Shown here: piece after piece, positions 1 through 64,000 of the stretch
How positions within the stretch are numbered: position 1 is the stretch's first letter
How the letters are laid out: each line of letters begins with the position of its first letter
Origin: Melioribacteraceae bacterium
Lineage (GTDB): Bacteria; Bacteroidota; Ignavibacteria; Ignavibacteriales; Melioribacteraceae
NCBI GenBank assembly: GCA_024103215.1
Contig: JAGFIY010000127.1
Location: forward strand, 124,001 to 188,000
Length of the DNA stretch: 64,000 nt
Direction of reading: 5' to 3'
Position numbers and translations under genes: made by a program
Notes under the pieces: generated by a model
Told to the model about the DNA's origin: nothing
The model's input: the letters and a program-made list of their open reading frames with translations, nothing else
The model's database searches: none

Positions 1-197
1 TTTCCAGTACAAATTATCAATAAACCGGTTGCCGCAGGATCGAGAGTTCCGGCATGTCCAACTTTTTTAACATTAGCTGCTTTTCTAATCTTATAAACAA
101 CATTAAATGACGATTTACCTTTTTCCTTATCGACAAGAATTATCTCACCACTTTGGAAATCAACATTATCAAGATTCAGAGTCTTCTTGCTTATCAT
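1..197 (-). CDS. truB: tRNA pseudouridine(55) synthase TruB, N-terminal part (cut by window edge)
   Basis: Converts U55 to pseudouridine in the T-loop of tRNAs. Only the first 65 codons are in the window. Reading from an ATG at 197, the protein starts [10 protein letters not shown] and contains the family motif [14 protein letters not shown], which carries the catalytic Asp. An N-terminal [11 protein letters not shown] segment matches the usual 'IDKPxGxTS' stretch. The start lies inside the end of rbfA (29-base overlap), so the two are probably translationally coupled as the last genes of the rimP-nusA-infB-rbfA-truB operon. Identification rests on the catalytic motif and on gene order; the C-terminal PUA region is outside the window. 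Confidence 0.93.
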
Positions 198-531
198 CTT
201 TGTGAATCTTTTTGAACAAACCTTCCATCTTTTCGACGTAGTCCAAAGTATCGTCAATAAAAAATTTTAAGTCCGGAACGTGTTTAATATTGATTCTTTT
301 AGCAAGAATCGAACGAATAAATCCGCTAAGTTCCTCTATTTTCTCGAGGCAATACTCCCGTTTTTCTTTGTCATAAACCGAAATATAGACTTTAGCAAGC
401 CGCAAATCGGGAGTAACTTTCACATTAGTGATTGTGAGCAAACCAAGCTTAGGATCCTGAATTTTGTGAAGAAAGATAAGACTGATCTCATCTTTTATCA
501 TGCTCGATACTTTATCTAACCTAACCGACAT
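169..531 (-). CDS. rbfA: 30S ribosome-binding factor RbfA
   Basis: A small KH-like protein that binds the 30S subunit and helps mature the 5' end of 16S rRNA; it is needed for cold growth in other bacteria. At 120 residues it is normal for the family. Recognisable parts are the N-terminal [14 protein letters not shown] helix, the strand [20 protein letters not shown] and the C-terminal [21 protein letters not shown]. It starts two bases after the infB stop and its end overlaps the truB start, consistent with one transcript. Confidence 0.95.
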
Positions 532-533
532 AT

Positions 534-3170
534 TTACGATTCAAGTTTTTTCTTTGTCTCAACAATTTTATATGCTTCAATAATATCGCCAATTTTAATA
601 TCATTATAATTAGCGATTTTTATTCCGCATTCATAACCGGCGTCAACTTCTTTAACATCGTCCTTAAATCTCTTTAAGGTATCGAGCTCGCCTTCATAAA
701 CAGCAACTCCATCTCTAAACAATCGTATTTTACTGTTCCTTGAAATTTTTCCGTCCTGGACGTAACATCCGGCTACGGTACCGGCTCTAGGTACTTTAAA
801 TGTATCACGAACCTCTACTGTTGCAACAACTTCTTCTGAAAGTACCGGAGACAACATTCCTTCGAGCGCAGATTTAACTTCATTTATTGCATCATATATT
901 ACATTATAAAGTCTGATATCAACATGCTCGGCTTCTGCAACTTTTCTTGCGTTCAAATTCGGTCTGACATGGAATCCGATAATAATTGCTTCAGATGCAG
1001 CGGCTAGCAGAACGTCACCTTCAGTGATTGCTCCAACTCCTTTATGTATCACTTTAACAACAACTTCCTTGTTAGAAAGTTTCATAAGCGAGTCTGATAA
1101 TGCTTCAACCGAGCCGTCAACGTCACCTTTAACTACAAGTAGTAATTCTTTTATTCCGCCTTGACTGATCTGATTTGCGATTTCGTCTAGAGTAATCAGT
1201 TTAACTTGGCGGTGAGCTTGCTCTCTGTGAAGCTGCTGACGTTTTAGACTTATTTCTCTCGCTTCCCTTTCGGAATCAACAACAACAAAAGTATCCCCTG
1301 CCTGAGGTGCTCCTTCAAATCCAAGCACAACTGCTGGAGCCGAAGGACCTACTTCATCAATTTTATTGTTACGTTCGTCAAACATTGCACGAACTCTTCC
1401 TTGATAATTTCCGGCAACAAACGGATCACCAACTCTTAAAGTTCCTTTCTGAACTAAAATTGTTGAAGTAACGCCTCTTCCCTTATCAAGCTGAGACTCT
1501 ATTACAATTCCGCGTGCATTTCTATCGGGATTTGCTTTAAGTTCAAGCAATTCGGATTCAAGAATAATCTTTTCAAGAAGTAAGTCGATATTTGTTCCAG
1601 CTTTTGCCGAAATTTCAACACATTGATGTTTACCTCCCCAATCCTCAACCAGAACGTTTCTATCCGCTAATTGTTGTTTAATTTTTTCTATGTTTGCACC
1701 CGGCTTATCGATTTTATTTATCGCAACGATAATCGGCACACCTGCTGCCTGGGAGTGATTTATTGCCTCAACCGTTTGGGGCATAACAGCATCATCAGCA
1801 GCAACAATAAGCACAACTATATCCGTTACCTTTGCACCTCTTGCTCGCATTGCCGTAAAAGCTTCGTGACCGGGAGTATCGAGAAATGTTACATGTTTGT
1901 CCTCGCTTACTTTAACTCGATAAGCTCCGATGTGTTGAGTAATACCACCTGCTTCCCCGGCTACAACATTTTCTTTTCTAATATAATCAAGAAGCGAAGT
2001 TTTTCCATGATCGACGTGACCCATAATTGTAACAACCGGAGAACGAGGAACAAGGGTATCGTCGGGGTCTTTTGTATCCTCAAGAAGATCAACTGAATAC
2101 TCTTCCTGAAATTCGACATCAAAACCGAATTCATCGGCAACAAGCGTAATTGTTTCAACATCAAGTCTTTGATTAATTGAAACCATAATTCCGAGTCCGA
2201 TACATTTTTGAATAACATCACTTACCGGCACATTCATAAGGTTTGCTAATTCATTCACAGCAATAAATTCTGTAACGCGAAGTGTAGTACTATCTCTTTC
2301 AATTTTTTCTTGAAGTTTTTGTTCTTCAATATCATGTTTTTCTTTTCTTTTCTTTTTTCTGGCACTTGCACGGTCGGGAACGCTTGCGCTGTCGATGCTT
2401 AACATAGTACGTTTGATCGCAGCTTCAACTTCTTTTTTATCGACCTCAAGCTTTTTAAGTTTTCTTTTCTTTTTGCTTTTTACATTTTCTTCTTCTTCGC
2501 CTTTGCCTTTTTTCTTTGCCTTCAGAACTTTTTTCTTTTTCTTTTTCGGCAATTCAGCATCTGTATCAGGGACTGCTGTTTTATCCTTTGATTTAGGAGA
2601 TCCTTTGTCTTCAGGTTTACTAAGTTTCGGGGACTTCTTTTTATCAACATCTATTTTGCCGACAACAGTAAGTCCTTTTTTCTTTTTCTCAAGATCGATT
2701 TCCGATTGAGTTCTAAAAGTCTTGTTCTCTTCTTCGGGTTTATTTTGCTCTTTGCTTCCTTCCAGTTCCGTCTGAGCAACCTCTGTCGGCTTTTCGGTTA
2801 CCGTAGTTTCTGTCTTCTCTTCAGACTCAAATTCGTCTTCCTCAGGGCGATCAACTATTTTTTCCTCTTCAGGTTGTTCCTCAATAACATCTTCTTTCTT
2901 TTCGATTTCTTTTGCAATTTCTTCTTCGGATTTTTCGGAACGTTTTTTATTAAACTCGGAAACCTTCCTATAATGCTTTTGAGCACTTTCAATATCCTTT
3001 TTAAAGTGTTCATTCACATCCGAAAGCATCTCATCGGTAAGGACGGACATATGTGATTTTACCTCATGTCCCTTGGAAATTAAAAATTCAACCAACGCCT
3101 CTGAAGCAAGGTTATATTCCGAAGCAAATTTGTAAATTCTTAGTTTTTTCGGCTTAGTTGTTTCGCCCAT
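534..3170 (-). CDS. infB: Translation initiation factor IF-2
   Basis: GTPase that places initiator fMet-tRNA on the 30S subunit and promotes 50S joining. At 878 residues it is a long IF-2 with two IF2_N modules: one at the extreme N-terminus (about 10-60) and one at about 296-345. They are separated by a long, disordered linker of Lys and Glu/Asp blocks. The G domain starts at GHVDHGKT (384-391), followed by DTPGHEAF and NKIDKP; domains II-IV follow. The low-complexity linker explains several spurious reading frames on the opposite strand. It lies between nusA (24 bases upstream) and rbfA (2 bases downstream). Confidence 0.98.
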
Positions 3171-3194
3171 ATTTTGTTTAACCTATATCTTAAA

Positions 3195-4445
3195 TTAATC
3201 TTCTTCTTCTTCAAATTGAGATTTAATTATATCGATTATCTCTTCTGCTTTTTCTTTATCCAAACCATCAATTGCAGCAAGTTTTTCTACTCCGGCTTGA
3301 AGTACTTCAACCGCGGTATCCAATCTATTGAGAATCAAGAGATCAACAACCTCGGAAGTTAATTCTTCACGCAGTTCAACAAGTTCGATATCGTCTTCGT
3401 ATTCTTCGAACGGTTTTTCTTCTCGAATCACCTCAATATCATAACCGGTTAATTTCATTGCCAATCTAATATTTACGCCGTTTCTTCCCACAATTAAACT
3501 TACTTGATCGCTATCGGCAACAACAGTACATTTTTTTTCTTCCTCGTCAAGTTCGATCTGTTTTAATTTTGCAGGAGCAAGTGCTCGCTGAATGTAAACA
3601 ACCGGATCATCCGAATAGTTGATGACATCTATATTTTCGTTGTTCAACTCGCGAACTATTGCGTGAATTCTAACACCTTTCATTCCAACGCATGCACCCA
3701 CAGCATCAATTCTTGCATCCTGTGACTCGACAGCGACTTTAGCCCTTTCACCAGGTTCACGCGCAATACCCTTTATTTCAATAACTCCGTCATAAATTTC
3801 CGGAATTTCAATCTCGAATAACCTTCTTAAGAAAACATTATCTGCTCTTGATATAATTATTACAGGACCATTTTGAGTTTTTCTTACTTCCTTTACCGCA
3901 GCGCGAATAGTATCTCCCTTTCGGTATCTTTCCCTTGCTATCTGTTCTAATCGCGGCATAAGAAGTTCATTTTTATTGTGGTTGACGAGTACATCATTCT
4001 TCCTAACTTGATAGATATCACCAACAATTATTTCACCAATCATTTCGCTGTATTCGTTATAAATAATATCTTTTTCTATTTCGCGAATTCGCTGATTCAA
4101 ATTTTGTCTGGCGAGATTAATTAATCTTCTTCCGAATGCAGCAAGTTCAATTTTTTCTACATAATCATCGCCAACTTCTAATTCTTCTTCGTTCCCTTTT
4201 GAGTTAACTTCGTCTATACTTATTTCTAACTCGGGATTTTCCACAACTTCAACAATTGTTCTTTCCAAAAAAATTTCAATGTCTCCTTTATCCATATTAA
4301 CCACAACATCATAGTTCGAATCCTGCCCAAATTTTTTCTTTACAAGCAGACCAAATATTTCTTCTATGATGTTTGCCAAAACATCTTTATCAACACTTTT
4401 TTCACGAACCATTTGCGAAAATGATTCAACTATTGCGCTGTTCAT
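3195..4445 (-). CDS. nusA: Transcription termination/antitermination factor NusA
   Basis: RNA polymerase-associated elongation factor that affects pausing, termination and antitermination. At 416 residues it has the N-terminal domain (about 1-125), an S1 domain starting near GEIIVGDIYQV, and two KH domains (the second with IVGRNGVNIRLAMKLTGYDI). A short C-terminal helix-hairpin segment (EKLAAIDGLDKEKAEEII) stands in place of the long acidic repeats of E. coli NusA. The start ATG is preceded by GGAGG about eight bases upstream. It lies 18 bases after rimP. Confidence 0.97.
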   Translation of the reverse strand: MNSAIVESFSQMVREKSVDKDVLANIIEEIFGLLVKKKFGQDSNYDVVVNMDKGDIEIFLERTIVEVVENPELEISIDEVNSKGNEEELEVGDDYVEKIELAAFGRRLINLARQNLNQRIREIEKDIIYNEYSEMIGEIIVGDIYQVRKNDVLVNHNKNELLMPRLEQIARERYRKGDTIRAAVKEVRKTQNGPVIIISRADNVFLRRLFEIEIPEIYDGVIEIKGIAREPGERAKVAVESQDARIDAVGACVGMKGVRIHAIVRELNNENIDVINYSDDPVVYIQRALAPAKLKQIELDEEEKKCTVVADSDQVSLIVGRNGVNIRLAMKLTGYDIEVIREEKPFEEYEDDIELVELREELTSEVVDLLILNRLDTAVEVLQAGVEKLAAIDGLDKEKAEEIIDIIKSQFEEEED

Positions 4446-4463
4446 TTATTGTGCCTCCAAAAG

Positions 4464-4916
4464 TCAAAAACTTATTTTTACTTTAGCTGTAATTATATTT
4501 TCAAAAGGAATCATTTTTAGTTCCTTTTTTGCGGAAAATTCCAAAACACCTTCTATAATTCTTTCAAGTTTTCCTTCGAAAGTTTCTTTTTTATCATCAG
4601 ATTTATAAACCACTTTAAATTGTCTCCCAATGTTTTTGGGAAACTGCTCAATATAGATCAAAGGACGATCGATTCCCGGTGATGAGACATCAAGTCTATA
4701 CTTGCCGTCGAAAATATTTTCCTGTTCAAGGCGTACATTAATTTCTTTGCTTACGTCTCCACAAACCTCGGTTGTTATTCCCTTTTTGTTATCAATAAAA
4801 ACTTCAATAATTTTATTACGGGAATCACCGCGGAGTTCAACATCAATTAGAAGACAATCAAATTTTTCGGCTGCTTCTTTTGAAAATTCTACTATTTTCT
4901 GTTTGTTTTTGTCCAT
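4464..4916 (-). CDS. rimP: Ribosome maturation factor RimP
   Basis: Assembles the 30S subunit with the S12 region. A 150-residue protein starting at MDKNKQKIVEF; a longer in-frame extension to 4979 would run through a terminator hairpin and add a hydrophobic stretch not expected in RimP, so I take the ATG at 4916. Family features seen are EVFIDNKKGITTEVCGDVSKEI and the YRLDVSSPGIDRPL segment. It is the first gene of the rimP-nusA-infB-rbfA-truB run. No Shine-Dalgarno sequence is visible because the region before the start is the U-tract of the upstream hairpin. Confidence 0.93.
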   Translation of the reverse strand: MDKNKQKIVEFSKEAAEKFDCLLIDVELRGDSRNKIIEVFIDNKKGITTEVCGDVSKEINVRLEQENIFDGKYRLDVSSPGIDRPLIYIEQFPKNIGRQFKVVYKSDDKKETFEGKLERIIEGVLEFSAKKELKMIPFENIITAKVKISF

Positions 4917-4920
4917 ACAA

Positions 4921-4946
4921 ATAAAAATCGCCCTAAAAAGGGCGAA
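4921..4946 (-). terminator. Rho-independent terminator after the M14 peptidase gene, touching rimP
   Basis: On the minus strand a perfect 7-base stem TCGCCCT/AGGGCGA (4928-4934 with 4939-4945) with a 4-base loop is followed by TTTTTATTTG. It lies about 60 bases after the peptidase stop. Its U-tract ends only about five bases before the rimP start codon, so it may double as a leader attenuator. Confidence 0.8.
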
Positions 4947-5003
4947 TAAGAATATTAAATTTACGATTATTACTCTCAATAAGCAAATAATGCCTTATTC
5001 AAA

Positions 5004-7697
5004 TTACTTGAGATAAAGCATCTTCCTTGCTTGGAAAAAACTTCCTGCAGAGATTGTATAGTAATAAACTCCCGAGCTCAAATTGTTCGAAATTTCGGCA
5101 AGATTTAGATTTACAATATATTTACCGGCTTCCATTTCTTTGTTGACAATCACAGCAATTTCTTGGCCTAAGGAGTTATATAATTTTAACGAAACAAATC
5201 CTTCTATAGGAATTGCATATTCAACTGTCGTTTCCGGGTTGAATGGGTTCGGATAATTTTGTGAAAGACGGTAATTTTGTGCCAGATAAAAATCTACTTC
5301 CACATCATCTGAAAAAATAAATGTACCGTCATAATCTATTTGTTTCAACCTGTAGTTGTAAATACCGGTAGTATTAATTTTATCGAGATATTCGTAATTG
5401 GAAATTTCAGAGGTTGTTCCTCGTCCTTCAATAAAAGTTAATTTCTGCCATTCGTTTTCTAAACCCGAAATCTTTCTTTCAATTTCAAACCCTTTATTAT
5501 TAGTTTCGGTTGAAGTACGCCAGTTTAACATTATCCCTTCTTCAGTCTGGACTCCGGTAAAATTTGTAAGCTCGACTGGAACAACACCGAGATAGTGAAC
5601 CTTAATATCATCCAAATACCAACCGTCCCGCTGATTAGAATTATCCGATCGAAGTTCAAATTTGATAATTATCTGCTTATTGAGGAAATTATTTAAACTC
5701 ATTTCTTCGTAAACCCACAAGTTTTGGATACCTTCATAAACAGGTGAACCTCCCGGTGTTTGCCGTCCTGCACCGGAAGCAGCAGTTGTATAATTGCCTG
5801 ATAATTGCTGCCAAGTTGAACCACCGTTTGTTGAAACGGAAACAACCCCGCAATCCCAATTTGCTTCAAAACTATACTTTGTTCTGAATGAAAGTACTGG
5901 ATTAGTCAGCCCAGTTAAATCTATTGGATCATTCAGGGTCATTGTTACCGTTGCGTTTTTTGCATAATCGCCATTTTTGCTGTCGGTGAAGGAAGTGGGT
6001 TCGCTGAAAAAGTCGGAAGTTGTTGCTTCCCATTGGTGTTCCACATCAGATTCAATTGTCCACAACGTTTCGGGTCCGTAACTTAAATCTTGAAAAACTA
6101 TAATAGGAGTTCCAATTTGAATTGTAACAATATCACTGCTCAATTCAAAATCACCCGCCTTTATTACCACCTTAAGTTCAAGATCACCACCGACCGGTGC
6201 GTTCGGGGAGGCAGTGACGCTAAAATTCTGGGTCGATTGAACTGCACTTCGCGAAGGTATGGGATCGAAATTGATAACACCCGTATTAACTGTTAAATAT
6301 TGAGATAATGAACTGAGTTCAACTTTAATATTTGATGAAGTAGACAATCCTCTATTGAACAAGGTTATTTGCATATTAAAATTTTCACCGGGATCAACAT
6401 ACTCTTCACTTAACGAGTAGTTAATAAACTCGGGAAATTCACCGGCAACCCAAGCATAAAAGAGATTCGGATAAATATTTTCTTCGGCAAGAGGAATTAT
6501 CTCGGACTGAGAGGGCCAAAAACTGTTTCCGACCTCGGGTGTCATCGCAAAGATTTTTCCGTGTGAAAGGATATCTCCATCATACATAAAATCATCGCTG
6601 TTTCCTCTAGTCGAATATCCTACAGTCTGCTGATCCGTTCCGGTAGTATAACCGTTATATTGAGTCATATCCTGGGCGTATTCTCTAAAAATTGTTGAAT
6701 CTGGAGTTTCCGTTTCAAGCGCGCCGTATGGATAGATCAAGAGGTTGCTGTAAGTATGATAATTTAAACAATTTTTTATTTCACGGGAAGCAATAAAATC
6801 TCTTATTGCAGCAGTTTCCGGTTCTGAAAACGGGTTTGGACCACGATAAGTTTCCGATCCTGTATAAGTACTTGAGCCTCCGTTTGGAGCATCCCAGTAT
6901 TCCATTGGTCCGTAATTTCTATTTAAATCTACCCCATAAGTGCCGTCACCGTTAGTTCTTCTATTTTTTCTCCAAAATCCGCCTCCGCCCGGATTTGTTG
7001 TTTCGTTGTAGTAATAGCCGTCTGGATTAACAACCGGGACAAAATAAATTTCTCGATTATCAACAAGATAAGTAACCTCATCATCGATGCCGTAATTTTC
7101 GAGAAGATAATACATAAAATAAATTAGCAGCATCATACTTTCGGGTTCTCTCGCATGATGAAGTGCTGTATAAAGAACTTCGGGTTCGTTTTCATCTATA
7201 GTTGGATTATCCGAAATTTTTACAGAATAAATTTCTCGATTTTGATGAGTTGTGCCGATAGATACTTTTTCGGTTATTAAATTCGGATAATCTGCAAACA
7301 TTTCATCCAATTCATCCCAAACTTCCGACAATGTTAAGTAACCTCCCATGGAACCATAGCTAAAACCTGAAACTCCATAAATAGACTTTGTCCTATCCAA
7401 CTGCATTTGTTTTTCTTCCTCACTCATCTTAGGAAGAGAATTATAATAATCTATCCAATCTTCAATTAAAATATTGTAAGTGAATCCGGCATTATCTAAA
7501 AGTTTCAGTTCATCCTCACTTACGAAAAAAGAGATTTTTTCCATATCCTTCTCGGCGTGATCAACAGCCAATCCAAGTTCCATTAGTCCCTTAATATCGT
7601 CTATTGAACTAACTTCGACTTCAATCTTCTTATATGTTTGAGCAAAAGCAAAATTAGCAATTATGCAAAAAATAAAAGTTGTAAAAAACAATCGCAT
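5004..7697 (-). CDS. Secreted M14 zinc carboxypeptidase with T9SS sorting tail
   Basis: Extracellular metallocarboxypeptidase-like enzyme, 897 residues. A signal peptide (1-20, ending FAFAQ) is followed by a prodomain-like region and then the M14 catalytic domain. Zinc ligands are H181 and E184 (HAREPE) and H314 (NYHTYSN), with substrate-binding N259-R260 (DLNRNYG) and the general base E388 (TPEVGNSF). All key M14 residues are therefore present. The middle region resembles CARDB/immune-globulin-like repeats. The C-terminus has the type IX secretion tail with LSQNYPNPFNPETT and ends MLYLK. It follows a DUF4870 gene by 11 bases and ends in a terminator. Precise substrate cannot be told. Confidence 0.93.
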   Translation of the reverse strand: MRLFFTTFIFCIIANFAFAQTYKKIEVEVSSIDDIKGLMELGLAVDHAEKDMEKISFFVSEDELKLLDNAGFTYNILIEDWIDYYNSLPKMSEEEKQMQLDRTKSIYGVSGFSYGSMGGYLTLSEVWDELDEMFADYPNLITEKVSIGTTHQNREIYSVKISDNPTIDENEPEVLYTALHHAREPESMMLLIYFMYYLLENYGIDDEVTYLVDNREIYFVPVVNPDGYYYNETTNPGGGGFWRKNRRTNGDGTYGVDLNRNYGPMEYWDAPNGGSSTYTGSETYRGPNPFSEPETAAIRDFIASREIKNCLNYHTYSNLLIYPYGALETETPDSTIFREYAQDMTQYNGYTTGTDQQTVGYSTRGNSDDFMYDGDILSHGKIFAMTPEVGNSFWPSQSEIIPLAEENIYPNLFYAWVAGEFPEFINYSLSEEYVDPGENFNMQITLFNRGLSTSSNIKVELSSLSQYLTVNTGVINFDPIPSRSAVQSTQNFSVTASPNAPVGGDLELKVVIKAGDFELSSDIVTIQIGTPIIVFQDLSYGPETLWTIESDVEHQWEATTSDFFSEPTSFTDSKNGDYAKNATVTMTLNDPIDLTGLTNPVLSFRTKYSFEANWDCGVVSVSTNGGSTWQQLSGNYTTAASGAGRQTPGGSPVYEGIQNLWVYEEMSLNNFLNKQIIIKFELRSDNSNQRDGWYLDDIKVHYLGVVPVELTNFTGVQTEEGIMLNWRTSTETNNKGFEIERKISGLENEWQKLTFIEGRGTTSEISNYEYLDKINTTGIYNYRLKQIDYDGTFIFSDDVEVDFYLAQNYRLSQNYPNPFNPETTVEYAIPIEGFVSLKLYNSLGQEIAVIVNKEMEAGKYIVNLNLAEISNNLSSGVYYYTISAGSFFQARKMLYLK

Positions 7698-7708
7698 AGT
7701 GGATCCTT

Positions 7709-8059
7709 CTATTTAATAAATTGTATTGTCATTGGGTATTTATATTCGATTCCGTCGTTAGCCTTGATTGAAGCAACAACAACAAGAATAAAATCCAGCA
7801 GAAGCAAAGCAACTAAAAGAACGAAACCTATTAATATCAAAACAAGTAAGGCAGAGATAATCACGTAAATTGTTATAGAAATCTGAAAGTTCAGTGACTC
7901 TTTTCCATTTCTATCTATGTATTGCGAATCATCTTTTTTAATCAACCATATTATTAAAGGTCCTAAGATGTTGCCGAATGGAAAAACAAAAAATGCAAAT
8001 GCTGAAAAGTGACACAACATTCCCCAAAGTTTTTCGTCTCTTGTTAATTCCGGGTTCAT
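7709..8059 (-). CDS. DUF4870 (Tic20-like) small membrane protein
   Basis: 116 residues with about three hydrophobic segments (about 15-40, 58-78 and 80-95). It begins TRDEKLWGMLCHFSAFAFF and contains GPLIIWLIKKDDSQYIDRNGKESLNFQ in pieces, which is the DUF4870 signature (W..L.H.....GP...WL.K.....v...gkeaLNFQ). Function is unknown; the fold is Tic20-like. The gene is 11 bases upstream of the secreted carboxypeptidase gene and probably co-transcribed with it. Confidence 0.88.
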   Translation of the reverse strand: MNPELTRDEKLWGMLCHFSAFAFFVFPFGNILGPLIIWLIKKDDSQYIDRNGKESLNFQISITIYVIISALLVLILIGFVLLVALLLLDFILVVVASIKANDGIEYKYPMTIQFIK

Positions 8060-8180
8060 TGTTCCCTCACTTATTTATGAATTATTAAAATAAAAAAATA
8101 TTATCGTTAATTCATATGATAGGCAATTAAAAAGATAACAAGAAAATCAGATCTACCGTCTTATTAATCTGAATATTAGT

Positions 8181-9512
8181 TTAATCATTTGCGAAAATAT
8201 ATTTCTTTGACAATATGGTAAGTAACAATCCTCTGCTGAACATAAATATTGTCATCGCCATCCAGAGTGAATGATTTCCCCAAAGGTCATTGGTTAAATA
8301 ATAAATTGGAAAGAACAAAAATAACGTACTTACAATCATTGAATTACGCATCGGCTTTGTCTGTGTCGCGCCAATGTATATGCCGTCCCAGATGTAACAT
8401 ACAGAGTTTATTATCGGGGCAATTATTGTCCACACAAGAAACGAGCCTGCTAATTCTATTAGAAATAGTTTGTCTGTATAAATTGATAAAATATTGTAAC
8501 CAAAGACTAAGTATATGAACGAATAAATAATACTCAACCCCATTCCCCAGTAAAAAGAATATCTTATAACTTTCTTGAGAAAGACATTATTGCTTTCGCC
8601 AACAGATTTTCCGACAAGACTTTCCGAAGCGAAAGCAAATCCATCTATTCCATAAGAAAGAAGCATCCATAATTGCAACAAGATTGTGTTTGCAGCTAAT
8701 ATATTCTCGCCATATACAGCTGATTCAGCAGTAAAATAGGTGAATGTAAACACAAGTAACAGTGTTCTTAAAAAGATGTCTAAATTTATTTTGAAGAACA
8801 TCGAGATTGCTTCAATATCAAAAATTCGATTTAGTCTTATAAGCATGTTTTTATTATGAAATGACTTGAAGTAGAAAGTAGCAGAAATAATTAAGCCGAT
8901 GTATTGAGCACAAACAGTCCCCAAAGCAACACCGTTGGATTTCATTTCAAATTGGTAAATAAACAACAAATTAAAGCCGATGTTAAGAAGGTTAATTAGA
9001 ATTACAATTATCATTGGAATTCTTGCATTCTGCTTTCCTAAAAACCATCCGTGGAAAACATATATGCTTAATGTTGCTGGTGCGGCGTAGATCCTGATAT
9101 CAAAATACTCGCGAGCAAGAGATTCAACTTCTGCGTTTGAATTGATCAAGTAAAAACTAACATAACCTATGAATTCCTGAAAGGCTATTAAAATTATTGC
9201 CCCACCAAATGCCACACTTAAAGCTCTTAAAAGAACATTAAATGATTCTTGTTCATCAGATCTTCCATGTGCTTGTGCGGTTAAACCCGTGGTTCCCATC
9301 CGTAAAAAACCAAATGCCCAATAAATGAAATTGAAAATCATTGAACCAAGTGCTATAGCACCTAGATAGGAAACTTGATCGAGATGACCGACAACCGCGG
9401 TATCCACTGAACTTAATAGCGGGACAGATATGTTGCTAATAATATTCGGAATCGCAAGTGACAGAATGCTCTTGTTTAACTGCTTACTTTCATCCGAAAA
9501 CTTCTTGAGCAT
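8181..9512 (-). CDS. MATE-family multidrug/toxin exporter (DinF-like)
   Basis: 443 residues with about twelve membrane segments in two repeats. The N-terminus (LAIPNIISNISVPLLSSVDT, AVVGHL) and the FGFLRMGTTGLTAQAHG segment are typical of the DinF branch of MATE cation antiporters. These export organic cations or toxic products using a Na+ or H+ gradient. Substrate cannot be told. It lies 38 bases from the end of the symporter gene, and both are on the minus strand. The 8060-8180 gap downstream shows no clear signal. Confidence 0.9.
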   Translation of the reverse strand: MLKKFSDESKQLNKSILSLAIPNIISNISVPLLSSVDTAVVGHLDQVSYLGAIALGSMIFNFIYWAFGFLRMGTTGLTAQAHGRSDEQESFNVLLRALSVAFGGAIILIAFQEFIGYVSFYLINSNAEVESLAREYFDIRIYAAPATLSIYVFHGWFLGKQNARIPMIIVILINLLNIGFNLLFIYQFEMKSNGVALGTVCAQYIGLIISATFYFKSFHNKNMLIRLNRIFDIEAISMFFKINLDIFLRTLLLVFTFTYFTAESAVYGENILAANTILLQLWMLLSYGIDGFAFASESLVGKSVGESNNVFLKKVIRYSFYWGMGLSIIYSFIYLVFGYNILSIYTDKLFLIELAGSFLVWTIIAPIINSVCYIWDGIYIGATQTKPMRNSMIVSTLFLFFPIYYLTNDLWGNHSLWMAMTIFMFSRGLLLTILSKKYIFAND

Positions 9513-9550
9513 GAAATATTATTAGCTAGTGGTTCATGAATAAATTTGTT

Positions 9551-10774
9551 TTACACATTTAACTGCTCGCCCTCTGTTTTTGCAATAATAACAGCTCCGC
9601 AGCTATCACTCCAAACATTTACTGTGGTTCTACACATATCGAGAATTCTATCTACTGAAAGAATTAATCCAACACCTTCAAGTGGAAGTCCGACCGCAGA
9701 TAAAATGATTGTTATTGTTACAAGTCCTGCCATCGGAATACCCGCTGCTCCGATCGATGCTAAAAGAGCTGTGAACACAACAATTACCTGCTCAAGAAAA
9801 CCAAGCTCAACACCATAAGCTTGAGCAATAAACATTGCTGCGATACACTCATACAAAGCTGTCCCATCCATATTTATAGTTGCACCCAAAGGAAGCGTAA
9901 AGCTTGTAATTTTATTTGAAACTCCCGAATCATTTTCAACTGCTTCCATAGTTAATGGAAGTGTTGCATTTGAAGAAGATGTAGAAAATGCAGTAAGCAG
10001 CGGTGTTGTCATTGCTTTGAAATGAAGCCATGGGTTTACTTTTCCAATAAATTTTAAAATCAGGGGAAGGGTTATTCCGGCATGCACTGCCAGGGCAAGA
10101 AGAACGGCAATCATATATAAGCCAAGTCTGCCAACTATATCCAGTAAGGCTGCTGCATCGCCTGCTTGTTCGGCAACAATTCCTGCAACGATTCCTAAAA
10201 TTCCGAACGGAGCAAATTTTATAACAATTAATGTTATTTTCATCATTACTTCAAAAGTTGCGTTAAAGAAGTCAGTAAGACTAGCAGAGTACTTCGGTTC
10301 AAGTTTTGTAATAAAAAATCCGAACAGAATAGAAAAGAATATAATTGAGAGCATATCGGCATTTAGGAAAGATTCGAAGATGTTTGTTGGGATAATATTT
10401 ATCAATGTATCACCAAAGGAATCTTTTGCCACTGCAAGTTCTTCAACATTCTTGCTTAAACCAAGATCCGCCCCTACTCCGGGATTCATAATGTTTACGA
10501 AGAATAAACCGACAAGAATGGCTAAAGTGCTTGTCGATAAATAGTAGACAATGGTTTTCAGACTCAGTCTGCCTAAATTTTCTCCAGAACCAATGTTCGC
10601 TACTCCCGAGACAATTGAACTCAATATCAACGGAACAATTACCATTTTGAGGGCACGAAGAAATAAATCGCCCATCCATGCAACATATTCAATGTACTCA
10701 GTCAAATACATCCCATACAAAACAGCAACTATAAAACCGATAAGAATTTGCCAGTGAAGTTCAATTTTCTTCAT
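9551..10774 (-). CDS. Dicarboxylate/amino acid:cation symporter (DAACS, GltP/DctA type)
   Basis: 407 residues, a normal length for the SLC1-like family. The re-entrant loop motif TSSSNATLPL (around residue 264), the NMDGTALYE segment and the final helix DRILDMCRTTVNVWSD with its ligand-binding Asp and Asn are all present. It couples uptake of glutamate, aspartate or C4-dicarboxylates to Na+ or H+; the sequence does not settle which substrate. The start ATG has a GGGAG ribosome-binding site. Confidence 0.95.
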   Translation of the reverse strand: MKKIELHWQILIGFIVAVLYGMYLTEYIEYVAWMGDLFLRALKMVIVPLILSSIVSGVANIGSGENLGRLSLKTIVYYLSTSTLAILVGLFFVNIMNPGVGADLGLSKNVEELAVAKDSFGDTLINIIPTNIFESFLNADMLSIIFFSILFGFFITKLEPKYSASLTDFFNATFEVMMKITLIVIKFAPFGILGIVAGIVAEQAGDAAALLDIVGRLGLYMIAVLLALAVHAGITLPLILKFIGKVNPWLHFKAMTTPLLTAFSTSSSNATLPLTMEAVENDSGVSNKITSFTLPLGATINMDGTALYECIAAMFIAQAYGVELGFLEQVIVVFTALLASIGAAGIPMAGLVTITIILSAVGLPLEGVGLILSVDRILDMCRTTVNVWSDSCGAVIIAKTEGEQLNV

Positions 10775-10795
10775 ATTAATTTCTCCCGGTAGAGA

Positions 10796-11926
10796 TTAAA
10801 GTAAGTTCACCAAAATTTCATCGCACAAAGCATAGCCTTTGCCGGTAAATTTAATGAATTTATCGTCCTCGTGTAAAAAACCATTCTGCTTTAATTTTAT
10901 AAGCTCGCAATTCTTCTTCATTAGCCAGTCTGATTCAAATCTGTTTTGAAAGTCAACCTTATCTAGTCCGCTGCTTCTTAATGCAAGCATGATATACTCA
11001 TTAATCTTTTCATCGAGCGATAAAATTTCTTGGTTAATCTTTGCGAAGCCTTTATTGTTTATCATTTCCAAATACATTTTCAAACTGGAAACATTCCACC
11101 ATCTTACACCATCAATAAAAGAATGTGATGATGTCCCCAATCCCAAGTAGTTAATATATCTCCAGTAAGAATTATTGTGAACACATTCATATCCTTTGAA
11201 TGCAAAATTAGAAACTTCATATTGTAAAAATCCTTTGCTCATTAAATAGTCGATAGTGAATTCATAAAGATCGGCATCATAATCGCTGTCTTGAATTTCT
11301 ACTTTTCCGTCTATAACCATTTTGTTAAGAATTGTTCCTCTTTCCAGAATTAGTGAATAAGCGGAAATATGTTTTATGGGGAGTGTAGTTGCTTTTTCCA
11401 AATTTCTTTTAAGAATAACTTTGGTTTGCTTTGGTAAATTGAAAATTAGATCAAGACTTATATTTTCAAAACCGACTTCTGCTGCGTCAAGTATTGTCTT
11501 TTCGGCTGTTTCGGCATTGTGAATCCTTGTTAAGAATTTCAATTCATTTTCGTCGAAGGACTGTACACCGACACTCAATCGATTTACACCGCTCATCTTA
11601 AATTTGCTAAGTTTTTCGGAGGAAACTGTCCCGGGGTTGGTTTCAAGTGTTATTTCTGCATCTTCGGCTAAATTAAATTTCGATCTTATAGTTTCAATCA
11701 ACTCAGAAATATAACCAGGTTCCATATAGGAAGGGGTTCCGCCGCCAAAAAATATTGAAATAATTCTTGAGTCTTTCGAATATAGCTTAGAGTAATAGTT
11801 AATTTCTTTTTTTAATGCCTTTAGATAAGAATCGACATTTTCGTAGGAGATAAGTGAATAAAAATCACAATAAATACATTTGTGATCGCAAAATGGAATA
11901 TGAATGTATATCGATAGGTTTTTCAA
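10796..11926 (-). CDS. hemW: HemW, radical SAM haem chaperone
   Basis: HemW is a radical-SAM protein that binds haem and delivers it to membrane haem proteins; it was long misannotated as oxygen-independent coproporphyrinogen oxidase. The N-terminus KNLSIYIHIPFC is followed by the cluster motif C-x3-C-x2-C-D-F, and FFGGGTPSY and TLETNPGT segments follow. There is no ATG. In-frame TTG codons are at 11962 and 11926; I prefer 11926 (MKNLSIYIHI, 376 residues) because the family starts there and because 11962 lies in the U-tract of a terminator. HemW rather than HemN is supported by C-x3-C-x2-C-D-F and the short length. Confidence 0.9.
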   Translation of the reverse strand: MKNLSIYIHIPFCDHKCIYCDFYSLISYENVDSYLKALKKEINYYSKLYSKDSRIISIFFGGGTPSYMEPGYISELIETIRSKFNLAEDAEITLETNPGTVSSEKLSKFKMSGVNRLSVGVQSFDENELKFLTRIHNAETAEKTILDAAEVGFENISLDLIFNLPKQTKVILKRNLEKATTLPIKHISAYSLILERGTILNKMVIDGKVEIQDSDYDADLYEFTIDYLMSKGFLQYEVSNFAFKGYECVHNNSYWRYINYLGLGTSSHSFIDGVRWWNVSSLKMYLEMINNKGFAKINQEILSLDEKINEYIMLALRSSGLDKVDFQNRFESDWLMKKNCELIKLKQNGFLHEDDKFIKFTGKGYALCDEILVNLL

Positions 11927-11950
11927 AGGATAACATTTTTTTGAGGAGTA

Positions 11951-11985
11951 AAAGATAAACAAAAGGGGGTTAAATAACCCCCTCG
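11951..11985 (-). terminator. Rho-independent terminator after the 12 kb lipoprotein gene
   Basis: The minus strand carries GGGGGTTA/TAACCCCC (stem 11965-11972 with 11975-11982) followed by TTTTGTTTATCTTTT. It sits directly after the stop at 11994. Confidence 0.85.
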
Positions 11986-11993
11986 AAAACTTT

Positions 11994-12533
11994 TTAATCT
12001 AAATTTGTCTCTGCTTCGAAAAGCAGATCAATAATTCCGATCACGTATTGTTCCTGTCCGCCCGGCATCTCTTCGACTAATACTTCAGCTGTCATACACA
12101 GATCATCATTATTGGATAGGAATAAATTTATTAAATCAATCTGTGCTTCAGTTAACTCAAGTTTAAGCGGATTATTAATGTAATCTGCAGGTGTTATCTG
12201 ACCAAAACTATAGGTAAGAATAATTCCCCCCGAACTGTTTCTTAATGTCAAAGTTACAACACCCGATAAATCTGATGGAACTACCGTATCAGTTCGCCAG
12301 CTTGCTTCAACATATGTAAGTGAATTTATATCATCCATATATTGCTGGTAAGCGGCAGAGTTTTCGAAACAGTAGGAAGCTGTGCCGGAAGTTGATGTTG
12401 AATTTGTATGCTGAGTTTCTATTGTAAGCGAAATAGGAATATTAATCGGAATTGATTCGAACTCGTCGCAGCCGTTGAAAAAAGTAACAATTGCCAGTAA
12501 AAAGACTAAATAAAAAAATATTTTCTTTTTCAT
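11994..12533 (-). CDS. Lipoprotein of unknown function
   Basis: 179 residues. A signal peptide with lipobox FFNGC puts the lipid-anchored Cys at residue 22, followed by Asp and Glu. The mature part has a beta-rich composition, a Ser/Thr-rich stretch near residue 45 and an acidic C-terminus. I do not recognise a family. It follows the outer-membrane protein gene at 12546 by 12 bases, so the two probably form an operon and may act together at the outer membrane. Confidence 0.8.
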   Translation of the reverse strand: MKKKIFFYLVFLLAIVTFFNGCDEFESIPINIPISLTIETQHTNSTSTSGTASYCFENSAAYQQYMDDINSLTYVEASWRTDTVVPSDLSGVVTLTLRNSSGGIILTYSFGQITPADYINNPLKLELTEAQIDLINLFLSNNDDLCMTAEVLVEEMPGGQEQYVIGIIDLLFEAETNLD

Positions 12534-12545
12534 GTTTACCTCGTT

Positions 12546-13427
12546 TTAAAATGCAAAATTTAATCCTGTTGAAAGAACCGATTGGGATGAAATGCTGTAA
12601 TCAACATTTAAGGAAAAGATACTTACTTTCAATGCCGCACCCAAAGTAAAACGAAAACTATTATCTCCATCTACCGAAAGATTTACATCACTTTTTTGTT
12701 GAATTTCGGGATCTGCATTGTTTGCATCACCAATTGTTGTGTAGCTCATCTCTAAAGTGGAAGTTTCGTATTGAAGTCCTCCATACAATAAAAAGAGTCC
12801 AAAAGATTTACTTGCATGTGCGTTTACAGCAAAACTACTTAGATCCACAAAATCTGAAATCTCCAATCCGCTGAATAAAGCTTGAATAGAAATATCAACC
12901 GGCATCATAGGAAAATAACGGCTGATCTCGTGTGAAATGCCGACTCCCCAAAAGCTGTAATCATTTTCACCCAGCGTAATTTTGGGCATATATCTAAACA
13001 TCACTTTTGTCCCCATTAAACTTGCCGAAACCTGCGGAAAAACTGCCGGTAGACTTGTTGTGTTAATTCCCGGTGGAAAGGCAAGGTAACCGTTTGGTCC
13101 GGAGATGAATGCTCCTTTATCTCCATACACTGTTGCGGTTTCGGAATTTAGATTGTAACCATCCGGGGTTGCAGGTGTAAAAGTCTGCTGATCACTGGGG
13201 ATAAAGATATACATTCCTTTAACGCTGAATGAAAATCCCCACACGCCTGCAATATCCGCATCCGAAAATGCAGCGGAGTTCATCGCCGTTCCCAGCGAAG
13301 TTGCCAAAGGCTGTATATATCCGCTCATATTCTTTTCGCCAAGAAGACCAATTTTTTCCTGAAGCTGACCGAACAAAATATTAAACGAAGCAAATGAAAA
13401 AAATATTAACAATACGACTTTTTTCAT
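12546..13427 (-). CDS. Exported outer-membrane beta-barrel-like protein (resembles DUF6588)
   Basis: 293 residues with signal peptide (ends ILFGQ). The body is rich in alternating hydrophobic/polar strands with small and aromatic residues, and it ends in Phe (GLNFAF), typical of outer-membrane barrels. The N-terminal part with GYIQPLATSLGTAMNSAAF resembles DUF6588 proteins found in Ignavibacteria and Bacteroidota; that family call is from memory. Function unknown. It has a GGAGG site and is upstream of the lipoprotein gene. Confidence 0.75.
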   Translation of the reverse strand: MKKVVLLIFFSFASFNILFGQLQEKIGLLGEKNMSGYIQPLATSLGTAMNSAAFSDADIAGVWGFSFSVKGMYIFIPSDQQTFTPATPDGYNLNSETATVYGDKGAFISGPNGYLAFPPGINTTSLPAVFPQVSASLMGTKVMFRYMPKITLGENDYSFWGVGISHEISRYFPMMPVDISIQALFSGLEISDFVDLSSFAVNAHASKSFGLFLLYGGLQYETSTLEMSYTTIGDANNADPEIQQKSDVNLSVDGDNSFRFTLGAALKVSIFSLNVDYSISSQSVLSTGLNFAF

Positions 13428-13549
13428 TCTTCCTCCTTATAATTAGATATGATATCTTAATTGTCAATTTACTTTAGGAAAATGCATAATTCTACACTAT
13501 ATGTCAAAAACTATTTACGTAAATATTCTTGGGTGTGATTTGGAATAAA

Positions 13550-15253
13550 CTACGAAGAGGTTATAAATTCTTTCGCTTTTTTTAGTGCGGAATCGGTTAT
13601 TTCATCCCCGCTTATCAATTTTGCTATTTCGTTTATGCTTTGGTTTTGGGTTAATTTTCTGATCGAACTTGAAACTCTTCCGTTGGTTTCAATTTTCTCC
13701 ACACTGAAATGATGGTCGGCTTGTGCGGCAATTTGCGGAAGATGAGTAATCGTAATTATCTGATGCTGTTCTGCAAGATTCTTTAGTGCTTTGCCTACTT
13801 TCTGTGCAATTCTTCCGCTTACACCCGTATCGATTTCATCAAAAATAAGTAACGGAAGATTTTCATTTTTAGCTAAAACAGATTTCAACGCAAGCATTAT
13901 CCTCGATATCTCTCCACCCGAAGCAACTTTAACCAGTGGTTTTGCGTCCTCACCGATATTTGTTGAAATGTAAAATTCTACTTTATCTATTCCGTTAGTG
14001 TCAAAGCCAATTTTTTTATTACCAATCATCACGAAGTTGTTTTCACCATCGGGTTCAAGATGTTCAAAACTTATTTTGAACGTACCATTTTCTATTCCAA
14101 GTTCTTTGAGTTCAGCAAGCACTCCCTTTTCAATCTGTTTTGCAGCTACTTTTCTCTCCGCAGAAAGAGAAAGGGCTGTCTTCCCCAGTTTGTTTCGCAG
14201 TTCATCTATTTCATTTTTAATTTTCGTTAATTGATCATCATAGTTATCGGTCAGATCAAGTTCTGACTGTAATTTAGTCTTTAGCTCAATAACCTTCTCA
14301 ATTGTACCACCATATTTCTTCTTCAAAAGATTAAACGCGCCTAATCTTTCCCGAAGTATTTCCAATTTTTCAGGATCCGATTCAATTTTATCTTTGTAGC
14401 TTCGAATAAAGCTTGAAACATCATCTATTAGCGCGATTGCCTCATTTATCTGTTTACTTTTTTCTCTAAGAGAATTATCGATTGAGCTAAGCGAATCCAA
14501 CTGTTTCAATGCTGCGACAAGTTTTTCATAAGCAGCATCCTCGGAATCATAAAGCGCTTCATAAACAACCGAGCTTAATTCCATCAACTTTTCGCTGTTC
14601 TCCAAAATTTTCAGCTCATCTTGAATTTCTGATTCCTCATTCTCCTGTGGATTTATAGAGTTTATTTCATCGAGCTGGAATTTGTAAAGATCATATTTTT
14701 CTTTAAGCTCACGCTCTTTCATCTTTAATTTTTCGTATTCATTTGTTTTTTGAATCAGTTCTGAACGACCATGCCGGAAAAGAATTATTTCATTTTTATA
14801 ACTTCCGTAATCATCCAGGAACTCAATATGAGTTTCAGTTCTGAGCAGTGATTGATGGTCGTGTTGACCGTGAAGATCAACAAGAATATTACCGATATCC
14901 TTAAGTACATTTAGCGTAGCCGGTGTATCGTTTACAAAAGCACGGCTGCTTCCCAAAGCCGAGATTTCACGTCTAATAATCAGCTCCGGACTATACTCAA
15001 TTTCGTTTTCCGCTAAAATCTTTTTGATTGATTTGTTTCCATCTACCTTGAAAAATCCCTCAACCACTGATTTTTTTGCACCTTTCCTTACCGACTCGGG
15101 TGAAGCACGTTCACCAAGCAGAAGGCTCATTGCAGAAAGTAGAATCGATTTTCCGGCACCAGTTTCGCCTGTTATGATATTTAAATTATTGCCGAAAGAA
15201 ATCTCGATATTTTCTATTAGAGCGTAATCCTTTACGGATAGAAGCGTCAACAT
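13550..15253 (-). CDS. recN: DNA repair protein RecN
   Basis: SMC-like ATPase of double-strand break repair. 567 residues: N-terminal ATPase half with Walker A GETGAGKS (29-36), the LVDLHGQHDHQSLL segment, a coiled-coil centre (about 150-370), and the C-terminal half with signature VASGGEISR, Walker B LPLLIFDEID and the ITHLPQIAA switch. Complete, with no anomalies. It is divergent from the tRNA unit; no recognisable LexA box is seen upstream. Confidence 0.97.
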   Translation of the reverse strand: MLTLLSVKDYALIENIEISFGNNLNIITGETGAGKSILLSAMSLLLGERASPESVRKGAKKSVVEGFFKVDGNKSIKKILAENEIEYSPELIIRREISALGSSRAFVNDTPATLNVLKDIGNILVDLHGQHDHQSLLRTETHIEFLDDYGSYKNEIILFRHGRSELIQKTNEYEKLKMKERELKEKYDLYKFQLDEINSINPQENEESEIQDELKILENSEKLMELSSVVYEALYDSEDAAYEKLVAALKQLDSLSSIDNSLREKSKQINEAIALIDDVSSFIRSYKDKIESDPEKLEILRERLGAFNLLKKKYGGTIEKVIELKTKLQSELDLTDNYDDQLTKIKNEIDELRNKLGKTALSLSAERKVAAKQIEKGVLAELKELGIENGTFKISFEHLEPDGENNFVMIGNKKIGFDTNGIDKVEFYISTNIGEDAKPLVKVASGGEISRIMLALKSVLAKNENLPLLIFDEIDTGVSGRIAQKVGKALKNLAEQHQIITITHLPQIAAQADHHFSVEKIETNGRVSSSIRKLTQNQSINEIAKLISGDEITDSALKKAKEFITSS

Positions 15254-15320
15254 AAATTAATTTGTACCAATTTTTTAACAGTGAATAAAATAATAAAATT
15301 GCTTCAATTTACAACGGTTA

Positions 15321-15352
15321 TTTGACTTTAGGGTGGTATAAATATATATTTG
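15321..15352 (+). promoter_or_regulatory. Bacteroidota-type promoter of the initiator tRNA
   Basis: TTTG (15321-15324) followed after 20 bases by TATATTTG (15345-15352). This is the -33 TTTG / -7 TAnnTTTG pattern of primary sigma promoters in Bacteroidota. Predicted start of transcription is a few bases downstream, about 50 bases before the tRNA. Confidence 0.75.
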
Positions 15353-15407
15353 TCACCTAAATTTTTTATCGAAAACTGTTCTTATAAGTACTTAATAAAA
15401 ATTACAT

Positions 15408-15480
<73 letters not shown>

Positions 15481-15487
15481 CTAAAAA

Positions 15488-15525
15488 CAAAAATCCCCGG
15501 CTTTATGCCGGGGATTTTTTGTTTT
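15488..15525 (+). terminator. Terminator of the initiator tRNA
   Basis: A perfect 10-base stem AATCCCCGGC/GCCGGGGATT (15492-15501 with 15507-15516) with a 5-base loop and a run of T, eight bases after the tRNA. Confidence 0.93.
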
Positions 15526-15544
15526 AAATAGTTGCTTGGGATAA

Positions 15545-15605
15545 GGGCTTACGTCCTGCCTGCCCGCCGAAGTTGTTTTTTCAACGCAGGCGTGGCCCCC
15601 GCTAC
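15545..15605 (+). pseudogene. Degraded tRNA-Met 3' half (candidate)
   Basis: Segments matching the 3' half of the neighbouring tRNA occur in the same order: CCGAAG, TTGT, TTCAA and then GCCCCCGCTAC (15595-15605), which is an 11-base exact repeat of the tRNA end at 15471-15481. The part between carries substitutions and about five extra bases, and there is no intact anticodon arm or 5' half. Like the real tRNA it is followed by a rho-independent terminator. It could be a decayed tandem copy, or an old integration scar at the tRNA 3' end. Seen directly: the matches; the origin is inference. Confidence 0.5.
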
Positions 15606-15613
15606 AAAGAAAG

Positions 15614-15645
15614 AAAACCTCACACGAATGTGTGGGGTTTTTCTG
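15614..15645 (+). terminator. Second rho-independent terminator downstream of tRNA remnant
   Basis: A 12-base stem (one G:T pair), 15614-15625 with 15630-15641, loop GAAT, followed by TTCTGTTTT. No gene ends here on the plus strand except the tRNA remnant. Confidence 0.75.
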
Positions 15646-15665
15646 TTTTAAATACTAATTAAAGT

Positions 15666-15698
15666 AGATTCCCACAATCTTCCAGATTGCGGGAATCT
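15666..15698 (-). terminator. Palindrome after the GLUG protein gene
   Basis: AGATTCCCACAATCT (15666-15680) and AGATTGCGGGAATCT (15684-15698) form a 15-base hairpin with one mismatch and a 3-base loop. It lies five bases after the stop of the gene at 15704, but the following minus strand has only a weak T-tract. A related sequence occurs near 18044-18096, so it may be a dispersed palindromic repeat that serves as a terminator. Confidence 0.55.
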
Positions 15699-15703
15699 TT
15701 AAA

Positions 15704-17662
15704 TTATTTGAGGAAAAGCATTTTTTTGACGGATCTGAATTTTTCATTTAATTCAATCCGGTAAAAATAGGTTCCGGAAGGCAGACCGCTGGCATTAAAT
15801 TTAACTTCATAATTGCCTGGCTTAAGATTTTCGTTTACAAGTGTCGCTACTTCTCTTCCCAAAATATCAAAAACAACTAACTTTGTATTTAACATTTCAT
15901 TCTTCACGCTTGCCGGAATTGCAAACTTAATTGTTGTGCGTGGATTAAACGGATTAGGATAATTTTGATACAGTTCAAATTTTGCAGGTAACTGTTCTTC
16001 AATTTCCACTTCAACTATTTCCGAATATTCGAACTTCCCGTCTGTGTCTATTTGCTTTAATCGGTAGTTTATTGTACCATTTCCGGGATTAATATCTTTA
16101 AATGAATATTGCTTTGGTGAGTCACTGTTTCCGTGTCCTTGAACAAAACCAATACTTTTCCAGTTTTCTACTGAATTCTGAGTTCCGAGTTCTAAATTTT
16201 GCCTCTCAACTTCAAATCCGTAATTGTTTACTTCTATTGCGGTTTCCCACTCAAGCGCAATTCCTTCATCGGTAAGATAACCTTCAAAGGAAATTAATTC
16301 TACGGGCAGCGGATTTGCATTATCACCGATTGTTACAGGAGAAAAAGAGCTATAAGCACTTGTTGTTTCCACATAGTACAAACCATCACCATTATCTGTT
16401 GGGGTGGTTGTTGGAAGCTGTAACCAATCAGCTCCGTCATAGTGATAGATTTTGGGATCGCCGGAAAATGCAGTGATTTCATCAGGTTCATAATACAATC
16501 GCAATTTTACACTTCCGTTTGTCACATCAATATCCCAATATTTATTTAGAGCAACACCGCTGGGAGGCAGATCATTTGGTATTTCAATCTTTTCTGTAAA
16601 TGAGAGTTCAGCGGTTCCGCTTTCTGTTATAAAACCAATTTTCGTCGGCAGTATTTCAACAAGTGTGGTTCCTATATTAGGAACATCAATCTGCTCTCCA
16701 TCAAATGTTTGCCATTGTAAAAAAGGGAACCCATCGTTTAGGTATGGATTAATTGCCCAAGTGTTTGAAAAGTCCCACCCACTAAAGCTTGATTGATTTT
16801 GCATTTCGGCTGTAGTTAATCCACTTGCTCCTCCGCCCATAGGTGCTATCTCGGAATTATAATAAGAACTTGAAGAGCCGCCGCTAACTAAGAAAGCTGC
16901 ATTTCCGTTCAAAATTTGAGAAGCCGAATATGAATTCGATATGGAACTGTTATTGACTCCTGCAAAACCTGCTGCATAATTACCCGGTGCATCAATAACA
17001 CCTATTGAATAACATTGATGAATATTACCGCCATTGTTGTTACCGACTAAACCGCCTGCCGGGGCAGAATTAGAACCTGTCATACGAGCAATGAAGCAAG
17101 TGCTGAAACTTTTTTGAATATTCCCAACATTAAATCCAACTAAACCACCTACTGCAGCATCACCCTTTACCATGCCGGTGGTGTAGCAATTTATGACAAC
17201 ACTTCCGTTTTCCATACGTCCAACCAAACCACCAACAAATTGGTATCCTGTTATATTTACATCAACCAATCCTAAATTTTTGATTTCACCACCACCCAGC
17301 CATCCAAAAAATCCATGATATTGTGTTAAACTTGAGTTCGAATAAAATAAATTGGTTATCACATAACCTGCACCATCGTAAACGCCAGTAAATGGGTTGC
17401 TTGAAGCGTTACCGACAGGTTGCCAACCGGTGCTACCCCAATTCTGGGTATCAGATGCATCAATATCTGATATCTGTTCAAAATGACTTCCCCATTTATT
17501 TGGATTTTGAGTAATCCAATAAAGATTTGCAAGCGATGATATTTCATACGGATCATTCGATGTTCCGCTGCCCGAAGGTTGCATGGGTGTTGGCTGAGCG
17601 TTAAAACTTTGCGCTGTTCCAAATAAATAAATAGAAAATATATAAACTAAATAGTTTTTCAT
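15704..17662 (-). CDS. T9SS-sorted surface protein with GLUG repeats
   Basis: 652 residues. I start at the ATG at 17662, which has AAGGAGA six bases upstream; a GTG two codons earlier is less likely. Signal peptide (ends AQSFNAQ), then a region beginning DPYEISSLANLYWI, followed by GLUG-type repeats (GGLVGRMENG, GGLVGFNVG, GGLVGNNNGG, each with NCY/QCYS-type partners) at about 145-270. These beta-helical repeats occur in bacterial surface adhesins. A linker and the C-terminal secretion tail with LYQNYPNPFNPRTT ending MLFLK follow. Role is probably surface adhesion or ligand binding; not provable here. Confidence 0.88.
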   Translation of the reverse strand: MKNYLVYIFSIYLFGTAQSFNAQPTPMQPSGSGTSNDPYEISSLANLYWITQNPNKWGSHFEQISDIDASDTQNWGSTGWQPVGNASSNPFTGVYDGAGYVITNLFYSNSSLTQYHGFFGWLGGGEIKNLGLVDVNITGYQFVGGLVGRMENGSVVINCYTTGMVKGDAAVGGLVGFNVGNIQKSFSTCFIARMTGSNSAPAGGLVGNNNGGNIHQCYSIGVIDAPGNYAAGFAGVNNSSISNSYSASQILNGNAAFLVSGGSSSSYYNSEIAPMGGGASGLTTAEMQNQSSFSGWDFSNTWAINPYLNDGFPFLQWQTFDGEQIDVPNIGTTLVEILPTKIGFITESGTAELSFTEKIEIPNDLPPSGVALNKYWDIDVTNGSVKLRLYYEPDEITAFSGDPKIYHYDGADWLQLPTTTPTDNGDGLYYVETTSAYSSFSPVTIGDNANPLPVELISFEGYLTDEGIALEWETAIEVNNYGFEVERQNLELGTQNSVENWKSIGFVQGHGNSDSPKQYSFKDINPGNGTINYRLKQIDTDGKFEYSEIVEVEIEEQLPAKFELYQNYPNPFNPRTTIKFAIPASVKNEMLNTKLVVFDILGREVATLVNENLKPGNYEVKFNASGLPSGTYFYRIELNEKFRSVKKMLFLK

Positions 17663-18281
17663 TATCACTCTCCTTTTCGTTAAGTTCCAAGAAATTTTTT
17701 ATGTAAGGGGAAACTTTTTAATTTGATGAAAAGTTAAGATGTACTTCTTCTAATTGGTATTTAGCGGGTTTTGATTAGAAATGGCCGTAAATAACGACTT
17801 TATCTATTTTGATGAAGATGATTAGACTTGATTTTAGATTATTTTTATAATGCTTCGATAAAAGAAATGATATACCGAACATTTACTACACCCTTTTTTT
17901 TGCTTACTATATTGATATCCCTTTTTATTCAGATAATTTTCACAGGAATGACAACAATATATTGATCACATAAAAAGATGGCAAGTATTTTTATGGTTTT
18001 TTTAGATACACTTATTTTTAGAGATTCTTCTTGAGAGTACCGAAATCTTGAAGATTGCGAGATTCTGGCAATCCTGGAGAATGCGGGAATCTTACGTCTT
18101 TGTATCTAACGCCACGGTTGTTGAATAATTGTAATAAATTCTCACAATACAATTTTGTCGAACCTTTCGACAATTGTGTCGATTTATGTCCAGCTGTATA
18201 TTCTTTTCCTCTGAAAAATCAATGATTTGATTGGAATAGATTTTGATTTTCTTTAGTATCAAACAAAATTGGAGATTTGAT
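17663..18281. other. 620-base gap between divergent genes, with an imperfect palindromic repeat
   Basis: No credible reading frame is seen. At 18044-18096 the text reads as repeated AGATTGCG / GGCAATCC / AATGCGGGAATCT units forming an imperfect hairpin related to the one at 15666-15698. A TGGCAAG with a weak -12 half lies near 17979. The rest is AT-rich and should hold the promoters of the genes on both sides. Confidence 0.55.
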
Positions 18282-18971
18282 ATGGAAAAGAGAAATTATA
18301 ACATTCTGATAATACCTTTAATGATACTTGCAATGTTCCTTTTCGGATGTGAATCCGGAAGCGAACCGGAAGATTCCTACGGGTCAATTTCATTTGAAAA
18401 ACAAGGAAATCCTCCCGGCGGCGGTTTTGATTTAGGTGACCTAACCGAGGAAGAAGCTGCTGGATTACTTTATATGGTTGAAGAAGAAAAACTTGCCCAC
18501 GATGTTTATGTAACTTTCAACGAAATGTACGGTGAGCCAATATTTGAAAACATTTCACAATCGGAAGCTGCACATATGAGAATGGTTTCGGTGAAAATTG
18601 CCAAGTACGGTCTTGTCAACCCAATTGGTGAAAACGGGATTGGCGAATTCGTAAACCCAGAGATTCAAGAATTGTTTAACTATTTTGTTGAACAGGGAAG
18701 TTCATCATTAAATGATGCGCTAAATGTCGGCGGGGCAATTGAAGAGACGGATATTATTGATTTGTGGGAACAGTTGGATATGCTTGAGGGCAATTTGGAT
18801 ATTCAACGAGTTTACTCAAATCTCCTAAATGGAAGTAAAAATCATCTTAAAGCTTTTGTTAGAGTCTTGGATTTTTATGGTGTTCAGTATGAGCCGCAGT
18901 ATTTAACCCAAGAACAATTCGACAGCATAATGAACGAGACACCGCGAAGAAAAATTAGAAGAGGAAATTAA
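18282..18971 (+). CDS. DUF2202 ferritin-like lipoprotein
   Basis: 229 residues starting at the ATG at 18282 (a longer frame from 18243 lacks a signal peptide at its start). Lipobox LFGC gives lipidated Cys23. After a Gly/Pro-rich linker comes the DUF2202 domain. It has E67/E68/E69 with LAHDVY (H73) and a second SQSEAAH segment (E95, H98), then SKNHLKAF near the C-terminus: the E..H spacing of ferritin-like four-helix bundles. Metal binding or redox is likely; the exact reaction is unknown. Its stop codon abuts, with no gap, the stop of the convergent regulator gene. Confidence 0.88.
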   Translation: MEKRNYNILIIPLMILAMFLFGCESGSEPEDSYGSISFEKQGNPPGGGFDLGDLTEEEAAGLLYMVEEEKLAHDVYVTFNEMYGEPIFENISQSEAAHMRMVSVKIAKYGLVNPIGENGIGEFVNPEIQELFNYFVEQGSSSLNDALNVGGAIEETDIIDLWEQLDMLEGNLDIQRVYSNLLNGSKNHLKAFVRVLDFYGVQYEPQYLTQEQFDSIMNETPRRKIRRGN

Positions 18972-20348
18972 TCACTTCCAATCATTCTTTAATCCCAATC
19001 TTTCCATACGTGAGCGGAGATGCCTTTCGGTTATCTCCAGCTCGCGTGCTGCGGCGCTTTGGTTTCCATCGTTTCTGCTCAGTGCTTCTTTGATAAGTTC
19101 AGACTCAAAGACTTTCATTTTTTCTTCATATGGATGATCAAGATTTCGAGGATCGAAAATATTTTTACCGAGAGAATGTTCGAGCTGCGGCGGCATATCA
19201 TCAATAGATATTGAATCCCCTCGGGTAAGAATTACTCCTCGTTCAATTATGTTCTCAAGTTCGCGGACGTTACCGGGGAAATTGTATTTCATCAGAACAT
19301 CCAGCGCATCGGATGTAATACCATTTACTTCCTTGACATTTATCTTTGAATACTTTCTAACAAAGTGATCAACAAGTACCGGAAGATCTTCCTTCCGTTC
19401 GCGAAGCGGTGGGATTTTCAAACATACAACATTAAGTCTGTAAAAAAGATCTTCTCTAAAATGTTTCTGTTCTATCATCTCCTCAAGATTTCGATGAGTT
19501 GCAGTAATTATTCTTACATCAACTTTTCTCGTGTTGTTGCTTCCGATACTTTGCACTTCGCCAAATTGAATTGCACGAAGAAGCTTGACTTGCACACTAG
19601 GCGGAATATCTCCCACTTCATCAATAAAGAGTGTTCCGCCGTCAGCTTCTTGAAATCTTCCTATCCTGGTTTCAATTGCACCTGTGAACGATCCTTTAAC
19701 GTGACCGAAAAGCTCGCTTTCAACTAAGTTTTCGGAAAGAGCTGCGACGTTTACAGTAATAAAAGGTTTATCCTTCCTCGTGCTTGAGAAATGAATTGCT
19801 TTGGCGACAAGTTCCTTGCCGGTTCCGCTTTCTCCTCTAATTAGAACAGATGCTTTGCTTTCTGCAATTCTTCCTGCAAGATTGAGAACGTCCTCCATTT
19901 TTCTGCTTTGAGAAATTATGGAATCGAACTTAAATTTTTCCGATAACTGATTCTTAAGTCTCTCGTTTTCATTTACAAGCAATTTTTTTTCTGCAATTCG
20001 TTTAACAAGATTTTCAAGTTCGTCAAGCTCGATTGGTTTGGTTAAATAATCGTAAGCGCCGCTCTTCATAATTTCAACGGCTTCGTCAACGTTCCCGAAA
20101 GCCGTTACCATTACAAAATCTATTTTTGGGTTTATCTCCTTTGTTTCCTTCAGTACTTCCAATCCATTCATTCCGGGCATACGGAAATCACTTATCACAA
20201 GATCTATATGATTTTTCCGTATAATCTCAACACCGGATATTCCGTCCGAAGCAGTAAAAATCTCATTTCCTCTTTTACTTAAAAAACGTTTCAGGGAATC
20301 GAGTTGTGATTGTTCGTCGTCGATTATAAGAATTGATAAATTGTTCAT
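18972..20348 (-). CDS. Sigma-54-dependent response regulator (NtrC family)
   Basis: 458 residues. Receiver domain (1-120) has the acidic pair at 10-11, phospho-acceptor D54, T82 and K104. The AAA+ domain has Walker A GESGTGKE (172-179), sigma-54 contact loop GSFTGA (219-224, usual GAFTGA) and Walker B with D243-E244. A C-terminal Fis-type helix-turn-helix (SAAARELEITERHLRSRM) follows. All activity residues are present. It is 10 bases after the histidine kinase gene, so the two form a cognate pair. Target genes are not known; its own operon is one candidate. Confidence 0.97.
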   Translation of the reverse strand: MNNLSILIIDDEQSQLDSLKRFLSKRGNEIFTASDGISGVEIIRKNHIDLVISDFRMPGMNGLEVLKETKEINPKIDFVMVTAFGNVDEAVEIMKSGAYDYLTKPIELDELENLVKRIAEKKLLVNENERLKNQLSEKFKFDSIISQSRKMEDVLNLAGRIAESKASVLIRGESGTGKELVAKAIHFSSTRKDKPFITVNVAALSENLVESELFGHVKGSFTGAIETRIGRFQEADGGTLFIDEVGDIPPSVQVKLLRAIQFGEVQSIGSNNTRKVDVRIITATHRNLEEMIEQKHFREDLFYRLNVVCLKIPPLRERKEDLPVLVDHFVRKYSKINVKEVNGITSDALDVLMKYNFPGNVRELENIIERGVILTRGDSISIDDMPPQLEHSLGKNIFDPRNLDHPYEEKMKVFESELIKEALSRNDGNQSAAARELEITERHLRSRMERLGLKNDWK

Positions 20349-20358
20349 TTATTTTCCG

Positions 20359-22356
20359 TCAATCTATATTTAATTCGATAATAAATTTGGTGCCAATATT
20401 TTCTTGGCTCGAAACTTTAATAATTCCCCCATGTTCATTTATAATACGCTGCACGATTCCCAACCCGATACCGGTGCCTTCGGCTTTTGTTGTGAAGTAA
20501 AGATTAAAAATTTTATCTAACTTATCAGGTGATATACCTTTTCCATCATCATTGACGGTTAAAAGAATTTTATCATCAACTTTTTTGCAGGTAATATTAA
20601 TTTTGCCGCTGCTTTCAATTGCATCCGATGCATTCTTTATAAGATTTATCATTACCTGCCGCATCTGATCGTAATCCCAATTTACAAAATCATCATACTC
20701 ATTTTCTATTTTCAACTCAATCGATTTGTTCTTCATCTCTTTCTCAAACTGCATAAATAGTTCATTAAAAAACTTTGCGAGATTAAACTTTGAACGCTGC
20801 ACCGGTTTCGGCTTCGCCAATTTAAGAAAGCTTTCGATGGTTTTATTTATCCTCTGAACTTCCTTGTAAACAACATCTACGAATTTTTCATAATCCTCTT
20901 TATCCTCTTTTGGTTCAAAATCTTTTTTCAATTGCTGTACGATCGTACTTATCGAGTTGAGCGGATTCCTAATTTCGTGTGCAACACCTGAAGCCAGATT
21001 TCCCATTGCTGTAAGCTGCTTGCCTCTCGTTATCTGCTCTTCCAGTTCTTTTAGTTTTGTAACATCTCTCATTATTAAAACATAACGGAGTTCTTCCTGT
21101 GAATCTTTGAACTCGCTTATTGACACGAATAGATTCCTTATTTCATTTTCAACTGAAACGGATAAATCAACAACTTTGGAATCTGAAGTTATAATTTCAT
21201 CGATATCCATACTCGGTAAAAGGTTGGAGAGATTTTTAAACCTTATTTTTTCCCCGCTTACGCTGAAATAATTTTCTGCAGCCGGATTGATCTCAACAAT
21301 CTGCTTTTGAGCGTTTAACACTATTATTACATCATTTGCATTACTTACAAGTTTACTTGCAAAATCCTCAATGTAACTATATTGCTTTTTGAGAAGGTTG
21401 AAATTCTGTCTCGTGAAAACTAAAGTTAAAAGAAACGTTCCCAAAGCAAGCAGAAGAATTCCGAAAATGATAACGCGGTTAGTAATACGTGAATAAACTT
21501 GATTGAGTGGTTCGAGGGACAAACCTATTCTAAACAAGCCGACTGTTTCATCATCAAGTTCAAATCTGTGTACCGCCTCGTAAACCTCCTCTTCGCCGAA
21601 ATCGTAAAAGCGCCAGTCGAAAGTTGCATCATCATAAATCCGCTCCAGAAATTCCGTGTTCGATATGGGATCAAGTTCCGAAATATTTCCCGAAGCAGCC
21701 ATAATTCCAAATGTATCTTGAAGTGCAGTATAAATTACTTGTTCATTCTCGGTCAATTTATTCAGAAGAATGCCAAAACCTATTCTTTTTCTGAACTCAA
21801 GTAATTCGTCCGCATCAAGATTCAAAACAATCGCATCGGAATTATTCGCAGCGAGAGCAACTATGTATCTAAATTCGTTGTCAAGTCTCGACTGTCGTAA
21901 ACCTATGATAAGTGTATCCTGAACTCCTTCAAAAATTGGGGCAAGAAGATCCCCGGCAATCTGTTCCATCTCATCAGAATCGTCATCCGGTATGTTCGAA
22001 AATTTCAACTTTGCATTTTTATCGAATACATTTATTCTATTAATGTTATTGCTGTAAGCTATTTTTTGTAAAATTTGATTGTTGAGATTATTTTCACTTA
22101 GTAGAATTTTAATCAGCGATGCGTTGTTCAGCAATCTATTCCTTATCTCCTCCTCAATCTCGTCCCCTGCAAATAGAATTTCTTGCGAGGAAACTATCAT
22201 TGCCTCGAGCAATGATTTAGATTGACTCTCAAGTATTTCTAAAACCTCTTTCCGGGATTGTCTTTGTTCGTTAAAAACAGATATTGATACTAAGATCAAT
22301 ACCGAAAAAAAAATGAAGAGAAGACTTTTGGGCTGAATGAAAATTTTTCGAATCAT
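20359..22356 (-). CDS. Membrane sensor histidine kinase of an NtrC-type pair
   Basis: 665 residues from the ATG at 22356 (a TTG precedes it). Membrane helix 1 at about 12-29, an extracytoplasmic sensor of about 265 residues, membrane helix 2 at about 294-315, a PAS domain (about 335-440), and a HisKA domain whose phosphoryl His is in GVAHEIRNPLNS (H460). The HATPase domain follows with NLIKNASDA, DDGKGI and GTGIGLGI. The large external loop suggests it senses something in the periplasm. It is 32 bases after the outer-membrane barrel gene and 10 bases before its regulator. Confidence 0.96.
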   Translation of the reverse strand: MIRKIFIQPKSLLFIFFSVLILVSISVFNEQRQSRKEVLEILESQSKSLLEAMIVSSQEILFAGDEIEEEIRNRLLNNASLIKILLSENNLNNQILQKIAYSNNINRINVFDKNAKLKFSNIPDDDSDEMEQIAGDLLAPIFEGVQDTLIIGLRQSRLDNEFRYIVALAANNSDAIVLNLDADELLEFRKRIGFGILLNKLTENEQVIYTALQDTFGIMAASGNISELDPISNTEFLERIYDDATFDWRFYDFGEEEVYEAVHRFELDDETVGLFRIGLSLEPLNQVYSRITNRVIIFGILLLALGTFLLTLVFTRQNFNLLKKQYSYIEDFASKLVSNANDVIIVLNAQKQIVEINPAAENYFSVSGEKIRFKNLSNLLPSMDIDEIITSDSKVVDLSVSVENEIRNLFVSISEFKDSQEELRYVLIMRDVTKLKELEEQITRGKQLTAMGNLASGVAHEIRNPLNSISTIVQQLKKDFEPKEDKEDYEKFVDVVYKEVQRINKTIESFLKLAKPKPVQRSKFNLAKFFNELFMQFEKEMKNKSIELKIENEYDDFVNWDYDQMRQVMINLIKNASDAIESSGKINITCKKVDDKILLTVNDDGKGISPDKLDKIFNLYFTTKAEGTGIGLGIVQRIINEHGGIIKVSSQENIGTKFIIELNID

Positions 22357-22388
22357 CAATAACTGCCGGTTTTGTTAATCCTAATCAA

Positions 22389-23567
22389 TTAAAATTCCAG
22401 CCCTAATCCAAGAGATATTTGCTGATTGTCGTAATTATACCAGTAACTGTTGGAAGTATTTTTTAGATAATAATAGTTAAGATTGGCCCTTAGAAAAATT
22501 GTGTCGTCCGCGTTTAACGAAAATGATTTATTCGCAGTTAGAGAAAAAATGCTTTGTTCGTCTTCTCTTTGAATAAGATTTGAATAGTCAATATCAGTTA
22601 AGTATGATCCTTGACTCGGATAAGCGCGCCAGCTATACTCATACCCAAGTTTCAACGTAATTTCTAATGGGAGAATTTGAGTAAGATTTATTCCCAACGC
22701 ATTTTCATCCCTGCTTACGGGATCGTCATAGAGATCCGATTCATCACCCTGATTGTACATTATATCACCGGCAAATGCTCCATTGTTGCTTAAAAGACTC
22801 CTATTCGTGAAGTATAAAGCAGCACCCGTATTTTCGAATAATGACTGTGCAACACGCAGGTTTGAAAAAATCTGTACGTTTTTAATACTGCTTGATTGAG
22901 TGACAAATTGTTCTCCGGGAGAAATTGTTCTAATCATTCTACCGCGACCTCTGCCGCTCATAAATGTAGTGTCTCCCGATGTTTCCGTTATATAATCCAC
23001 TCCGGTGTTAACATAATTCTTATAATTTAGTGCAGAGGTCAAAATGAATGTAGTTTTTGATTCAAAACTTTTATTCAAACTTAATCCTGCGCTTAAGAAA
23101 TAATTGTTATATTCACTCAAGTTGGAATAGTTTCTATAAGCTGCGGAAAGATTAATTGTAGGTATGGCAAAATCAAATAAAAATCTGTGACGGTAATATG
23201 CGGTTAAATCCGAATAGTCGTAAAGATCATATATATCTTTATTTATTCGATTTTCACCATAGATACCGTAAACTGTGTTTTCATTTTCGATATAGAAACC
23301 AAGTTGCTGCCAATAATAATTTCGATCAGCAGATTCAGTAAAAGAAGAATAGCTGCCGTAATAAAGAATATTAAAATCGTCTTTCATAAAGCGAAGACCA
23401 AGATCAAAAGTGTTAATAAGTTCTCCATTTTCATCAGGAAGTCTGAAAGGATTACTATTATAACTTTGTTCAGTAGAAATGGAATAACCGAACTGTGCAT
23501 AATTTACTTCAACTGCAGTTATAAGCAATACAAAAGAAAGCGCACCGCATTTTAATAATGATTTCAA
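22389..23567 (-). CDS. Outer-membrane beta-barrel protein, unknown function
   Basis: 392 residues with signal peptide (ends NYAQF). The body is a series of amphipathic strands rich in Tyr, Asn and Phe, with an aromatic C-terminus (LGLGLEF), as in outer-membrane barrels. I do not recognise the family. The start is a TTG with a strong GGAGGAGG site that lies inside the end of the upstream gene; start and stop overlap as TTGA. It sits between the Asp/Gly-loop protein and the kinase, suggesting a membrane partner in the same response. Confidence 0.78.
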   Translation of the reverse strand: MKSLLKCGALSFVLLITAVEVNYAQFGYSISTEQSYNSNPFRLPDENGELINTFDLGLRFMKDDFNILYYGSYSSFTESADRNYYWQQLGFYIENENTVYGIYGENRINKDIYDLYDYSDLTAYYRHRFLFDFAIPTINLSAAYRNYSNLSEYNNYFLSAGLSLNKSFESKTTFILTSALNYKNYVNTGVDYITETSGDTTFMSGRGRGRMIRTISPGEQFVTQSSSIKNVQIFSNLRVAQSLFENTGAALYFTNRSLLSNNGAFAGDIMYNQGDESDLYDDPVSRDENALGINLTQILPLEITLKLGYEYSWRAYPSQGSYLTDIDYSNLIQREDEQSIFSLTANKSFSLNADDTIFLRANLNYYYLKNTSNSYWYNYDNQQISLGLGLEF

Positions 23568-24001
23568 TTTCCTCCTCCTCGTTTACTTCCTTTTCTCTTC
23601 GCATTATTCTGATTTTGGTTTTGCTGACCTTCGGTTCCTGCCTGTTGCGGTTCCATATTTCTATTTTGATTTTGCATTCCTTTCCTTTCGGTTTTTCCTA
23701 AACCTTGAAGATGGTCGTTAATACCATCGCCGTCCAGATCGATATATCTCATATTTCTTTTTCTAAAATTTTCCATCATTCGCTTATAATCGGGGTCTAA
23801 GCCATTGGGGATACCATCGCCATCATGATCGGGCGCATTGTCATTAAAGCCATCGCCGTCCAAATCGACAAAAAATCTGGTGTGCATGTTTCTCATCTTT
23901 TGCCCTTGCTCATCAGTATTTTTCTGTTTTGTAGTATCAGCTTGCGCAAAGTAAGTTCCGGAAACAAGTACAAGCAAAAAAATTGTAAATATAGTTTTCA
24001 T
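23564..24001 (-). CDS. Small exported protein with Asp-Gly calcium-loop repeats
   Basis: 145 residues from the ATG at 24001 (GGAAGGG site upstream). After a signal peptide (ends YFAQ), three DxDGDG loops occur: DLDGDGFND, DHDGDGIPNGLDPD and DLDGDGIND. These are thrombospondin type 3/dockerin-like Ca2+-binding loops. The C-terminus is Gln/Asn/Lys-rich. Calcium binding is likely from the loops; function is unknown. First gene of a four-gene run with barrel, kinase and regulator. Confidence 0.82.
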   Translation of the reverse strand: MKTIFTIFLLVLVSGTYFAQADTTKQKNTDEQGQKMRNMHTRFFVDLDGDGFNDNAPDHDGDGIPNGLDPDYKRMMENFRKRNMRYIDLDGDGINDHLQGLGKTERKGMQNQNRNMEPQQAGTEGQQNQNQNNAKRKGSKRGGGN

Positions 24002-24029
24002 AACCCTTCCTAATCGTTTAGTAATAAGA

Positions 24030-24046
24030 CACAAACTCAATGCCAA
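24030..24046 (-). promoter_or_regulatory. Candidate sigma-54 (-24/-12) promoter of the 24.0-18.9 kb operon
   Basis: Minus strand TTGGCATTGAGTTTGTG: -24 GG and a -12 TTGT with the correct 10 bases between GG and GT (consensus TGGCAC-N5-TTGC). Transcription would start near 24019, leaving a leader of about 20 bases that carries the ribosome site. One base of the -12 box deviates. Confidence 0.45.
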
Positions 24047-24149
24047 AGATTTTTCGAAAAAAAGTTGAAAATAAACCGAATAATCATTTATAGAATTATT
24101 GACTAATTAATATAAGACAAAATGGACGAAATCATTCGCCCAAAACGGC

Positions 24150-24175
24150 GAAAGCCCGAATTTACTCGGGCTTTC
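24150..24175 (-). terminator. Hairpin between the two Asp/Gly protein genes
   Basis: A perfect 10-base stem GAAAGCCCGA/TCGGGCTTTC (24150-24159 with 24166-24175), loop of six. It follows the stop of the 24200 gene by about 25 bases; a second small hairpin TTCGCC/GGCGAA overlaps it. T-tract is weak on the minus strand. Confidence 0.65.
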
Positions 24176-24199
24176 TCAATTTAAGGATATATTTTGTAA

Positions 24200-24568
24200 T
24201 TATTTTCTGCCGCCTCTTCGTGAATTTCCTTTAGGGCCTGTACCGTCGCATACTCCAGTTCCGTTTCCGTTACCCGGACCAAAGCCTGTTCCGTCTTGTG
24301 GTCGAATTCCGCTTCCGTCACCGTATCCGCCTCTACCATCAGAATTTCCGCCCTTATTCATTCGTCCAAATTTTCTTCCTTGACCTTGGTTTTCTGTGCC
24401 AAAATTATCACAGATTCCGTCACCATCTGCATCGACCCAATTGGTTTTATATTGTTTCATAAATTTGTTCTGTACCTGTCCTCCAGAAGCATCTGTTTGT
24501 GCAAAAAGTGAGGTGCTGAAAAATAATGCAATCAAGATTGCGAGCGCTGAATTAAGTAAGTGTTTCAT
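24200..24568 (-). CDS. Small exported Gly-rich protein with one Asp-Gly loop
   Basis: 122 residues. The GGAGG site fits the ATG at 24568, not the TTG four codons earlier. Signal peptide (ends LFAQ), then one loop DADGDGICDNF, followed by a Gly-rich tail with DGTGFGPGNGNG and CDGTGPKG and a basic end (RRGGRK). The tail resembles DGTGP-type small proteins of unknown function. Related in design to the protein at 23564, and a perfect -24 TTGGCACG lies at 24633-24640, though its -12 half is poor. Function not known. Confidence 0.78.
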   Translation of the reverse strand: MKHLLNSALAILIALFFSTSLFAQTDASGGQVQNKFMKQYKTNWVDADGDGICDNFGTENQGQGRKFGRMNKGGNSDGRGGYGDGSGIRPQDGTGFGPGNGNGTGVCDGTGPKGNSRRGGRK

Positions 24569-24746
24569 TTTTTCCTCCAATATGTTTTGTTTATGTGTTT
24601 TGTTATGTTGTTATTGAAGGACAATAAATTTCCGTGCCAAAACAAAATGTGCTCTTTTTTGCTCAAAAACGCTAAAATCCCCAACACAATACTTAAACTT
24701 TCATTAATGATGTCGAAATGTTCGACTTAAAGGACGAGCTTAACTT

Positions 24747-25700
24747 TTAAATTTCCCCAAAATATTTAAGCAGTGTCACAAGAAAAATACTAACGATGAA
24801 ACCCACAAATACTTTTCCTAAATCAGCAAAGAGTAACTTTGTTGTTTTTTTAGGAATCCGCTTTGTTAGAATATATTTTATTGCGACTTCTCTCCCGGCA
24901 AGCACTCCGACAAATGCCAGTGTCGTACTCATTGGGATTGGATTTACAACCGTGAAAATCAAAAGCGCACTTCCATAAACCGCATCGATTATTGTAGCGC
25001 TTCTTATATCTTTTGTGTTAGTTTTTGAAGTAACAACTTTTTGAATTTTTCCGCCCTTCTGATAGAATATTAGAGCAAGAAAGCAAAGCAACACGATTAA
25101 AGTAAGTAGCAGTTCGACAAACATAAGCTTACGTGGAAGAAATACGTAAATATTAGCAAAATCCTGAATTAGCCACTGAGACCATAAGAATGCAGTAGAT
25201 GCCCACTGCACTGCAGTCCAAATTTTAACATTTTTAGGTGAATGCTCGATGAATTTCTTCTCGAGAACATTTGTGATTATCAAATAGATAACTAATGCAA
25301 GAATAAAAGCTGATCCATAACCGATAACGGATTTTGTAATCATTTTGTTGATAAGAACGCTTCCCGAAAATGTGCTGAGGATTATAAACGTTGTACTTAC
25401 AGGCAATCCGAATCTAGTAAGTATAAGTAGCAACAAAGGCGAAAGTATAAACCACCAATGAACTTCTTCGGGAAATGGTATCATGCTTAATCGACCGAAG
25501 GAAACATCACCGTCGTTTACATACCATCCGAAAATTATAACAACAGTCAATATAACTGCGGCAAATATCCAAAGTGTAAACCAGTGTTTGTTATGATTTG
25601 ATGTTAAAAAAGTACCTAAAGTTTGAATAACATCATTGCCGATCACAGAAAACCCAGCAAGTAGAAATCCGGAAATGAGTATAAAAGAATCGAAGTTCAA
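24747..25700 (-). CDS. PiT/PHO4-like membrane permease
   Basis: 317 residues with about nine to ten membrane segments. Two inverted-repeat-type signatures of the PiT phosphate permease family occur: N-terminal GNDVIQTLGTFL and PVSTTFIILS, and near the C-terminus NPIPMSTTLAFVGVLAGRE. It is shorter and more divergent than typical PiT (about 400 or more residues), and the usual GANDVANA is only partly kept, so phosphate as substrate is uncertain. The start appears to be TTG; no ATG is available nearby in frame. Transcribed alone, with no PhoU-like partner in sight. Confidence 0.7.
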   Translation of the reverse strand: MNFDSFILISGFLLAGFSVIGNDVIQTLGTFLTSNHNKHWFTLWIFAAVILTVVIIFGWYVNDGDVSFGRLSMIPFPEEVHWWFILSPLLLLILTRFGLPVSTTFIILSTFSGSVLINKMITKSVIGYGSAFILALVIYLIITNVLEKKFIEHSPKNVKIWTAVQWASTAFLWSQWLIQDFANIYVFLPRKLMFVELLLTLIVLLCFLALIFYQKGGKIQKVVTSKTNTKDIRSATIIDAVYGSALLIFTVVNPIPMSTTLAFVGVLAGREVAIKYILTKRIPKKTTKLLFADLGKVFVGFIVSIFLVTLLKYFGEI

Positions 25701-25889
25701 GTAATCACCATTTATTAACTAATGATAGAGAAAAAATAAATCAAAATTTATCAATTGTTAATAACTTCAATATTAACTTTGTGTTAATTTTTCCAAAATT
25801 TAATGAGAAGAATGAGACTGTCCAAGCATTTAATGAAAATATCTTCAGACAGCTTTCCCAGCATTTACCTGAACAGTCCCGGGTTGGAA
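25701..25889. other. Intergenic stretch without recognisable gene
   Basis: AT-rich gap between a lipoprotein gene that ends at 25890 and the permease start. No gene, hairpin terminator or motif is convincing here. Confidence 0.5.
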
Positions 25890-26288
25890 TTAGTCAAGTA
25901 TGAAAAAATCTCCGCTTACCGTGTTGAAATTATCCTGTTTAGCATCCTCAACTTTAATTCTGTAATGGTGGGATTGGAGAATATTTGCGGGAATATTCCA
26001 GGTAATTGATGTTCCTCCAATATTCTGACCAAGAACCTCTCTGAATTCCGTCTTTTTGTAAAGATACACGTTTACCAACTCAACCCCTTCCGATTTATTC
26101 CACTTGATTGTGTGAGTTGAACCCGGCTTCCATGTTTCCCCTAAAGCGGGGGAAACAACTTTAAATACCGAATTGACATATTCAATGTCAGTGCCGACAG
26201 CATTAGGGCTTGCTGGATCGGAATCAGTACGGCAGGAAATAAGAGTGATAGCTAAAAGCAGTATTAGATAGATATGCAGCTTTTGCAT
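25890..26288 (-). CDS. Lipoprotein with Kre9/Knh1-like beta domain
   Basis: 132 residues. Lipobox LISC gives lipidated Cys19. The mature part has FKVVSPALGETWKPGSTHTIKW, the start pattern of Kre9/Ser-Thr-rich-type beta-sandwich domains (v.sP..g..w..Gs...i.W), and closes with YRIKVEDAKQDN and DFFILD. Such domains are common in exported Bacteroidota proteins. Role unknown. It has a GGAGG site and follows an RDD gene. Confidence 0.78.
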   Translation of the reverse strand: MQKLHIYLILLLAITLISCRTDSDPASPNAVGTDIEYVNSVFKVVSPALGETWKPGSTHTIKWNKSEGVELVNVYLYKKTEFREVLGQNIGGTSITWNIPANILQSHHYRIKVEDAKQDNFNTVSGDFFILD

Positions 26289-26311
26289 GAGAACCTCCGA
26301 TTTGTGTTATT

Positions 26312-26842
26312 TTATTTTTGATTAATCACAAGGCAGCCGGCAATCATATCATGAAGGGCTTGTTTTTTTTCACTAAACCCAGCTATAATATAGCCGATGC
26401 ACAAAATCAGACCGGAAAGAATTTTACCAAAATATCTTCCCGAGGCTCTCCCGAATGAAATTCTGTTTCCGTCAAGATCGGTAACTATAATTCCCAGTGC
26501 CATTTTACCCAATGTTGCTTGTTTGGAACTCGATTCCATAAGAGCAAAATAAAGCCACTGAACGACAATTGAAATGAGACTTACTACTAGTATACCGATA
26601 AAGAAAACGGAAAAGAGTGCAACTGAAAACTCATCGTCGCTTAACTGAACGTTTGCCAAGGCGACAGAATCAAAATTTTCCCATCTTTCCATTTCGTGGA
26701 ATGGAAATAGGGAAACTCCGAACATAATCCAAAGAGGAAGTAAAAAAATAGACTGAACAACCCCCATAACAATGGAATCAATAATATAGGCTACAAATCT
26801 TTTCCAAAAACCGGCGTAGGTTATTACTTGTGTGTGCTCCAT
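26312..26842 (-). CDS. RDD family membrane protein
   Basis: 176 residues. Begins AGFWKRFVAYIIDSIVMGV, the RDD signature (R..A...D), followed by further membrane helices and SKQATLGKMALGIIVTDLDG and ALHDMIAGCLV. RDD proteins are short integral membrane proteins of largely unknown role. It lies 23 bases upstream of the lipoprotein gene. Confidence 0.9.
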   Translation of the reverse strand: MEHTQVITYAGFWKRFVAYIIDSIVMGVVQSIFLLPLWIMFGVSLFPFHEMERWENFDSVALANVQLSDDEFSVALFSVFFIGILVVSLISIVVQWLYFALMESSSKQATLGKMALGIIVTDLDGNRISFGRASGRYFGKILSGLILCIGYIIAGFSEKKQALHDMIAGCLVINQK

Positions 26843-26910
26843 TTCTCATCACTCTTGTTTAATAACAAGATAGAAAAAATAAAATCAATAATAAACAAAA
26901 ATCTTATCTA

Positions 26911-27855
26911 TCAGTGAAATTCGTATTCGTATTTGGTGTAGAAAGCTGCATTTCCCATGCCATCGTATCTCAATCTTTCGATCAACAGACCTTTATTATC
27001 GTAAACATATTCGTAACGCTGTTGAAGATAATCCTCACCATCCAACACTTCTTCTTGAATGATGTTACCTTTTGAATCATTAGTAAATACTTGCTTGAAG
27101 TAACCCGCATCTTTCAAACTAACATATCCGTTTTCATCATATTCGTAAAAAATTTCTTTCTTAATTTTCATGGCATCAACTGAAATTTCTTTAATCACTC
27201 TATTAAGAGAATCGTACTCATACTCAACAAAACGAAAAAGATTGCCCTTTCCATTCTTATGTTCAAGAGAAATTAATCTTCCTTGTTCGTCATATTCTAG
27301 ATTAGTTGTCTCAATTAAATCACCATTTGAATTATGTTTTTCGATTAACTTTGGAGCACCCGCGCCAGCATATTCGATTTCGGAAGTTTCATATTCACCG
27401 TTTTTAATGTTTAATTCGATGCGTTTGATAACATCTCCGTCGGAATCATAAGTGTAATCTCCTTTATAACGGATAAATCCCGCACCCGTTTGAGCTTCCT
27501 TATGAATAAGGTGATCTTCTCCGTTGTAATCATATGTCCATTTAAGGTCTATGTTTCCCTTTGATGTATATCTTTCAACATAATTAAGTTTACCGTTTTT
27601 AGTGTACTCGCGTGTTTCAACTAAAAACCCTTTATCTGCAAGTTGACCGGTCTTGGTATAGAAAAAACTTATTACGTTTCGTTTTTTTATTCCAAGATCT
27701 CCGGCTTTTAATTCCTCCCGGTCCTCTTGGGGAAGAAATACTTCTTCGAAGTAAATAAAATCTTTTGATTTATCCTTTTGTGTTTCATCAGAACCGCAGG
27801 AAAATAAAAATACAGCAACTAGCAAAAAAGTGATGAAAAATTTCAGATTACTCAT
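26911..27855 (-). CDS. Lipoprotein with YD-type repeats
   Basis: 314 residues. Lipobox FSCG gives Cys20. From about residue 85 on it has YD-like repeats (YDEQGRLISLEHKNG, EYDSLNRVIKE, EYDENGYVSL and more), which form beta-strands and often bind sugars or other surface partners. Short for a full Rhs/YD shell, with no toxin domain. Role unknown. Followed on the same strand by the RDD gene, and 17 bases after YihY. Confidence 0.82.
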   Translation of the reverse strand: MSNLKFFITFLLVAVFLFSCGSDETQKDKSKDFIYFEEVFLPQEDREELKAGDLGIKKRNVISFFYTKTGQLADKGFLVETREYTKNGKLNYVERYTSKGNIDLKWTYDYNGEDHLIHKEAQTGAGFIRYKGDYTYDSDGDVIKRIELNIKNGEYETSEIEYAGAGAPKLIEKHNSNGDLIETTNLEYDEQGRLISLEHKNGKGNLFRFVEYEYDSLNRVIKEISVDAMKIKKEIFYEYDENGYVSLKDAGYFKQVFTNDSKGNIIQEEVLDGEDYLQQRYEYVYDNKGLLIERLRYDGMGNAAFYTKYEYEFH

Positions 27856-27872
27856 AAAAACAAAATCTCCAT

Positions 27873-28811
27873 TTATGTTATTACTGATCGGTGAATAGTG
27901 CTTTTATATTCAGCACGTCTTTCTCTATAAAGTTGAGCAATTTCTGCCCCAATAATAAAAATTAATGACGAATAAAAAAGCCAAAACAAAATCACTATTA
28001 TTAAAATAAATGCTCCGTAAATTTCACTTACGGAAAGGAATTTTTTTACATATAAGTTAAAAACACCTCTTGCAATTTCCCAAAAAAGTGTAGCCCAAAA
28101 TGCTCCGACCGCCGGGACTCTCTTACCTAATTTTTCGTAAGGAATTAAATTATAGAACACATAAAACATTGCAAAAACCACTATAAGCGAAATGAGCATT
28201 ATTACTGTATCTTGAACATCACTTATACGGAATCTTGCAAGCGGTTCAATTTCATCCGCGATAGCAAATACAAAATTCATAACCGGAAGAATAAACGTTG
28301 CCATCGCGATAAATACAACCAGTAGAATAACCATCCCGAAATCCCTAAGCAGTCCTATCAAAGCACTTTTATCTTTCGTTACTCCGAAGATGTTGTTTAA
28401 TATCGTTCTCATACTACTAAACAGCCAGGTAGAAGTAAAAAATAGGGCAAATGCGCCGACTAAACCAGAAATTGTTCTGTATTCAACGACCTCTGTCATT
28501 CTTGATTTGAGAAAGTTCTTGATGTATGCCGCAGACTCGTGATAAGGTATAGCTGTATCGATTAATCTATTAACTTGGTAGGCAACCGACTCCGAACCAA
28601 TTACATCAGCCAATGACGAGAACAAAATCAAAAGAAAAGGAATGATGCTGAGGATAAGTGAGAACGCAATCCCAGCACCCGAAAGAAAGATATGATGTTT
28701 GTCGATCCTTTTAAACAAGCCTACAAAATAATGATTATAGAAAATTATAATCTTTCTTAAGGTTGTATCAGAAAAATATTGCCTTAATCTCTTAAAAATT
28801 TTATAACTCAT
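27873..28811 (-). CDS. YihY/BrkB family membrane protein
   Basis: 312 residues with six membrane helices. Family features: [13 protein letters not shown] and [26 protein letters not shown] in parts, and a final [19 protein letters not shown] helix. Widespread; some relatives were called ribonuclease BN by mistake. Function not firmly known. The start overlaps the last 11 bases of purL. Confidence 0.92.
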
Positions 28812-31029
28812 TTTTCATAATTCGGCTTATCGATTTGAAGTATAGAGCGCTCATTTCATTAAGCTCAAGTTCCATCCTTCTATTGATGGAAATCTTATCG
28901 CTATTTACATTACCTATTTTTGATATAGGTTGATTCATCTCTTCCGCAAGTTTTTCGAAAGCTTCTTTTTTATTTGAATCGATTGATACTATTATTCTTG
29001 ATTGTGATTCCGAAAAAAGTGCAAAATCGAATCTTGAACCTTCATCTAATTCTACTTCGCAGCCGAGAGGATTTTTTTGATTTATTATTGAACACTCGAT
29101 TAACGCAGTTACAAGTCCTCCTTCCGATACGTCGTGAGCGGATTTTATGAACCCTTGCCTGATTGCTCTTAATGTGAAATCGTGAAGTTTCTTTTCGGCT
29201 TCAAGATCAATCTGTGGTGAATTTCCGGCAACTACATCGTGAATTACTTTCATATATTCCGAACCACCCAATTCTTCTTTATCAATTCCGAGGATGTATA
29301 TCAAATCCCCCTCATTTTTAAAATAAGAAGTTGTGATGTAATCGAGGTTCTCTATCAATCCGACCATTCCGATGACAGGAGTCGGGTAAACCGCACGTTT
29401 CGGACTTTCGTTGTAAAAGCTGACATTTCCACCTGTTACCGGAGTTTCAAAAAATCTGCATGCTTCTCCCATTCCTGCAACGGCTTCCTTAAATACCCAA
29501 TACATTTCAGGTTTATACGGATTTCCGAAATTTAGACAGTTAGTTATTGCAAGCGGAGTTCCACCCGAGCATATTATATTTCGTGCGCTTTCTGCCACGG
29601 CAATTTTTGTTCCCTCTCGGGGATTGAGGTAAACATATCGTGAGTTGCAGTCTGTTTTAACCGCGATTGCTTTGTTTGAATCTTTAATATAAACAACTGC
29701 ACTGTCGCAACCGGGACCAACAATTGTATTTGTCCTTACCATCGAATCATACTGTTCATAAACCCATTTTTTCGATGCAATATTCGGAGAAGAAACTACA
29801 CTTTTAATTGCTTCTGAATAATCTTCTGGTTCAGGTATCGTTGTAAAATCAAATTTAATAGTTTCTTCAAGATACTTTGGCTTTTTAGTCTCACGAATAT
29901 ATACCGGAGCTCCTCCCCCAAGTACAAGATCGAAAGCCGGTATTTTGGTTTTTATTTCCCCGTCCTTTTTCGCTGTTAATATTCCGTCACCCGTAACTTC
30001 ACCAATTATCTCACAGTTCAAATCCCATTTTTCGAATATCTTTTTTACTTCAGCTTCGTACCCTTTTTTCACGACAACAAGCATTCTCTCCTGGCTTTCA
30101 GAAAGCATAATTTCATAAGCAGACATATCTGATTCCCGCAATGGCACCTTATCGAGATCTATTATCATTCCCGAATTTCCTTTTTCACTCATCTCGGAAG
30201 TTGAACAAGAAATTCCGGCAGCTCCCATATCTTGAATTCCCACAATCCAATTGTTCTTTATGATTTCCAGAGTTGCTTCGAGAAGAAGCTTTTCAGTAAA
30301 AGGATCTCCGACCTGAACAGATGGTCTTTTGGACTCTGATTTTTCAGAAATTTCCTCCGACGCAAAAGTAGCCCCGTGAATACCGTCTCTTCCTGTTGAA
30401 CTTCCAACGATCATTACCGGATTTCCTTTTCCCTTAGCAACTGCAGATGCGGTTCTGTCAGTTTTAACAATTCCCACAGCCATTGCGTTTACCAACGGAT
30501 TTTCCTTATACGAATCGTCGAAGTAAACCTCTCCTGCAACAGTCGGCACTCCAAAACAATTTCCGTAATCACCAATCCCTTTCACAACTCCTTCAAACAA
30601 ATAACGAGTGCGCGGGTCATCAAGTGAACCGAATCTAAGAGAATTAAGTGCAGCGATTGGTCTGGCTCCCATTGTAAATATATCTCTAAGAATCCCTCCA
30701 ACTCCGGTTGCAGCGCCCTGATAAGGCTCAACTGCCGAAGGATGATTATGGCTTTCGATCTTAAAACAAATTGCCAACCCATCTCCAATATCAACCAAAC
30801 CTGCATTTTCTTCACCTGCTCCAACCAACAGTTTTCCTCCCTGGCGAGGAAGAGTCTTCAACAAGGCAATAGAATTTTTATAACTGCAGTGTTCAGACCA
30901 CATAACGCTGAATACTCCAAGCTCGGTAAATGATGGAGTTCTGCCTAATCTTTCGCAGATAATATTGTATTCCTCCTCAGTTAATCCATGCTCAAGTGCC
31001 AGATCGAGATTTACTTCAGGTTCGTTCAT
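28801..31029 (-). CDS. purL: Phosphoribosylformylglycinamidine synthase subunit PurL
   Basis: Converts FGAR to FGAM in purine synthesis using ammonia delivered by PurQ with PurS. At 742 residues it is the small-type PurL. Seen are the N-terminal [27 protein letters not shown]-like segment, and AIR-synthase-type glycine motifs ([13 protein letters not shown]). PurS and PurQ are not in this window. A TATATTTG box lies at 31058-31065. Confidence 0.97.
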
Positions 31030-31057
31030 ATTTTCCTATTTTGTTTTGTGTGAATTT

Positions 31058-31089
31058 CAAATATAACATTTAATTGAGTTTTACTGAAA
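31058..31089 (-). promoter_or_regulatory. Bacteroidota-type promoter of purL
   Basis: Minus strand TATATTTG (31058-31065), with TTTC 20 bases upstream (31086-31089) at the -33 position. Transcription would start about 20 bases before the purL ATG. Confidence 0.6.
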
Positions 31090-31205
31090 ATCAGTTTAGA
31101 ATCATCCGAATTTCTTTACTTTTCATCTAATTTGGGAACTTTGATCAAGTTAAGGAATTTAATAGCTTTTAGAATTGTAAATTTGTAAAAAACTATGAGG
31201 TAACG

Positions 31206-31724
31206 ATGCAAAAACTCTTTTCTTATGTTTTTCTCATTTTATTTTTCGGAATTCTCTTGAATATTGAGGCACAACAAAAAAAATTTCCTTTTGAAGAAAA
31301 AAACCGTGATGAAGGCGGAATTATTACCTTCACCGATGGTTCGACACTTCAATTTAAAAATTTGAGAGCAATGGAAGGCAAATATTTCGACGGCACACCA
31401 TTGACCGTTAAATCCTTCCTGAAAAACCATAAATTTCGTTTCAAACATAAAAAGGCATTAAGGGATATTGCTTTCCATAAAATTAAATATTTTGACATCC
31501 GAGCTTATGATTTAGAAGACAAAATATCCGAGGGTAAACCAAAAATCATTGTAGAATTTTTATTTAAGGATGGCGGAGTTTATAATTTGGAGTTAAGCGA
31601 ACTTGACGCACTGCTCGACGTAACCTTTGTAAATGCAAAGACCGGTGAAGACCGAGTTATCGATAAGCTTCCATTTGTAAAAGAAGGAAAAGTTTATATT
31701 AAGAAAATAGAATTTAACGATTAA
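31206..31724 (+). CDS. Small exported protein of unknown function
   Basis: 172 residues with signal peptide (ends NIEAQQ). The mature part is rich in beta-strands and charged residues, including GGIITFTDGSTLQFKNL, and has no Cys. I do not recognise the family. A TAAATTTG -7-type box at 31178-31185 lies upstream. Convergent with the exonuclease gene; no strong terminator is seen between them. Confidence 0.7.
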   Translation: MQKLFSYVFLILFFGILLNIEAQQKKFPFEEKNRDEGGIITFTDGSTLQFKNLRAMEGKYFDGTPLTVKSFLKNHKFRFKHKKALRDIAFHKIKYFDIRAYDLEDKISEGKPKIIVEFLFKDGGVYNLELSELDALLDVTFVNAKTGEDRVIDKLPFVKEGKVYIKKIEFND

Positions 31725-31819
31725 TCATCAGATTACAATTTTATGTCATAAGTTTGACGATAATAAAAATGTTGTGGGGATGTTATTAACAAAACCGGGA
31801 TTTACATTCAGAAATAAGA

Positions 31820-32506
31820 TTATATATTAAGATAATCTTTCCAAATCCTATAAAGTTCATAAGTAGCTTTAACATCCTCACCGCAATAGATTGCCACATC
31901 CTTTATTTTTCCCGCATTATATAATTCCTTCACATCCATTCCGCTAACCCCCTTGCTTTTAGGAGATTCGATTCCAAAGCTTTGGCAATAAAAATCAAGG
32001 TTAAATTTCTTCGTTAAACCATAAAACGTAAATTGCTCAAGCAGATCAACATGATCAGAAGCCCCGTATCTTTTCTTGAGTAAATTAACTGTCGGTTTTA
32101 CACCGAGCATTGCAGAACGTATCATCAAAAATGGCAGATCGAAATTCCTGCCGTTAAATGTAACAACTGTCTCAGCTTTTTTAATATAGTTCCAAAAAAG
32201 CTTGAGCATTTCTTTTTCTTCAACACCTTTGTAGTTAATTTTTTTCTCCTCAACACTCCAATCGTCCTGAGTATTGCCTTCGAAAAGTACAAGTGAATTC
32301 TCGGTTACAGAATTCAACAGGCCGATCACGACAACCTTTGCAGTCAGAGGATAAAGACTAAGATACCTTGCGGCTTCCTCGCGCTTTTGTGTACGCAGAA
32401 ACTCGTCAGGTTCTTTTTCTGCAAATCGAAGAATAAACTCTTGCTGTGATTCACTTAATTCATTTATATCGCACCCGACGGTTTCAATATCAAAAACTAT
32501 ATCCAT
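31820..32506 (-). CDS. Predicted 3'-5' exonuclease, PolB-exonuclease-like
   Basis: 228 residues from the ATG at 32506, which has AGGAGG seven bases upstream. DEDD-type fold: DIETVGCD (first Asp/Glu), then VTFNGRNFDLPFL, and last motif YCGEDVKATYELY. This is the DNA_pol_B_exo2 family. It probably trims nucleic acids; substrate unknown. It is the last of a long same-strand run but has a 58-base gap from the thioesterase gene. Confidence 0.88.
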   Translation of the reverse strand: MDIVFDIETVGCDINELSESQQEFILRFAEKEPDEFLRTQKREEAARYLSLYPLTAKVVVIGLLNSVTENSLVLFEGNTQDDWSVEEKKINYKGVEEKEMLKLFWNYIKKAETVVTFNGRNFDLPFLMIRSAMLGVKPTVNLLKKRYGASDHVDLLEQFTFYGLTKKFNLDFYCQSFGIESPKSKGVSGMDVKELYNAGKIKDVAIYCGEDVKATYELYRIWKDYLNI

Positions 32507-32564
32507 TTTTCCTCCTATTTGTTGAAAGATATACTGAATTAAGTTTAAGATAAGAAAATTTTGT

Positions 32565-33026
32565 CTAAAATAGAATTGATACTTCTTTTTCAAAATCTTT
32601 TGCGGCAGAATAAAATTCTTCGGGCAAAGGAATTGCTTTCTTTAGAGTTTTATGATAGTGAACAACTACCCCTCCACCTTTAGCAATTATCTCACCAGTA
32701 TCTTTTAATTCAACAATATGTTCAAAACCGAAACTGGATTTTTTTACAAAGCTTAGGCGAGTTCGAATAATAAGTTTATCATTTAGGTGAGCCGATTGAA
32801 AATAATCACAATGGTTGTGAACCATAATAAAAAAATTCTCTTCCTCGAACATCGGAAGGTTGTATTTTTCTTTTAAAAAAGTAACATAGTCTAATCTTGC
32901 ATCCTCAAAATAATTGAAATAAACCGCATTGTTGCAAACACCGAGAAGATCGACCTCATGAAATTTTACTTGCTGTTCAATCCGGTGATTAAATAAAGAT
33001 TTATCCGGAATATTTTTATCCCTCAT
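32565..33026 (-). CDS. 4-hydroxybenzoyl-CoA-type thioesterase (hot-dog fold)
   Basis: 153 residues. The pattern VDLLGVCNNAVYFNYFEDAR matches the active-site segment of acyl-CoA thioesterases (Dx.GH.nN..Y..Y.E.AR), with Cys in place of the usual His. Substrate acyl-CoA unknown. Overlaps the ltaE end by 11 bases. Confidence 0.88.
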   Translation of the reverse strand: MRDKNIPDKSLFNHRIEQQVKFHEVDLLGVCNNAVYFNYFEDARLDYVTFLKEKYNLPMFEEENFFIMVHNHCDYFQSAHLNDKLIIRTRLSFVKKSSFGFEHIVELKDTGEIIAKGGGVVVHYHKTLKKAIPLPEEFYSAAKDFEKEVSILF

Positions 33027-34053
33027 TCAAAACCTCGGATAAAATATTTTTAGCTAAGTCGATATCGTTTTTTGAAATATCCAAATGCGTAACGGCTCTG
33101 ATAATTCCAACACCGCCTGGACCTAGAAGCAGCCCCTTCTCTTTACATTTTTGAATGAAGTTTTCGGGTGAATCATCTTTCACCTTAAACATTATTATGT
33201 TTGTTTCAACGTTATTGAGTTCGATCTCGATATTTTCCAACGCTGCAAGATGCTCGGCTAAAGAAAAAGCATTTTGATGATCTTCTGCAAGTCGTTCAAT
33301 ATTGTTTTCCAAAGCATAAATTCCTGCTGCAGCTATAACTCCTACCTGACGCATACCGCCTCCCCATGCTTTCCTGACACGATAAGCCTCTGTAATAACT
33401 TCCTTAGTGCTTGCAACAAGTGATCCAATCGGTGTACCTAGTCCTTTTGAAAGACAGCACGATATGGTATCGAAATATTGCGTGATTTCTTTTACTTCAA
33501 TACCTAAAGCTACAGCTGCATTCCAAACCCTTGCACCATCAAGATGAAAATAGAGATGATATTTATCGGCCAATTCTTGAAGTGCCGAAATATTTGATAC
33601 GGGATTTATCGTTCCACCGGCAACGTTATGTGTATTTTCAACTTCAATCAATCTTGTCCGGGGCATGTAATAAGCACTTTCTGGCCTGATAAGCGGCTCG
33701 ATCTGCTCAGGGGTAAAAACCCCATTTATTCCATCCACAAGACTCAACTGTAATCCGCTCAAAACTGCTGGACTTCCAGACTCATATTGAAAAATGTGAG
33801 ATGTTTTTTCGCAGATCACTTCATCTCCCGGAGATGTCAGAACGTTCAGGCAGATTTGATTTCCCATTAACCCGGTTGGCACAAAAAGCGCTGCCTCTTT
33901 GCCGAGTAATTCTGCAGCAATTTCTTCGAGTTTATTTACGGTAGGATCTTCTTTGTAAACATCGTCGCCGACTTCAGCATCATACATTGCTTTTCTCATC
34001 CCTTCTGATGGCTTTGTTACTGTGTCGCTCCGCAGATCAATTATTTTCTTCAT
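33016..34053 (-). CDS. ltaE: Low-specificity L-threonine aldolase
   Basis: PLP enzyme splitting threonine/allothreonine into glycine and acetaldehyde. 345 residues beginning IDLRSDTVTKPSEGMR, with the PLP-Lys in SCCLSKGLGTPIGS near residue 203 and the AGGGMRQ-like KAWGGGMRQVG segment. Complete. Part of the era-to-thioesterase run. Confidence 0.96.
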   Translation of the reverse strand: MKKIIDLRSDTVTKPSEGMRKAMYDAEVGDDVYKEDPTVNKLEEIAAELLGKEAALFVPTGLMGNQICLNVLTSPGDEVICEKTSHIFQYESGSPAVLSGLQLSLVDGINGVFTPEQIEPLIRPESAYYMPRTRLIEVENTHNVAGGTINPVSNISALQELADKYHLYFHLDGARVWNAAVALGIEVKEITQYFDTISCCLSKGLGTPIGSLVASTKEVITEAYRVRKAWGGGMRQVGVIAAAGIYALENNIERLAEDHQNAFSLAEHLAALENIEIELNNVETNIIMFKVKDDSPENFIQKCKEKGLLLGPGGVGIIRAVTHLDISKNDIDLAKNILSEVLNEG

Positions 34054-34056
34054 TTA

Positions 34057-35712
34057 CTAACCTTCTTTGAATAAAAATTTACTTAGTTTTTTCATGGTAT
34101 ATAATGAAATAATTAATAATGATATTATCGAACAAATTATTGGAACTACATAAGGATTTCGTGTATAAAAAGTAAAGTCATTATTTAGTGGAACATTTAC
34201 AAGAATAGCAGTCCTTTCAAACATATTGGTCTCAGCAATTGTTTTTCCGCTTGGATCTATCAAACAGCTAATTCCCCCATTTGCCGCTCTAACAACTGAT
34301 CTTCTGTTTTCAACAGCTCTCAAAACGCTTATTTCCTTGTGCTGATAAGGTCCGCTTGTATTCCCGTACCAACTGTCGTTTGTAACAACAGCTATTAAAT
34401 CCGCATCTCTCTGGATAAACTGTGCATTAAATTCGGGATAGATCGATTCAATACAAACGATTGACGCAACTTTAATCGTATCTCTTAAAGGAACTTTTAT
34501 ATTTATTGTATCTTTCCCAGTGTTCCAACTTGAAATTCCTACATTCCATTTTATGAGATCGCCCAAGAAGGGAAGATGTTCAACAAGTGGAACTTTTTCC
34601 CCGAAAGGCACAAGTTTCATCTTTCCGTATTTTTGAATTTTATTCTCGTTGGGAGTAAATCCTAAAATCGAATTATAGGATGTGTACCAAACATTTTCAG
34701 TTTTGGTAGGTTTCGCTTCTTGCGGTCTTTCATTTTCATCAAAGTAGAATTGAGCATCCGGCATACCGGTAATCAATGTAACATTATTTGAGTCAATAAA
34801 CTCTTTAATTTGATTAACATAAGCATCATAGTTTCCGGACAGCAGATATACTGGTAGGGCAGTCTCCGGCCATATTAACAACTCGGCACCTTCTTCGACT
34901 GTTTGCTTACTTAAATCAAGATAAACATTTAACTGTTTCTGCAAATTGCCTGCAGACCATTTATCGTTCGGATCGAAATTAGGTTGAATCAGTCCAACTT
35001 TTATTAAATCGGTATTTGTATATGTTTTATTTGCAAACATTCCGTAACTCAATGGAAATGCAAGAACAAGCAGAAACAAAACAATGAATAATATATTTAT
35101 TGATTTACGTTTTGATGTGTTTTGAAAACTTAGAAAAAGCAGAACATTCGCCAGCAGAATCATTAATGATAATCCATAAACTCCAATTGTATCGGCAATT
35201 TGAATGAATGTATAAAAATACGGCAGCGAATTTCCGAGAGTAAGCCAAGGAAATTTAAAATCAGTAAGACTGTATGCAAACTCAAAAGCAACCCAGAAAA
35301 AAGGTAGCAAAAGCATTGCGGCTTTTTCGCCGGACATTTTTTTTGCGAAATAATACAAAGTAGATGGGATCAAAAAAACCAGAGGATTAAAGAACAACAA
35401 AGTGACTCCGGCGATCATTAAAAACATATCGGAATTTTCAGACCAGCCACCAACCCAATAGAGTGTAATTAAATTGAAGATGAACGCAGTATAATATGTG
35501 AATCTATTAATTTCTGCCAGACCGTTTCTTCTGTTGATAACAATTAAGTAGGGTAGAAACCCAATGAAAATCAAATATGGTAAAGGAATAGGAGGGAATG
35601 ATACTCCAATTAATACCCCGGAAAGTAATCCCAGGAGAAGCTCATTCCGGTGAATTTTCTTTTCACTTTCGCTTCTTTGAATTCTATATTTTTTTGAAAA
35701 ATGATTATGCAA
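34057..35712 (-). CDS. lnt: Apolipoprotein N-acyltransferase
   Basis: Attaches the third acyl chain to lipoproteins at the outer face of the inner membrane. 551 residues with about seven N-terminal membrane helices, then the nitrilase-type domain with catalytic Glu (LIWPETALPV), Lys (PFGEKVPL) and Cys (SIVCIESIYPEF), and a final helix. The start is TTG. An active Lnt fits the many lipoprotein genes in the window. Confidence 0.96.
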   Translation of the reverse strand: MHNHFSKKYRIQRSESEKKIHRNELLLGLLSGVLIGVSFPPIPLPYLIFIGFLPYLIVINRRNGLAEINRFTYYTAFIFNLITLYWVGGWSENSDMFLMIAGVTLLFFNPLVFLIPSTLYYFAKKMSGEKAAMLLLPFFWVAFEFAYSLTDFKFPWLTLGNSLPYFYTFIQIADTIGVYGLSLMILLANVLLFLSFQNTSKRKSINILFIVLFLLVLAFPLSYGMFANKTYTNTDLIKVGLIQPNFDPNDKWSAGNLQKQLNVYLDLSKQTVEEGAELLIWPETALPVYLLSGNYDAYVNQIKEFIDSNNVTLITGMPDAQFYFDENERPQEAKPTKTENVWYTSYNSILGFTPNENKIQKYGKMKLVPFGEKVPLVEHLPFLGDLIKWNVGISSWNTGKDTINIKVPLRDTIKVASIVCIESIYPEFNAQFIQRDADLIAVVTNDSWYGNTSGPYQHKEISVLRAVENRRSVVRAANGGISCLIDPSGKTIAETNMFERTAILVNVPLNNDFTFYTRNPYVVPIICSIISLLIISLYTMKKLSKFLFKEG

Positions 35713-35726
35713 TTTATTTGGTGTGA

Positions 35727-36221
35727 TTAAAAATTAATTTCTTTTCTATAAATTAAAACCGAGGCATACGCTTTTATTCCCTCGCCGGTTCCTATAAATC
35801 CCATTGCTTCAGAAGTAGTAGCTTTTATCGAAACAGCTTCTTCGTCGATATTTAGTAAACCTGCAATAACCGTTTTCATTTTGGGAGTGTATGCTTCCAG
35901 TTTAGGCTTCTCGAGAACCACGGTCGAATCAACATTTGCGATTTTGTAATTTCGTTCGGAAATCATTTTCGAAATTTCCGTAAGAAAAATTTTACTATTT
36001 GCATCCTTATATTTTGGGTCAGTATCAGGAAAATGGGTGCCTATATCTCCCAACGTTGCAGCACCTAGAAGCGCATCGCAAATTGCGTGAAGTAGAACAT
36101 CTCCGTCAGAGTGTGCCAGCGGTCCTTTTTCGAACGGAATTTCAATTCCGCCAATTATCATTTTTCGTCCTTCAACAAGCTTATGCACATCGTAGCCAAA
36201 CCCTGTTCTGAAAGGAATCAT
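35727..36221 (-). CDS. ispF: 2-C-methyl-D-erythritol 2,4-cyclodiphosphate synthase
   Basis: Fifth step of the non-mevalonate isoprenoid pathway; trimeric, binds zinc. 164 residues. Ligands D11 and H13 (GFGYDVHKL) and H45 (SDGDVLLHAICDAL); FPDTDPKYK also present. Start shares one base with the acyP stop. Confidence 0.97.
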   Translation of the reverse strand: MIPFRTGFGYDVHKLVEGRKMIIGGIEIPFEKGPLAHSDGDVLLHAICDALLGAATLGDIGTHFPDTDPKYKDANSKIFLTEISKMISERNYKIANVDSTVVLEKPKLEAYTPKMKTVIAGLLNIDEEAVSIKATTSEAMGFIGTGEGIKAYASVLIYRKEINF

Positions 36222-36505
36222 TAATATCTCACTTTAAATTCTTTGAATTCATTTTTGGGAGGATCCCATTTAATTTGATGTTTTGTAACGTGTGCGTTTC
36301 CCGGACCGATTCTAATGTTTTTGTACAGATCATGAATAAGATGTTCTGGACCCTCAACAACGGTAAGCACTTCCCCGGTGAACAAATTTTGCGTAAATCC
36401 GGTAAGTCCAAGATTTCTTGCCTTTCCAAGAACGAAGTAGCGAAAACCAACTCCTTGAACAACCCCGTTCACAATTATTTCTGCACGTTTATTATTATCT
36501 GCCAT
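36221..36505 (-). CDS. acyP: Acylphosphatase
   Basis: 94 residues, the family length. VNGVVQGVGFRYFV carries catalytic Arg22, and GFTQNL carries Asn40. Hydrolyses acyl phosphates. Start overlaps the EamA gene end by 11 bases. Confidence 0.95.
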   Translation of the reverse strand: MADNNKRAEIIVNGVVQGVGFRYFVLGKARNLGLTGFTQNLFTGEVLTVVEGPEHLIHDLYKNIRIGPGNAHVTKHQIKWDPPKNEFKEFKVRY

Positions 36506-37436
36506 TTTTAATCACAAATCTATCGTAAACTTCCGATGTTATTAATCCCAAAAAAATTAACACACTACCAATGAAACCAAAATTACTTATTTTCTCGTGC
36601 AATAAAAAGAAGGCGAAAACTGCTGCAAATATTGGTTCGAAAGCATAAATGATTCCCGCCTTTGTAGGACTTACCAGCCTTTGAAATCTTGTCTGCAGCG
36701 AAAGGGCAATAAAAGTTGCAAATACACCTGTGTAAAAAATTCCGAAGAGTACGTCTTCGTTAACAGTAAATTTTAGATTTTCGATACTGAAAGCATCAAA
36801 TAATAATGCGCCGATAAAACCTAAGACAGATGTTGTTAAGATTTGAAAATATGTGAGAACCCAAAAATTATGATGCGGCGAATGAACATCCAAGTAAACT
36901 ATCTGTAGAGCAAACACAACGGCACAGAGGAGAGTTAAAAAATCACCAAGATTAAATTCACTTCCCAACATTTCTAAAAATCCTAAAATTGATTCGCCGC
37001 CGGTTGAAAGAAATATCAATCCGATAAAAACTAAAAACGTGCCGAGCATTGCCCCTTTTGACGGGATTCTTTTTTCTATTACTGTTTGGAATATCGGGAC
37101 GAGAACTACAAAAGTTCCTGTTATGAAAGCCGATTTTGTAGCAGATGTATATTTAAGTCCGACTGTTTGAAAGGCAAACCCTAAGAAGAGTAAAATGCCA
37201 AGTAAGAAACCCGCTTTTATTATTTTTCTCGAAATATATTTTCGATTTAAAAAAACAAGCGGACTTAAGAGCAGCACAGCAAGCAGAAATCTGAAGGCAA
37301 CAAACAATAATGTAGAAACCGATTCAATCGATTCTTTAATAATTACAAAGGTTGCTCCCCAAAGAAGCGTGATAATTATAAGAACAGATTCGGCAAGCCA
37401 TTTTTTAGTTGATACCGATGAAGAATTATTTTTCAT
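36495..37436 (-). CDS. EamA/DMT-family permease
   Basis: Ten membrane helices in two EamA repeats; begins LLWGATFVIIKESI and has SPTKAGIIYAFEPIFAAVFA in the second repeat. Exporter-like transporter, substrate unknown. I choose the ATG at 37436 (MKNNSSS); 37454 would lengthen the overlap with era. Confidence 0.93.
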   Translation of the reverse strand: MKNNSSSVSTKKWLAESVLIIITLLWGATFVIIKESIESVSTLLFVAFRFLLAVLLLSPLVFLNRKYISRKIIKAGFLLGILLFLGFAFQTVGLKYTSATKSAFITGTFVVLVPIFQTVIEKRIPSKGAMLGTFLVFIGLIFLSTGGESILGFLEMLGSEFNLGDFLTLLCAVVFALQIVYLDVHSPHHNFWVLTYFQILTTSVLGFIGALLFDAFSIENLKFTVNEDVLFGIFYTGVFATFIALSLQTRFQRLVSPTKAGIIYAFEPIFAAVFAFFLLHEKISNFGFIGSVLIFLGLITSEVYDRFVIKNGR

Positions 37437-38337
37437 TCCAATCAATATATCCAAAATTCCTCAATAACTTTTCATCTCTTCGCCATTTGGGTTTTACCTT
37501 AACGTGTAGTTCCAGGTAAACCGGTCGGCCGAGAAATCGTTCTATTTCCTCCCGCGATTTGCTGCCGATAATTTTAATTGAACTTCCTTTGTTTCCTATG
37601 ATTATCGGTTTTTGGGATTCTCTTTCAACGATAATCGATGCGGATATAAAATCTTTTCTTCCTTCTCTTTCCTTAAAATCATCAATTATAACCTCGACGC
37701 TGAAAGGAATTTCATCTCTATAGTATTCAAAAATCTTCTCTCTGATAATTTCCGAAACAAAGAACCTCTCGTTCTCATCCGATATTTGATCATCGGGAAA
37801 ATACTTAGGATGTTCGGGGAGATAAGATTTAATCAAGGAAATTATTTCTGAAGGATTCTTAATATTTATAGCCGAGATCGGAATGATCTTGTCGAACACA
37901 TTTAATCTTTCTGCTTCACCGAAAGCTTTTTCTACTTCGTTTTGATTCGAGAGATCTATTTTATTCAGAATCAACAGCTTCGGCTTTTTTACGGAACGAG
38001 CAATCGAAAGATAACTTTCGTTTCTTAAACTTTGGGAAAAACGCTTGTCGGAATCCATATCAACAAGAAAAATTAAAAGATCCGCATCATTGATTGATTG
38101 AATTATATAACCGAGCAATCTTTCCTGCATAAGATAATTTGGATTCAATAATCCCGGAGTATCGAGAAAAATAATTTGGAAATCATCATCGGATAAAATT
38201 CCGAGAACTCTCTTTCTTGTAGTCTGTGGTTTGGAAGTAACTATAGAAAGTTTTTCTCCCATTAACGCATTCATCAAAGTGGACTTACCGGCATTAGGTC
38301 TGCCGATAATTGTTACGTAACCGCTTTTAACAGCCAT
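37426..38337 (-). CDS. era: GTPase Era
   Basis: Binds the 3' end of 16S rRNA during 30S maturation. 303 residues: G1 GRPNAGKST (12-20), G3 DTPG (59-62), G4 NKID (about 125), then a KH domain with IIGNKGSSIKIIG. First gene of the era-EamA-acyP-ispF-lnt-ltaE run. Confidence 0.98.
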   Translation of the reverse strand: MAVKSGYVTIIGRPNAGKSTLMNALMGEKLSIVTSKPQTTRKRVLGILSDDDFQIIFLDTPGLLNPNYLMQERLLGYIIQSINDADLLIFLVDMDSDKRFSQSLRNESYLSIARSVKKPKLLILNKIDLSNQNEVEKAFGEAERLNVFDKIIPISAINIKNPSEIISLIKSYLPEHPKYFPDDQISDENERFFVSEIIREKIFEYYRDEIPFSVEVIIDDFKEREGRKDFISASIIVERESQKPIIIGNKGSSIKIIGSKSREEIERFLGRPVYLELHVKVKPKWRRDEKLLRNFGYIDWNEK

Positions 38338-38425
38338 AGTTTATTTTCAATTTAATAAAATGAAAAATATCGATTGCGTTTCCGAAAGGCAATATTGTAA
38401 TGAAGAAGTTTTTGCTGACAAATCC

Positions 38426-38938
38426 TTAATGACTTAGAGAGTTCTTGAATTCTCTGTGAGAAGCCACAAGAAAATAAAAAGCAATAAGTAAAATAATTGA
38501 AAGTGAAGCACCAATTAATAGAATTAAATTAGAACTCAATCCTAAATTAAAAGAAATCGAAAATGATGAGAAATAGTTTGTAATATTATCAAGAATAGAA
38601 CTACTTCCCGAATCAGCCGGTGAAATCAATGAAAATATATAACCAAATAATCCTAAGATCATAAGTGAGAAAACACCTACAATCCAATAGAAGAAGTAAA
38701 AACTTTTTCCTTTTACAATTGATAATGATTCGATGCGCGACATAATTGATCCGGCAATATGATCCGGAGCTTTATCGTGTTCCATTGTCCTTAATGAAGA
38801 ATCAACAAACCTAAGTGCTTTTAATTTTTCAAGCGCATCCGGATTTGAAGCAAGCATATTTTTTAACTCTTCAATTTCGGATGCCGATAATTCGCTGTCG
38901 ATATATTTATTTAATATTTCATCTGTAATCTTTTTCAT
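38426..38938 (-). CDS. Anti-sigma factor-like membrane protein
   Basis: 170 residues. Starts with an anti-sigma-type segment (EILNKYIDSELSASEIEEL, ...NPDALEKLKALR) without the His-Cys zinc motif of ZAS proteins, then two membrane helices (80-104 and 137-159). Start overlaps the sigma-factor stop as ATGA, and its ribosome site lies in the sigma gene. Likely restrains the ECF sigma factor; inferred from position and form. Confidence 0.82.
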   Translation of the reverse strand: MKKITDEILNKYIDSELSASEIEELKNMLASNPDALEKLKALRFVDSSLRTMEHDKAPDHIAGSIMSRIESLSIVKGKSFYFFYWIVGVFSLMILGLFGYIFSLISPADSGSSSILDNITNYFSSFSISFNLGLSSNLILLIGASLSIILLIAFYFLVASHREFKNSLSH

Positions 38939-39501
38939 ATCATTTCCTCCTGGTAATTATGCTTCAAGAGCAAGTCTCTCAATAAATTTCTTGAACGATG
39001 AAGAAGCACTTTTGCGTTAACAAGCGATACATCCATAACCTGACTTATTTCGTTTAACGACATATCGTCAATATAAAATAATATAAGAACAACTGCATTC
39101 CTCACCGGCAATTCTTCAATCACATTGAACAAGTATGTTTTTGCATCCTTGCTTTCCGAGTATATCTTATCGTCGTTTTCATATAAATCATAGTGCTCAT
39201 CAATTGAACTCATCTCTTTTTCGACTTTGCGCTTTGCGCTTGCAAGTCGAGTTAATGCTGTATTATATACTATTCTGTAAAACCATGTAGAAAATTTAGA
39301 ATCTCCCCGGAATGAACTCAAATTTTCGTACGCTTTAAGAAAACTATCCTGAAGCGCTTCTTCAGCATCCATTTGATTTTTTAGCATTCGTTTCAACATT
39401 GAAAAAGCTTTATGCTTATACATATCTATTAAAAGTGAGAAATCCGATTGATTTCCCCTCTTTACCGACTCGATAATATCTTTTTCGGAATACTTTTTCA
39501 T
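38935..39501 (-). CDS. ECF (sigma-70 family) sigma factor
   Basis: 188 residues. Sigma region 2 (DAEEALQDSFLKAYENL, FSTWFYRIVYNT) and region 4 (IDDMSLNEISQVMDVS, LHRSRNLL) are both present with no region 3, typical of ECF factors. A GTAACC-N17-GTC motif lies just upstream; the same motif faces the divergent gene, suggesting autoregulation. Confidence 0.95.
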   Translation of the reverse strand: MKKYSEKDIIESVKRGNQSDFSLLIDMYKHKAFSMLKRMLKNQMDAEEALQDSFLKAYENLSSFRGDSKFSTWFYRIVYNTALTRLASAKRKVEKEMSSIDEHYDLYENDDKIYSESKDAKTYLFNVIEELPVRNAVVLILFYIDDMSLNEISQVMDVSLVNAKVLLHRSRNLLRDLLLKHNYQEEMI

Positions 39502-39513
39502 AACAGTATTTTT

Positions 39514-39541
39514 GACTTATAAAGATGGGAAATGGTTACAA
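39514..39541 (-). promoter_or_regulatory. Candidate ECF promoter of the sigma/anti-sigma genes
   Basis: Minus strand TTGTAACC (GTAACC 39534-39539), then 17 bases, then GTCAAA (39514-39516 is GTC). Predicted leader before the sigma ATG (39501) is only a few bases. Confidence 0.6.
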
Positions 39542-39558
39542 ATAATTTCTTCAGAAAC

Positions 39559-39592
39559 TTGTAACCTTTCATACAACCGCTCCGGTCTAATA
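39559..39592 (+). promoter_or_regulatory. Candidate ECF promoter of the DUF6249-type gene
   Basis: Plus strand TTGTAACC (39559-39566), 18 bases, then GTCTAATA (from 39585). Same -35 word as the opposite-strand motif, back to back across 18 bases. Confidence 0.65.
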
Positions 39593-39683
39593 AATTGAGA
39601 TGAAAATCAGCAAGAAGTGAAAATGAACGGTAACCAAAATAGAAAAATTTTAGTCAAAAGAAATAAAAATAAGGAGGCACAAA

Positions 39684-40031
39684 ATGCAAGGATTTGAAAC
39701 TCTAATACCCATTTTTCTTTTTCTTATAACCGGGTTAGTAATTGTAACTTGGATCTATTTTAGATCTAAAGAAAAACAGATGATGATCGAAAAAGGAATG
39801 TCATACGAACAAATGATTGAATTCCTTAAATCGAAACGGGATGGTACATTAATGCTTAAACTCGGTATCGTTGTTGTCGGATTTGGTTTAGGTTTGGGAG
39901 TAGGAATGTTGATCGACCGTTACACCGATGTTGAAGAGTGGATTCCGTTCTTGATATTTGTCTGCACAGGTTTATCGATGGTTGCCGCTTACTATCTAGG
40001 CAAAAAGGCTGAAGAGAAAAACAAATCATAA
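39684..40031 (+). CDS. Small three-helix membrane protein (DUF6249-like)
   Basis: 115 residues, membrane helices at about 5-26, 56-77 and 87-105, cytoplasmic-type stretch between the first two, and a basic C-terminus. DUF6249-like from memory of the family; function unknown. It has a clear AAGGAGG site and a candidate ECF promoter. Probably a target of the adjacent ECF factor in envelope stress. Confidence 0.75.
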   Translation: MQGFETLIPIFLFLITGLVIVTWIYFRSKEKQMMIEKGMSYEQMIEFLKSKRDGTLMLKLGIVVVGFGLGLGVGMLIDRYTDVEEWIPFLIFVCTGLSMVAAYYLGKKAEEKNKS

Positions 40032-40037
40032 AAAAAA

Positions 40038-40064
40038 AGGACAGCGTCAAGCTGTCCTCTTTTT
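40038..40064. terminator. Bidirectional terminator between the membrane protein and trxB
   Basis: Stem AGGACAGC/GCTGTCCT (40038-40045 with 40051-40058), five-base loop. Plus side has CTTTTT, minus side a run of eight T, serving the two convergent genes. Confidence 0.85.
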
Positions 40065-40077
40065 AAGCAAAATGATC

Positions 40078-41028
40078 TTAAGCTAATTCGTGTTCTTCAA
40101 GCCAACGCTGAGCATCTATCGCAGCCATACAACCGGTTCCAGCTGCAGTAATTGCTTGTCTATAAATTTTATCGGCAACATCGCCCGCCGCAAAAACACC
40201 TTCGACCGATGTATTTGTGGAACCCGGTTTAACTTTAAGATAACCGGTTTCATCCATATCCAATTTGCCTTGGAAAATCTTAGTGTTCGGCTGGTGACCG
40301 ATTGCCATAAATATTCCGTCAGTTTCAATTTCCTCGGTTGAACCGTCCTTTGTGTTTTCAAGAATTGCACCGGTTACTTTTTTGATCCCGTTTTCTTCCT
40401 TACCTACGATTTCCTTAATCACATAATTCAGTTTAAATTTAATCTTTTCGTTTTTCTCAGCGCGTTCGAGCATAATCGGTGAAGCGCGAAAACCTTCACG
40501 GCGATGAATCACGACAACTTCGGATGCAAACTTAGTAAGATAAGTTGCTTCCTCCATTGCTGTATCTCCGCCGCCAACAACAAGTACTTTTAATCCTTTG
40601 TAAAAAAATCCGTCGCAGGTTGCACATGCAGAAACACCGTAACCCATATACTTCTTTTCGCTTTCCAAGCCGAGAAGTTTTGCCGAAGCACCGGTTGAAA
40701 TAATTACACTATCTGCTGTAAAAGTTTCTTCTCCCGATTTTACGGTAAAAGGTCTTTTTGAAAAATCGACTTCAGTAATTTCTTTAAAAACACTTTTTGC
40801 TCCGAAGCGAAGCACTTGTTTACGCATAACATCCATAAGTTCGGGACCGTTTATCCCATGTTCGAATCCCGGATAATTTTCAACTTCAGTTGTGATAGTT
40901 AACTGTCCGCCCGGTTGAAGTCCTTCAAATATTATAGGTTCCAGGTTTGCCCTTGCAGTGTAAAGAGCTGCGGTTAATCCTGCCGGACCTGAACCAATTA
41001 TTATAACTTTATGATGATTATCAGCCAT
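40078..41028 (-). CDS. trxB: Thioredoxin-disulfide reductase
   Basis: Passes electrons from NADPH to thioredoxin via FAD. 316 residues: FAD site GSGPAG (12-17), redox pair C135-A-T-C138, NADPH site GGGDTA (152-157), and final AAGDVAD. Complete. A TAAATTTG -7-like box lies at 41057-41064. Confidence 0.97.
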
Positions 41029-41097
41029 AATTACTCCATAGTTCTGATTTTATTTCCAAATTTAATTAAATTTTATCAATGTTAGATTCACTAAAAC

Positions 41098-42033
41098 TTA
41101 TTTCGATTCATTTAACAAAAACTCTGCGTTTCGTTTTAATCCTTTAAGTTTTGTTCTGCTCAAAGGTGAATCGGCAAATCGAGATTTAAATTCCTTATTA
41201 TCCATCTTCATCACATCGGATAGTTCTAATCGGGTAGTTCTATCTTCATTAAATTCCTTCACATGAGATAAAATAGAAAACTTATTGTTCCAAGGGCAGA
41301 CCTCCTGGCAGATGTCGCACCCGAAAAGCCAGTTTTCGAATTTTCCAGTAAATTTTTTGGGAATCTCCTTTTTATTCTCAATAGTATGGTAAGATATGCA
41401 GAGATTTGCATCGACCACATAATCTGCAACAATGGCATTTGTAGGACAAGCGTCAATACATTCCGTGCATGAACCGCAGAAATCACCTATAGGTGAATCA
41501 TAATCAAGTTCACGGTTTACAAAAATATTTGCAATAAAGAACCAACTGCCGATTTCACGGTTTATCACGTTTGAGTGTTTCCCCATCCAGCCGATTCCAC
41601 TTTTAACAGCCCAAACCTTATCCATAACAGGACCTGTATCGACATAACTTTTTGTTTCGATATCAGGATCAAGTTCTTTAAGTTTTGCTTCGAAGGTCTT
41701 AAGTTTATCCCAAATTATCAGATGATAATCCTTACCGAAAGCATATCTGGAAATTTTACCATAATTTTTGTCTTCGGGATATTCGGCATCAGAATAATAA
41801 TTTAGTCCGAGGGAAATCACACTTTTCGCTCCCGGTAGAATTTCTTTGACGTTCTCTCTCTTCTCAAGATTCCGTTCCATATATTTCATGTCCGCTTGCT
41901 GATTTTTCCGCAGCCATTCTTTGAGATGCTTAATCTCCTCTTTCAGCGGTTTAACCTCGGCAAAGCCGACAAGATCGAATTTCAGTTCTTCGGCAATCTG
42001 TTTAATAATTTTATTTGTAATTTTCTTTTCCAA
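41098..42033 (-). CDS. queG: Epoxyqueuosine reductase
   Basis: Last step of queuosine synthesis in tRNA, cobalamin-dependent. 311 residues. Two 4Fe-4S ferredoxin-type motifs: CGSCTECIDACP and CDICQEVCPWN; SYVDTGPVMDK carries a likely active-site Asp. Stands four bases after the Rieske gene's stop. Confidence 0.95.
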   Translation of the reverse strand: MEKKITNKIIKQIAEELKFDLVGFAEVKPLKEEIKHLKEWLRKNQQADMKYMERNLEKRENVKEILPGAKSVISLGLNYYSDAEYPEDKNYGKISRYAFGKDYHLIIWDKLKTFEAKLKELDPDIETKSYVDTGPVMDKVWAVKSGIGWMGKHSNVINREIGSWFFIANIFVNRELDYDSPIGDFCGSCTECIDACPTNAIVADYVVDANLCISYHTIENKKEIPKKFTGKFENWLFGCDICQEVCPWNNKFSILSHVKEFNEDRTTRLELSDVMKMDNKEFKSRFADSPLSRTKLKGLKRNAEFLLNESK

Positions 42034-42037
42034 ATTT

Positions 42038-42379
42038 TTACCAATTCAATTCTTTCTTATCAGCTTTTACATAAACTTCTCCGTTATGCACGACAACTTC
42101 GTAAGTATCCAACCCTCTGCGCCCGGTATCCATTTTTCCATCACTCAAGTTAAATTCCCAACCGTGTACAGGACAAGCAACCTTGCAGTTTTCTACAATG
42201 CCGTCATAAATTGTCTGAGAGTGTTGGTGCGGACATTGGTTCTGTAATGCATAAATCGTTCCATCAACTTTGAAGACAGCTATATCAATATCGTTGATAA
42301 TAAATCTTTTTCCTCGTTTTTCTTTTAAGGAGTTTACATCGCATACATTATAAAATCCTTCGGGGATATTATCTTTCAA
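42038..42379 (-). CDS. Rieske [2Fe-2S] ferredoxin, NirD-like
   Basis: 113 residues. Cluster ligands C49/H51 (CPH) and C69/H72 (CPVH). Start is TTG, overlapping the MBL gene stop as TTGA, so it is translation-coupled. An electron carrier; the partner oxygenase or reductase is not in the window. Confidence 0.92.
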   Translation of the reverse strand: MKDNIPEGFYNVCDVNSLKEKRGKRFIINDIDIAVFKVDGTIYALQNQCPHQHSQTIYDGIVENCKVACPVHGWEFNLSDGKMDTGRRGLDTYEVVVHNGEVYVKADKKELNW

Positions 42380-43221
42380 ATTTGTTCTATCCTTTCTTTA
42401 ATTTTATATCCTTTATCGGTCTTTTCAATTTTACCTCCCAGTAAATAATTATCATGTCCGAAAATCAATATCCAGTCGTCCGACACAGCTTCGGGGAGAT
42501 ATATCGATTTTTCCTCAATTGTTTTAAGAGGCTGAATATCATATCCCATAATGTAGGGAATATGTATGTGTGAAGAAGTCGGAATAAGATCGGCAGTAAA
42601 TAGCAGTGAAACCGAACTATCGAAAATTTTTACAAGCTGCTGCCCGAAAGTATGACCATGAACAGGCATCAGTTTGATTCCATCGTCAAATTCATGTTCG
42701 CCGTCGATAAAATTAAGCACGCCTTGCTCAGCCAAAGGAAGAAATCTATTCTTAATAAAACTTCCTGCATCCTTCTTGCTCGGGTGCAAAGCCCAATCAA
42801 ATTGTTCTCTCTGGACATAGTAATTTGCGTGCGGAAATGCCGGTAAAAATTTATCACCCTCAAGAATTGTCGATCCACCGGTATGATCAAAATGAAGATG
42901 TGTTAGGATAACATCTGTGATCTTGCCGGGAGAAATATCCATTTCAACTAACTTATTCCTAACACTATTATCAAATTGTTCTACATCGTAAATTTTCTTG
43001 AACTTTTCGTCCCAGAAATTTCCTATTCCGGTATCAACAAGAATCTTTTTGTTATCTGACTCGATAAGCAGACATCTTCCCGTGAGTTTAATTCTATTCA
43101 AACTATCGCAAGGATATGTTTTCTCCCACAATGGTTTTGGTATAATTCCGAACATCGCACCGCCATCAAGCGCAAAAGAAGTGGTTTCAATTAATGAAAC
43201 ATTGTATTTTCCGATTTTCAT
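42376..43221 (-). CDS. Metallo-beta-lactamase-fold hydrolase
   Basis: 281 residues from ATG at 43221; a further upstream ATG at 43257 lies in a terminator hairpin. Zinc motif THLHFDHTGG (H108, H110, D112, H113), then GHTFGQ and GHDNY. Substrate unknown; enzymes of this type may act on lactones or phosphorylated/thiol esters. Confidence 0.9.
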   Translation of the reverse strand: MKIGKYNVSLIETTSFALDGGAMFGIIPKPLWEKTYPCDSLNRIKLTGRCLLIESDNKKILVDTGIGNFWDEKFKKIYDVEQFDNSVRNKLVEMDISPGKITDVILTHLHFDHTGGSTILEGDKFLPAFPHANYYVQREQFDWALHPSKKDAGSFIKNRFLPLAEQGVLNFIDGEHEFDDGIKLMPVHGHTFGQQLVKIFDSSVSLLFTADLIPTSSHIHIPYIMGYDIQPLKTIEEKSIYLPEAVSDDWILIFGHDNYLLGGKIEKTDKGYKIKERIEQI

Positions 43222-43240
43222 AGAAACTTGACCTAAAAAA

Positions 43241-43267
43241 TAAAAAAGGACATCCAAGGATGTCCTT
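43241..43267 (-). terminator. Terminator after the ferredoxin gene
   Basis: 10-base stem AAGGACATCC/GGATGTCCTT (43246-43255 with 43258-43267), two-base loop, then a T-rich minus-strand tract. Confidence 0.85.
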
Positions 43268-43292
43268 CTAAAATAAAATATTCTAAGAAATT

Positions 43293-43625
43293 TTATCTAC
43301 CTAATTCGTCCAGATAATCTTTCTTTTTGAGGAGAGTTTCTTCATCCTCAACAATGTCCGGATTCGGAACGCAGCAATCAACCGGGCAAACAGCCGCACA
43401 TTGAGGCTCATCGTGGAAGCCTTTGCATTCCGTACATTTATCAGGAACTATGTAGAAAAATTCGTCCGAATAAAAACCACAGTGACCGGCAGGTGACTCA
43501 TCGCCTTCACCGTAAGATTTTCCTGCAAGTTCCCACTCTGCTCCGCCTTCATAAATAGCGGTGTTAGGGCATTCCGGTTCGCAGGCGCCACAGTTAATGC
43601 ATTCATCAGTAATCATGATAGCCAT
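43293..43625 (-). CDS. 4Fe-4S dicluster ferredoxin
   Basis: 110 residues. Two clusters: [13 protein letters not shown] and [19 protein letters not shown]; the second has the long CxxC-x8-CxxxCP spacing. Resembles the YfhL-type. Electron donor of unknown partner. Confidence 0.92.
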
Positions 43626-43649
43626 AATATAATTCCTTCTCTTATTGAG

Positions 43650-44003
43650 TTAATTTATTAATTCTATTGTGGGGATCTTTTTCATAAGAATTTCGGCTGA
43701 ACCGGATAACTCATCTGCTTCAATACTCAGCTCAGAAAGCTCTCCGATAAGCGATTTTAGATCTATTTTATAATAACCGTTAGGATAATTTTTCAATTTT
43801 GTTATTCCTTTCTGAAGTTGACTTCTTGCTCCCGAAACATTTCCGCAAATAAGGTGATAACAGCCAACCGAAATCTGAATCATTCCTTGAAAGAACAATT
43901 TTTCGCTTCTTTCGCACTCAAACCAAATCTCTTCGAAGAAATCGTGAGCGGCAAAAAAATCCGAATCATTAAAAAGAACTATTCCGTGATTAATATCGTA
44001 CAA
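43650..44003 (-). CDS. DUF309 protein
   Basis: 117 residues. Pattern AAHDFFEEIWFECERSEKLF plus FQGMIQISVGCYHLICGN fits DUF309 (h..EE.W....... f.qGlIq.a...hh...gn). Start is TTG; a stop codon precedes it in frame. Function unknown. Confidence 0.85.
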   Translation of the reverse strand: MYDINHGIVLFNDSDFFAAHDFFEEIWFECERSEKLFFQGMIQISVGCYHLICGNVSGARSQLQKGITKLKNYPNGYYKIDLKSLIGELSELSIEADELSGSAEILMKKIPTIELIN

Positions 44004-44066
44004 CTATGTCTCAATTATAATAAAGAAGCACATGAACTTCAAGTCTATTACGAATTTGGGGCAAAA

Positions 44067-44801
44067 TCACCATCCCCCGCTTGAACCACCACCGCCGAAA
44101 CTTCCGCCTCCGCCACTAAATCCGCCAAATCCTCCTCCGCCTCCAAAGCCACCGCCCGAACTTCTTGAGCCTAATCCTCCGCCGAGAATAATCGGGAAAA
44201 CGCCGCCGCGCTTAAAGCGAGAAAGAATAAAGAACAAAATCATCATAAAAATAAAGCCAAACACGCCAAAACCTTCACGATCTTCGCCGTCGTCACGCCT
44301 CTCACCCTTGTACTCTCCTTTAGTTGCTAAAATAATTGAATTTAATCCAGCAACAATTCCGTTGTAATATTCGTTTTTGCGGAAATAAGGAGCAACTTCA
44401 TTCCTGATAATTGAACTTGATAATGCGTCTGTAAGTGCACCTTCGAGCCCATAACCTACTTCAATTCTCATTTTCCGGTCGTTAAGTGATACGAGAAACA
44501 AAACACCGTTGTTTTTATTTTTTTGCCCGATCTTATTTTCTGTTGCAACTTCATAAGCAAACATCTCTATTGGATAACCATCAAGCGAAGGAATCATCAA
44601 GAAGATAATTTGGTTAGATGTCGAATCCTCAAAAGTTTTTAAAGACCTGTCGATCAAATCAATTTCCGAAGAAGTAAGTGTATTTGTTTGATCGGTACAA
44701 TAACGCGTTAATTTAGGAACCTTCGGCTGCGAAATAATTACAGCCGAAGTCAAAAGTAAAATTGCAACCAAAAAATTAAAATTGAACCGTAGGTGCTTCA
44801 T
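44067..44801 (-). CDS. TPM-domain membrane protein (YgcG family)
   Basis: 244 residues from ATG at 44801 (AAGGAG site). Signal/anchor helix, TPM domain (TRYCTDQTNTLTSSEIDLID, then VEVGYGLEGALTD-like end), one membrane helix, then a Gly-rich tail ending SSGGW. Found next to LemA genes in many bacteria; possibly a phosphatase-like fold. Start overlaps LemA by 26 bases. Confidence 0.92.
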   Translation of the reverse strand: MKHLRFNFNFLVAILLLTSAVIISQPKVPKLTRYCTDQTNTLTSSEIDLIDRSLKTFEDSTSNQIIFLMIPSLDGYPIEMFAYEVATENKIGQKNKNNGVLFLVSLNDRKMRIEVGYGLEGALTDALSSSIIRNEVAPYFRKNEYYNGIVAGLNSIILATKGEYKGERRDDGEDREGFGVFGFIFMMILFFILSRFKRGGVFPIILGGGLGSRSSGGGFGGGGGFGGFSGGGGSFGGGGSSGGW

Positions 44802-45384
44802 CAGCTCCTTCTTTTGCTTGGAAATATTGTTTTTGTTCAAATCCTGCTATACCGGCTACAAAATTTGCGGGAAATCTTCTTATAGTTGTGTTGTATTCCT
44901 GCACAACTTGATTAAATTTCATTCTTTCAACTGAAATCCGGTTTTCGGTTCCTTCGAGTTGTGATTGAAGTTGAAGGAAATTTTCATTGGCTTTAAGTTC
45001 AGGATAGTTCTCAACTGTCACCAATAATCTTGAAAGTGCACTGCTTAAATTATCCTGTGCTGCTTGAAACTGCTGGAATGCTTGCGGATTGTTCAACATA
45101 TCACTGTTAAAATTAATCTGATTCACCTTCGCTCTTGCTTCAGTTACAGCCGTGTAAGTTTCCTTTTCAAATCCTGCAACTCCTTTAACAGTATTAACAA
45201 GATTGGGAATCAAATCAGCACGTCGTTGATATTGGTTTTCAACTTGACTCCAAGATTGAGTCACCTGCTCATCTAATCCGACTAAATTATTATAAACTCC
45301 TACACCCCACATTACAAAACCAACAACAACGATAACAAGAAGGATCCCAATACCGCATCCTATCATTAATCCTTTATTTTTCAT
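44776..45384 (-). CDS. LemA family protein
   Basis: 202 residues. One N-terminal membrane helix, then YNNLVGLDEQVTQSWSQVENQYQRRADLIPNLVNTVKG, the LemA signature split here: WSQVENQYQRRADLIPNLV. Helical bundle outside the membrane. Pairs with the TPM protein; role unknown. Confidence 0.95.
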   Translation of the reverse strand: MKNKGLMIGCGIGILLVIVVVGFVMWGVGVYNNLVGLDEQVTQSWSQVENQYQRRADLIPNLVNTVKGVAGFEKETYTAVTEARAKVNQINFNSDMLNNPQAFQQFQAAQDNLSSALSRLLVTVENYPELKANENFLQLQSQLEGTENRISVERMKFNQVVQEYNTTIRRFPANFVAGIAGFEQKQYFQAKEGADEAPTVQF

Positions 45385-45395
45385 ATTTATATCCT

Positions 45396-46757
45396 TTAAT
45401 TTGTTAAACTTCTCATTGGAGCAGGAACTCTGCCGCCTCTTTCGACAAAAATTTTGCTGCTAAGTGCACTTATCGGCATTATTGGTGCTTTCCCAAGCAA
45501 ACCGCCGTAATCGATTGTATCGCCCACACTTTTTCCGAATGCCGGAATTACTCTAACCGAGGTTGTTTTATCATTTATTACACCAATTGCACATTCGTCT
45601 GCAATTAATCCTGCAAGTGTTGAAGCCGGCGTATCTCCGGGAACGGCTATCATATCCAAACCTACCGAACAAACAGAAGTCATCGCTTCCAATTTTTCTA
45701 GTGTTAAATGACCTTTTGCTGCGGCATCAATCATACCTTGATCTTCGCTGACAGGAATGAAAGCACCGCTCATTCCTCCAACGGATGAACTTGCCATTAA
45801 TCCTGCTTTCTTTACCGCATCGTTCAACATTGCCAGGGCGGCAGTAGTTCCGGGAGCGCCAACATCTTCAACTCCCATTGCCTTTAGTATGTCTGCAATA
45901 CTATCTCCGATTGCCGGAGTTGGAGCGAGGGAAATATCAACTATCCCGAAAGGGATTCCATGTTTTTCGGCTACCTTTCTTCCAATTAGTTCACCGGCTC
46001 TTGTAATCTTAAAAACCGTTTTCTTTATTATTTCGGATAACTGCTGCAGGTCTACAGTACCTGCACTTCTGATTGCATCAAGAACAACACCAGGTCCGCT
46101 TATTCCAACGTTAAGAACAACTTCCGGTTCAGTTACTCCATGAAAGGCGCCAGCAACAAAAGGATTGTCCTCCGGGATATTGCAGAACACAACCAACTTT
46201 GCACAGCCGATTGAATCCTGATCACCGGTAAGTCTTGCTGTTTCTTTTATAACATCAGCCATTAAATTTATTGCGTCCATATTTATACCGGCTTTTGTTG
46301 AAGCAACATTTATGCTAGAGCAGACACGCTTTGTTTCCGAAAGTGCACGCGGTATTGATTTTATCATTTCAAGTTCACCGTTTGTAAATCCTTTTTGGAC
46401 AAGCGCCGAATAACCCGCAATATAGTCAATGCCTATTACTTCAGCAGCTTTATCCAATGTTTTCGCTATCTCCACAAAATCCTCTGCTTTATAACTATCA
46501 AAAGGAATTGAAACCGGTGTTATTGATACACGTTTGTTTGCAATCGAAACTCCAAATTGTGCTTCAACCTCTCTAGCATAAGCTACATGGTTCTTTCCGT
46601 ACTTTAAAATCTTATCGTAAATCTTCTGTTTTGTTATCTCAATGTTTCTATCAAAACAATCGCGAAGACTGATACCGAGGGTAACGGTTCGGATATCGAA
46701 GTGCTCGATCTCCGTCATTTTAATTGTTTCAAGAATCTCTTCAAATTCGTATGGCAA
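45396..46757 (-). CDS. UPF0210/DUF711 (PFL) family protein
   Basis: 453 residues, with PALGVED-type [17 protein letters not shown] and [19 protein letters not shown]. Glycyl-radical-related fold without known activity. Gene order ACT protein then UPF0210 is conserved in many genomes. Confidence 0.92.
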
Positions 46758-46777
46758 AATGTGGCTCCCTTAAGTAA

Positions 46778-47203
46778 TTAAATCCTGTGCATTTGTCTGA
46801 ACAAATCTTCGTGTTGAAGAAATATTTTTATTTTCAATTCATCGGAAATTTCGTTCATTTTTTCCTGAAGTTCTTTAAGCGAATAACTTGATTGGGTTAT
46901 ATCAACAAGCATTATCATAGTAAAAAATTCGCCCATAAGTTTTTGACTGATATCCTGAATATCACATTCAGCCTCACTAAGGGCTTTGGTTATCGCTGCA
47001 ACTATTCCCGTGTTGTTTAGTCCGAAAGAGGTCAATATAACTCTTCCGGTTGTATGAGCGGTTTTATCAACAGGAACATTCTGTTCGATTTTGCTCAAAC
47101 TTTCTTCGACAATTTTTTTAACTTTCTGCGGTGTTGCATTCTCTCCAAGTTCTTCAATTGCAGAGAGAGTAATTCTTCTGATTTCTTCTTCTGTTAATCT
47201 CAA
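46778..47203 (-). CDS. ACT-domain protein (UPF0237) with N-terminal extension
   Basis: 141 residues: ACT domain from about 50 to the end (VILTSFGLNNTGIVAAITKA, DIQDISQKLMGEFFTMIMLV). UPF0237 proteins are about 90 residues, so the N-terminal 45 charged residues are extra. Start TTG overlaps the previous stop as TTGA. Likely regulates or partners the UPF0210 protein. Confidence 0.88.
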   Translation of the reverse strand: MRLTEEEIRRITLSAIEELGENATPQKVKKIVEESLSKIEQNVPVDKTAHTTGRVILTSFGLNNTGIVAAITKALSEAECDIQDISQKLMGEFFTMIMLVDITQSSYSLKELQEKMNEISDELKIKIFLQHEDLFRQMHRI

Positions 47204-48033
47204 GGTTTTTGTCCTTCAAATTTGTTCTGTAGATAAATAAGAGCATTTCTGTGAACTTCATAATTTTTTTCAACGGCAAACTTCTCGGCATTTTCAACAT
47301 TGCCTTTATAAAATCTTAGCCAAAGCAAAGACCCGACAGCAAGTCCATCAAAAATTCGATCGGCTGTTAATGCATTTACCGTTAGATAAGCCCACAGCAA
47401 ATTCCAACCGAATGAAAGGGCACCGGATAAATAATTACTTGTATAAATTTGACCCGCACCCGGTAAAATATAAGAAATTACCTTAGCAAAAGTAACGGAA
47501 TATTTTTCATTTATCACATTTTTTGCAAGATTTTTCAATTCATTGTTCTTATAAGAGGTCTCAAGAATAACTAATGCGTTTTCCCAATCGTCATTTAGTA
47601 TGTTCGCCCAAAGCCGCCAATAATTTATATCATTAACGCATGTTCTGCATTCTTTCGATTCAGCTTCATCAAGAAGATTAAACGCGTTGTTTATAGTTCC
47701 TCTAAGCAGATTGCATCTTACAATTTGTAAAGATGAGTAACATTTAAGTGAATCGTTAATAGGATTTATTTTTGCGATTCCGAAGTACTTAATTGCCTCA
47801 TCAAAAAAACCCCCTCTCTTATAACTTTCGGCTATTTTAATATAAGCATCATAATTATAAAAATTCGATTTGTCGAAAAAGAGCAGTCGTTTATATTCGG
47901 TAATCGCATCGAAATAATTTTCCGAAAAGAATAAAGAATCAGCATAATCTTTTTGAGAGGTTATGAACGACTGCGCGAAAATATTTCCCGAAATAAAAAG
48001 TAATATGATCGTTTTACAAATTCTCATATTCAT
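47200..48033 (-). CDS. TPR membrane protein with PGAGQIY segment
   Basis: 277 residues. Signal peptide, TPR-like helices, then ISYILPGAGQIYTSNYLSGA followed by two to three membrane helices. The PGAGQxY pattern occurs in DUF5683-like proteins. Paralogue of the next gene. Function unknown. Confidence 0.78.
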   Translation of the reverse strand: MNMRICKTIILLFISGNIFAQSFITSQKDYADSLFFSENYFDAITEYKRLLFFDKSNFYNYDAYIKIAESYKRGGFFDEAIKYFGIAKINPINDSLKCYSSLQIVRCNLLRGTINNAFNLLDEAESKECRTCVNDINYWRLWANILNDDWENALVILETSYKNNELKNLAKNVINEKYSVTFAKVISYILPGAGQIYTSNYLSGALSFGWNLLWAYLTVNALTADRIFDGLAVGSLLWLRFYKGNVENAEKFAVEKNYEVHRNALIYLQNKFEGQKP

Positions 48034-48854
48034 TTACAGAAATTTATATGCGGGATGAAATAATTATTTTCTTCAAGAAATAAGTTTATACTCATTTCAA
48101 AATCATTTTTTATTCTAACATTATATTTTTCAGCGGAGACAATGGATCCATAGATATTTCCCGCATAAAAGTAAGCTGCGAGGCCTGTAAAAATCCAAGC
48201 ACGTGTATTATGCCCGGCATCGAAATTATCATAGGCTAAGTAAGAGAGAATTCCCGTAAGCAGCAAAGCAGTTATTCCGTCACTAATTTCACCGGTATAG
48301 AACTTACCTGCTCCCGGAATTACTGCCGACAAAGCACCGGAAAGAAAAGGACTTTTTTGGTGATCCTCATTTTTGTAGTCGAAAAGTTTCTCTAATTCCG
48401 GATGAAGTGATTCATTAAAAGGAGAAAGAAATTCGTTCTTATCATAGTATTTTTCATAACCTTTTAAAGATGCAATTCTAAGAAGTTCGCTTCCGTTATC
48501 TCCAACCGATTTTTGATTTATATCAGCATATTTTTCTTTTTGGAAATTAATTGCATTAAAAACCGATGCATTAACATTTTTGAAAGGAAGATTTTCCTTT
48601 GATAATATCTGAAAGGCTTGCTCAAAGTGTTTCATTTCATAATATGCTAATCCAATCTTAACGAAAAGAGTTTCATTACTGAAAAAATTAAGATAGCCGT
48701 TGTATTCGTCTATTGCGCGTAAATAATCCTTCTCGCAGTATAGTTGATCACCGAATTTCAATCTGTTTTCCGGTTGAAATAAAAATGATCGGTCTGTTTG
48801 ACAGAGTAAATTGTCTGCACTAAGAAATAAAATTATCAGGAAAAATTTTTCCAC
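48030..48854 (-). CDS. TPR membrane protein with PGAGKFY segment
   Basis: 274 residues, start GTG. Same architecture as the 47200 gene: signal, TPR-like part, LSAVIPGAGKFYTGEISDGI, and membrane helices. Stop/start overlap ATGA with its paralogue. Function unknown. Confidence 0.78.
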   Translation of the reverse strand: MEKFFLIILFLSADNLLCQTDRSFLFQPENRLKFGDQLYCEKDYLRAIDEYNGYLNFFSNETLFVKIGLAYYEMKHFEQAFQILSKENLPFKNVNASVFNAINFQKEKYADINQKSVGDNGSELLRIASLKGYEKYYDKNEFLSPFNESLHPELEKLFDYKNEDHQKSPFLSGALSAVIPGAGKFYTGEISDGITALLLTGILSYLAYDNFDAGHNTRAWIFTGLAAYFYAGNIYGSIVSAEKYNVRIKNDFEMSINLFLEENNYFIPHINFCK

Positions 48855-48877
48855 CGAGAATAAACTTTCATAAATGA

Positions 48878-49252
48878 TTAGTTAAAAATGTAATGGTCAA
48901 TCGGATCGTAAAATTTACCGTTCTTGAAGTCGTAGTTTTTCATTTTAAGAACATTCAGATCACGAGTGAATCTATCGGCAAACAGCAAAGCGCCTTCTAA
49001 GATGTTTGTTGATTTAACTGCTTCGACAAAGAAAAGTGAACAGCTCGGTTCAAATGCACAATTATCATCGTCCAAATCCGAAATTAAAAATTTGTATGAC
49101 TTATAGAAAAAGCTTATGAACGAATTATCGATATTTAATTTTGCTGTTGAGTCTGGAGCGATTGAGATTTCTTTTTTGCTCCATCTCTCCCAATCAGTTT
49201 GCGCGGTGATTGAAATAGAAAAAATTATTAATATTAAAATTATCAATTTCAT
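48878..49252 (-). CDS. Exported YidD-like protein
   Basis: 124 residues: signal peptide (ends ITAQ), then the YidD core CAFEPSCSLFFVEAVKSTN (C65, C71) and LEGALLFADRFTRD. Normal YidD is cytoplasmic, peripheral and has no signal peptide. C-terminal region is divergent. It stands next to two PGAG-type membrane proteins. Start overlaps the DUF2442 stop by one base. Confidence 0.8.
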   Translation of the reverse strand: MKLIILILIIFSISITAQTDWERWSKKEISIAPDSTAKLNIDNSFISFFYKSYKFLISDLDDDNCAFEPSCSLFFVEAVKSTNILEGALLFADRFTRDLNVLKMKNYDFKNGKFYDPIDHYIFN

Positions 49253-49530
49253 TACAAATCTAACTTAAAAGCAGAGGTTAAATTGTTGAGTTCAATAATC
49301 CTGTATGATGCATTTTTGCACAATGTAAATCCATTTCCCCAAATAATATCATTTGTCTTTTCATCGATAGAAACAGAATAAAAATTGTTACCTCTTAGAA
49401 GGTCATTTTGTCCGGCATCGGTTAAAATATTTTTTACATTAATCTTTCCACTGACTCCATTGGAATAGAAAAGCCTCAACGAAAAATTTTCGAGAGGCTC
49501 AACTTTTTGAAGTAATAATTTATCAGTCAC
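49252..49530 (-). CDS. DUF2442 protein
   Basis: 92 residues, VEPLENFSLRLFYSNGVSGK and FYSVSIDEKTNDIIWGNG match DUF2442 (v.p...y.L...f.nG, F..v.id.....i.W..g). Start GTG shares one base with the acyl-CoA dehydrogenase stop. Function unknown. Confidence 0.82.
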   Translation of the reverse strand: MTDKLLLQKVEPLENFSLRLFYSNGVSGKINVKNILTDAGQNDLLRGNNFYSVSIDEKTNDIIWGNGFTLCKNASYRIIELNNLTSAFKLDL

Positions 49531-50672
49531 TAATCTCTCAACAGTTCTCTTGCAATAACTATTTTTTGAATTTCGGAAGTGCCTTCATAAATCTCGGTTA
49601 TCTTAGAATCGCGCAGTAGTCTTTCAACAATATATTCCCGAACATAACCATAGCCTCCGTGAATCTGAACAGCTTCAAGGGCACATTCAACTGCAATTTG
49701 AGATGAATAAAGTTTTGCCATCGAGGCTTCTTTTATATAATTCCTTCCTTCATCCTTCAATGCCGCGGCTTGAAGGGTAAGTAATTTCGCTGCTTCAATT
49801 TTTGTTGCCATCTCCGCAAGTTTAAATTGAATGGCTTGGTGATTGGCAATCTCGGTACCGAATGCTTTCCTTTCCTTTGAATATTTAAGCGCAAGATCAA
49901 AAGAGCCTTGAGCTATACCAACAGCCTGTGATGCAATTCCGTATCTTCCGCCGTTCAAAGTGTTCATAGCAAAATTAAAACCTTTACCAACTTCCCAAAT
50001 AACATTCTCTTCAGGTACTCTGCAATTTGTAAAAGTAAGCGAACAAGTATCTGAACTTCTGATTCCGAGTTTATCTTCCTTAACACCATGATCAAATCCT
50101 TCAGTTCCCTTCTCAACAACAAAAGCTGTTATTCCTTTATGACGTTTGTCCGGATCGGTTTGAGCCATTACTATAAAATAATCTGCACTCTGACCGTTCG
50201 TAATCCAATTCTTAATTCCATTAAGAACCCAGTAATCCCCGTCCTTCACGGCAGTTGTTTTTTGATGTGTTGCATCACTTCCTGCTTCAGGTTCACTAAG
50301 TGCAAACGCCCCTAATTTTTCTCCCCTTGCAAGCGGCTTTAAATACTTATCTTTAATAAATTCGGAACCCCATTTTTCAAGTCCGTAATTCACTAAGGAA
50401 TTGTTTACCGACATAATTACGCCGACGCTTGCATCAATTTTGGAAATTTCGATCATCGCCAATACGTAACTTACCGTATCCATACCGGCACCGTCATACT
50501 CAGGAGAAACCATCATGCCCATAAATCCAAGTTCTCCCAATTTTTTAACTATTTCCGCCGGGAAGATAGCCTCCTTATCTCTTTCGATTGCGGTCGGTGC
50601 TATTTCCGTTTCTGCAAACTCTCTTGCTGTTTGCTGAATCATTAACTGTTCTTCAGTAAACTCAAAATTCAT
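49530..50672 (-). CDS. Acyl-CoA dehydrogenase
   Basis: FAD enzyme of fatty-acid/branched-chain oxidation, 380 residues. Motifs GAFALSEPEAGSDA, WVLNGIKNWITNG, and the catalytic Glu segment ITEIYEGTSEIQ. Which acyl-CoA it prefers cannot be told. Confidence 0.96.
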   Translation of the reverse strand: MNFEFTEEQLMIQQTAREFAETEIAPTAIERDKEAIFPAEIVKKLGELGFMGMMVSPEYDGAGMDTVSYVLAMIEISKIDASVGVIMSVNNSLVNYGLEKWGSEFIKDKYLKPLARGEKLGAFALSEPEAGSDATHQKTTAVKDGDYWVLNGIKNWITNGQSADYFIVMAQTDPDKRHKGITAFVVEKGTEGFDHGVKEDKLGIRSSDTCSLTFTNCRVPEENVIWEVGKGFNFAMNTLNGGRYGIASQAVGIAQGSFDLALKYSKERKAFGTEIANHQAIQFKLAEMATKIEAAKLLTLQAAALKDEGRNYIKEASMAKLYSSQIAVECALEAVQIHGGYGYVREYIVERLLRDSKITEIYEGTSEIQKIVIARELLRD

Positions 50673-50855
50673 GTAAGTACCTTTATATTTTTCTGTGAGT
50701 TGACAAATACGATATTAAATCCATTATCATCGGATATGTAGGTATTTGAAACTAAATAAAGGGGAAGCAAATTTCAATATCAATTTGAATTAAAATAGAA
50801 TATGCAAAAGAAAATGCGACATAAAGTCCTTGATTAAAACCAGTTTTCTATTTAG

Positions 50856-50863
50856 TATATTTG
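50856..50863 (+). promoter_or_regulatory. TATATTTG -7 box of rlmN
   Basis: TATATTTG at 50856-50863 with a TTG 23 bases upstream. Start codon is only six bases after it, so the transcript would be leaderless or nearly so. Confidence 0.5.
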
Positions 50864-50868
50864 CACCG

Positions 50869-51930
50869 ATGAATTCAAAAAAGAAAATACTAAAAGGGCT
50901 GTCACTCGAAGAACTGCAAGAAACATTGACCGAAATCGGGGAAAAGAAATTCCGTGCTTCGCAGATCTTCAATTGGATGTATAACAAACATGTTACCAGT
51001 TTCGAGCAAATGTCCAACCTTTCTAAAGATTTTCGTCAAAAGTTAAACGATAACTTTTCACTGTTAACACTTACTAATGTTACAGTAAATCAATCTAAAA
51101 CCACGAAGACACAAAAATTCCTTTTCGAAACTTATGATATTAGAAAAATTGAATCGGTGATCATTCCGGACGGAGATAGAATAACGCTATGTCTATCAAC
51201 TCAAGTTGGTTGTCCGCTCGATTGTAAATTCTGTGCAACAGGTCTAATGGGTTATAAGCGTAACCTAAGCGCAGGAGAAATTGTTGACCAATATATACTC
51301 ACTTCATTGGAGATTCCTCCCCAAAAAATAACAAACATTGTTTATATGGGTATGGGAGAACCTCTGTTGAACTATCAAGGAACTTTGAATTCGCTGAAAA
51401 TTTTTACGGATGAGAAAAGTACCGGATTAAGCCGGCAGAAGATTACTGTTTCAACTGCGGGAATTCCTCATCGAATTGTCGATCTTGCTGATTCCGGCTT
51501 GAGGGTGAAACTTGCACTATCACTTCATTCATGTTTCGACGAAATCAGAAATCAAATTATGCCGATTAATGAAAAATATTCTCTCAAAGAGTTAAAAGAA
51601 ACAATCCGGTATTATTCCGAACAGACAAAAACACGAATCACTTTTGAATACACGATGTTGAAAGGTATCAATGACCGCGACGAGGATATTAAAGCAATAA
51701 CAAAACTTTGCCGTTCGATTCCTTCAAAGATTAATATCATTCCTTTTAACAGCATAAAGCATATGGCACCGGACGGAATTTCTGCGGAACTTGAACCAAC
51801 GGAAATGGAACGTATTAATCAGTTTACCGATGAACTAAGAAAAAAAAATGTAACTGTAATGCTGCGAGATACTCAAGGCGATGACATTGCCGCCGCTTGC
51901 GGGCAGCTTGCTATTAAGGAAAATGTTTGA
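50869..51930 (+). CDS. rlmN: 23S rRNA (A2503-C2)/tRNA (A37-C2) methyltransferase RlmN
   Basis: Radical-SAM methyltransferase, 353 residues from the ATG at 50869. Cluster motif C115-x3-C119-x2-C122 (GCPLDCKFCATG); C-terminal catalytic Cys344 (AACGQLA). Complete. A longer frame exists but no leader fits. Confidence 0.96.
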   Translation: MNSKKKILKGLSLEELQETLTEIGEKKFRASQIFNWMYNKHVTSFEQMSNLSKDFRQKLNDNFSLLTLTNVTVNQSKTTKTQKFLFETYDIRKIESVIIPDGDRITLCLSTQVGCPLDCKFCATGLMGYKRNLSAGEIVDQYILTSLEIPPQKITNIVYMGMGEPLLNYQGTLNSLKIFTDEKSTGLSRQKITVSTAGIPHRIVDLADSGLRVKLALSLHSCFDEIRNQIMPINEKYSLKELKETIRYYSEQTKTRITFEYTMLKGINDRDEDIKAITKLCRSIPSKINIIPFNSIKHMAPDGISAELEPTEMERINQFTDELRKKNVTVMLRDTQGDDIAAACGQLAIKENV

Positions 51931-52469
51931 TGCGCAAACTTAAACACGAAGAAATATCAGATAAAAGAAGTACCCTTGAAAAACTGCATCTCGTGAAAAA
52001 ACTTCCTGTAGTTGTGATTTTGGACAGCATAAGAAGCAGTTATAACGTTGGTTCAATTTTTAGAACATCTGATGGAGCAATGATTGAAAAATTATATGCA
52101 AGTGGTTACACTCCGTTTCCTCCGAGAAAAGATGTGCTTAAAACTGCCTTAGGTTCCCAAGATAGTGTTGAATGGGAAGTGCTGAAAGACCCGCTAACAA
52201 AGATAGAGGAACTAAAAAGCATGGGTTATAAAATCTGCGCTCTTGAGCAGACTGATAAGAGCAGAGATTATTTTTCAATTGAAAAATCGGAGATGCCTTT
52301 GTGCTTGATTTTAGGAAATGAGATAACCGGCGTATCACAAAAATTTATTGATTTATGTGACTTCTCGATCGAGATTAATCAACACGGCATCAAGCAATCG
52401 TTAAATGTTGCGGTTGCATACGGCATTGCAATTTTCGAAATGCGAAGGATCTTTGATCAAAAAAAATAA
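51930..52469 (+). CDS. SpoU/TrmH-family RNA methyltransferase
   Basis: 179 residues from ATG at 51930, overlapping the rlmN stop by one base. SpoU motifs: IRSSYNVGSIFRTSDGA, LILGNEITGVS, and SLNVAVAYGIAIFE, marking the SAM knot. Probably 2'-O-methylates tRNA or rRNA; target unknown. Short, without an N-terminal RNA-binding domain. Confidence 0.94.
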   Translation: MRKLKHEEISDKRSTLEKLHLVKKLPVVVILDSIRSSYNVGSIFRTSDGAMIEKLYASGYTPFPPRKDVLKTALGSQDSVEWEVLKDPLTKIEELKSMGYKICALEQTDKSRDYFSIEKSEMPLCLILGNEITGVSQKFIDLCDFSIEINQHGIKQSLNVAVAYGIAIFEMRRIFDQKK

Positions 52470-52470
52470 A

Positions 52471-52495
52471 GGACATCCGTTTGGATGTCCCCTGT
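52471..52495. terminator. Bidirectional hairpin between spoU and LVIVD gene
   Basis: Stem GGACATCC/GGATGTCC (52471-52478 with 52483-52490); strong T-tract on the minus side (TTTATTTTTTT), modest on the plus side. Confidence 0.8.
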
Positions 52496-52523
52496 TATTT
52501 TATAATTGTTAGGATTGATGTAC

Positions 52524-54635
52524 TTATCTTATCAGCATCATCTTTTTTGTTTGGTTTACGCTGCCTGCATTAAGCCGGTAGTAGTAAATTCCCGAAGATA
52601 AACCCTCGGCATTGAACTTAACTTCATAAGTTCCTGGTAATAAGTTTTTATTTACAAGCACAGCAACTTCTCGGCCGAGTAGATCATAAACTTTTAGTGA
52701 TACATTAGAATTCATCTTAACTGCCGGGATGGAAAATTGTATAGTGGTTGTTGGATTAAATGGATTCGGATAATTTTGTTTGAGTGAAAAAATCTGCGGT
52801 ACATAATTTTCATCAACGTTCGTAGGGAAATTATCTTTTAAGATATACAGCCCATTCCAAACTTGAGCAAAGTATATTATATCATTACCTAACGTAATCT
52901 CAGCTGAATAAGTGTACGGTGTGTCGAACTCACCGGTCAATAATGGATTTTCTTTATCACTTATATCTATTCTTTTAACACCTTCTTCTGATCCGATGTA
53001 TGCGTTATCTCCTTTCACAACGACTGAATACCAAAAATCACCCGGCAAACTACCCACCACTACCGGGTTATTTGGATCGCTTATATCGGTTATGTTCAAG
53101 CCATGACCGCAGGTATATGCGTAGTTTCCTTCAACAAAAATGGCACGTGCAAAATAGATGTCTTGGACATCCCAATCCGTAACCGACTGAGGATTAACAG
53201 GATCGGAAACATCGAAAATAGTTACTTTACTTTCGTTATTTGTTACAATATAAGCGAAATCATCTTTAACAAAAATATCAGTTGCATTGACTTCAATAAC
53301 TCCAACTTCATCAGCGTTCGTCGGATCGCTTATATCCAGTATGCTGATACTGTTATTGAACAAAACATAAAGATAGTCACCGATTATTTCCAGATCATTG
53401 ACTCCGCCGGTCGGTAACTCAGCAATTATTTCCGGAGCGTAAGGATCACTTATATCAATAAAATATATTCCCAGAAACGAGCCAAGACACAACAAATTTC
53501 CTGATAGTGCTGACGCTCTATAATTGTTATTGATCAACCCGGGTAATACTTGTGAGATTTTAGAAATGCTTGTTTTTGATTCGACTTCAAAAATAAATAA
53601 CCCATATCCTGAATCAGTAATATAGACTAAATTATCTTTCACTTTAATATCACGTATATAACTCCCAGTAATAAAATCTGAAAGATGAACAATGTTAGAG
53701 GGATTTGATGCATCAAATATTGTTAAACCCCCATTACATACTATCATTAAATTCCCGCTTGTAATTATAGATTGTGGACGATAATAAGTACCAGCTTCCA
53801 ATTCGCCTACAATATTTGGGCTCAGGGGATTTGTAACATCAATTAATAATGTCCCGCCCCATGCTGTTTCAACCATATAAACTGTTCCGTTATCGTAAAA
53901 AAGATAATTAGCATTTACATCCAGTGAAGCAATTTCCTGTGGAGAGGTATTATCAGTTACATCGATTACTTTAAATCCTTGTGATGCTGCTAAATATGCA
54001 GTTGTTCCATTTACAGCAACACTATTCCCCCAGTAATTTCCTTCTAAAACTCCAACCAGTAAGGGAAGCGCCGGATCTTCAACATTATAGATAATTAGTC
54101 CCGAATACTTCGATGCTATGTATGCAAAATTACCTTGCACGTACACATCATTGATTCCATCCGCAAACAACTGATAGATGTAAACTGGATTTGCGGGATC
54201 GGAAACATCGTAAATCATTATCCCTCCGCCGTCAACCAAATATACATAACCGTCATGGTAAAATATTTGAGCTGCATACCAATTATACGATACGCCGGTA
54301 CCCATCAAGATCATATTTGACGGATCACTTACATCAATAACCACCATACCAATAGTACGGATCGACACGTAGGCATAATTGTCTTCAACAAAAACATCAG
54401 CAACTTGACCACCAACCAGCACGTCCGATATAGCCACCGGATTTTCCGGATCACTAATATCAAGACTTGTCAATAGTGACCCGTTGCCTACAAATGCAAG
54501 CGTACCCTCCGTCGCAGCAGCATTACAAGATCCATTTGCCCATCGAGCTTGAACGCTGAAATCATCTTGGGCATAAATTAATGCTGCGCTTAAACTCAAA
54601 AACAATAAAATTGAAAAAAAATCTTTCTTAATCAT
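52524..54635 (-). CDS. T9SS-sorted LVIVD-repeat surface protein
   Basis: 703 residues from ATG at 54635. Signal peptide, about fourteen beta-propeller-type LVIVD repeats (NYAYVSIRTIGMVVIDVSDP, ...), and C-terminal tail with LKQNYPNPFNPTTT ending MMLIR. Repeats fold as beta-propeller; likely a surface scaffold. Placed next to a secreted subtilisin. Confidence 0.9.
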   Translation of the reverse strand: MIKKDFFSILLFLSLSAALIYAQDDFSVQARWANGSCNAAATEGTLAFVGNGSLLTSLDISDPENPVAISDVLVGGQVADVFVEDNYAYVSIRTIGMVVIDVSDPSNMILMGTGVSYNWYAAQIFYHDGYVYLVDGGGIMIYDVSDPANPVYIYQLFADGINDVYVQGNFAYIASKYSGLIIYNVEDPALPLLVGVLEGNYWGNSVAVNGTTAYLAASQGFKVIDVTDNTSPQEIASLDVNANYLFYDNGTVYMVETAWGGTLLIDVTNPLSPNIVGELEAGTYYRPQSIITSGNLMIVCNGGLTIFDASNPSNIVHLSDFITGSYIRDIKVKDNLVYITDSGYGLFIFEVESKTSISKISQVLPGLINNNYRASALSGNLLCLGSFLGIYFIDISDPYAPEIIAELPTGGVNDLEIIGDYLYVLFNNSISILDISDPTNADEVGVIEVNATDIFVKDDFAYIVTNNESKVTIFDVSDPVNPQSVTDWDVQDIYFARAIFVEGNYAYTCGHGLNITDISDPNNPVVVGSLPGDFWYSVVVKGDNAYIGSEEGVKRIDISDKENPLLTGEFDTPYTYSAEITLGNDIIYFAQVWNGLYILKDNFPTNVDENYVPQIFSLKQNYPNPFNPTTTIQFSIPAVKMNSNVSLKVYDLLGREVAVLVNKNLLPGTYEVKFNAEGLSSGIYYYRLNAGSVNQTKKMMLIR

Positions 54636-54668
54636 CGTATCCCTCAAAATTATTTTATTATGAAAAGA

Positions 54669-57600
54669 CTATTTAAGTAAAATCAACTTTCGAGCAGCAG
54701 AAAATTGACCTGAAGTGAGTCGATAGAAATAAATTCCGGACGATAACTCTTCCGCATTCAAATTAATTGAATAAGTTCCTGCATTCTGATAATGATTTAC
54801 AAGTACTTTTACTTCTTTCCCAAGGATATTGAAAACAGATAATTTTACATCGTCGCTTCTGGGTATTGAATAATTTATTGTTGTGTTTGGATTAAACGGG
54901 TTGGGATAATTTTGCGACAATGAATATTCTTTCGGTAATATGGATGAATTTTCCACATCTACGATAAAATCTATTGGTATGTCAATATTACCCCCGTTTG
55001 TTGTAATATAAACTTCGCCTTCATAAACATTATCGTTCAATCCGGTTGAATTAAAAGTGATCTCTACTGTTCTTGATCCACCCGGATTTATACTTCCGGC
55101 TTCGGGGGAGACTGTGATTCTATCAACTGTGCTTCCGATATTTCCTTCAGCTCTAATTAAGAAGGCTCCATTTTCATAATTTGGAAGAGTGTTTAAGTTA
55201 ATCCATGATGCACCATTAAAGTAATAACTTTTGTTTGGAATTAGACCGTTTTTATCCGCACCAGCCGGGAAATTAATTCCGGAACCCATAGTTTCAATTG
55301 AAATGAAAAACTTTTCACCAGGATCAAAATTCATCGGCGGATTTATTGTTGCACGATACCACTTCCCATTCTGCGACAGACTTAAATCAAGAAACCCTGA
55401 AGCTAGAACATTTAAATTTGCATCAGTGACTTCGACGAAAACACTATTAGTTGAATAAGTTTCTGTTCTCATAAAAAAGTTCAATGCATCTAATTCAAAA
55501 CTGGAACCTGATATATCAAATTCGTTTCTCCATTTAAAATCTTCTGAACTTCCCCAACCTATAAAGCTTTCGGGATTTTCATTACCGTCATCAAGAATAA
55601 GAAAGTTATCGCCGGTAAGTGTTTTTGATCGAACACTTTTATTATTCAAAATAAATTTGGGAATACTCTTATTCGCAATTTGTCCGTTTGAAGAATTCTT
55701 CTTGTTATCATATGCCTTAGGATTGTTGACCCCCTTTATTGAGTAAGTATCTTCGATGATTTGATAACCGGAGAAATTTCCTTCGACTGAGATGTTGAAA
55801 CTAAGTATCGCACCACCAATGTTACTCAACACAAACGATGCAGTTCCAATATTATTAGGACCATCCTCGATTGATAAATATTGTACATCAACTTCTGCAA
55901 GCGCTGACGAACCACCGTATAATACAGCTTGATAAATATCAAGTTTTCCGTAGCCCCAAATACTGTTTGGAACCTGCCCTAAACCCATTGTGTTAGTGGT
56001 CGATATCAGTGCAGTATAAATTTGACCTGGAGTCAGTGAAGGATTTTTTTGAAGCAGAAGTGCACCGGCTCCTGCGGCAATTGGGCAAGCCATACTCGTC
56101 CCCTGCATTCGGAAATAATTTGCGGCTCCACCGGGAATTCCGTCATTATCAATCCAACTGTTCGAAAAAGATGTATATACATCCGTATCTCGAAGTGATA
56201 ATATAACATGACCTGGAGCAGTGAAATCGGGTTTTTGATAACCGTCTACTCTCGGACCTCTGCTGGAAAAAAGCGCAATATCATTTAGTATATAATTATT
56301 ATACCTCCAGTTATCTCCTTCAGAATCAGTCCAAGTTTCTCTTGAAACATAAGCACCAACTGCAAATGCGTTATCAGCACTGCCGGGACTTCCGATCGTA
56401 TAATCTTTATCAGAATATTGGAAAGTTACATAGCTTCCCCAATCATCGTAAATATGAAATTCTTGTGAGTTCGGAGAGTTGTTGACAACTTTTAAATAAT
56501 AAGTCCCAGCTTCGGTTATGTAAAAGTTGTAATGTGAATAGAGCGATTCAGTTCCTCTCAAACTCTCCGATGGAAATGGATCCATTACAATATTGTTCAT
56601 CTGTGTATAAGAATCATCGTAATATTCAAGTGTGAGATCGTTACGTGTACTCAATCCATCATACCACACAAGATTGAACCACAAAGCCACTTGATTACTG
56701 CCGGGGTCCGCAACATTGACTTGAATAAAACCTGAAGAACTGTATGCAGCAACTGTTCCTGAATAATGACGCATATCATCCGCCGAGTTACCTGCAGAAA
56801 TAAAGAAAGGAACCCCTTGATCATAAACCCAATCAGCTTTTTGATCCTTCGCAATGCTGCCGTCATGAAATGCGTCCCATCCACCGTAACTCATTGAAAG
56901 AATATCCACATCGTAAATATCTACTGCTGCATCCATGGCAGCAATCATAGCATCACTCGATGCACTAGAAGTTTCGTCTTTTCCAATTTTCAGAAAAACT
57001 AGATCAGCCCCCGGAGCGGTACCAGTAAAAGCACCTTCACCATTATTGGGATGCGAGTGACCGTTAGAAAGGGTTCCCCGACCGAGTGCCGATCCCGTAA
57101 CGTGAGTTCCGTGGCCTGAAACTGTGTTACTTACGTCGGGGTCAATTGAAGGATAAAATCCATAATCCATAGCCTGGTAATTGCTTGGTAAATCGGTACC
57201 CTTATAAAAATCATCCAAGCCGGAATCAAGAATTCCAATCGTAACTCCCGATCCATCATATCCCATATTCCAAACCTCCGGGGCATGTATACTTTGCACC
57301 CCATTATTATTGTGAGGATATGATTGGCGTTCAGCTGTATCCATCTTTTTAATAAAATCAAAAGAAAGGGTTTTTATAAACTTGTCCACCGGCATGCTGG
57401 CAACGATGAAGCCGAGAGGATGATTATAGGAAGGCGGTGTCCATAGTTCCCAGTAACACTCAATTCCTTCACTTTCCAAAATTGTTTTTTGAGTTTCCAA
57501 AGGTTCGCTTTCAAAGTAAAGAATTACTTTGCTGAAACCCTCGCTTGCGGATTTTAATTTGTTTAGTAGTAATAAATTTTTTGTGCTTATTTTTTCAAGA

Positions 57601-57773
57601 AGAGATCCGCTTAGTATTTTGTCGCTTAATTCCGGAGGTACTTGAATGTACTGTTCCGCATTAATAAGAATTCTTTCTTGATCTAAAGAGCTGCCTTTCA
57701 ATTTTTCATCAATCTGGGCAAAAAGAAAAGCCGGAAGCAGGAGAATTAAAATTGCAAAAAATTTATCTCTCAT
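54669..57773 (-). CDS. Secreted subtilisin-like (S8) serine protease with T9SS tail
   Basis: 1034 residues. Signal peptide (ends LFAQ), propeptide (about 21-155), then S8 catalytic domain: D183 (GILDSGLD), H221 (GHGTHVTG), N329 (SAGNS), S560 (GTSMACP). Later part has immunoglobulin-like segments and a sorting tail (LSQNYPNPFNPNTT ... LILLK). Ribosome site GGAGG. Propeptide is homologous to the upstream lipoprotein. Confidence 0.96.
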   Translation of the reverse strand: MRDKFFAILILLLPAFLFAQIDEKLKGSSLDQERILINAEQYIQVPPELSDKILSGSLLEKISTKNLLLLNKLKSASEGFSKVILYFESEPLETQKTILESEGIECYWELWTPPSYNHPLGFIVASMPVDKFIKTLSFDFIKKMDTAERQSYPHNNNGVQSIHAPEVWNMGYDGSGVTIGILDSGLDDFYKGTDLPSNYQAMDYGFYPSIDPDVSNTVSGHGTHVTGSALGRGTLSNGHSHPNNGEGAFTGTAPGADLVFLKIGKDETSSASSDAMIAAMDAAVDIYDVDILSMSYGGWDAFHDGSIAKDQKADWVYDQGVPFFISAGNSADDMRHYSGTVAAYSSSGFIQVNVADPGSNQVALWFNLVWYDGLSTRNDLTLEYYDDSYTQMNNIVMDPFPSESLRGTESLYSHYNFYITEAGTYYLKVVNNSPNSQEFHIYDDWGSYVTFQYSDKDYTIGSPGSADNAFAVGAYVSRETWTDSEGDNWRYNNYILNDIALFSSRGPRVDGYQKPDFTAPGHVILSLRDTDVYTSFSNSWIDNDGIPGGAANYFRMQGTSMACPIAAGAGALLLQKNPSLTPGQIYTALISTTNTMGLGQVPNSIWGYGKLDIYQAVLYGGSSALAEVDVQYLSIEDGPNNIGTASFVLSNIGGAILSFNISVEGNFSGYQIIEDTYSIKGVNNPKAYDNKKNSSNGQIANKSIPKFILNNKSVRSKTLTGDNFLILDDGNENPESFIGWGSSEDFKWRNEFDISGSSFELDALNFFMRTETYSTNSVFVEVTDANLNVLASGFLDLSLSQNGKWYRATINPPMNFDPGEKFFISIETMGSGINFPAGADKNGLIPNKSYYFNGASWINLNTLPNYENGAFLIRAEGNIGSTVDRITVSPEAGSINPGGSRTVEITFNSTGLNDNVYEGEVYITTNGGNIDIPIDFIVDVENSSILPKEYSLSQNYPNPFNPNTTINYSIPRSDDVKLSVFNILGKEVKVLVNHYQNAGTYSINLNAEELSSGIYFYRLTSGQFSAARKLILLK

Positions 57774-57822
57774 TATAACCTCCGAAAATATATTTTATAG
57801 TATACTATTTTGTTGATTCTAA

Positions 57823-58287
57823 CTAGTCTGGTTGTACCTCTCTCTCAGCTGTATCAATCTTTTTAATCCACTCCAAACATAGAACTTGCTTGAACAGCTC
57901 AATTTTAATTTCAGCGGTGAGAAATCCGAGTGGATGGTTAGCGGCAGGAGGACTCCATGATTCCCAATCACACTTAAGAGCAAGATTATTTAGTTCGTCT
58001 TTTTGTCCAATGCTTGGCTCGGAGCTCAAATAAATAAACACTTTCTGAACAAGTTCAGTCTCATCAATATTTTCAATTTCAAATAAATGAATTTTTTTAC
58101 TCATTTGTTCGATGAGTTTGCCGCTTAAAATTTTGTGTGCACATTCTTCGGGCACATTCAAATAATCATTAACAGAAATGAGCTTACTGTTATTCTGATC
58201 ATTGGATTCAGTTTGCTCGATCTCATTTGATCTGCAAGCCGCAGTGAATAGAATAAGAAGTATTACTAACGCAATTGGAAATTTCAT
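57823..58287 (-). CDS. Lipoprotein homologous to the subtilisin propeptide
   Basis: 154 residues. Signal peptide with lipobox TAAC (Cys18). Residues 41-150 align without gaps to residues 41-150 of the next protein, with about 47 of 110 identical by hand count: KILSG (52-56), SEP (89-91), W.PP...NHPLGF (111-122) and K.DTAER (143-149). It ends exactly where the catalytic domain would start. It is either a remodelled free propeptide that can bind or inhibit the protease, or a truncated duplicate that has kept its frame. Function is inference. Confidence 0.85.
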   Translation of the reverse strand: MKFPIALVILLILFTAACRSNEIEQTESNDQNNSKLISVNDYLNVPEECAHKILSGKLIEQMSKKIHLFEIENIDETELVQKVFIYLSSEPSIGQKDELNNLALKCDWESWSPPAANHPLGFLTAEIKIELFKQVLCLEWIKKIDTAEREVQPD

Positions 58288-58382
58288 ACTAGCCCTCTAA
58301 AATTTCTATTTGCAAGATTTGCTTTCAATAAGGGATAACTTTCAAATTCAAACTCGATCCTAAAGCTTTAAATCAAACAACA

Positions 58383-58410
58383 GAGGGGCATTCGCCCCTC
58401 CATTTTTTTT
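58383..58410. terminator. Hairpin after the zinc-ribbon gene
   Basis: Stem GAGGGGC/GCCCCTC (58383-58389 with 58394-58400), four-base loop; strong T run on the plus side, moderate on the minus side, where the zinc-ribbon gene ends. Confidence 0.7.
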
Positions 58411-58444
58411 CAATAACCTCAGATTCCTCATACTTGCTATGCTT

Positions 58445-58675
58445 TTATGCTATATTACTATTATCCTTAACAAATCTTCCCGGATAATTTTTCCCGCAGA
58501 ATTTACAAAATTTTGCATATGGGTTATAAATGTACTCTCCGCATTCGGGACAAGTTTCAATCAACTCACTACCGCAAAAAGAACAGTACTTATCCTGCTC
58601 ATTAATGCTGCAGAAAAATGAACAAACCGGACAAATTTTATATCGATGATCAAGTTTTGTTTTTTCTTTTTGCAT
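58445..58675 (-). CDS. Double zinc-ribbon protein
   Basis: 76 residues with Cys pairs at CPVC, CSFC, CPEC and CKFC plus a lone C, enough for two zinc ribbons. No membrane helix. Role unknown, such proteins often bind nucleic acid or partners. Confidence 0.85.
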   Translation of the reverse strand: MQKEKTKLDHRYKICPVCSFFCSINEQDKYCSFCGSELIETCPECGEYIYNPYAKFCKFCGKNYPGRFVKDNSNIA

Positions 58676-58689
58676 AGTATTTGTAAAGA

Positions 58690-59142
58690 TTAAAGTAGCA
58701 CTAATTGCAAGCTAACCGGCGAAGTCTGACCGGCAATAACTGCAATAGGACTCAGCTGATAATTCGGCCAGGTTCCACTTCCATAAACATTATAGAGATC
58801 TCCGAAGGAAATATTACCGTCGCCGTTTTGATCTTTCCAAGCATCGAGATAGTAAGTCCCCGGAGGTAAATTACCAATCATATAATTACCGTTAGCATCG
58901 GCGGCAACCGTGCGTAATGTTCTATCCGCATTCCAATCATCAAAGTTTGCATAAATCGCAACACGAGTGTTAGCAGGACTTGAACTTGATCCCGGAGGAA
59001 CCGAAATAACACCCGAGATCGTGCCTGTCGTGGCTGGCGGAGGCGGTGGTGCTACCGGATCATTTTTTTCTTCTTCCTTATCACAACTTATGAATAACAA
59101 ACTGAAAATGATTAGCAGCAAAATAGTTTTTAGTGATTTCAT
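58690..59142 (-). CDS. Lipoprotein with carboxypeptidase-regulatory-like (SdrD B-type) domain
   Basis: 150 residues from ATG at 59142 (GGGAG). Lipobox LFISC, Pro/Gly linker, then a beta-sandwich: GTISGVISVPPGSSSSPANT, NGNYMIGNLPPGTYYLDAWK, and a loop DQNGDGNISFGDLYNVYG. Common in Bacteroidota; function unknown. Confidence 0.82.
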   Translation of the reverse strand: MKSLKTILLLIIFSLLFISCDKEEEKNDPVAPPPPPATTGTISGVISVPPGSSSSPANTRVAIYANFDDWNADRTLRTVAADANGNYMIGNLPPGTYYLDAWKDQNGDGNISFGDLYNVYGSGTWPNYQLSPIAVIAGQTSPVSLQLVLL

Positions 59143-59542
59143 ATTTACTCCCATTTTGGTTGTTTCAAGATATGTTTGTCAATTTTTGTACCTAGTTTTT
59201 TTATTCTTAACCTTTGATTCGGAAGGATTTTAGCATCTATTTATTTAGTGAAATTCTTGATGTTGCTTTGATGTGTATCACTGTTGCTTTAGAACACAAC
59301 ATTTTTGACCTTTTTATATGTCCTCTAATAGATTTTTTATATATATTAAATCCGTGAAAAAGGACGATTAAATCCTTTATCTCTTAATATCACCTCCGAT
59401 TCTAGAAAAACGTTTTTACTGTTGTACCGATATAAATTGATTCGAATGCCGAAAAGATTTTTACTGTGCAGATTTTAAAATGTTTTTTTATCGAAACAAC
59501 TTCTTGCTGAGAGATCTTTAAGTCACAAAGACAATAGATAAA
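59143..59542. other. 400-base divergent intergenic region
   Basis: Between the lipoprotein (minus) and the sigma-54 regulator (plus). AT-rich, with no open frame and no clear -24/-12 or TAnnTTTG motif found. Likely to hold both promoters. Confidence 0.5.
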
Positions 59543-60928
59543 ATGAAAAACAGAATTTTAGTTATTGATCATAATTCAAAATTCTCGGATAATCTTTTGG
59601 AATTATCGAAAAAGGATTACGAGTTCTATTCTGCTGAAAGTGTTGAAGAAGGAATAAAACTAATCCGCGAAAAGTTTCCCGATTTGATTTTGTTGGACTT
59701 GAAGTTGAATAACGGTATAAACGGAATCGATATTTTGAAAGAAATAAAGATGATCGATGCATTTATTCCCGTGATAATGATAACAGATAATGGATCGATA
59801 AATACAGCAGTAAAATCGGCGAAGAATGGCTCCGAAAACTATATTTCTAAAACCTCTTCTCCTTATGAAATGAAGAGTCTCTTCGATAAAACAATTAGAT
59901 CAAAACTGAATAAACAGAAGAGCATTGAGATAAAACAAGAAATCGAAAAGCCTTTTTTCAACATCGTAGGCTCGAGCGAGGCAGTAAAGGTAATTAATGA
60001 GAAAATAAACTTGGTCGCAAAAAGTCCGATCACAGTATTAATAACCGGTGAAAGCGGCACGGGAAAGGAATTGGTCGCTAGACAAATTCATCTCAAGAGT
60101 GAAAGATCTAACGAAGTTTTCGTCGCAGTTAACTGCGGAGCAATTCCGGTTAACTTAATTGAAAGTGAATTGTTCGGACACGAGAGAGGTTCCTTTACAG
60201 GCGCGGTTCAAAGACAATTAGGAAAATTTGAGATTGCTGAAAACGGGACTTTGTTTTTGGATGAAGTATCCGAACTTAGTTTGGATGCACAGGTAAAAAT
60301 CATGAGAGTTCTTCAAGAAAAAGAATTCGAAAGAGTCGGTGGAAACAAAACAATAAAAACTAACACAAGAGTAATTGCTGCAACAAATAAAAATCTCAAA
60401 AATTTAGTGGACGCGAGAAAATTTAGAGAAGATTTGTTCTACCGGCTCGACGTATTCCCGATAGATGTCCCGCCTCTTAGGGAAAGAAAAGAAGATATTC
60501 AAGAACTTATTCACTACTTACTATATAATATTAGTATCGAATTAAAGATGCTGCCTCCGAAATTTTCTAATGATACAGTTGAACTTTTAAAATCATACGA
60601 TTGGCCAGGCAATATAAGAGAACTTATTAACTATCTGACAAGATCGGTCATCTTGTGTGCCGGAAAAGAAATAACCCAGGAGATGATCGCGCGCTCACTT
60701 ATCGATTGTCATAAAAAAGATTTCTTCGTTCCGGGAAACACTTCGTTGAAATGGAAAGAAATGAACAAACAGAGAAAGAATGCCGCGGAAGTTGCAAGCC
60801 GAAAAGTTGAAGCTGAGTTCGCAAAAAAACTTCTCGAAAAATTTGACGGCAATGTAAGTAGAGCAGCAGAATATGCTGGAATAAATAGGACTAATCTTCA
60901 TAAAATGATTAAACGAGCGGGATTGTAA
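59543..60928 (+). CDS. Orphan sigma-54-dependent response regulator (NtrC family)
   Basis: 461 residues. Receiver (D52, T81, K103) in which the usual second acidic residue near position 10 is His (VIDHN), AAA+ with GESGTGKE (169-176), GSFTGA (216-221) and D240-E241, and a Fis-type HTH (SRAAEYAGINRTNLHKMI). No kinase gene is near, so it may be driven by a distant kinase or respond otherwise. Confidence 0.95.
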   Translation: MKNRILVIDHNSKFSDNLLELSKKDYEFYSAESVEEGIKLIREKFPDLILLDLKLNNGINGIDILKEIKMIDAFIPVIMITDNGSINTAVKSAKNGSENYISKTSSPYEMKSLFDKTIRSKLNKQKSIEIKQEIEKPFFNIVGSSEAVKVINEKINLVAKSPITVLITGESGTGKELVARQIHLKSERSNEVFVAVNCGAIPVNLIESELFGHERGSFTGAVQRQLGKFEIAENGTLFLDEVSELSLDAQVKIMRVLQEKEFERVGGNKTIKTNTRVIAATNKNLKNLVDARKFREDLFYRLDVFPIDVPPLRERKEDIQELIHYLLYNISIELKMLPPKFSNDTVELLKSYDWPGNIRELINYLTRSVILCAGKEITQEMIARSLIDCHKKDFFVPGNTSLKWKEMNKQRKNAAEVASRKVEAEFAKKLLEKFDGNVSRAAEYAGINRTNLHKMIKRAGL

Positions 60929-61048
60929 GATTTTTTTATTTATTTATGCAATCCATTTTGAAGTGTACCAAGAAATAGTAATGCTATCAAAATAATTCCT
61001 AATGTATTATTTCTATCATATCTTATATTTTTAATATTGTTTATTTAA

Positions 61049-61705
61049 TTATCCGGAATATGAAAAATAATCTTCACCGTTATCCTTTGTATGAATCAGC
61101 AATATGTCGGCGCGAACCATATTTATTAATGTTCTTGAGGCTCTCCTTTTTGATATGTTTGCTTTCTCCATCAAGTCTTTCACTGTCAAAGTCTCGTTCC
61201 TTTCCAATAATTCAAAAGCAATTCTTTCGTTTTTGCCAATCTTATAATTCTTCAATTCCGACTTTTCAATTTGATTTTGAAGCAGTTTTATCATCTCTTT
61301 GCTTGCTGGAACGCTCTTATCGTTTACCCTTACATAAACTTGAGCAGTGTTCAAATCAAGTTTCTTTTTGTAATCTTGAATTCTAACCGGTTTATTATCC
61401 GATTCGCTTACTTCAACAGAAACAAGTTCATAACCGTTGATTTCGAAAAAATTAAAACTAAATTTTGGCTTTGGTGTGCAATATTCTTCTATGGTTTGAT
61501 TAACTAATTCGGTTATCGATTTTTCACTGTGAATCCCGCATAAGGTTTTATCATCATTAACGCCGAAAATAATCGTACCACCTTTTGTGTTGGCAAATGC
61601 AATTATTTCTTTAGCAATTTTATCATACTCTGAAAATCGCTGCTTAAACTCAACACGAAGATTTTCCCCGCCGTCTATCAGTTTGATAAGTTCTTTGTTC
61701 GTCAT
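61049..61705 (-). CDS. AlbA_2 (Schlafen-like) domain protein with C-terminal HTH
   Basis: 218 residues. AlbA_2 core LRVEFKQRFSEYDKIAKEI then IAFANTKGGTIIFGVNDD; C-terminal winged-helix with LTVKDLMEKANISKRRASR. Such proteins are ATP/nucleic-acid-binding regulators of unknown targets. 15 bases before the TPR protein gene. Confidence 0.87.
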   Translation of the reverse strand: MTNKELIKLIDGGENLRVEFKQRFSEYDKIAKEIIAFANTKGGTIIFGVNDDKTLCGIHSEKSITELVNQTIEEYCTPKPKFSFNFFEINGYELVSVEVSESDNKPVRIQDYKKKLDLNTAQVYVRVNDKSVPASKEMIKLLQNQIEKSELKNYKIGKNERIAFELLERNETLTVKDLMEKANISKRRASRTLINMVRADILLIHTKDNGEDYFSYSG

Positions 61706-61719
61706 AACTCTGTTATGAG

Positions 61720-64000
61720 TTAATTATCTTTTTGCCCGGTTGATGAAGTATCAGGTTTTACGGAAGTTGTATCGGCAGAATCATTTTTGTTCATCAACGA
61801 TTTCCACAGCGAATCGACTCTCGATTTCTGTTGATCTTTAAGTGTATCAATCTTCTCAACAGGAGGTGGAATTGATTTCTTGAGTGATGAATCCGGTCGC
61901 TCAATTTTAACTATCGGCGGTGGCGGTGCTTCCTCTTTTGGCTTTTTGTTTCTTTGATCATCATTATCGTCGGACGGAGGAGGTGTCAATCTAGGATCAT
62001 CTTTTTGAGATTCTTCGGGAATAAATTCAGATAAATCAACTCCGGTGGAATCCTCAGTAACAACCTCTGCTTCATCTTCAAGAGGTAAATAGGTAGAATC
62101 TGTTTGAGCTGTTTTAAGCGAATCCAACTTTGCTTGAATCTTTGCCTGTTCCTTTTTGTAAGCATCCAATTTGGAATTTACTGCAAGTGTATATTCCGAA
62201 CGCTTGAAATGAGTGACTAAGGTATCATAAACCGATGCCGCAGAATCAAGCATGTTCTTCTCGTTTTCCAGAATAAAACCTATTGTATAAAGTGATTTGG
62301 GTGCGTTGGGTGATTCGGGATAATTCTCAAATATTGTGCGAAAAGTATCTATTGCTGCGTCGAAGTTTTTTGATAAGTATAATTCCTCTCCCTTTAAGTA
62401 AATTTTCTCACTAGGATCGCCTTTTGCTGCGGTTACTGTTCTGCCAAGTTTTCTTGCAGCTTCAACCGCAATATCATGTTCCGGGTAATTATCGTAAACC
62501 AGCGTATACATACTATCCGCTTTGGTTGTATCGCCTATTGTATTATAATAACTCCCCACTGCATAAAGTGTTTGAGGTGTTAACGAACCTTCTGGATTAA
62601 GCTCGAGACTTTTGTTGTAATAAATAAATGCAGAATCTGGAACTTCGAGTTCGGTTAAAAATAAATTTCCTAGTTCAAAATATGATTTTGATAAAAGCGT
62701 TTTAGCAGAATCAGCAGAAAACTTTGGATACAGCGGTTTTACAGTTACTGTAAACTCCTCGGGTTGAATGAGATCCAATTGATTTAAATTAGTTCCGGAC
62801 TGTGATCTGTTTGTTATTGTTTGAGCCGTCGTCGATTGCTGATTTGTTGTATCTGTAACTGCAGTACTGTCAGATACAATTGTCGAATCTGTCAGTTCTG
62901 CAATAACCTCCGTAGTGTCTCCTTGCGATGCTCGATAAAGAACATATTCTACGGAATCACGCGCAAAAGCTTCAGGATCAGTTAAGTAGATAAGATCCTT
63001 ATTTTCTTTTGCAATTTTTTCATCAAGCGAAATATACTTAACAATTATTCCGGAACGAGTCTTTGCATTTTCGCGGTATTCAGGCGTTAAATCAGAAGCA
63101 AGAGATTTATCGTAATATGTCATCGCACTGTCATAATTACCCAAGAATTTTTCATAAATATAAGCAAGATTAAACCGCGCAACTCCCAGACTTTTTCCTT
63201 GAGTATAAAGAGAATCGATTTCCGAAAATCTTGCAAATGCATCTCCAATATCACCTTTTTGAAGTGCGACCAGAGCTAGTTCAAGCTCAACTTGATCCCG
63301 TTTATCTTGAAATTTGTTGTCGTATCGCATGTCCTCAAGAAGATCGATGCTTTCCTCTTCCCTTTCGAGTTGTCTCAGTACTTTTGCGTATTCAAGTTTG
63401 CTGTCGAATTGAAGATCGAATGTTGGTGCAAACTCGTTGACTTTAACAAAACTATCTGCAGCTTTCTCAAGATCGCCCAGCTTCAAATACAATTTCCCAA
63501 GTTCATAAACTACTTCAGCTTTTAGTTCATCGGAGCCGGAAACAGTTATTAATTCTTCCATCGTATTTACACTGTTTTGGAATTGCTCCCTATAAATATA
63601 AAATGCGATTTGAGCGATGTATGCTTTCTCAACAAGTTCTTCCTCCTCTTCTCTTGCGGCAATCACTTTAACACTATCCAGAAGCTGCATTCCCAAATCG
63701 AAATTGCGCATCTGCATTTCCGATTTTGCAATCCAATAAATATTCTCAAGCTTTAAATCCGAATCTTCGGGATATGCTTCTAATTCCCTAAACTTTCTTA
63801 ACGCTTTGGAAAAATTCTGTTGATAATAAAACGCAACCCCCGTCATATAGATTGCTTCATCAAAGTATGCGGAAGTTGTATCGAACTGCAAAATTTTCGA
63901 ACACTTTTCGATTACTTTCTCAAAATTTGCATTCGCTGCATTAGTGATTTTCTCTTCTTTGAAAGCAAAAAGTTCTCTTTCCTGTCTTGCCACATCCTCA
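61720..64000 (-). CDS. Long TPR protein, 5' end cut by window edge
   Basis: Frame is still open at 64000 (a GTG at 63993 gives 757 residues, but codons upstream also code, so I treat it as partial). TPR-like helical repeats over about 500 residues, with a Ser/Thr-rich linker and Pro/Lys-rich C-terminus. The N-terminal part (IEKCSKILQF, AIYMTGVAFYYQQNFSKALR) recalls the gliding/T9SS lipoprotein SprE/PorW, but this is only resemblance. The window does contain T9SS cargo. Start and signal sequence not in view. Confidence 0.75.
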   Translation of the reverse strand, partial: EDVARQERELFAFKEEKITNAANANFEKVIEKCSKILQFDTTSAYFDEAIYMTGVAFYYQQNFSKALRKFRELEAYPEDSDLKLENIYWIAKSEMQMRNFDLGMQLLDSVKVIAAREEEEELVEKAYIAQIAFYIYREQFQNSVNTMEELITVSGSDELKAEVVYELGKLYLKLGDLEKAADSFVKVNEFAPTFDLQFDSKLEYAKVLRQLEREEESIDLLEDMRYDNKFQDKRDQVELELALVALQKGDIGDAFARFSEIDSLYTQGKSLGVARFNLAYIYEKFLGNYDSAMTYYDKSLASDLTPEYRENAKTRSGIIVKYISLDEKIAKENKDLIYLTDPEAFARDSVEYVLYRASQGDTTEVIAELTDSTIVSDSTAVTDTTNQQSTTAQTITNRSQSGTNLNQLDLIQPEEFTVTVKPLYPKFSADSAKTLLSKSYFELGNLFLTELEVPDSAFIYYNKSLELNPEGSLTPQTLYAVGSYYNTIGDTTKADSMYTLVYDNYPEHDIAVEAARKLGRTVTAAKGDPSEKIYLKGEELYLSKNFDAAIDTFRTIFENYPESPNAPKSLYTIGFILENEKNMLDSAASVYDTLVTHFKRSEYTLAVNSKLDAYKKEQAKIQAKLDSLKTAQTDSTYLPLEDEAEVVTEDSTGVDLSEFIPEESQKDDPRLTPPPSDDNDDQRNKKPKEEAPPPPIVKIERPDSSLKKSIPPPVEKIDTLKDQQKSRVDSLWKSLMNKNDSADTTSVKPDTSSTGQKDN

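Follow-up and report, generated by a model that had tools for sequence, protein, structure and literature searches.

A lipid-anchored, free-standing homologue of a subtilisin propeptide, encoded beside its S8 protease, as a candidate cognate inhibitor

Stand-alone propeptide-like inhibitors are known from eukaryotes, such as Pleurotus POIA1, the yeast proteinase B inhibitor, Arabidopsis SPI-1, Toxoplasma MIC5, and Plasmodium SUB1-ProM, the last of which is encoded beside subtilase genes and inhibits SUB1; all stand-alone subtilisin propeptides named in the available text of PMC6993865 are eukaryotic. In Streptococcus pyogenes, the protease SpeB is encoded beside Spi, an inhibitor cited as a propeptide analogue in the available text of PMC2873492. 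The Bfi and Bti proteins of Bacteroides are predicted inhibitors of C10 proteases; several are lipoproteins, their genes lie tens of base pairs from those of the proteases and are co-transcribed with them, and self-protection has been proposed (PMC2873492, PMC3462683). In the dentilisin operon PrcB-PrcA-PrtP, the lipoprotein PrcB is the product of the first gene and is needed for the presence of the subtilisin-family protease PrtP (PMC8167434). The T9SS-secreted KP-43-type peptidases of Bergeyella cardium carry an inhibitory propeptide in cis, described as not I9-like in the available text of PMC11982257.

The window, by which we mean the whole stretch of 64,000 nucleotides that was analysed, contains a pair of neighboring genes on the minus strand. 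P0002 (54669-57773) encodes a 1034-aa S8 protease with a T9SS sorting tail, as read from its ORF and from matches to PF00082 and PF18962. Its own propeptide comprises residues 20-154 (57312-57716), as placed by the alignment with P0001 and by the model; the S8 catalytic region, residues 155-617 (55923-57311), matches PF00082, and every aligned sequence has D183, H221, N329, and S560. The C-terminal sorting domain occupies residues 956-1031 (54681-54908; PF18962, E = 1.6e-12), and the two Pfam matches agree with the T9SS-secreted S8 protease named in the first-pass annotation. Pfam reports the catalytic domain in two pieces, with an inserted stretch around residues 345-456.

P0001 (57823-58287, minus strand) encodes a 154-aa free-standing propeptide-like lipoprotein, recognized by ORF reading and by orthologues beside the same protease in two genomes of genus g25 (G043 and G055). 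Its signal peptide and lipobox extend up to Cys18 (58234-58287), and its core, FTAAC, agrees with that of the PROSITE-style lipobox, giving P0001 the signal peptide, lipobox, and Cys of a bacterial lipoprotein that the earlier annotation had ascribed to it. The g25 orthologues read ICFSC, missing the strict core and keeping the Cys, and a polar linker between the Cys and the domain is kept in the lipoproteins. The spacer between the two coding sequences, put at 50 bases before, measures 49 bp (57774-57822); it contains a GGAGG ribosome-binding-like site ahead of the protease start, and the scan listed no terminator-like site within it. A terminator-like hairpin upstream of P0001 (58379-58404), detected by a consensus scan only, which found 5 such sites vs 3.3 expected, suggests that P0001 is the first gene of its transcript. 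Past the protease, a T9SS-tail protein (52524-54647, minus strand) starts 21 bp beyond the protease stop codon and possibly shares its transcript; it is not conserved in g25.

The 154 residues of P0001 are homologous, in the same register, to residues 1-153 of P0002. At equal residue numbers the two proteins show 54 identities vs at most 17 at the other offsets from -5 to +5, and the earlier hand count of about 47 identities among the 110 residues 41-150 proved exact. The local alignment score was 259 vs 35.7±4.9, with a maximum of 55, for 500 shuffles. The alignment, described before as gapless, is indeed so over the domain, the optimal local alignment opening two one-residue gaps, which compensate each other, in the signal/linker region. 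Identities at the three codon positions (66, 76, and 45 of 115) fit an old duplication that has been kept at the protein level. We hold the homology and the pairing of lipoprotein and protease, which are read from sequence, with high confidence.

We aligned 19 protease propeptides with five lipoproteins. In 18 of the 19 protease rows the dipeptide NN follows a P-x motif; all five lipoproteins have P-D at that position and then stop or diverge. The homology of P0001 ends at P153-D154, just ahead of the protease NN, and we infer with this support that P0001 stops at the propeptide boundary of the protease, as had been proposed. Its C-terminal tail, AEREVQPD (residues 147-154; 57826-57849), is aligned to the end of the protease propeptide and may be an active-site tail; the g25 lipoproteins extend 10 residues beyond the boundary. 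In the columns that the protease propeptides conserve, 75 of 95 lipoprotein cells keep the residue vs 100 of 285 in the other columns. P0001, as well as the second family described below, resembles the I9 family in its homology to an S8 protease propeptide and not by the Pfam I9 model, which matched neither the lipoproteins, nor the protease, nor the aligned set. PDB sequence searches gave no match with alignment A1 and weak unrelated matches only with A5.

AlphaFold2 models the fold region of P0001 (57850-58050) with a pLDDT of 91-97 in 10-residue blocks across residues 81-150. The elements, in order, are a strand (80-87), a helix (93-101), two strands (105-112 and 121-128), a helix (129-136), and a strand (143-146); the same topology is given for subtilisin propeptides in the available text of PMC6993865. 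This topology supports a predicted subtilisin-propeptide-type fold for P0001, without a significant fold match: Foldseek against the PDB gave none below E 0.001 (best, E 0.02), the PCSK9 prodomain being among the matches shown at E 0.11, and the search of viral models likewise gave nothing below E 0.001. The model of the P0002 propeptide and catalytic region is of low confidence (mean pLDDT 50.5, pTM 0.39); in it, the propeptide elements take the P0001 positions except for the second strand.

Among 97 relatives searched for the pair, as the first-pass annotation had proposed, free-standing copies adjoin the orthologous S8/T9SS protease in G043 and G055. The g25 proteases are 69% identical to P0002 over residues 1-617, and only a T9SS tail is common to the genes that flank the pair in the window and in g25; the Xaa-Pro aminopeptidase that neighbors it in g25 sits on another contig in the genome of the window. 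The P0001-type domain is rare: across the class 15 of 391 genomes have it, and within the family 7 of 79, five of these 7 with a free-standing lipoprotein. Several proteases with the same propeptide type have no lipoprotein adjacent. Scans of viral contigs with P0001 found no relatives, and neither a tblastn search of plasmids nor a scan of genome contigs with P0001 alone gave a match; the latter scan with the alignment as the query returned 8 loci. At L059:1107-5415, on a Candidatus Cloacimonas contig outside the class of the window, two tandem S8 genes carry a P0001-type propeptide.

The frame, the lipoprotein Cys, and the conserved propeptide positions are intact across genera. The suggested dN/dS check gave a signal of protein-level constraint on the lipoprotein in its wider comparisons, with pS 0.85 vs pN 0.32 between the window's genus g1 and g25 (pS being saturated at 51% amino-acid identity) and an omega of 0.18 for the pair in genus g34; between G043 and G055, which differ by too few changes for a firm estimate, omega was 0.76 with a bootstrap range of 0.30-3.1.

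When we examined what lies beside other S8 genes of this genome, we found a second family. P0003, a 116-aa lipoprotein (L072:3205-3555), lies 50 bp from another S8/T9SS protease (the pair, on contig C117, spans L072:3205-5843). Its homologues occur in 15 of 97 relatives (E up to 0.01) and in 37 of 341 class genomes from 23 genera (E up to 1e-4), some weak matches of the latter search being protease propeptides and not lipoproteins. A same-strand S8 gene stands beside the lipoprotein in 35 of 37 loci, or 34 of 36 once a duplicate is set aside, mostly 12-61 bp away, and the two remaining loci lie near contig ends. The lipoprotein gene comes first in most of these pairs, as in the window. Pfam confirmed the S8 domain (PF00082) for 10 partners, several partner proteases carry a T9SS sorting tail, and the Cys is invariant in the A5 and A6 alignments. 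Pairs also exist outside the class, in the same phylum (G412, G503, and G559).

Where the second-family lipoprotein profile weakly matches large ORFs, the match lies at the N-terminal end of an S8-like protein. Furthermore, with the partner-lipoprotein profile, 29 of 30 partner propeptides score higher than any of 600 decoys, which were shuffles and not unrelated natural proteins, and pairwise Z reaches 26.7. A tree that combines the lipoproteins with the partner propeptides cannot be reconciled, on its well-supported branches, with fewer than two state changes, which calls for either multiple origins or a reversal. A W-x-P-P motif is common to P0001 and the family of its protease, and profiles A5 and A3 match each other weakly (E 0.0047, probability 7%), so that P0001 most likely has an origin separate from that of the second family; lipid-anchored stand-alone propeptides probably arose more than once here.

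Genus g34 (G033 and G047) has a variant, a lipoprotein of 265/268 aa that combines the same propeptide-like domain with a C-terminal domain of ~100 aa and whose gene immediately precedes that of a T9SS protease of the papain family, C1 (L029:8508-10991 and L030:10717-13208); S8 genes of this propeptide type lie elsewhere. The extra domain represents a separate small-lipoprotein family, and among four other loci such lipoproteins lie just upstream of T9SS-tail proteins (~935-952 aa) in L066, L067, and L069 but not in L068. In L067, L068, and g34, the extra-domain gene is divergent from an Xaa-Pro aminopeptidase-like gene.

Compared with these proteins, the I9-type inhibitors described in the available text are likewise small proteins of the subtilisin propeptide fold, each encoded by a gene of its own, but they are eukaryotic and not described as lipid-anchored, whereas here the proteins are bacterial lipoproteins beside S8 genes with detectable homology to the partner propeptides. 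Spi, as far as the available text describes it, shares with P0001 a bacterial origin, a propeptide-like nature, and a gene beside the protease, but SpeB is a cysteine protease of family C10, another class than the S8 partner here. Bfi and Bti are also small predicted inhibitors, several of them lipoproteins with genes close to the protease, but they are reported as staphostatin-like, without significant identity to propeptides, and have C10 partners; the C10 or C47 partner that goes with the staphostatin/Bfi/Bti type is replaced by S8 here and by C1 in g34. In dentilisin, too, the operon of a subtilisin-family protease begins with a lipoprotein gene, and PrcB reportedly lacks homologues outside oral Treponema (PMC8167434). 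The Bergeyella cardium peptidases are S8 T9SS cargo like P0002, but the inhibitory propeptide is their own, and the available text of PMC11982257 reports no stand-alone copy. A full-text literature search of limited scope found no bacterial lipid-anchored stand-alone S8 propeptide.

The conserved pair, the membrane anchor, and the propeptide fold are most simply explained if P0001 is a cognate inhibitor on the producer's side. Judging from sequence, model, and analogy, we consider it somewhat likelier true than false that P0001 is a membrane-anchored inhibitor of the adjacent protease that serves self-protection. The two genes would then form a protease/anti-protease unit. The subtilase would be exported via Sec as a pro-enzyme carrying a propeptide of its own and would cross the outer membrane via the T9SS; the small gene would supply a second copy of the propeptide domain, fixed by its lipoprotein signal in the producer's envelope. 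The lipoprotein would most likely attach to the catalytic domain, whether mature or active too early, in the way of the cis propeptide, with its β-sheet packed onto that domain and its C-terminal tail in the active-site cleft, and the enzyme would be inhibited near the producer's own membrane.

Alternatively, the lipoprotein may hold the mature protease non-covalently at the cell surface, inhibition being secondary or transient; the polar linker is kept, and PrcB of Treponema denticola is a lipoprotein that interacts with PrtP and has been proposed as its anchor (PMC8167434). We regard such a tether as rather unlikely, for a propeptide-like domain whose tail occupies the cleft would shut off the very enzyme that it held. 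Moreover, a T9SS sorting tail can attach cargo to the surface, and several partners already carry one. A role in trans, in which the lipoprotein aids folding of the protease or keeps it inactive and T9SS-competent in the periplasm, would suit the leading position of its gene and the fact that subtilisin propeptides act as intramolecular chaperones; we rate it a little lower still, since the partner proteases keep their own N-terminal propeptide, so that a second foldase is not obviously needed, and several proteases with the same propeptide do without an adjacent lipoprotein. The g34 domain beside a C1 protease, with S8 genes of the same propeptide type elsewhere, would fit a guard against other proteases, self or foreign, whose linkage reflects its origin by duplication, but this is improbable given that adjacency is kept across different genomic contexts and in 34/36 second-family loci. 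The truncated duplicate retained by chance, offered as an alternative in the first-pass annotation, has a plausible beginning in partial duplication and a recent g25 omega not clearly below 1, but we reject it as highly improbable, since a second genus has the pair between different flanks, the homology ends just ahead of NN, frame, Cys, and propeptide positions stay intact across genera with pS saturated, and in the second family such pairing persists through many genera.

P0001 looks like a guard or controller under selection; stronger evidence than the one pair seen in the first-pass annotation is that the second, probably separately derived gene pair is widespread in relatives across the class. 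Whether the phylum has repeatedly evolved protease/anti-protease operons, in which secreted subtilases are matched by a lipid-anchored propeptide copy as cognate membrane-bound inhibitor, is in our estimate an even call. If the pairs are inhibitors, many bacteria would rein in secreted subtilases with a membrane-bound antidote made for the purpose, and the large number of natural pairs would allow propeptide specificity to be tested directly.

Lipoprotein ORFs of ~200-225 aa were also seen at L104:1492-2124 and in L108, the former reading as two tandem propeptide-like domains. Between G043 and G055, the P0003-type lipoprotein at 1501-1848 of L078/L079 is 52% identical in its N-terminal half and 97% identical in its C-terminal half, a contrast that suggests recombination.
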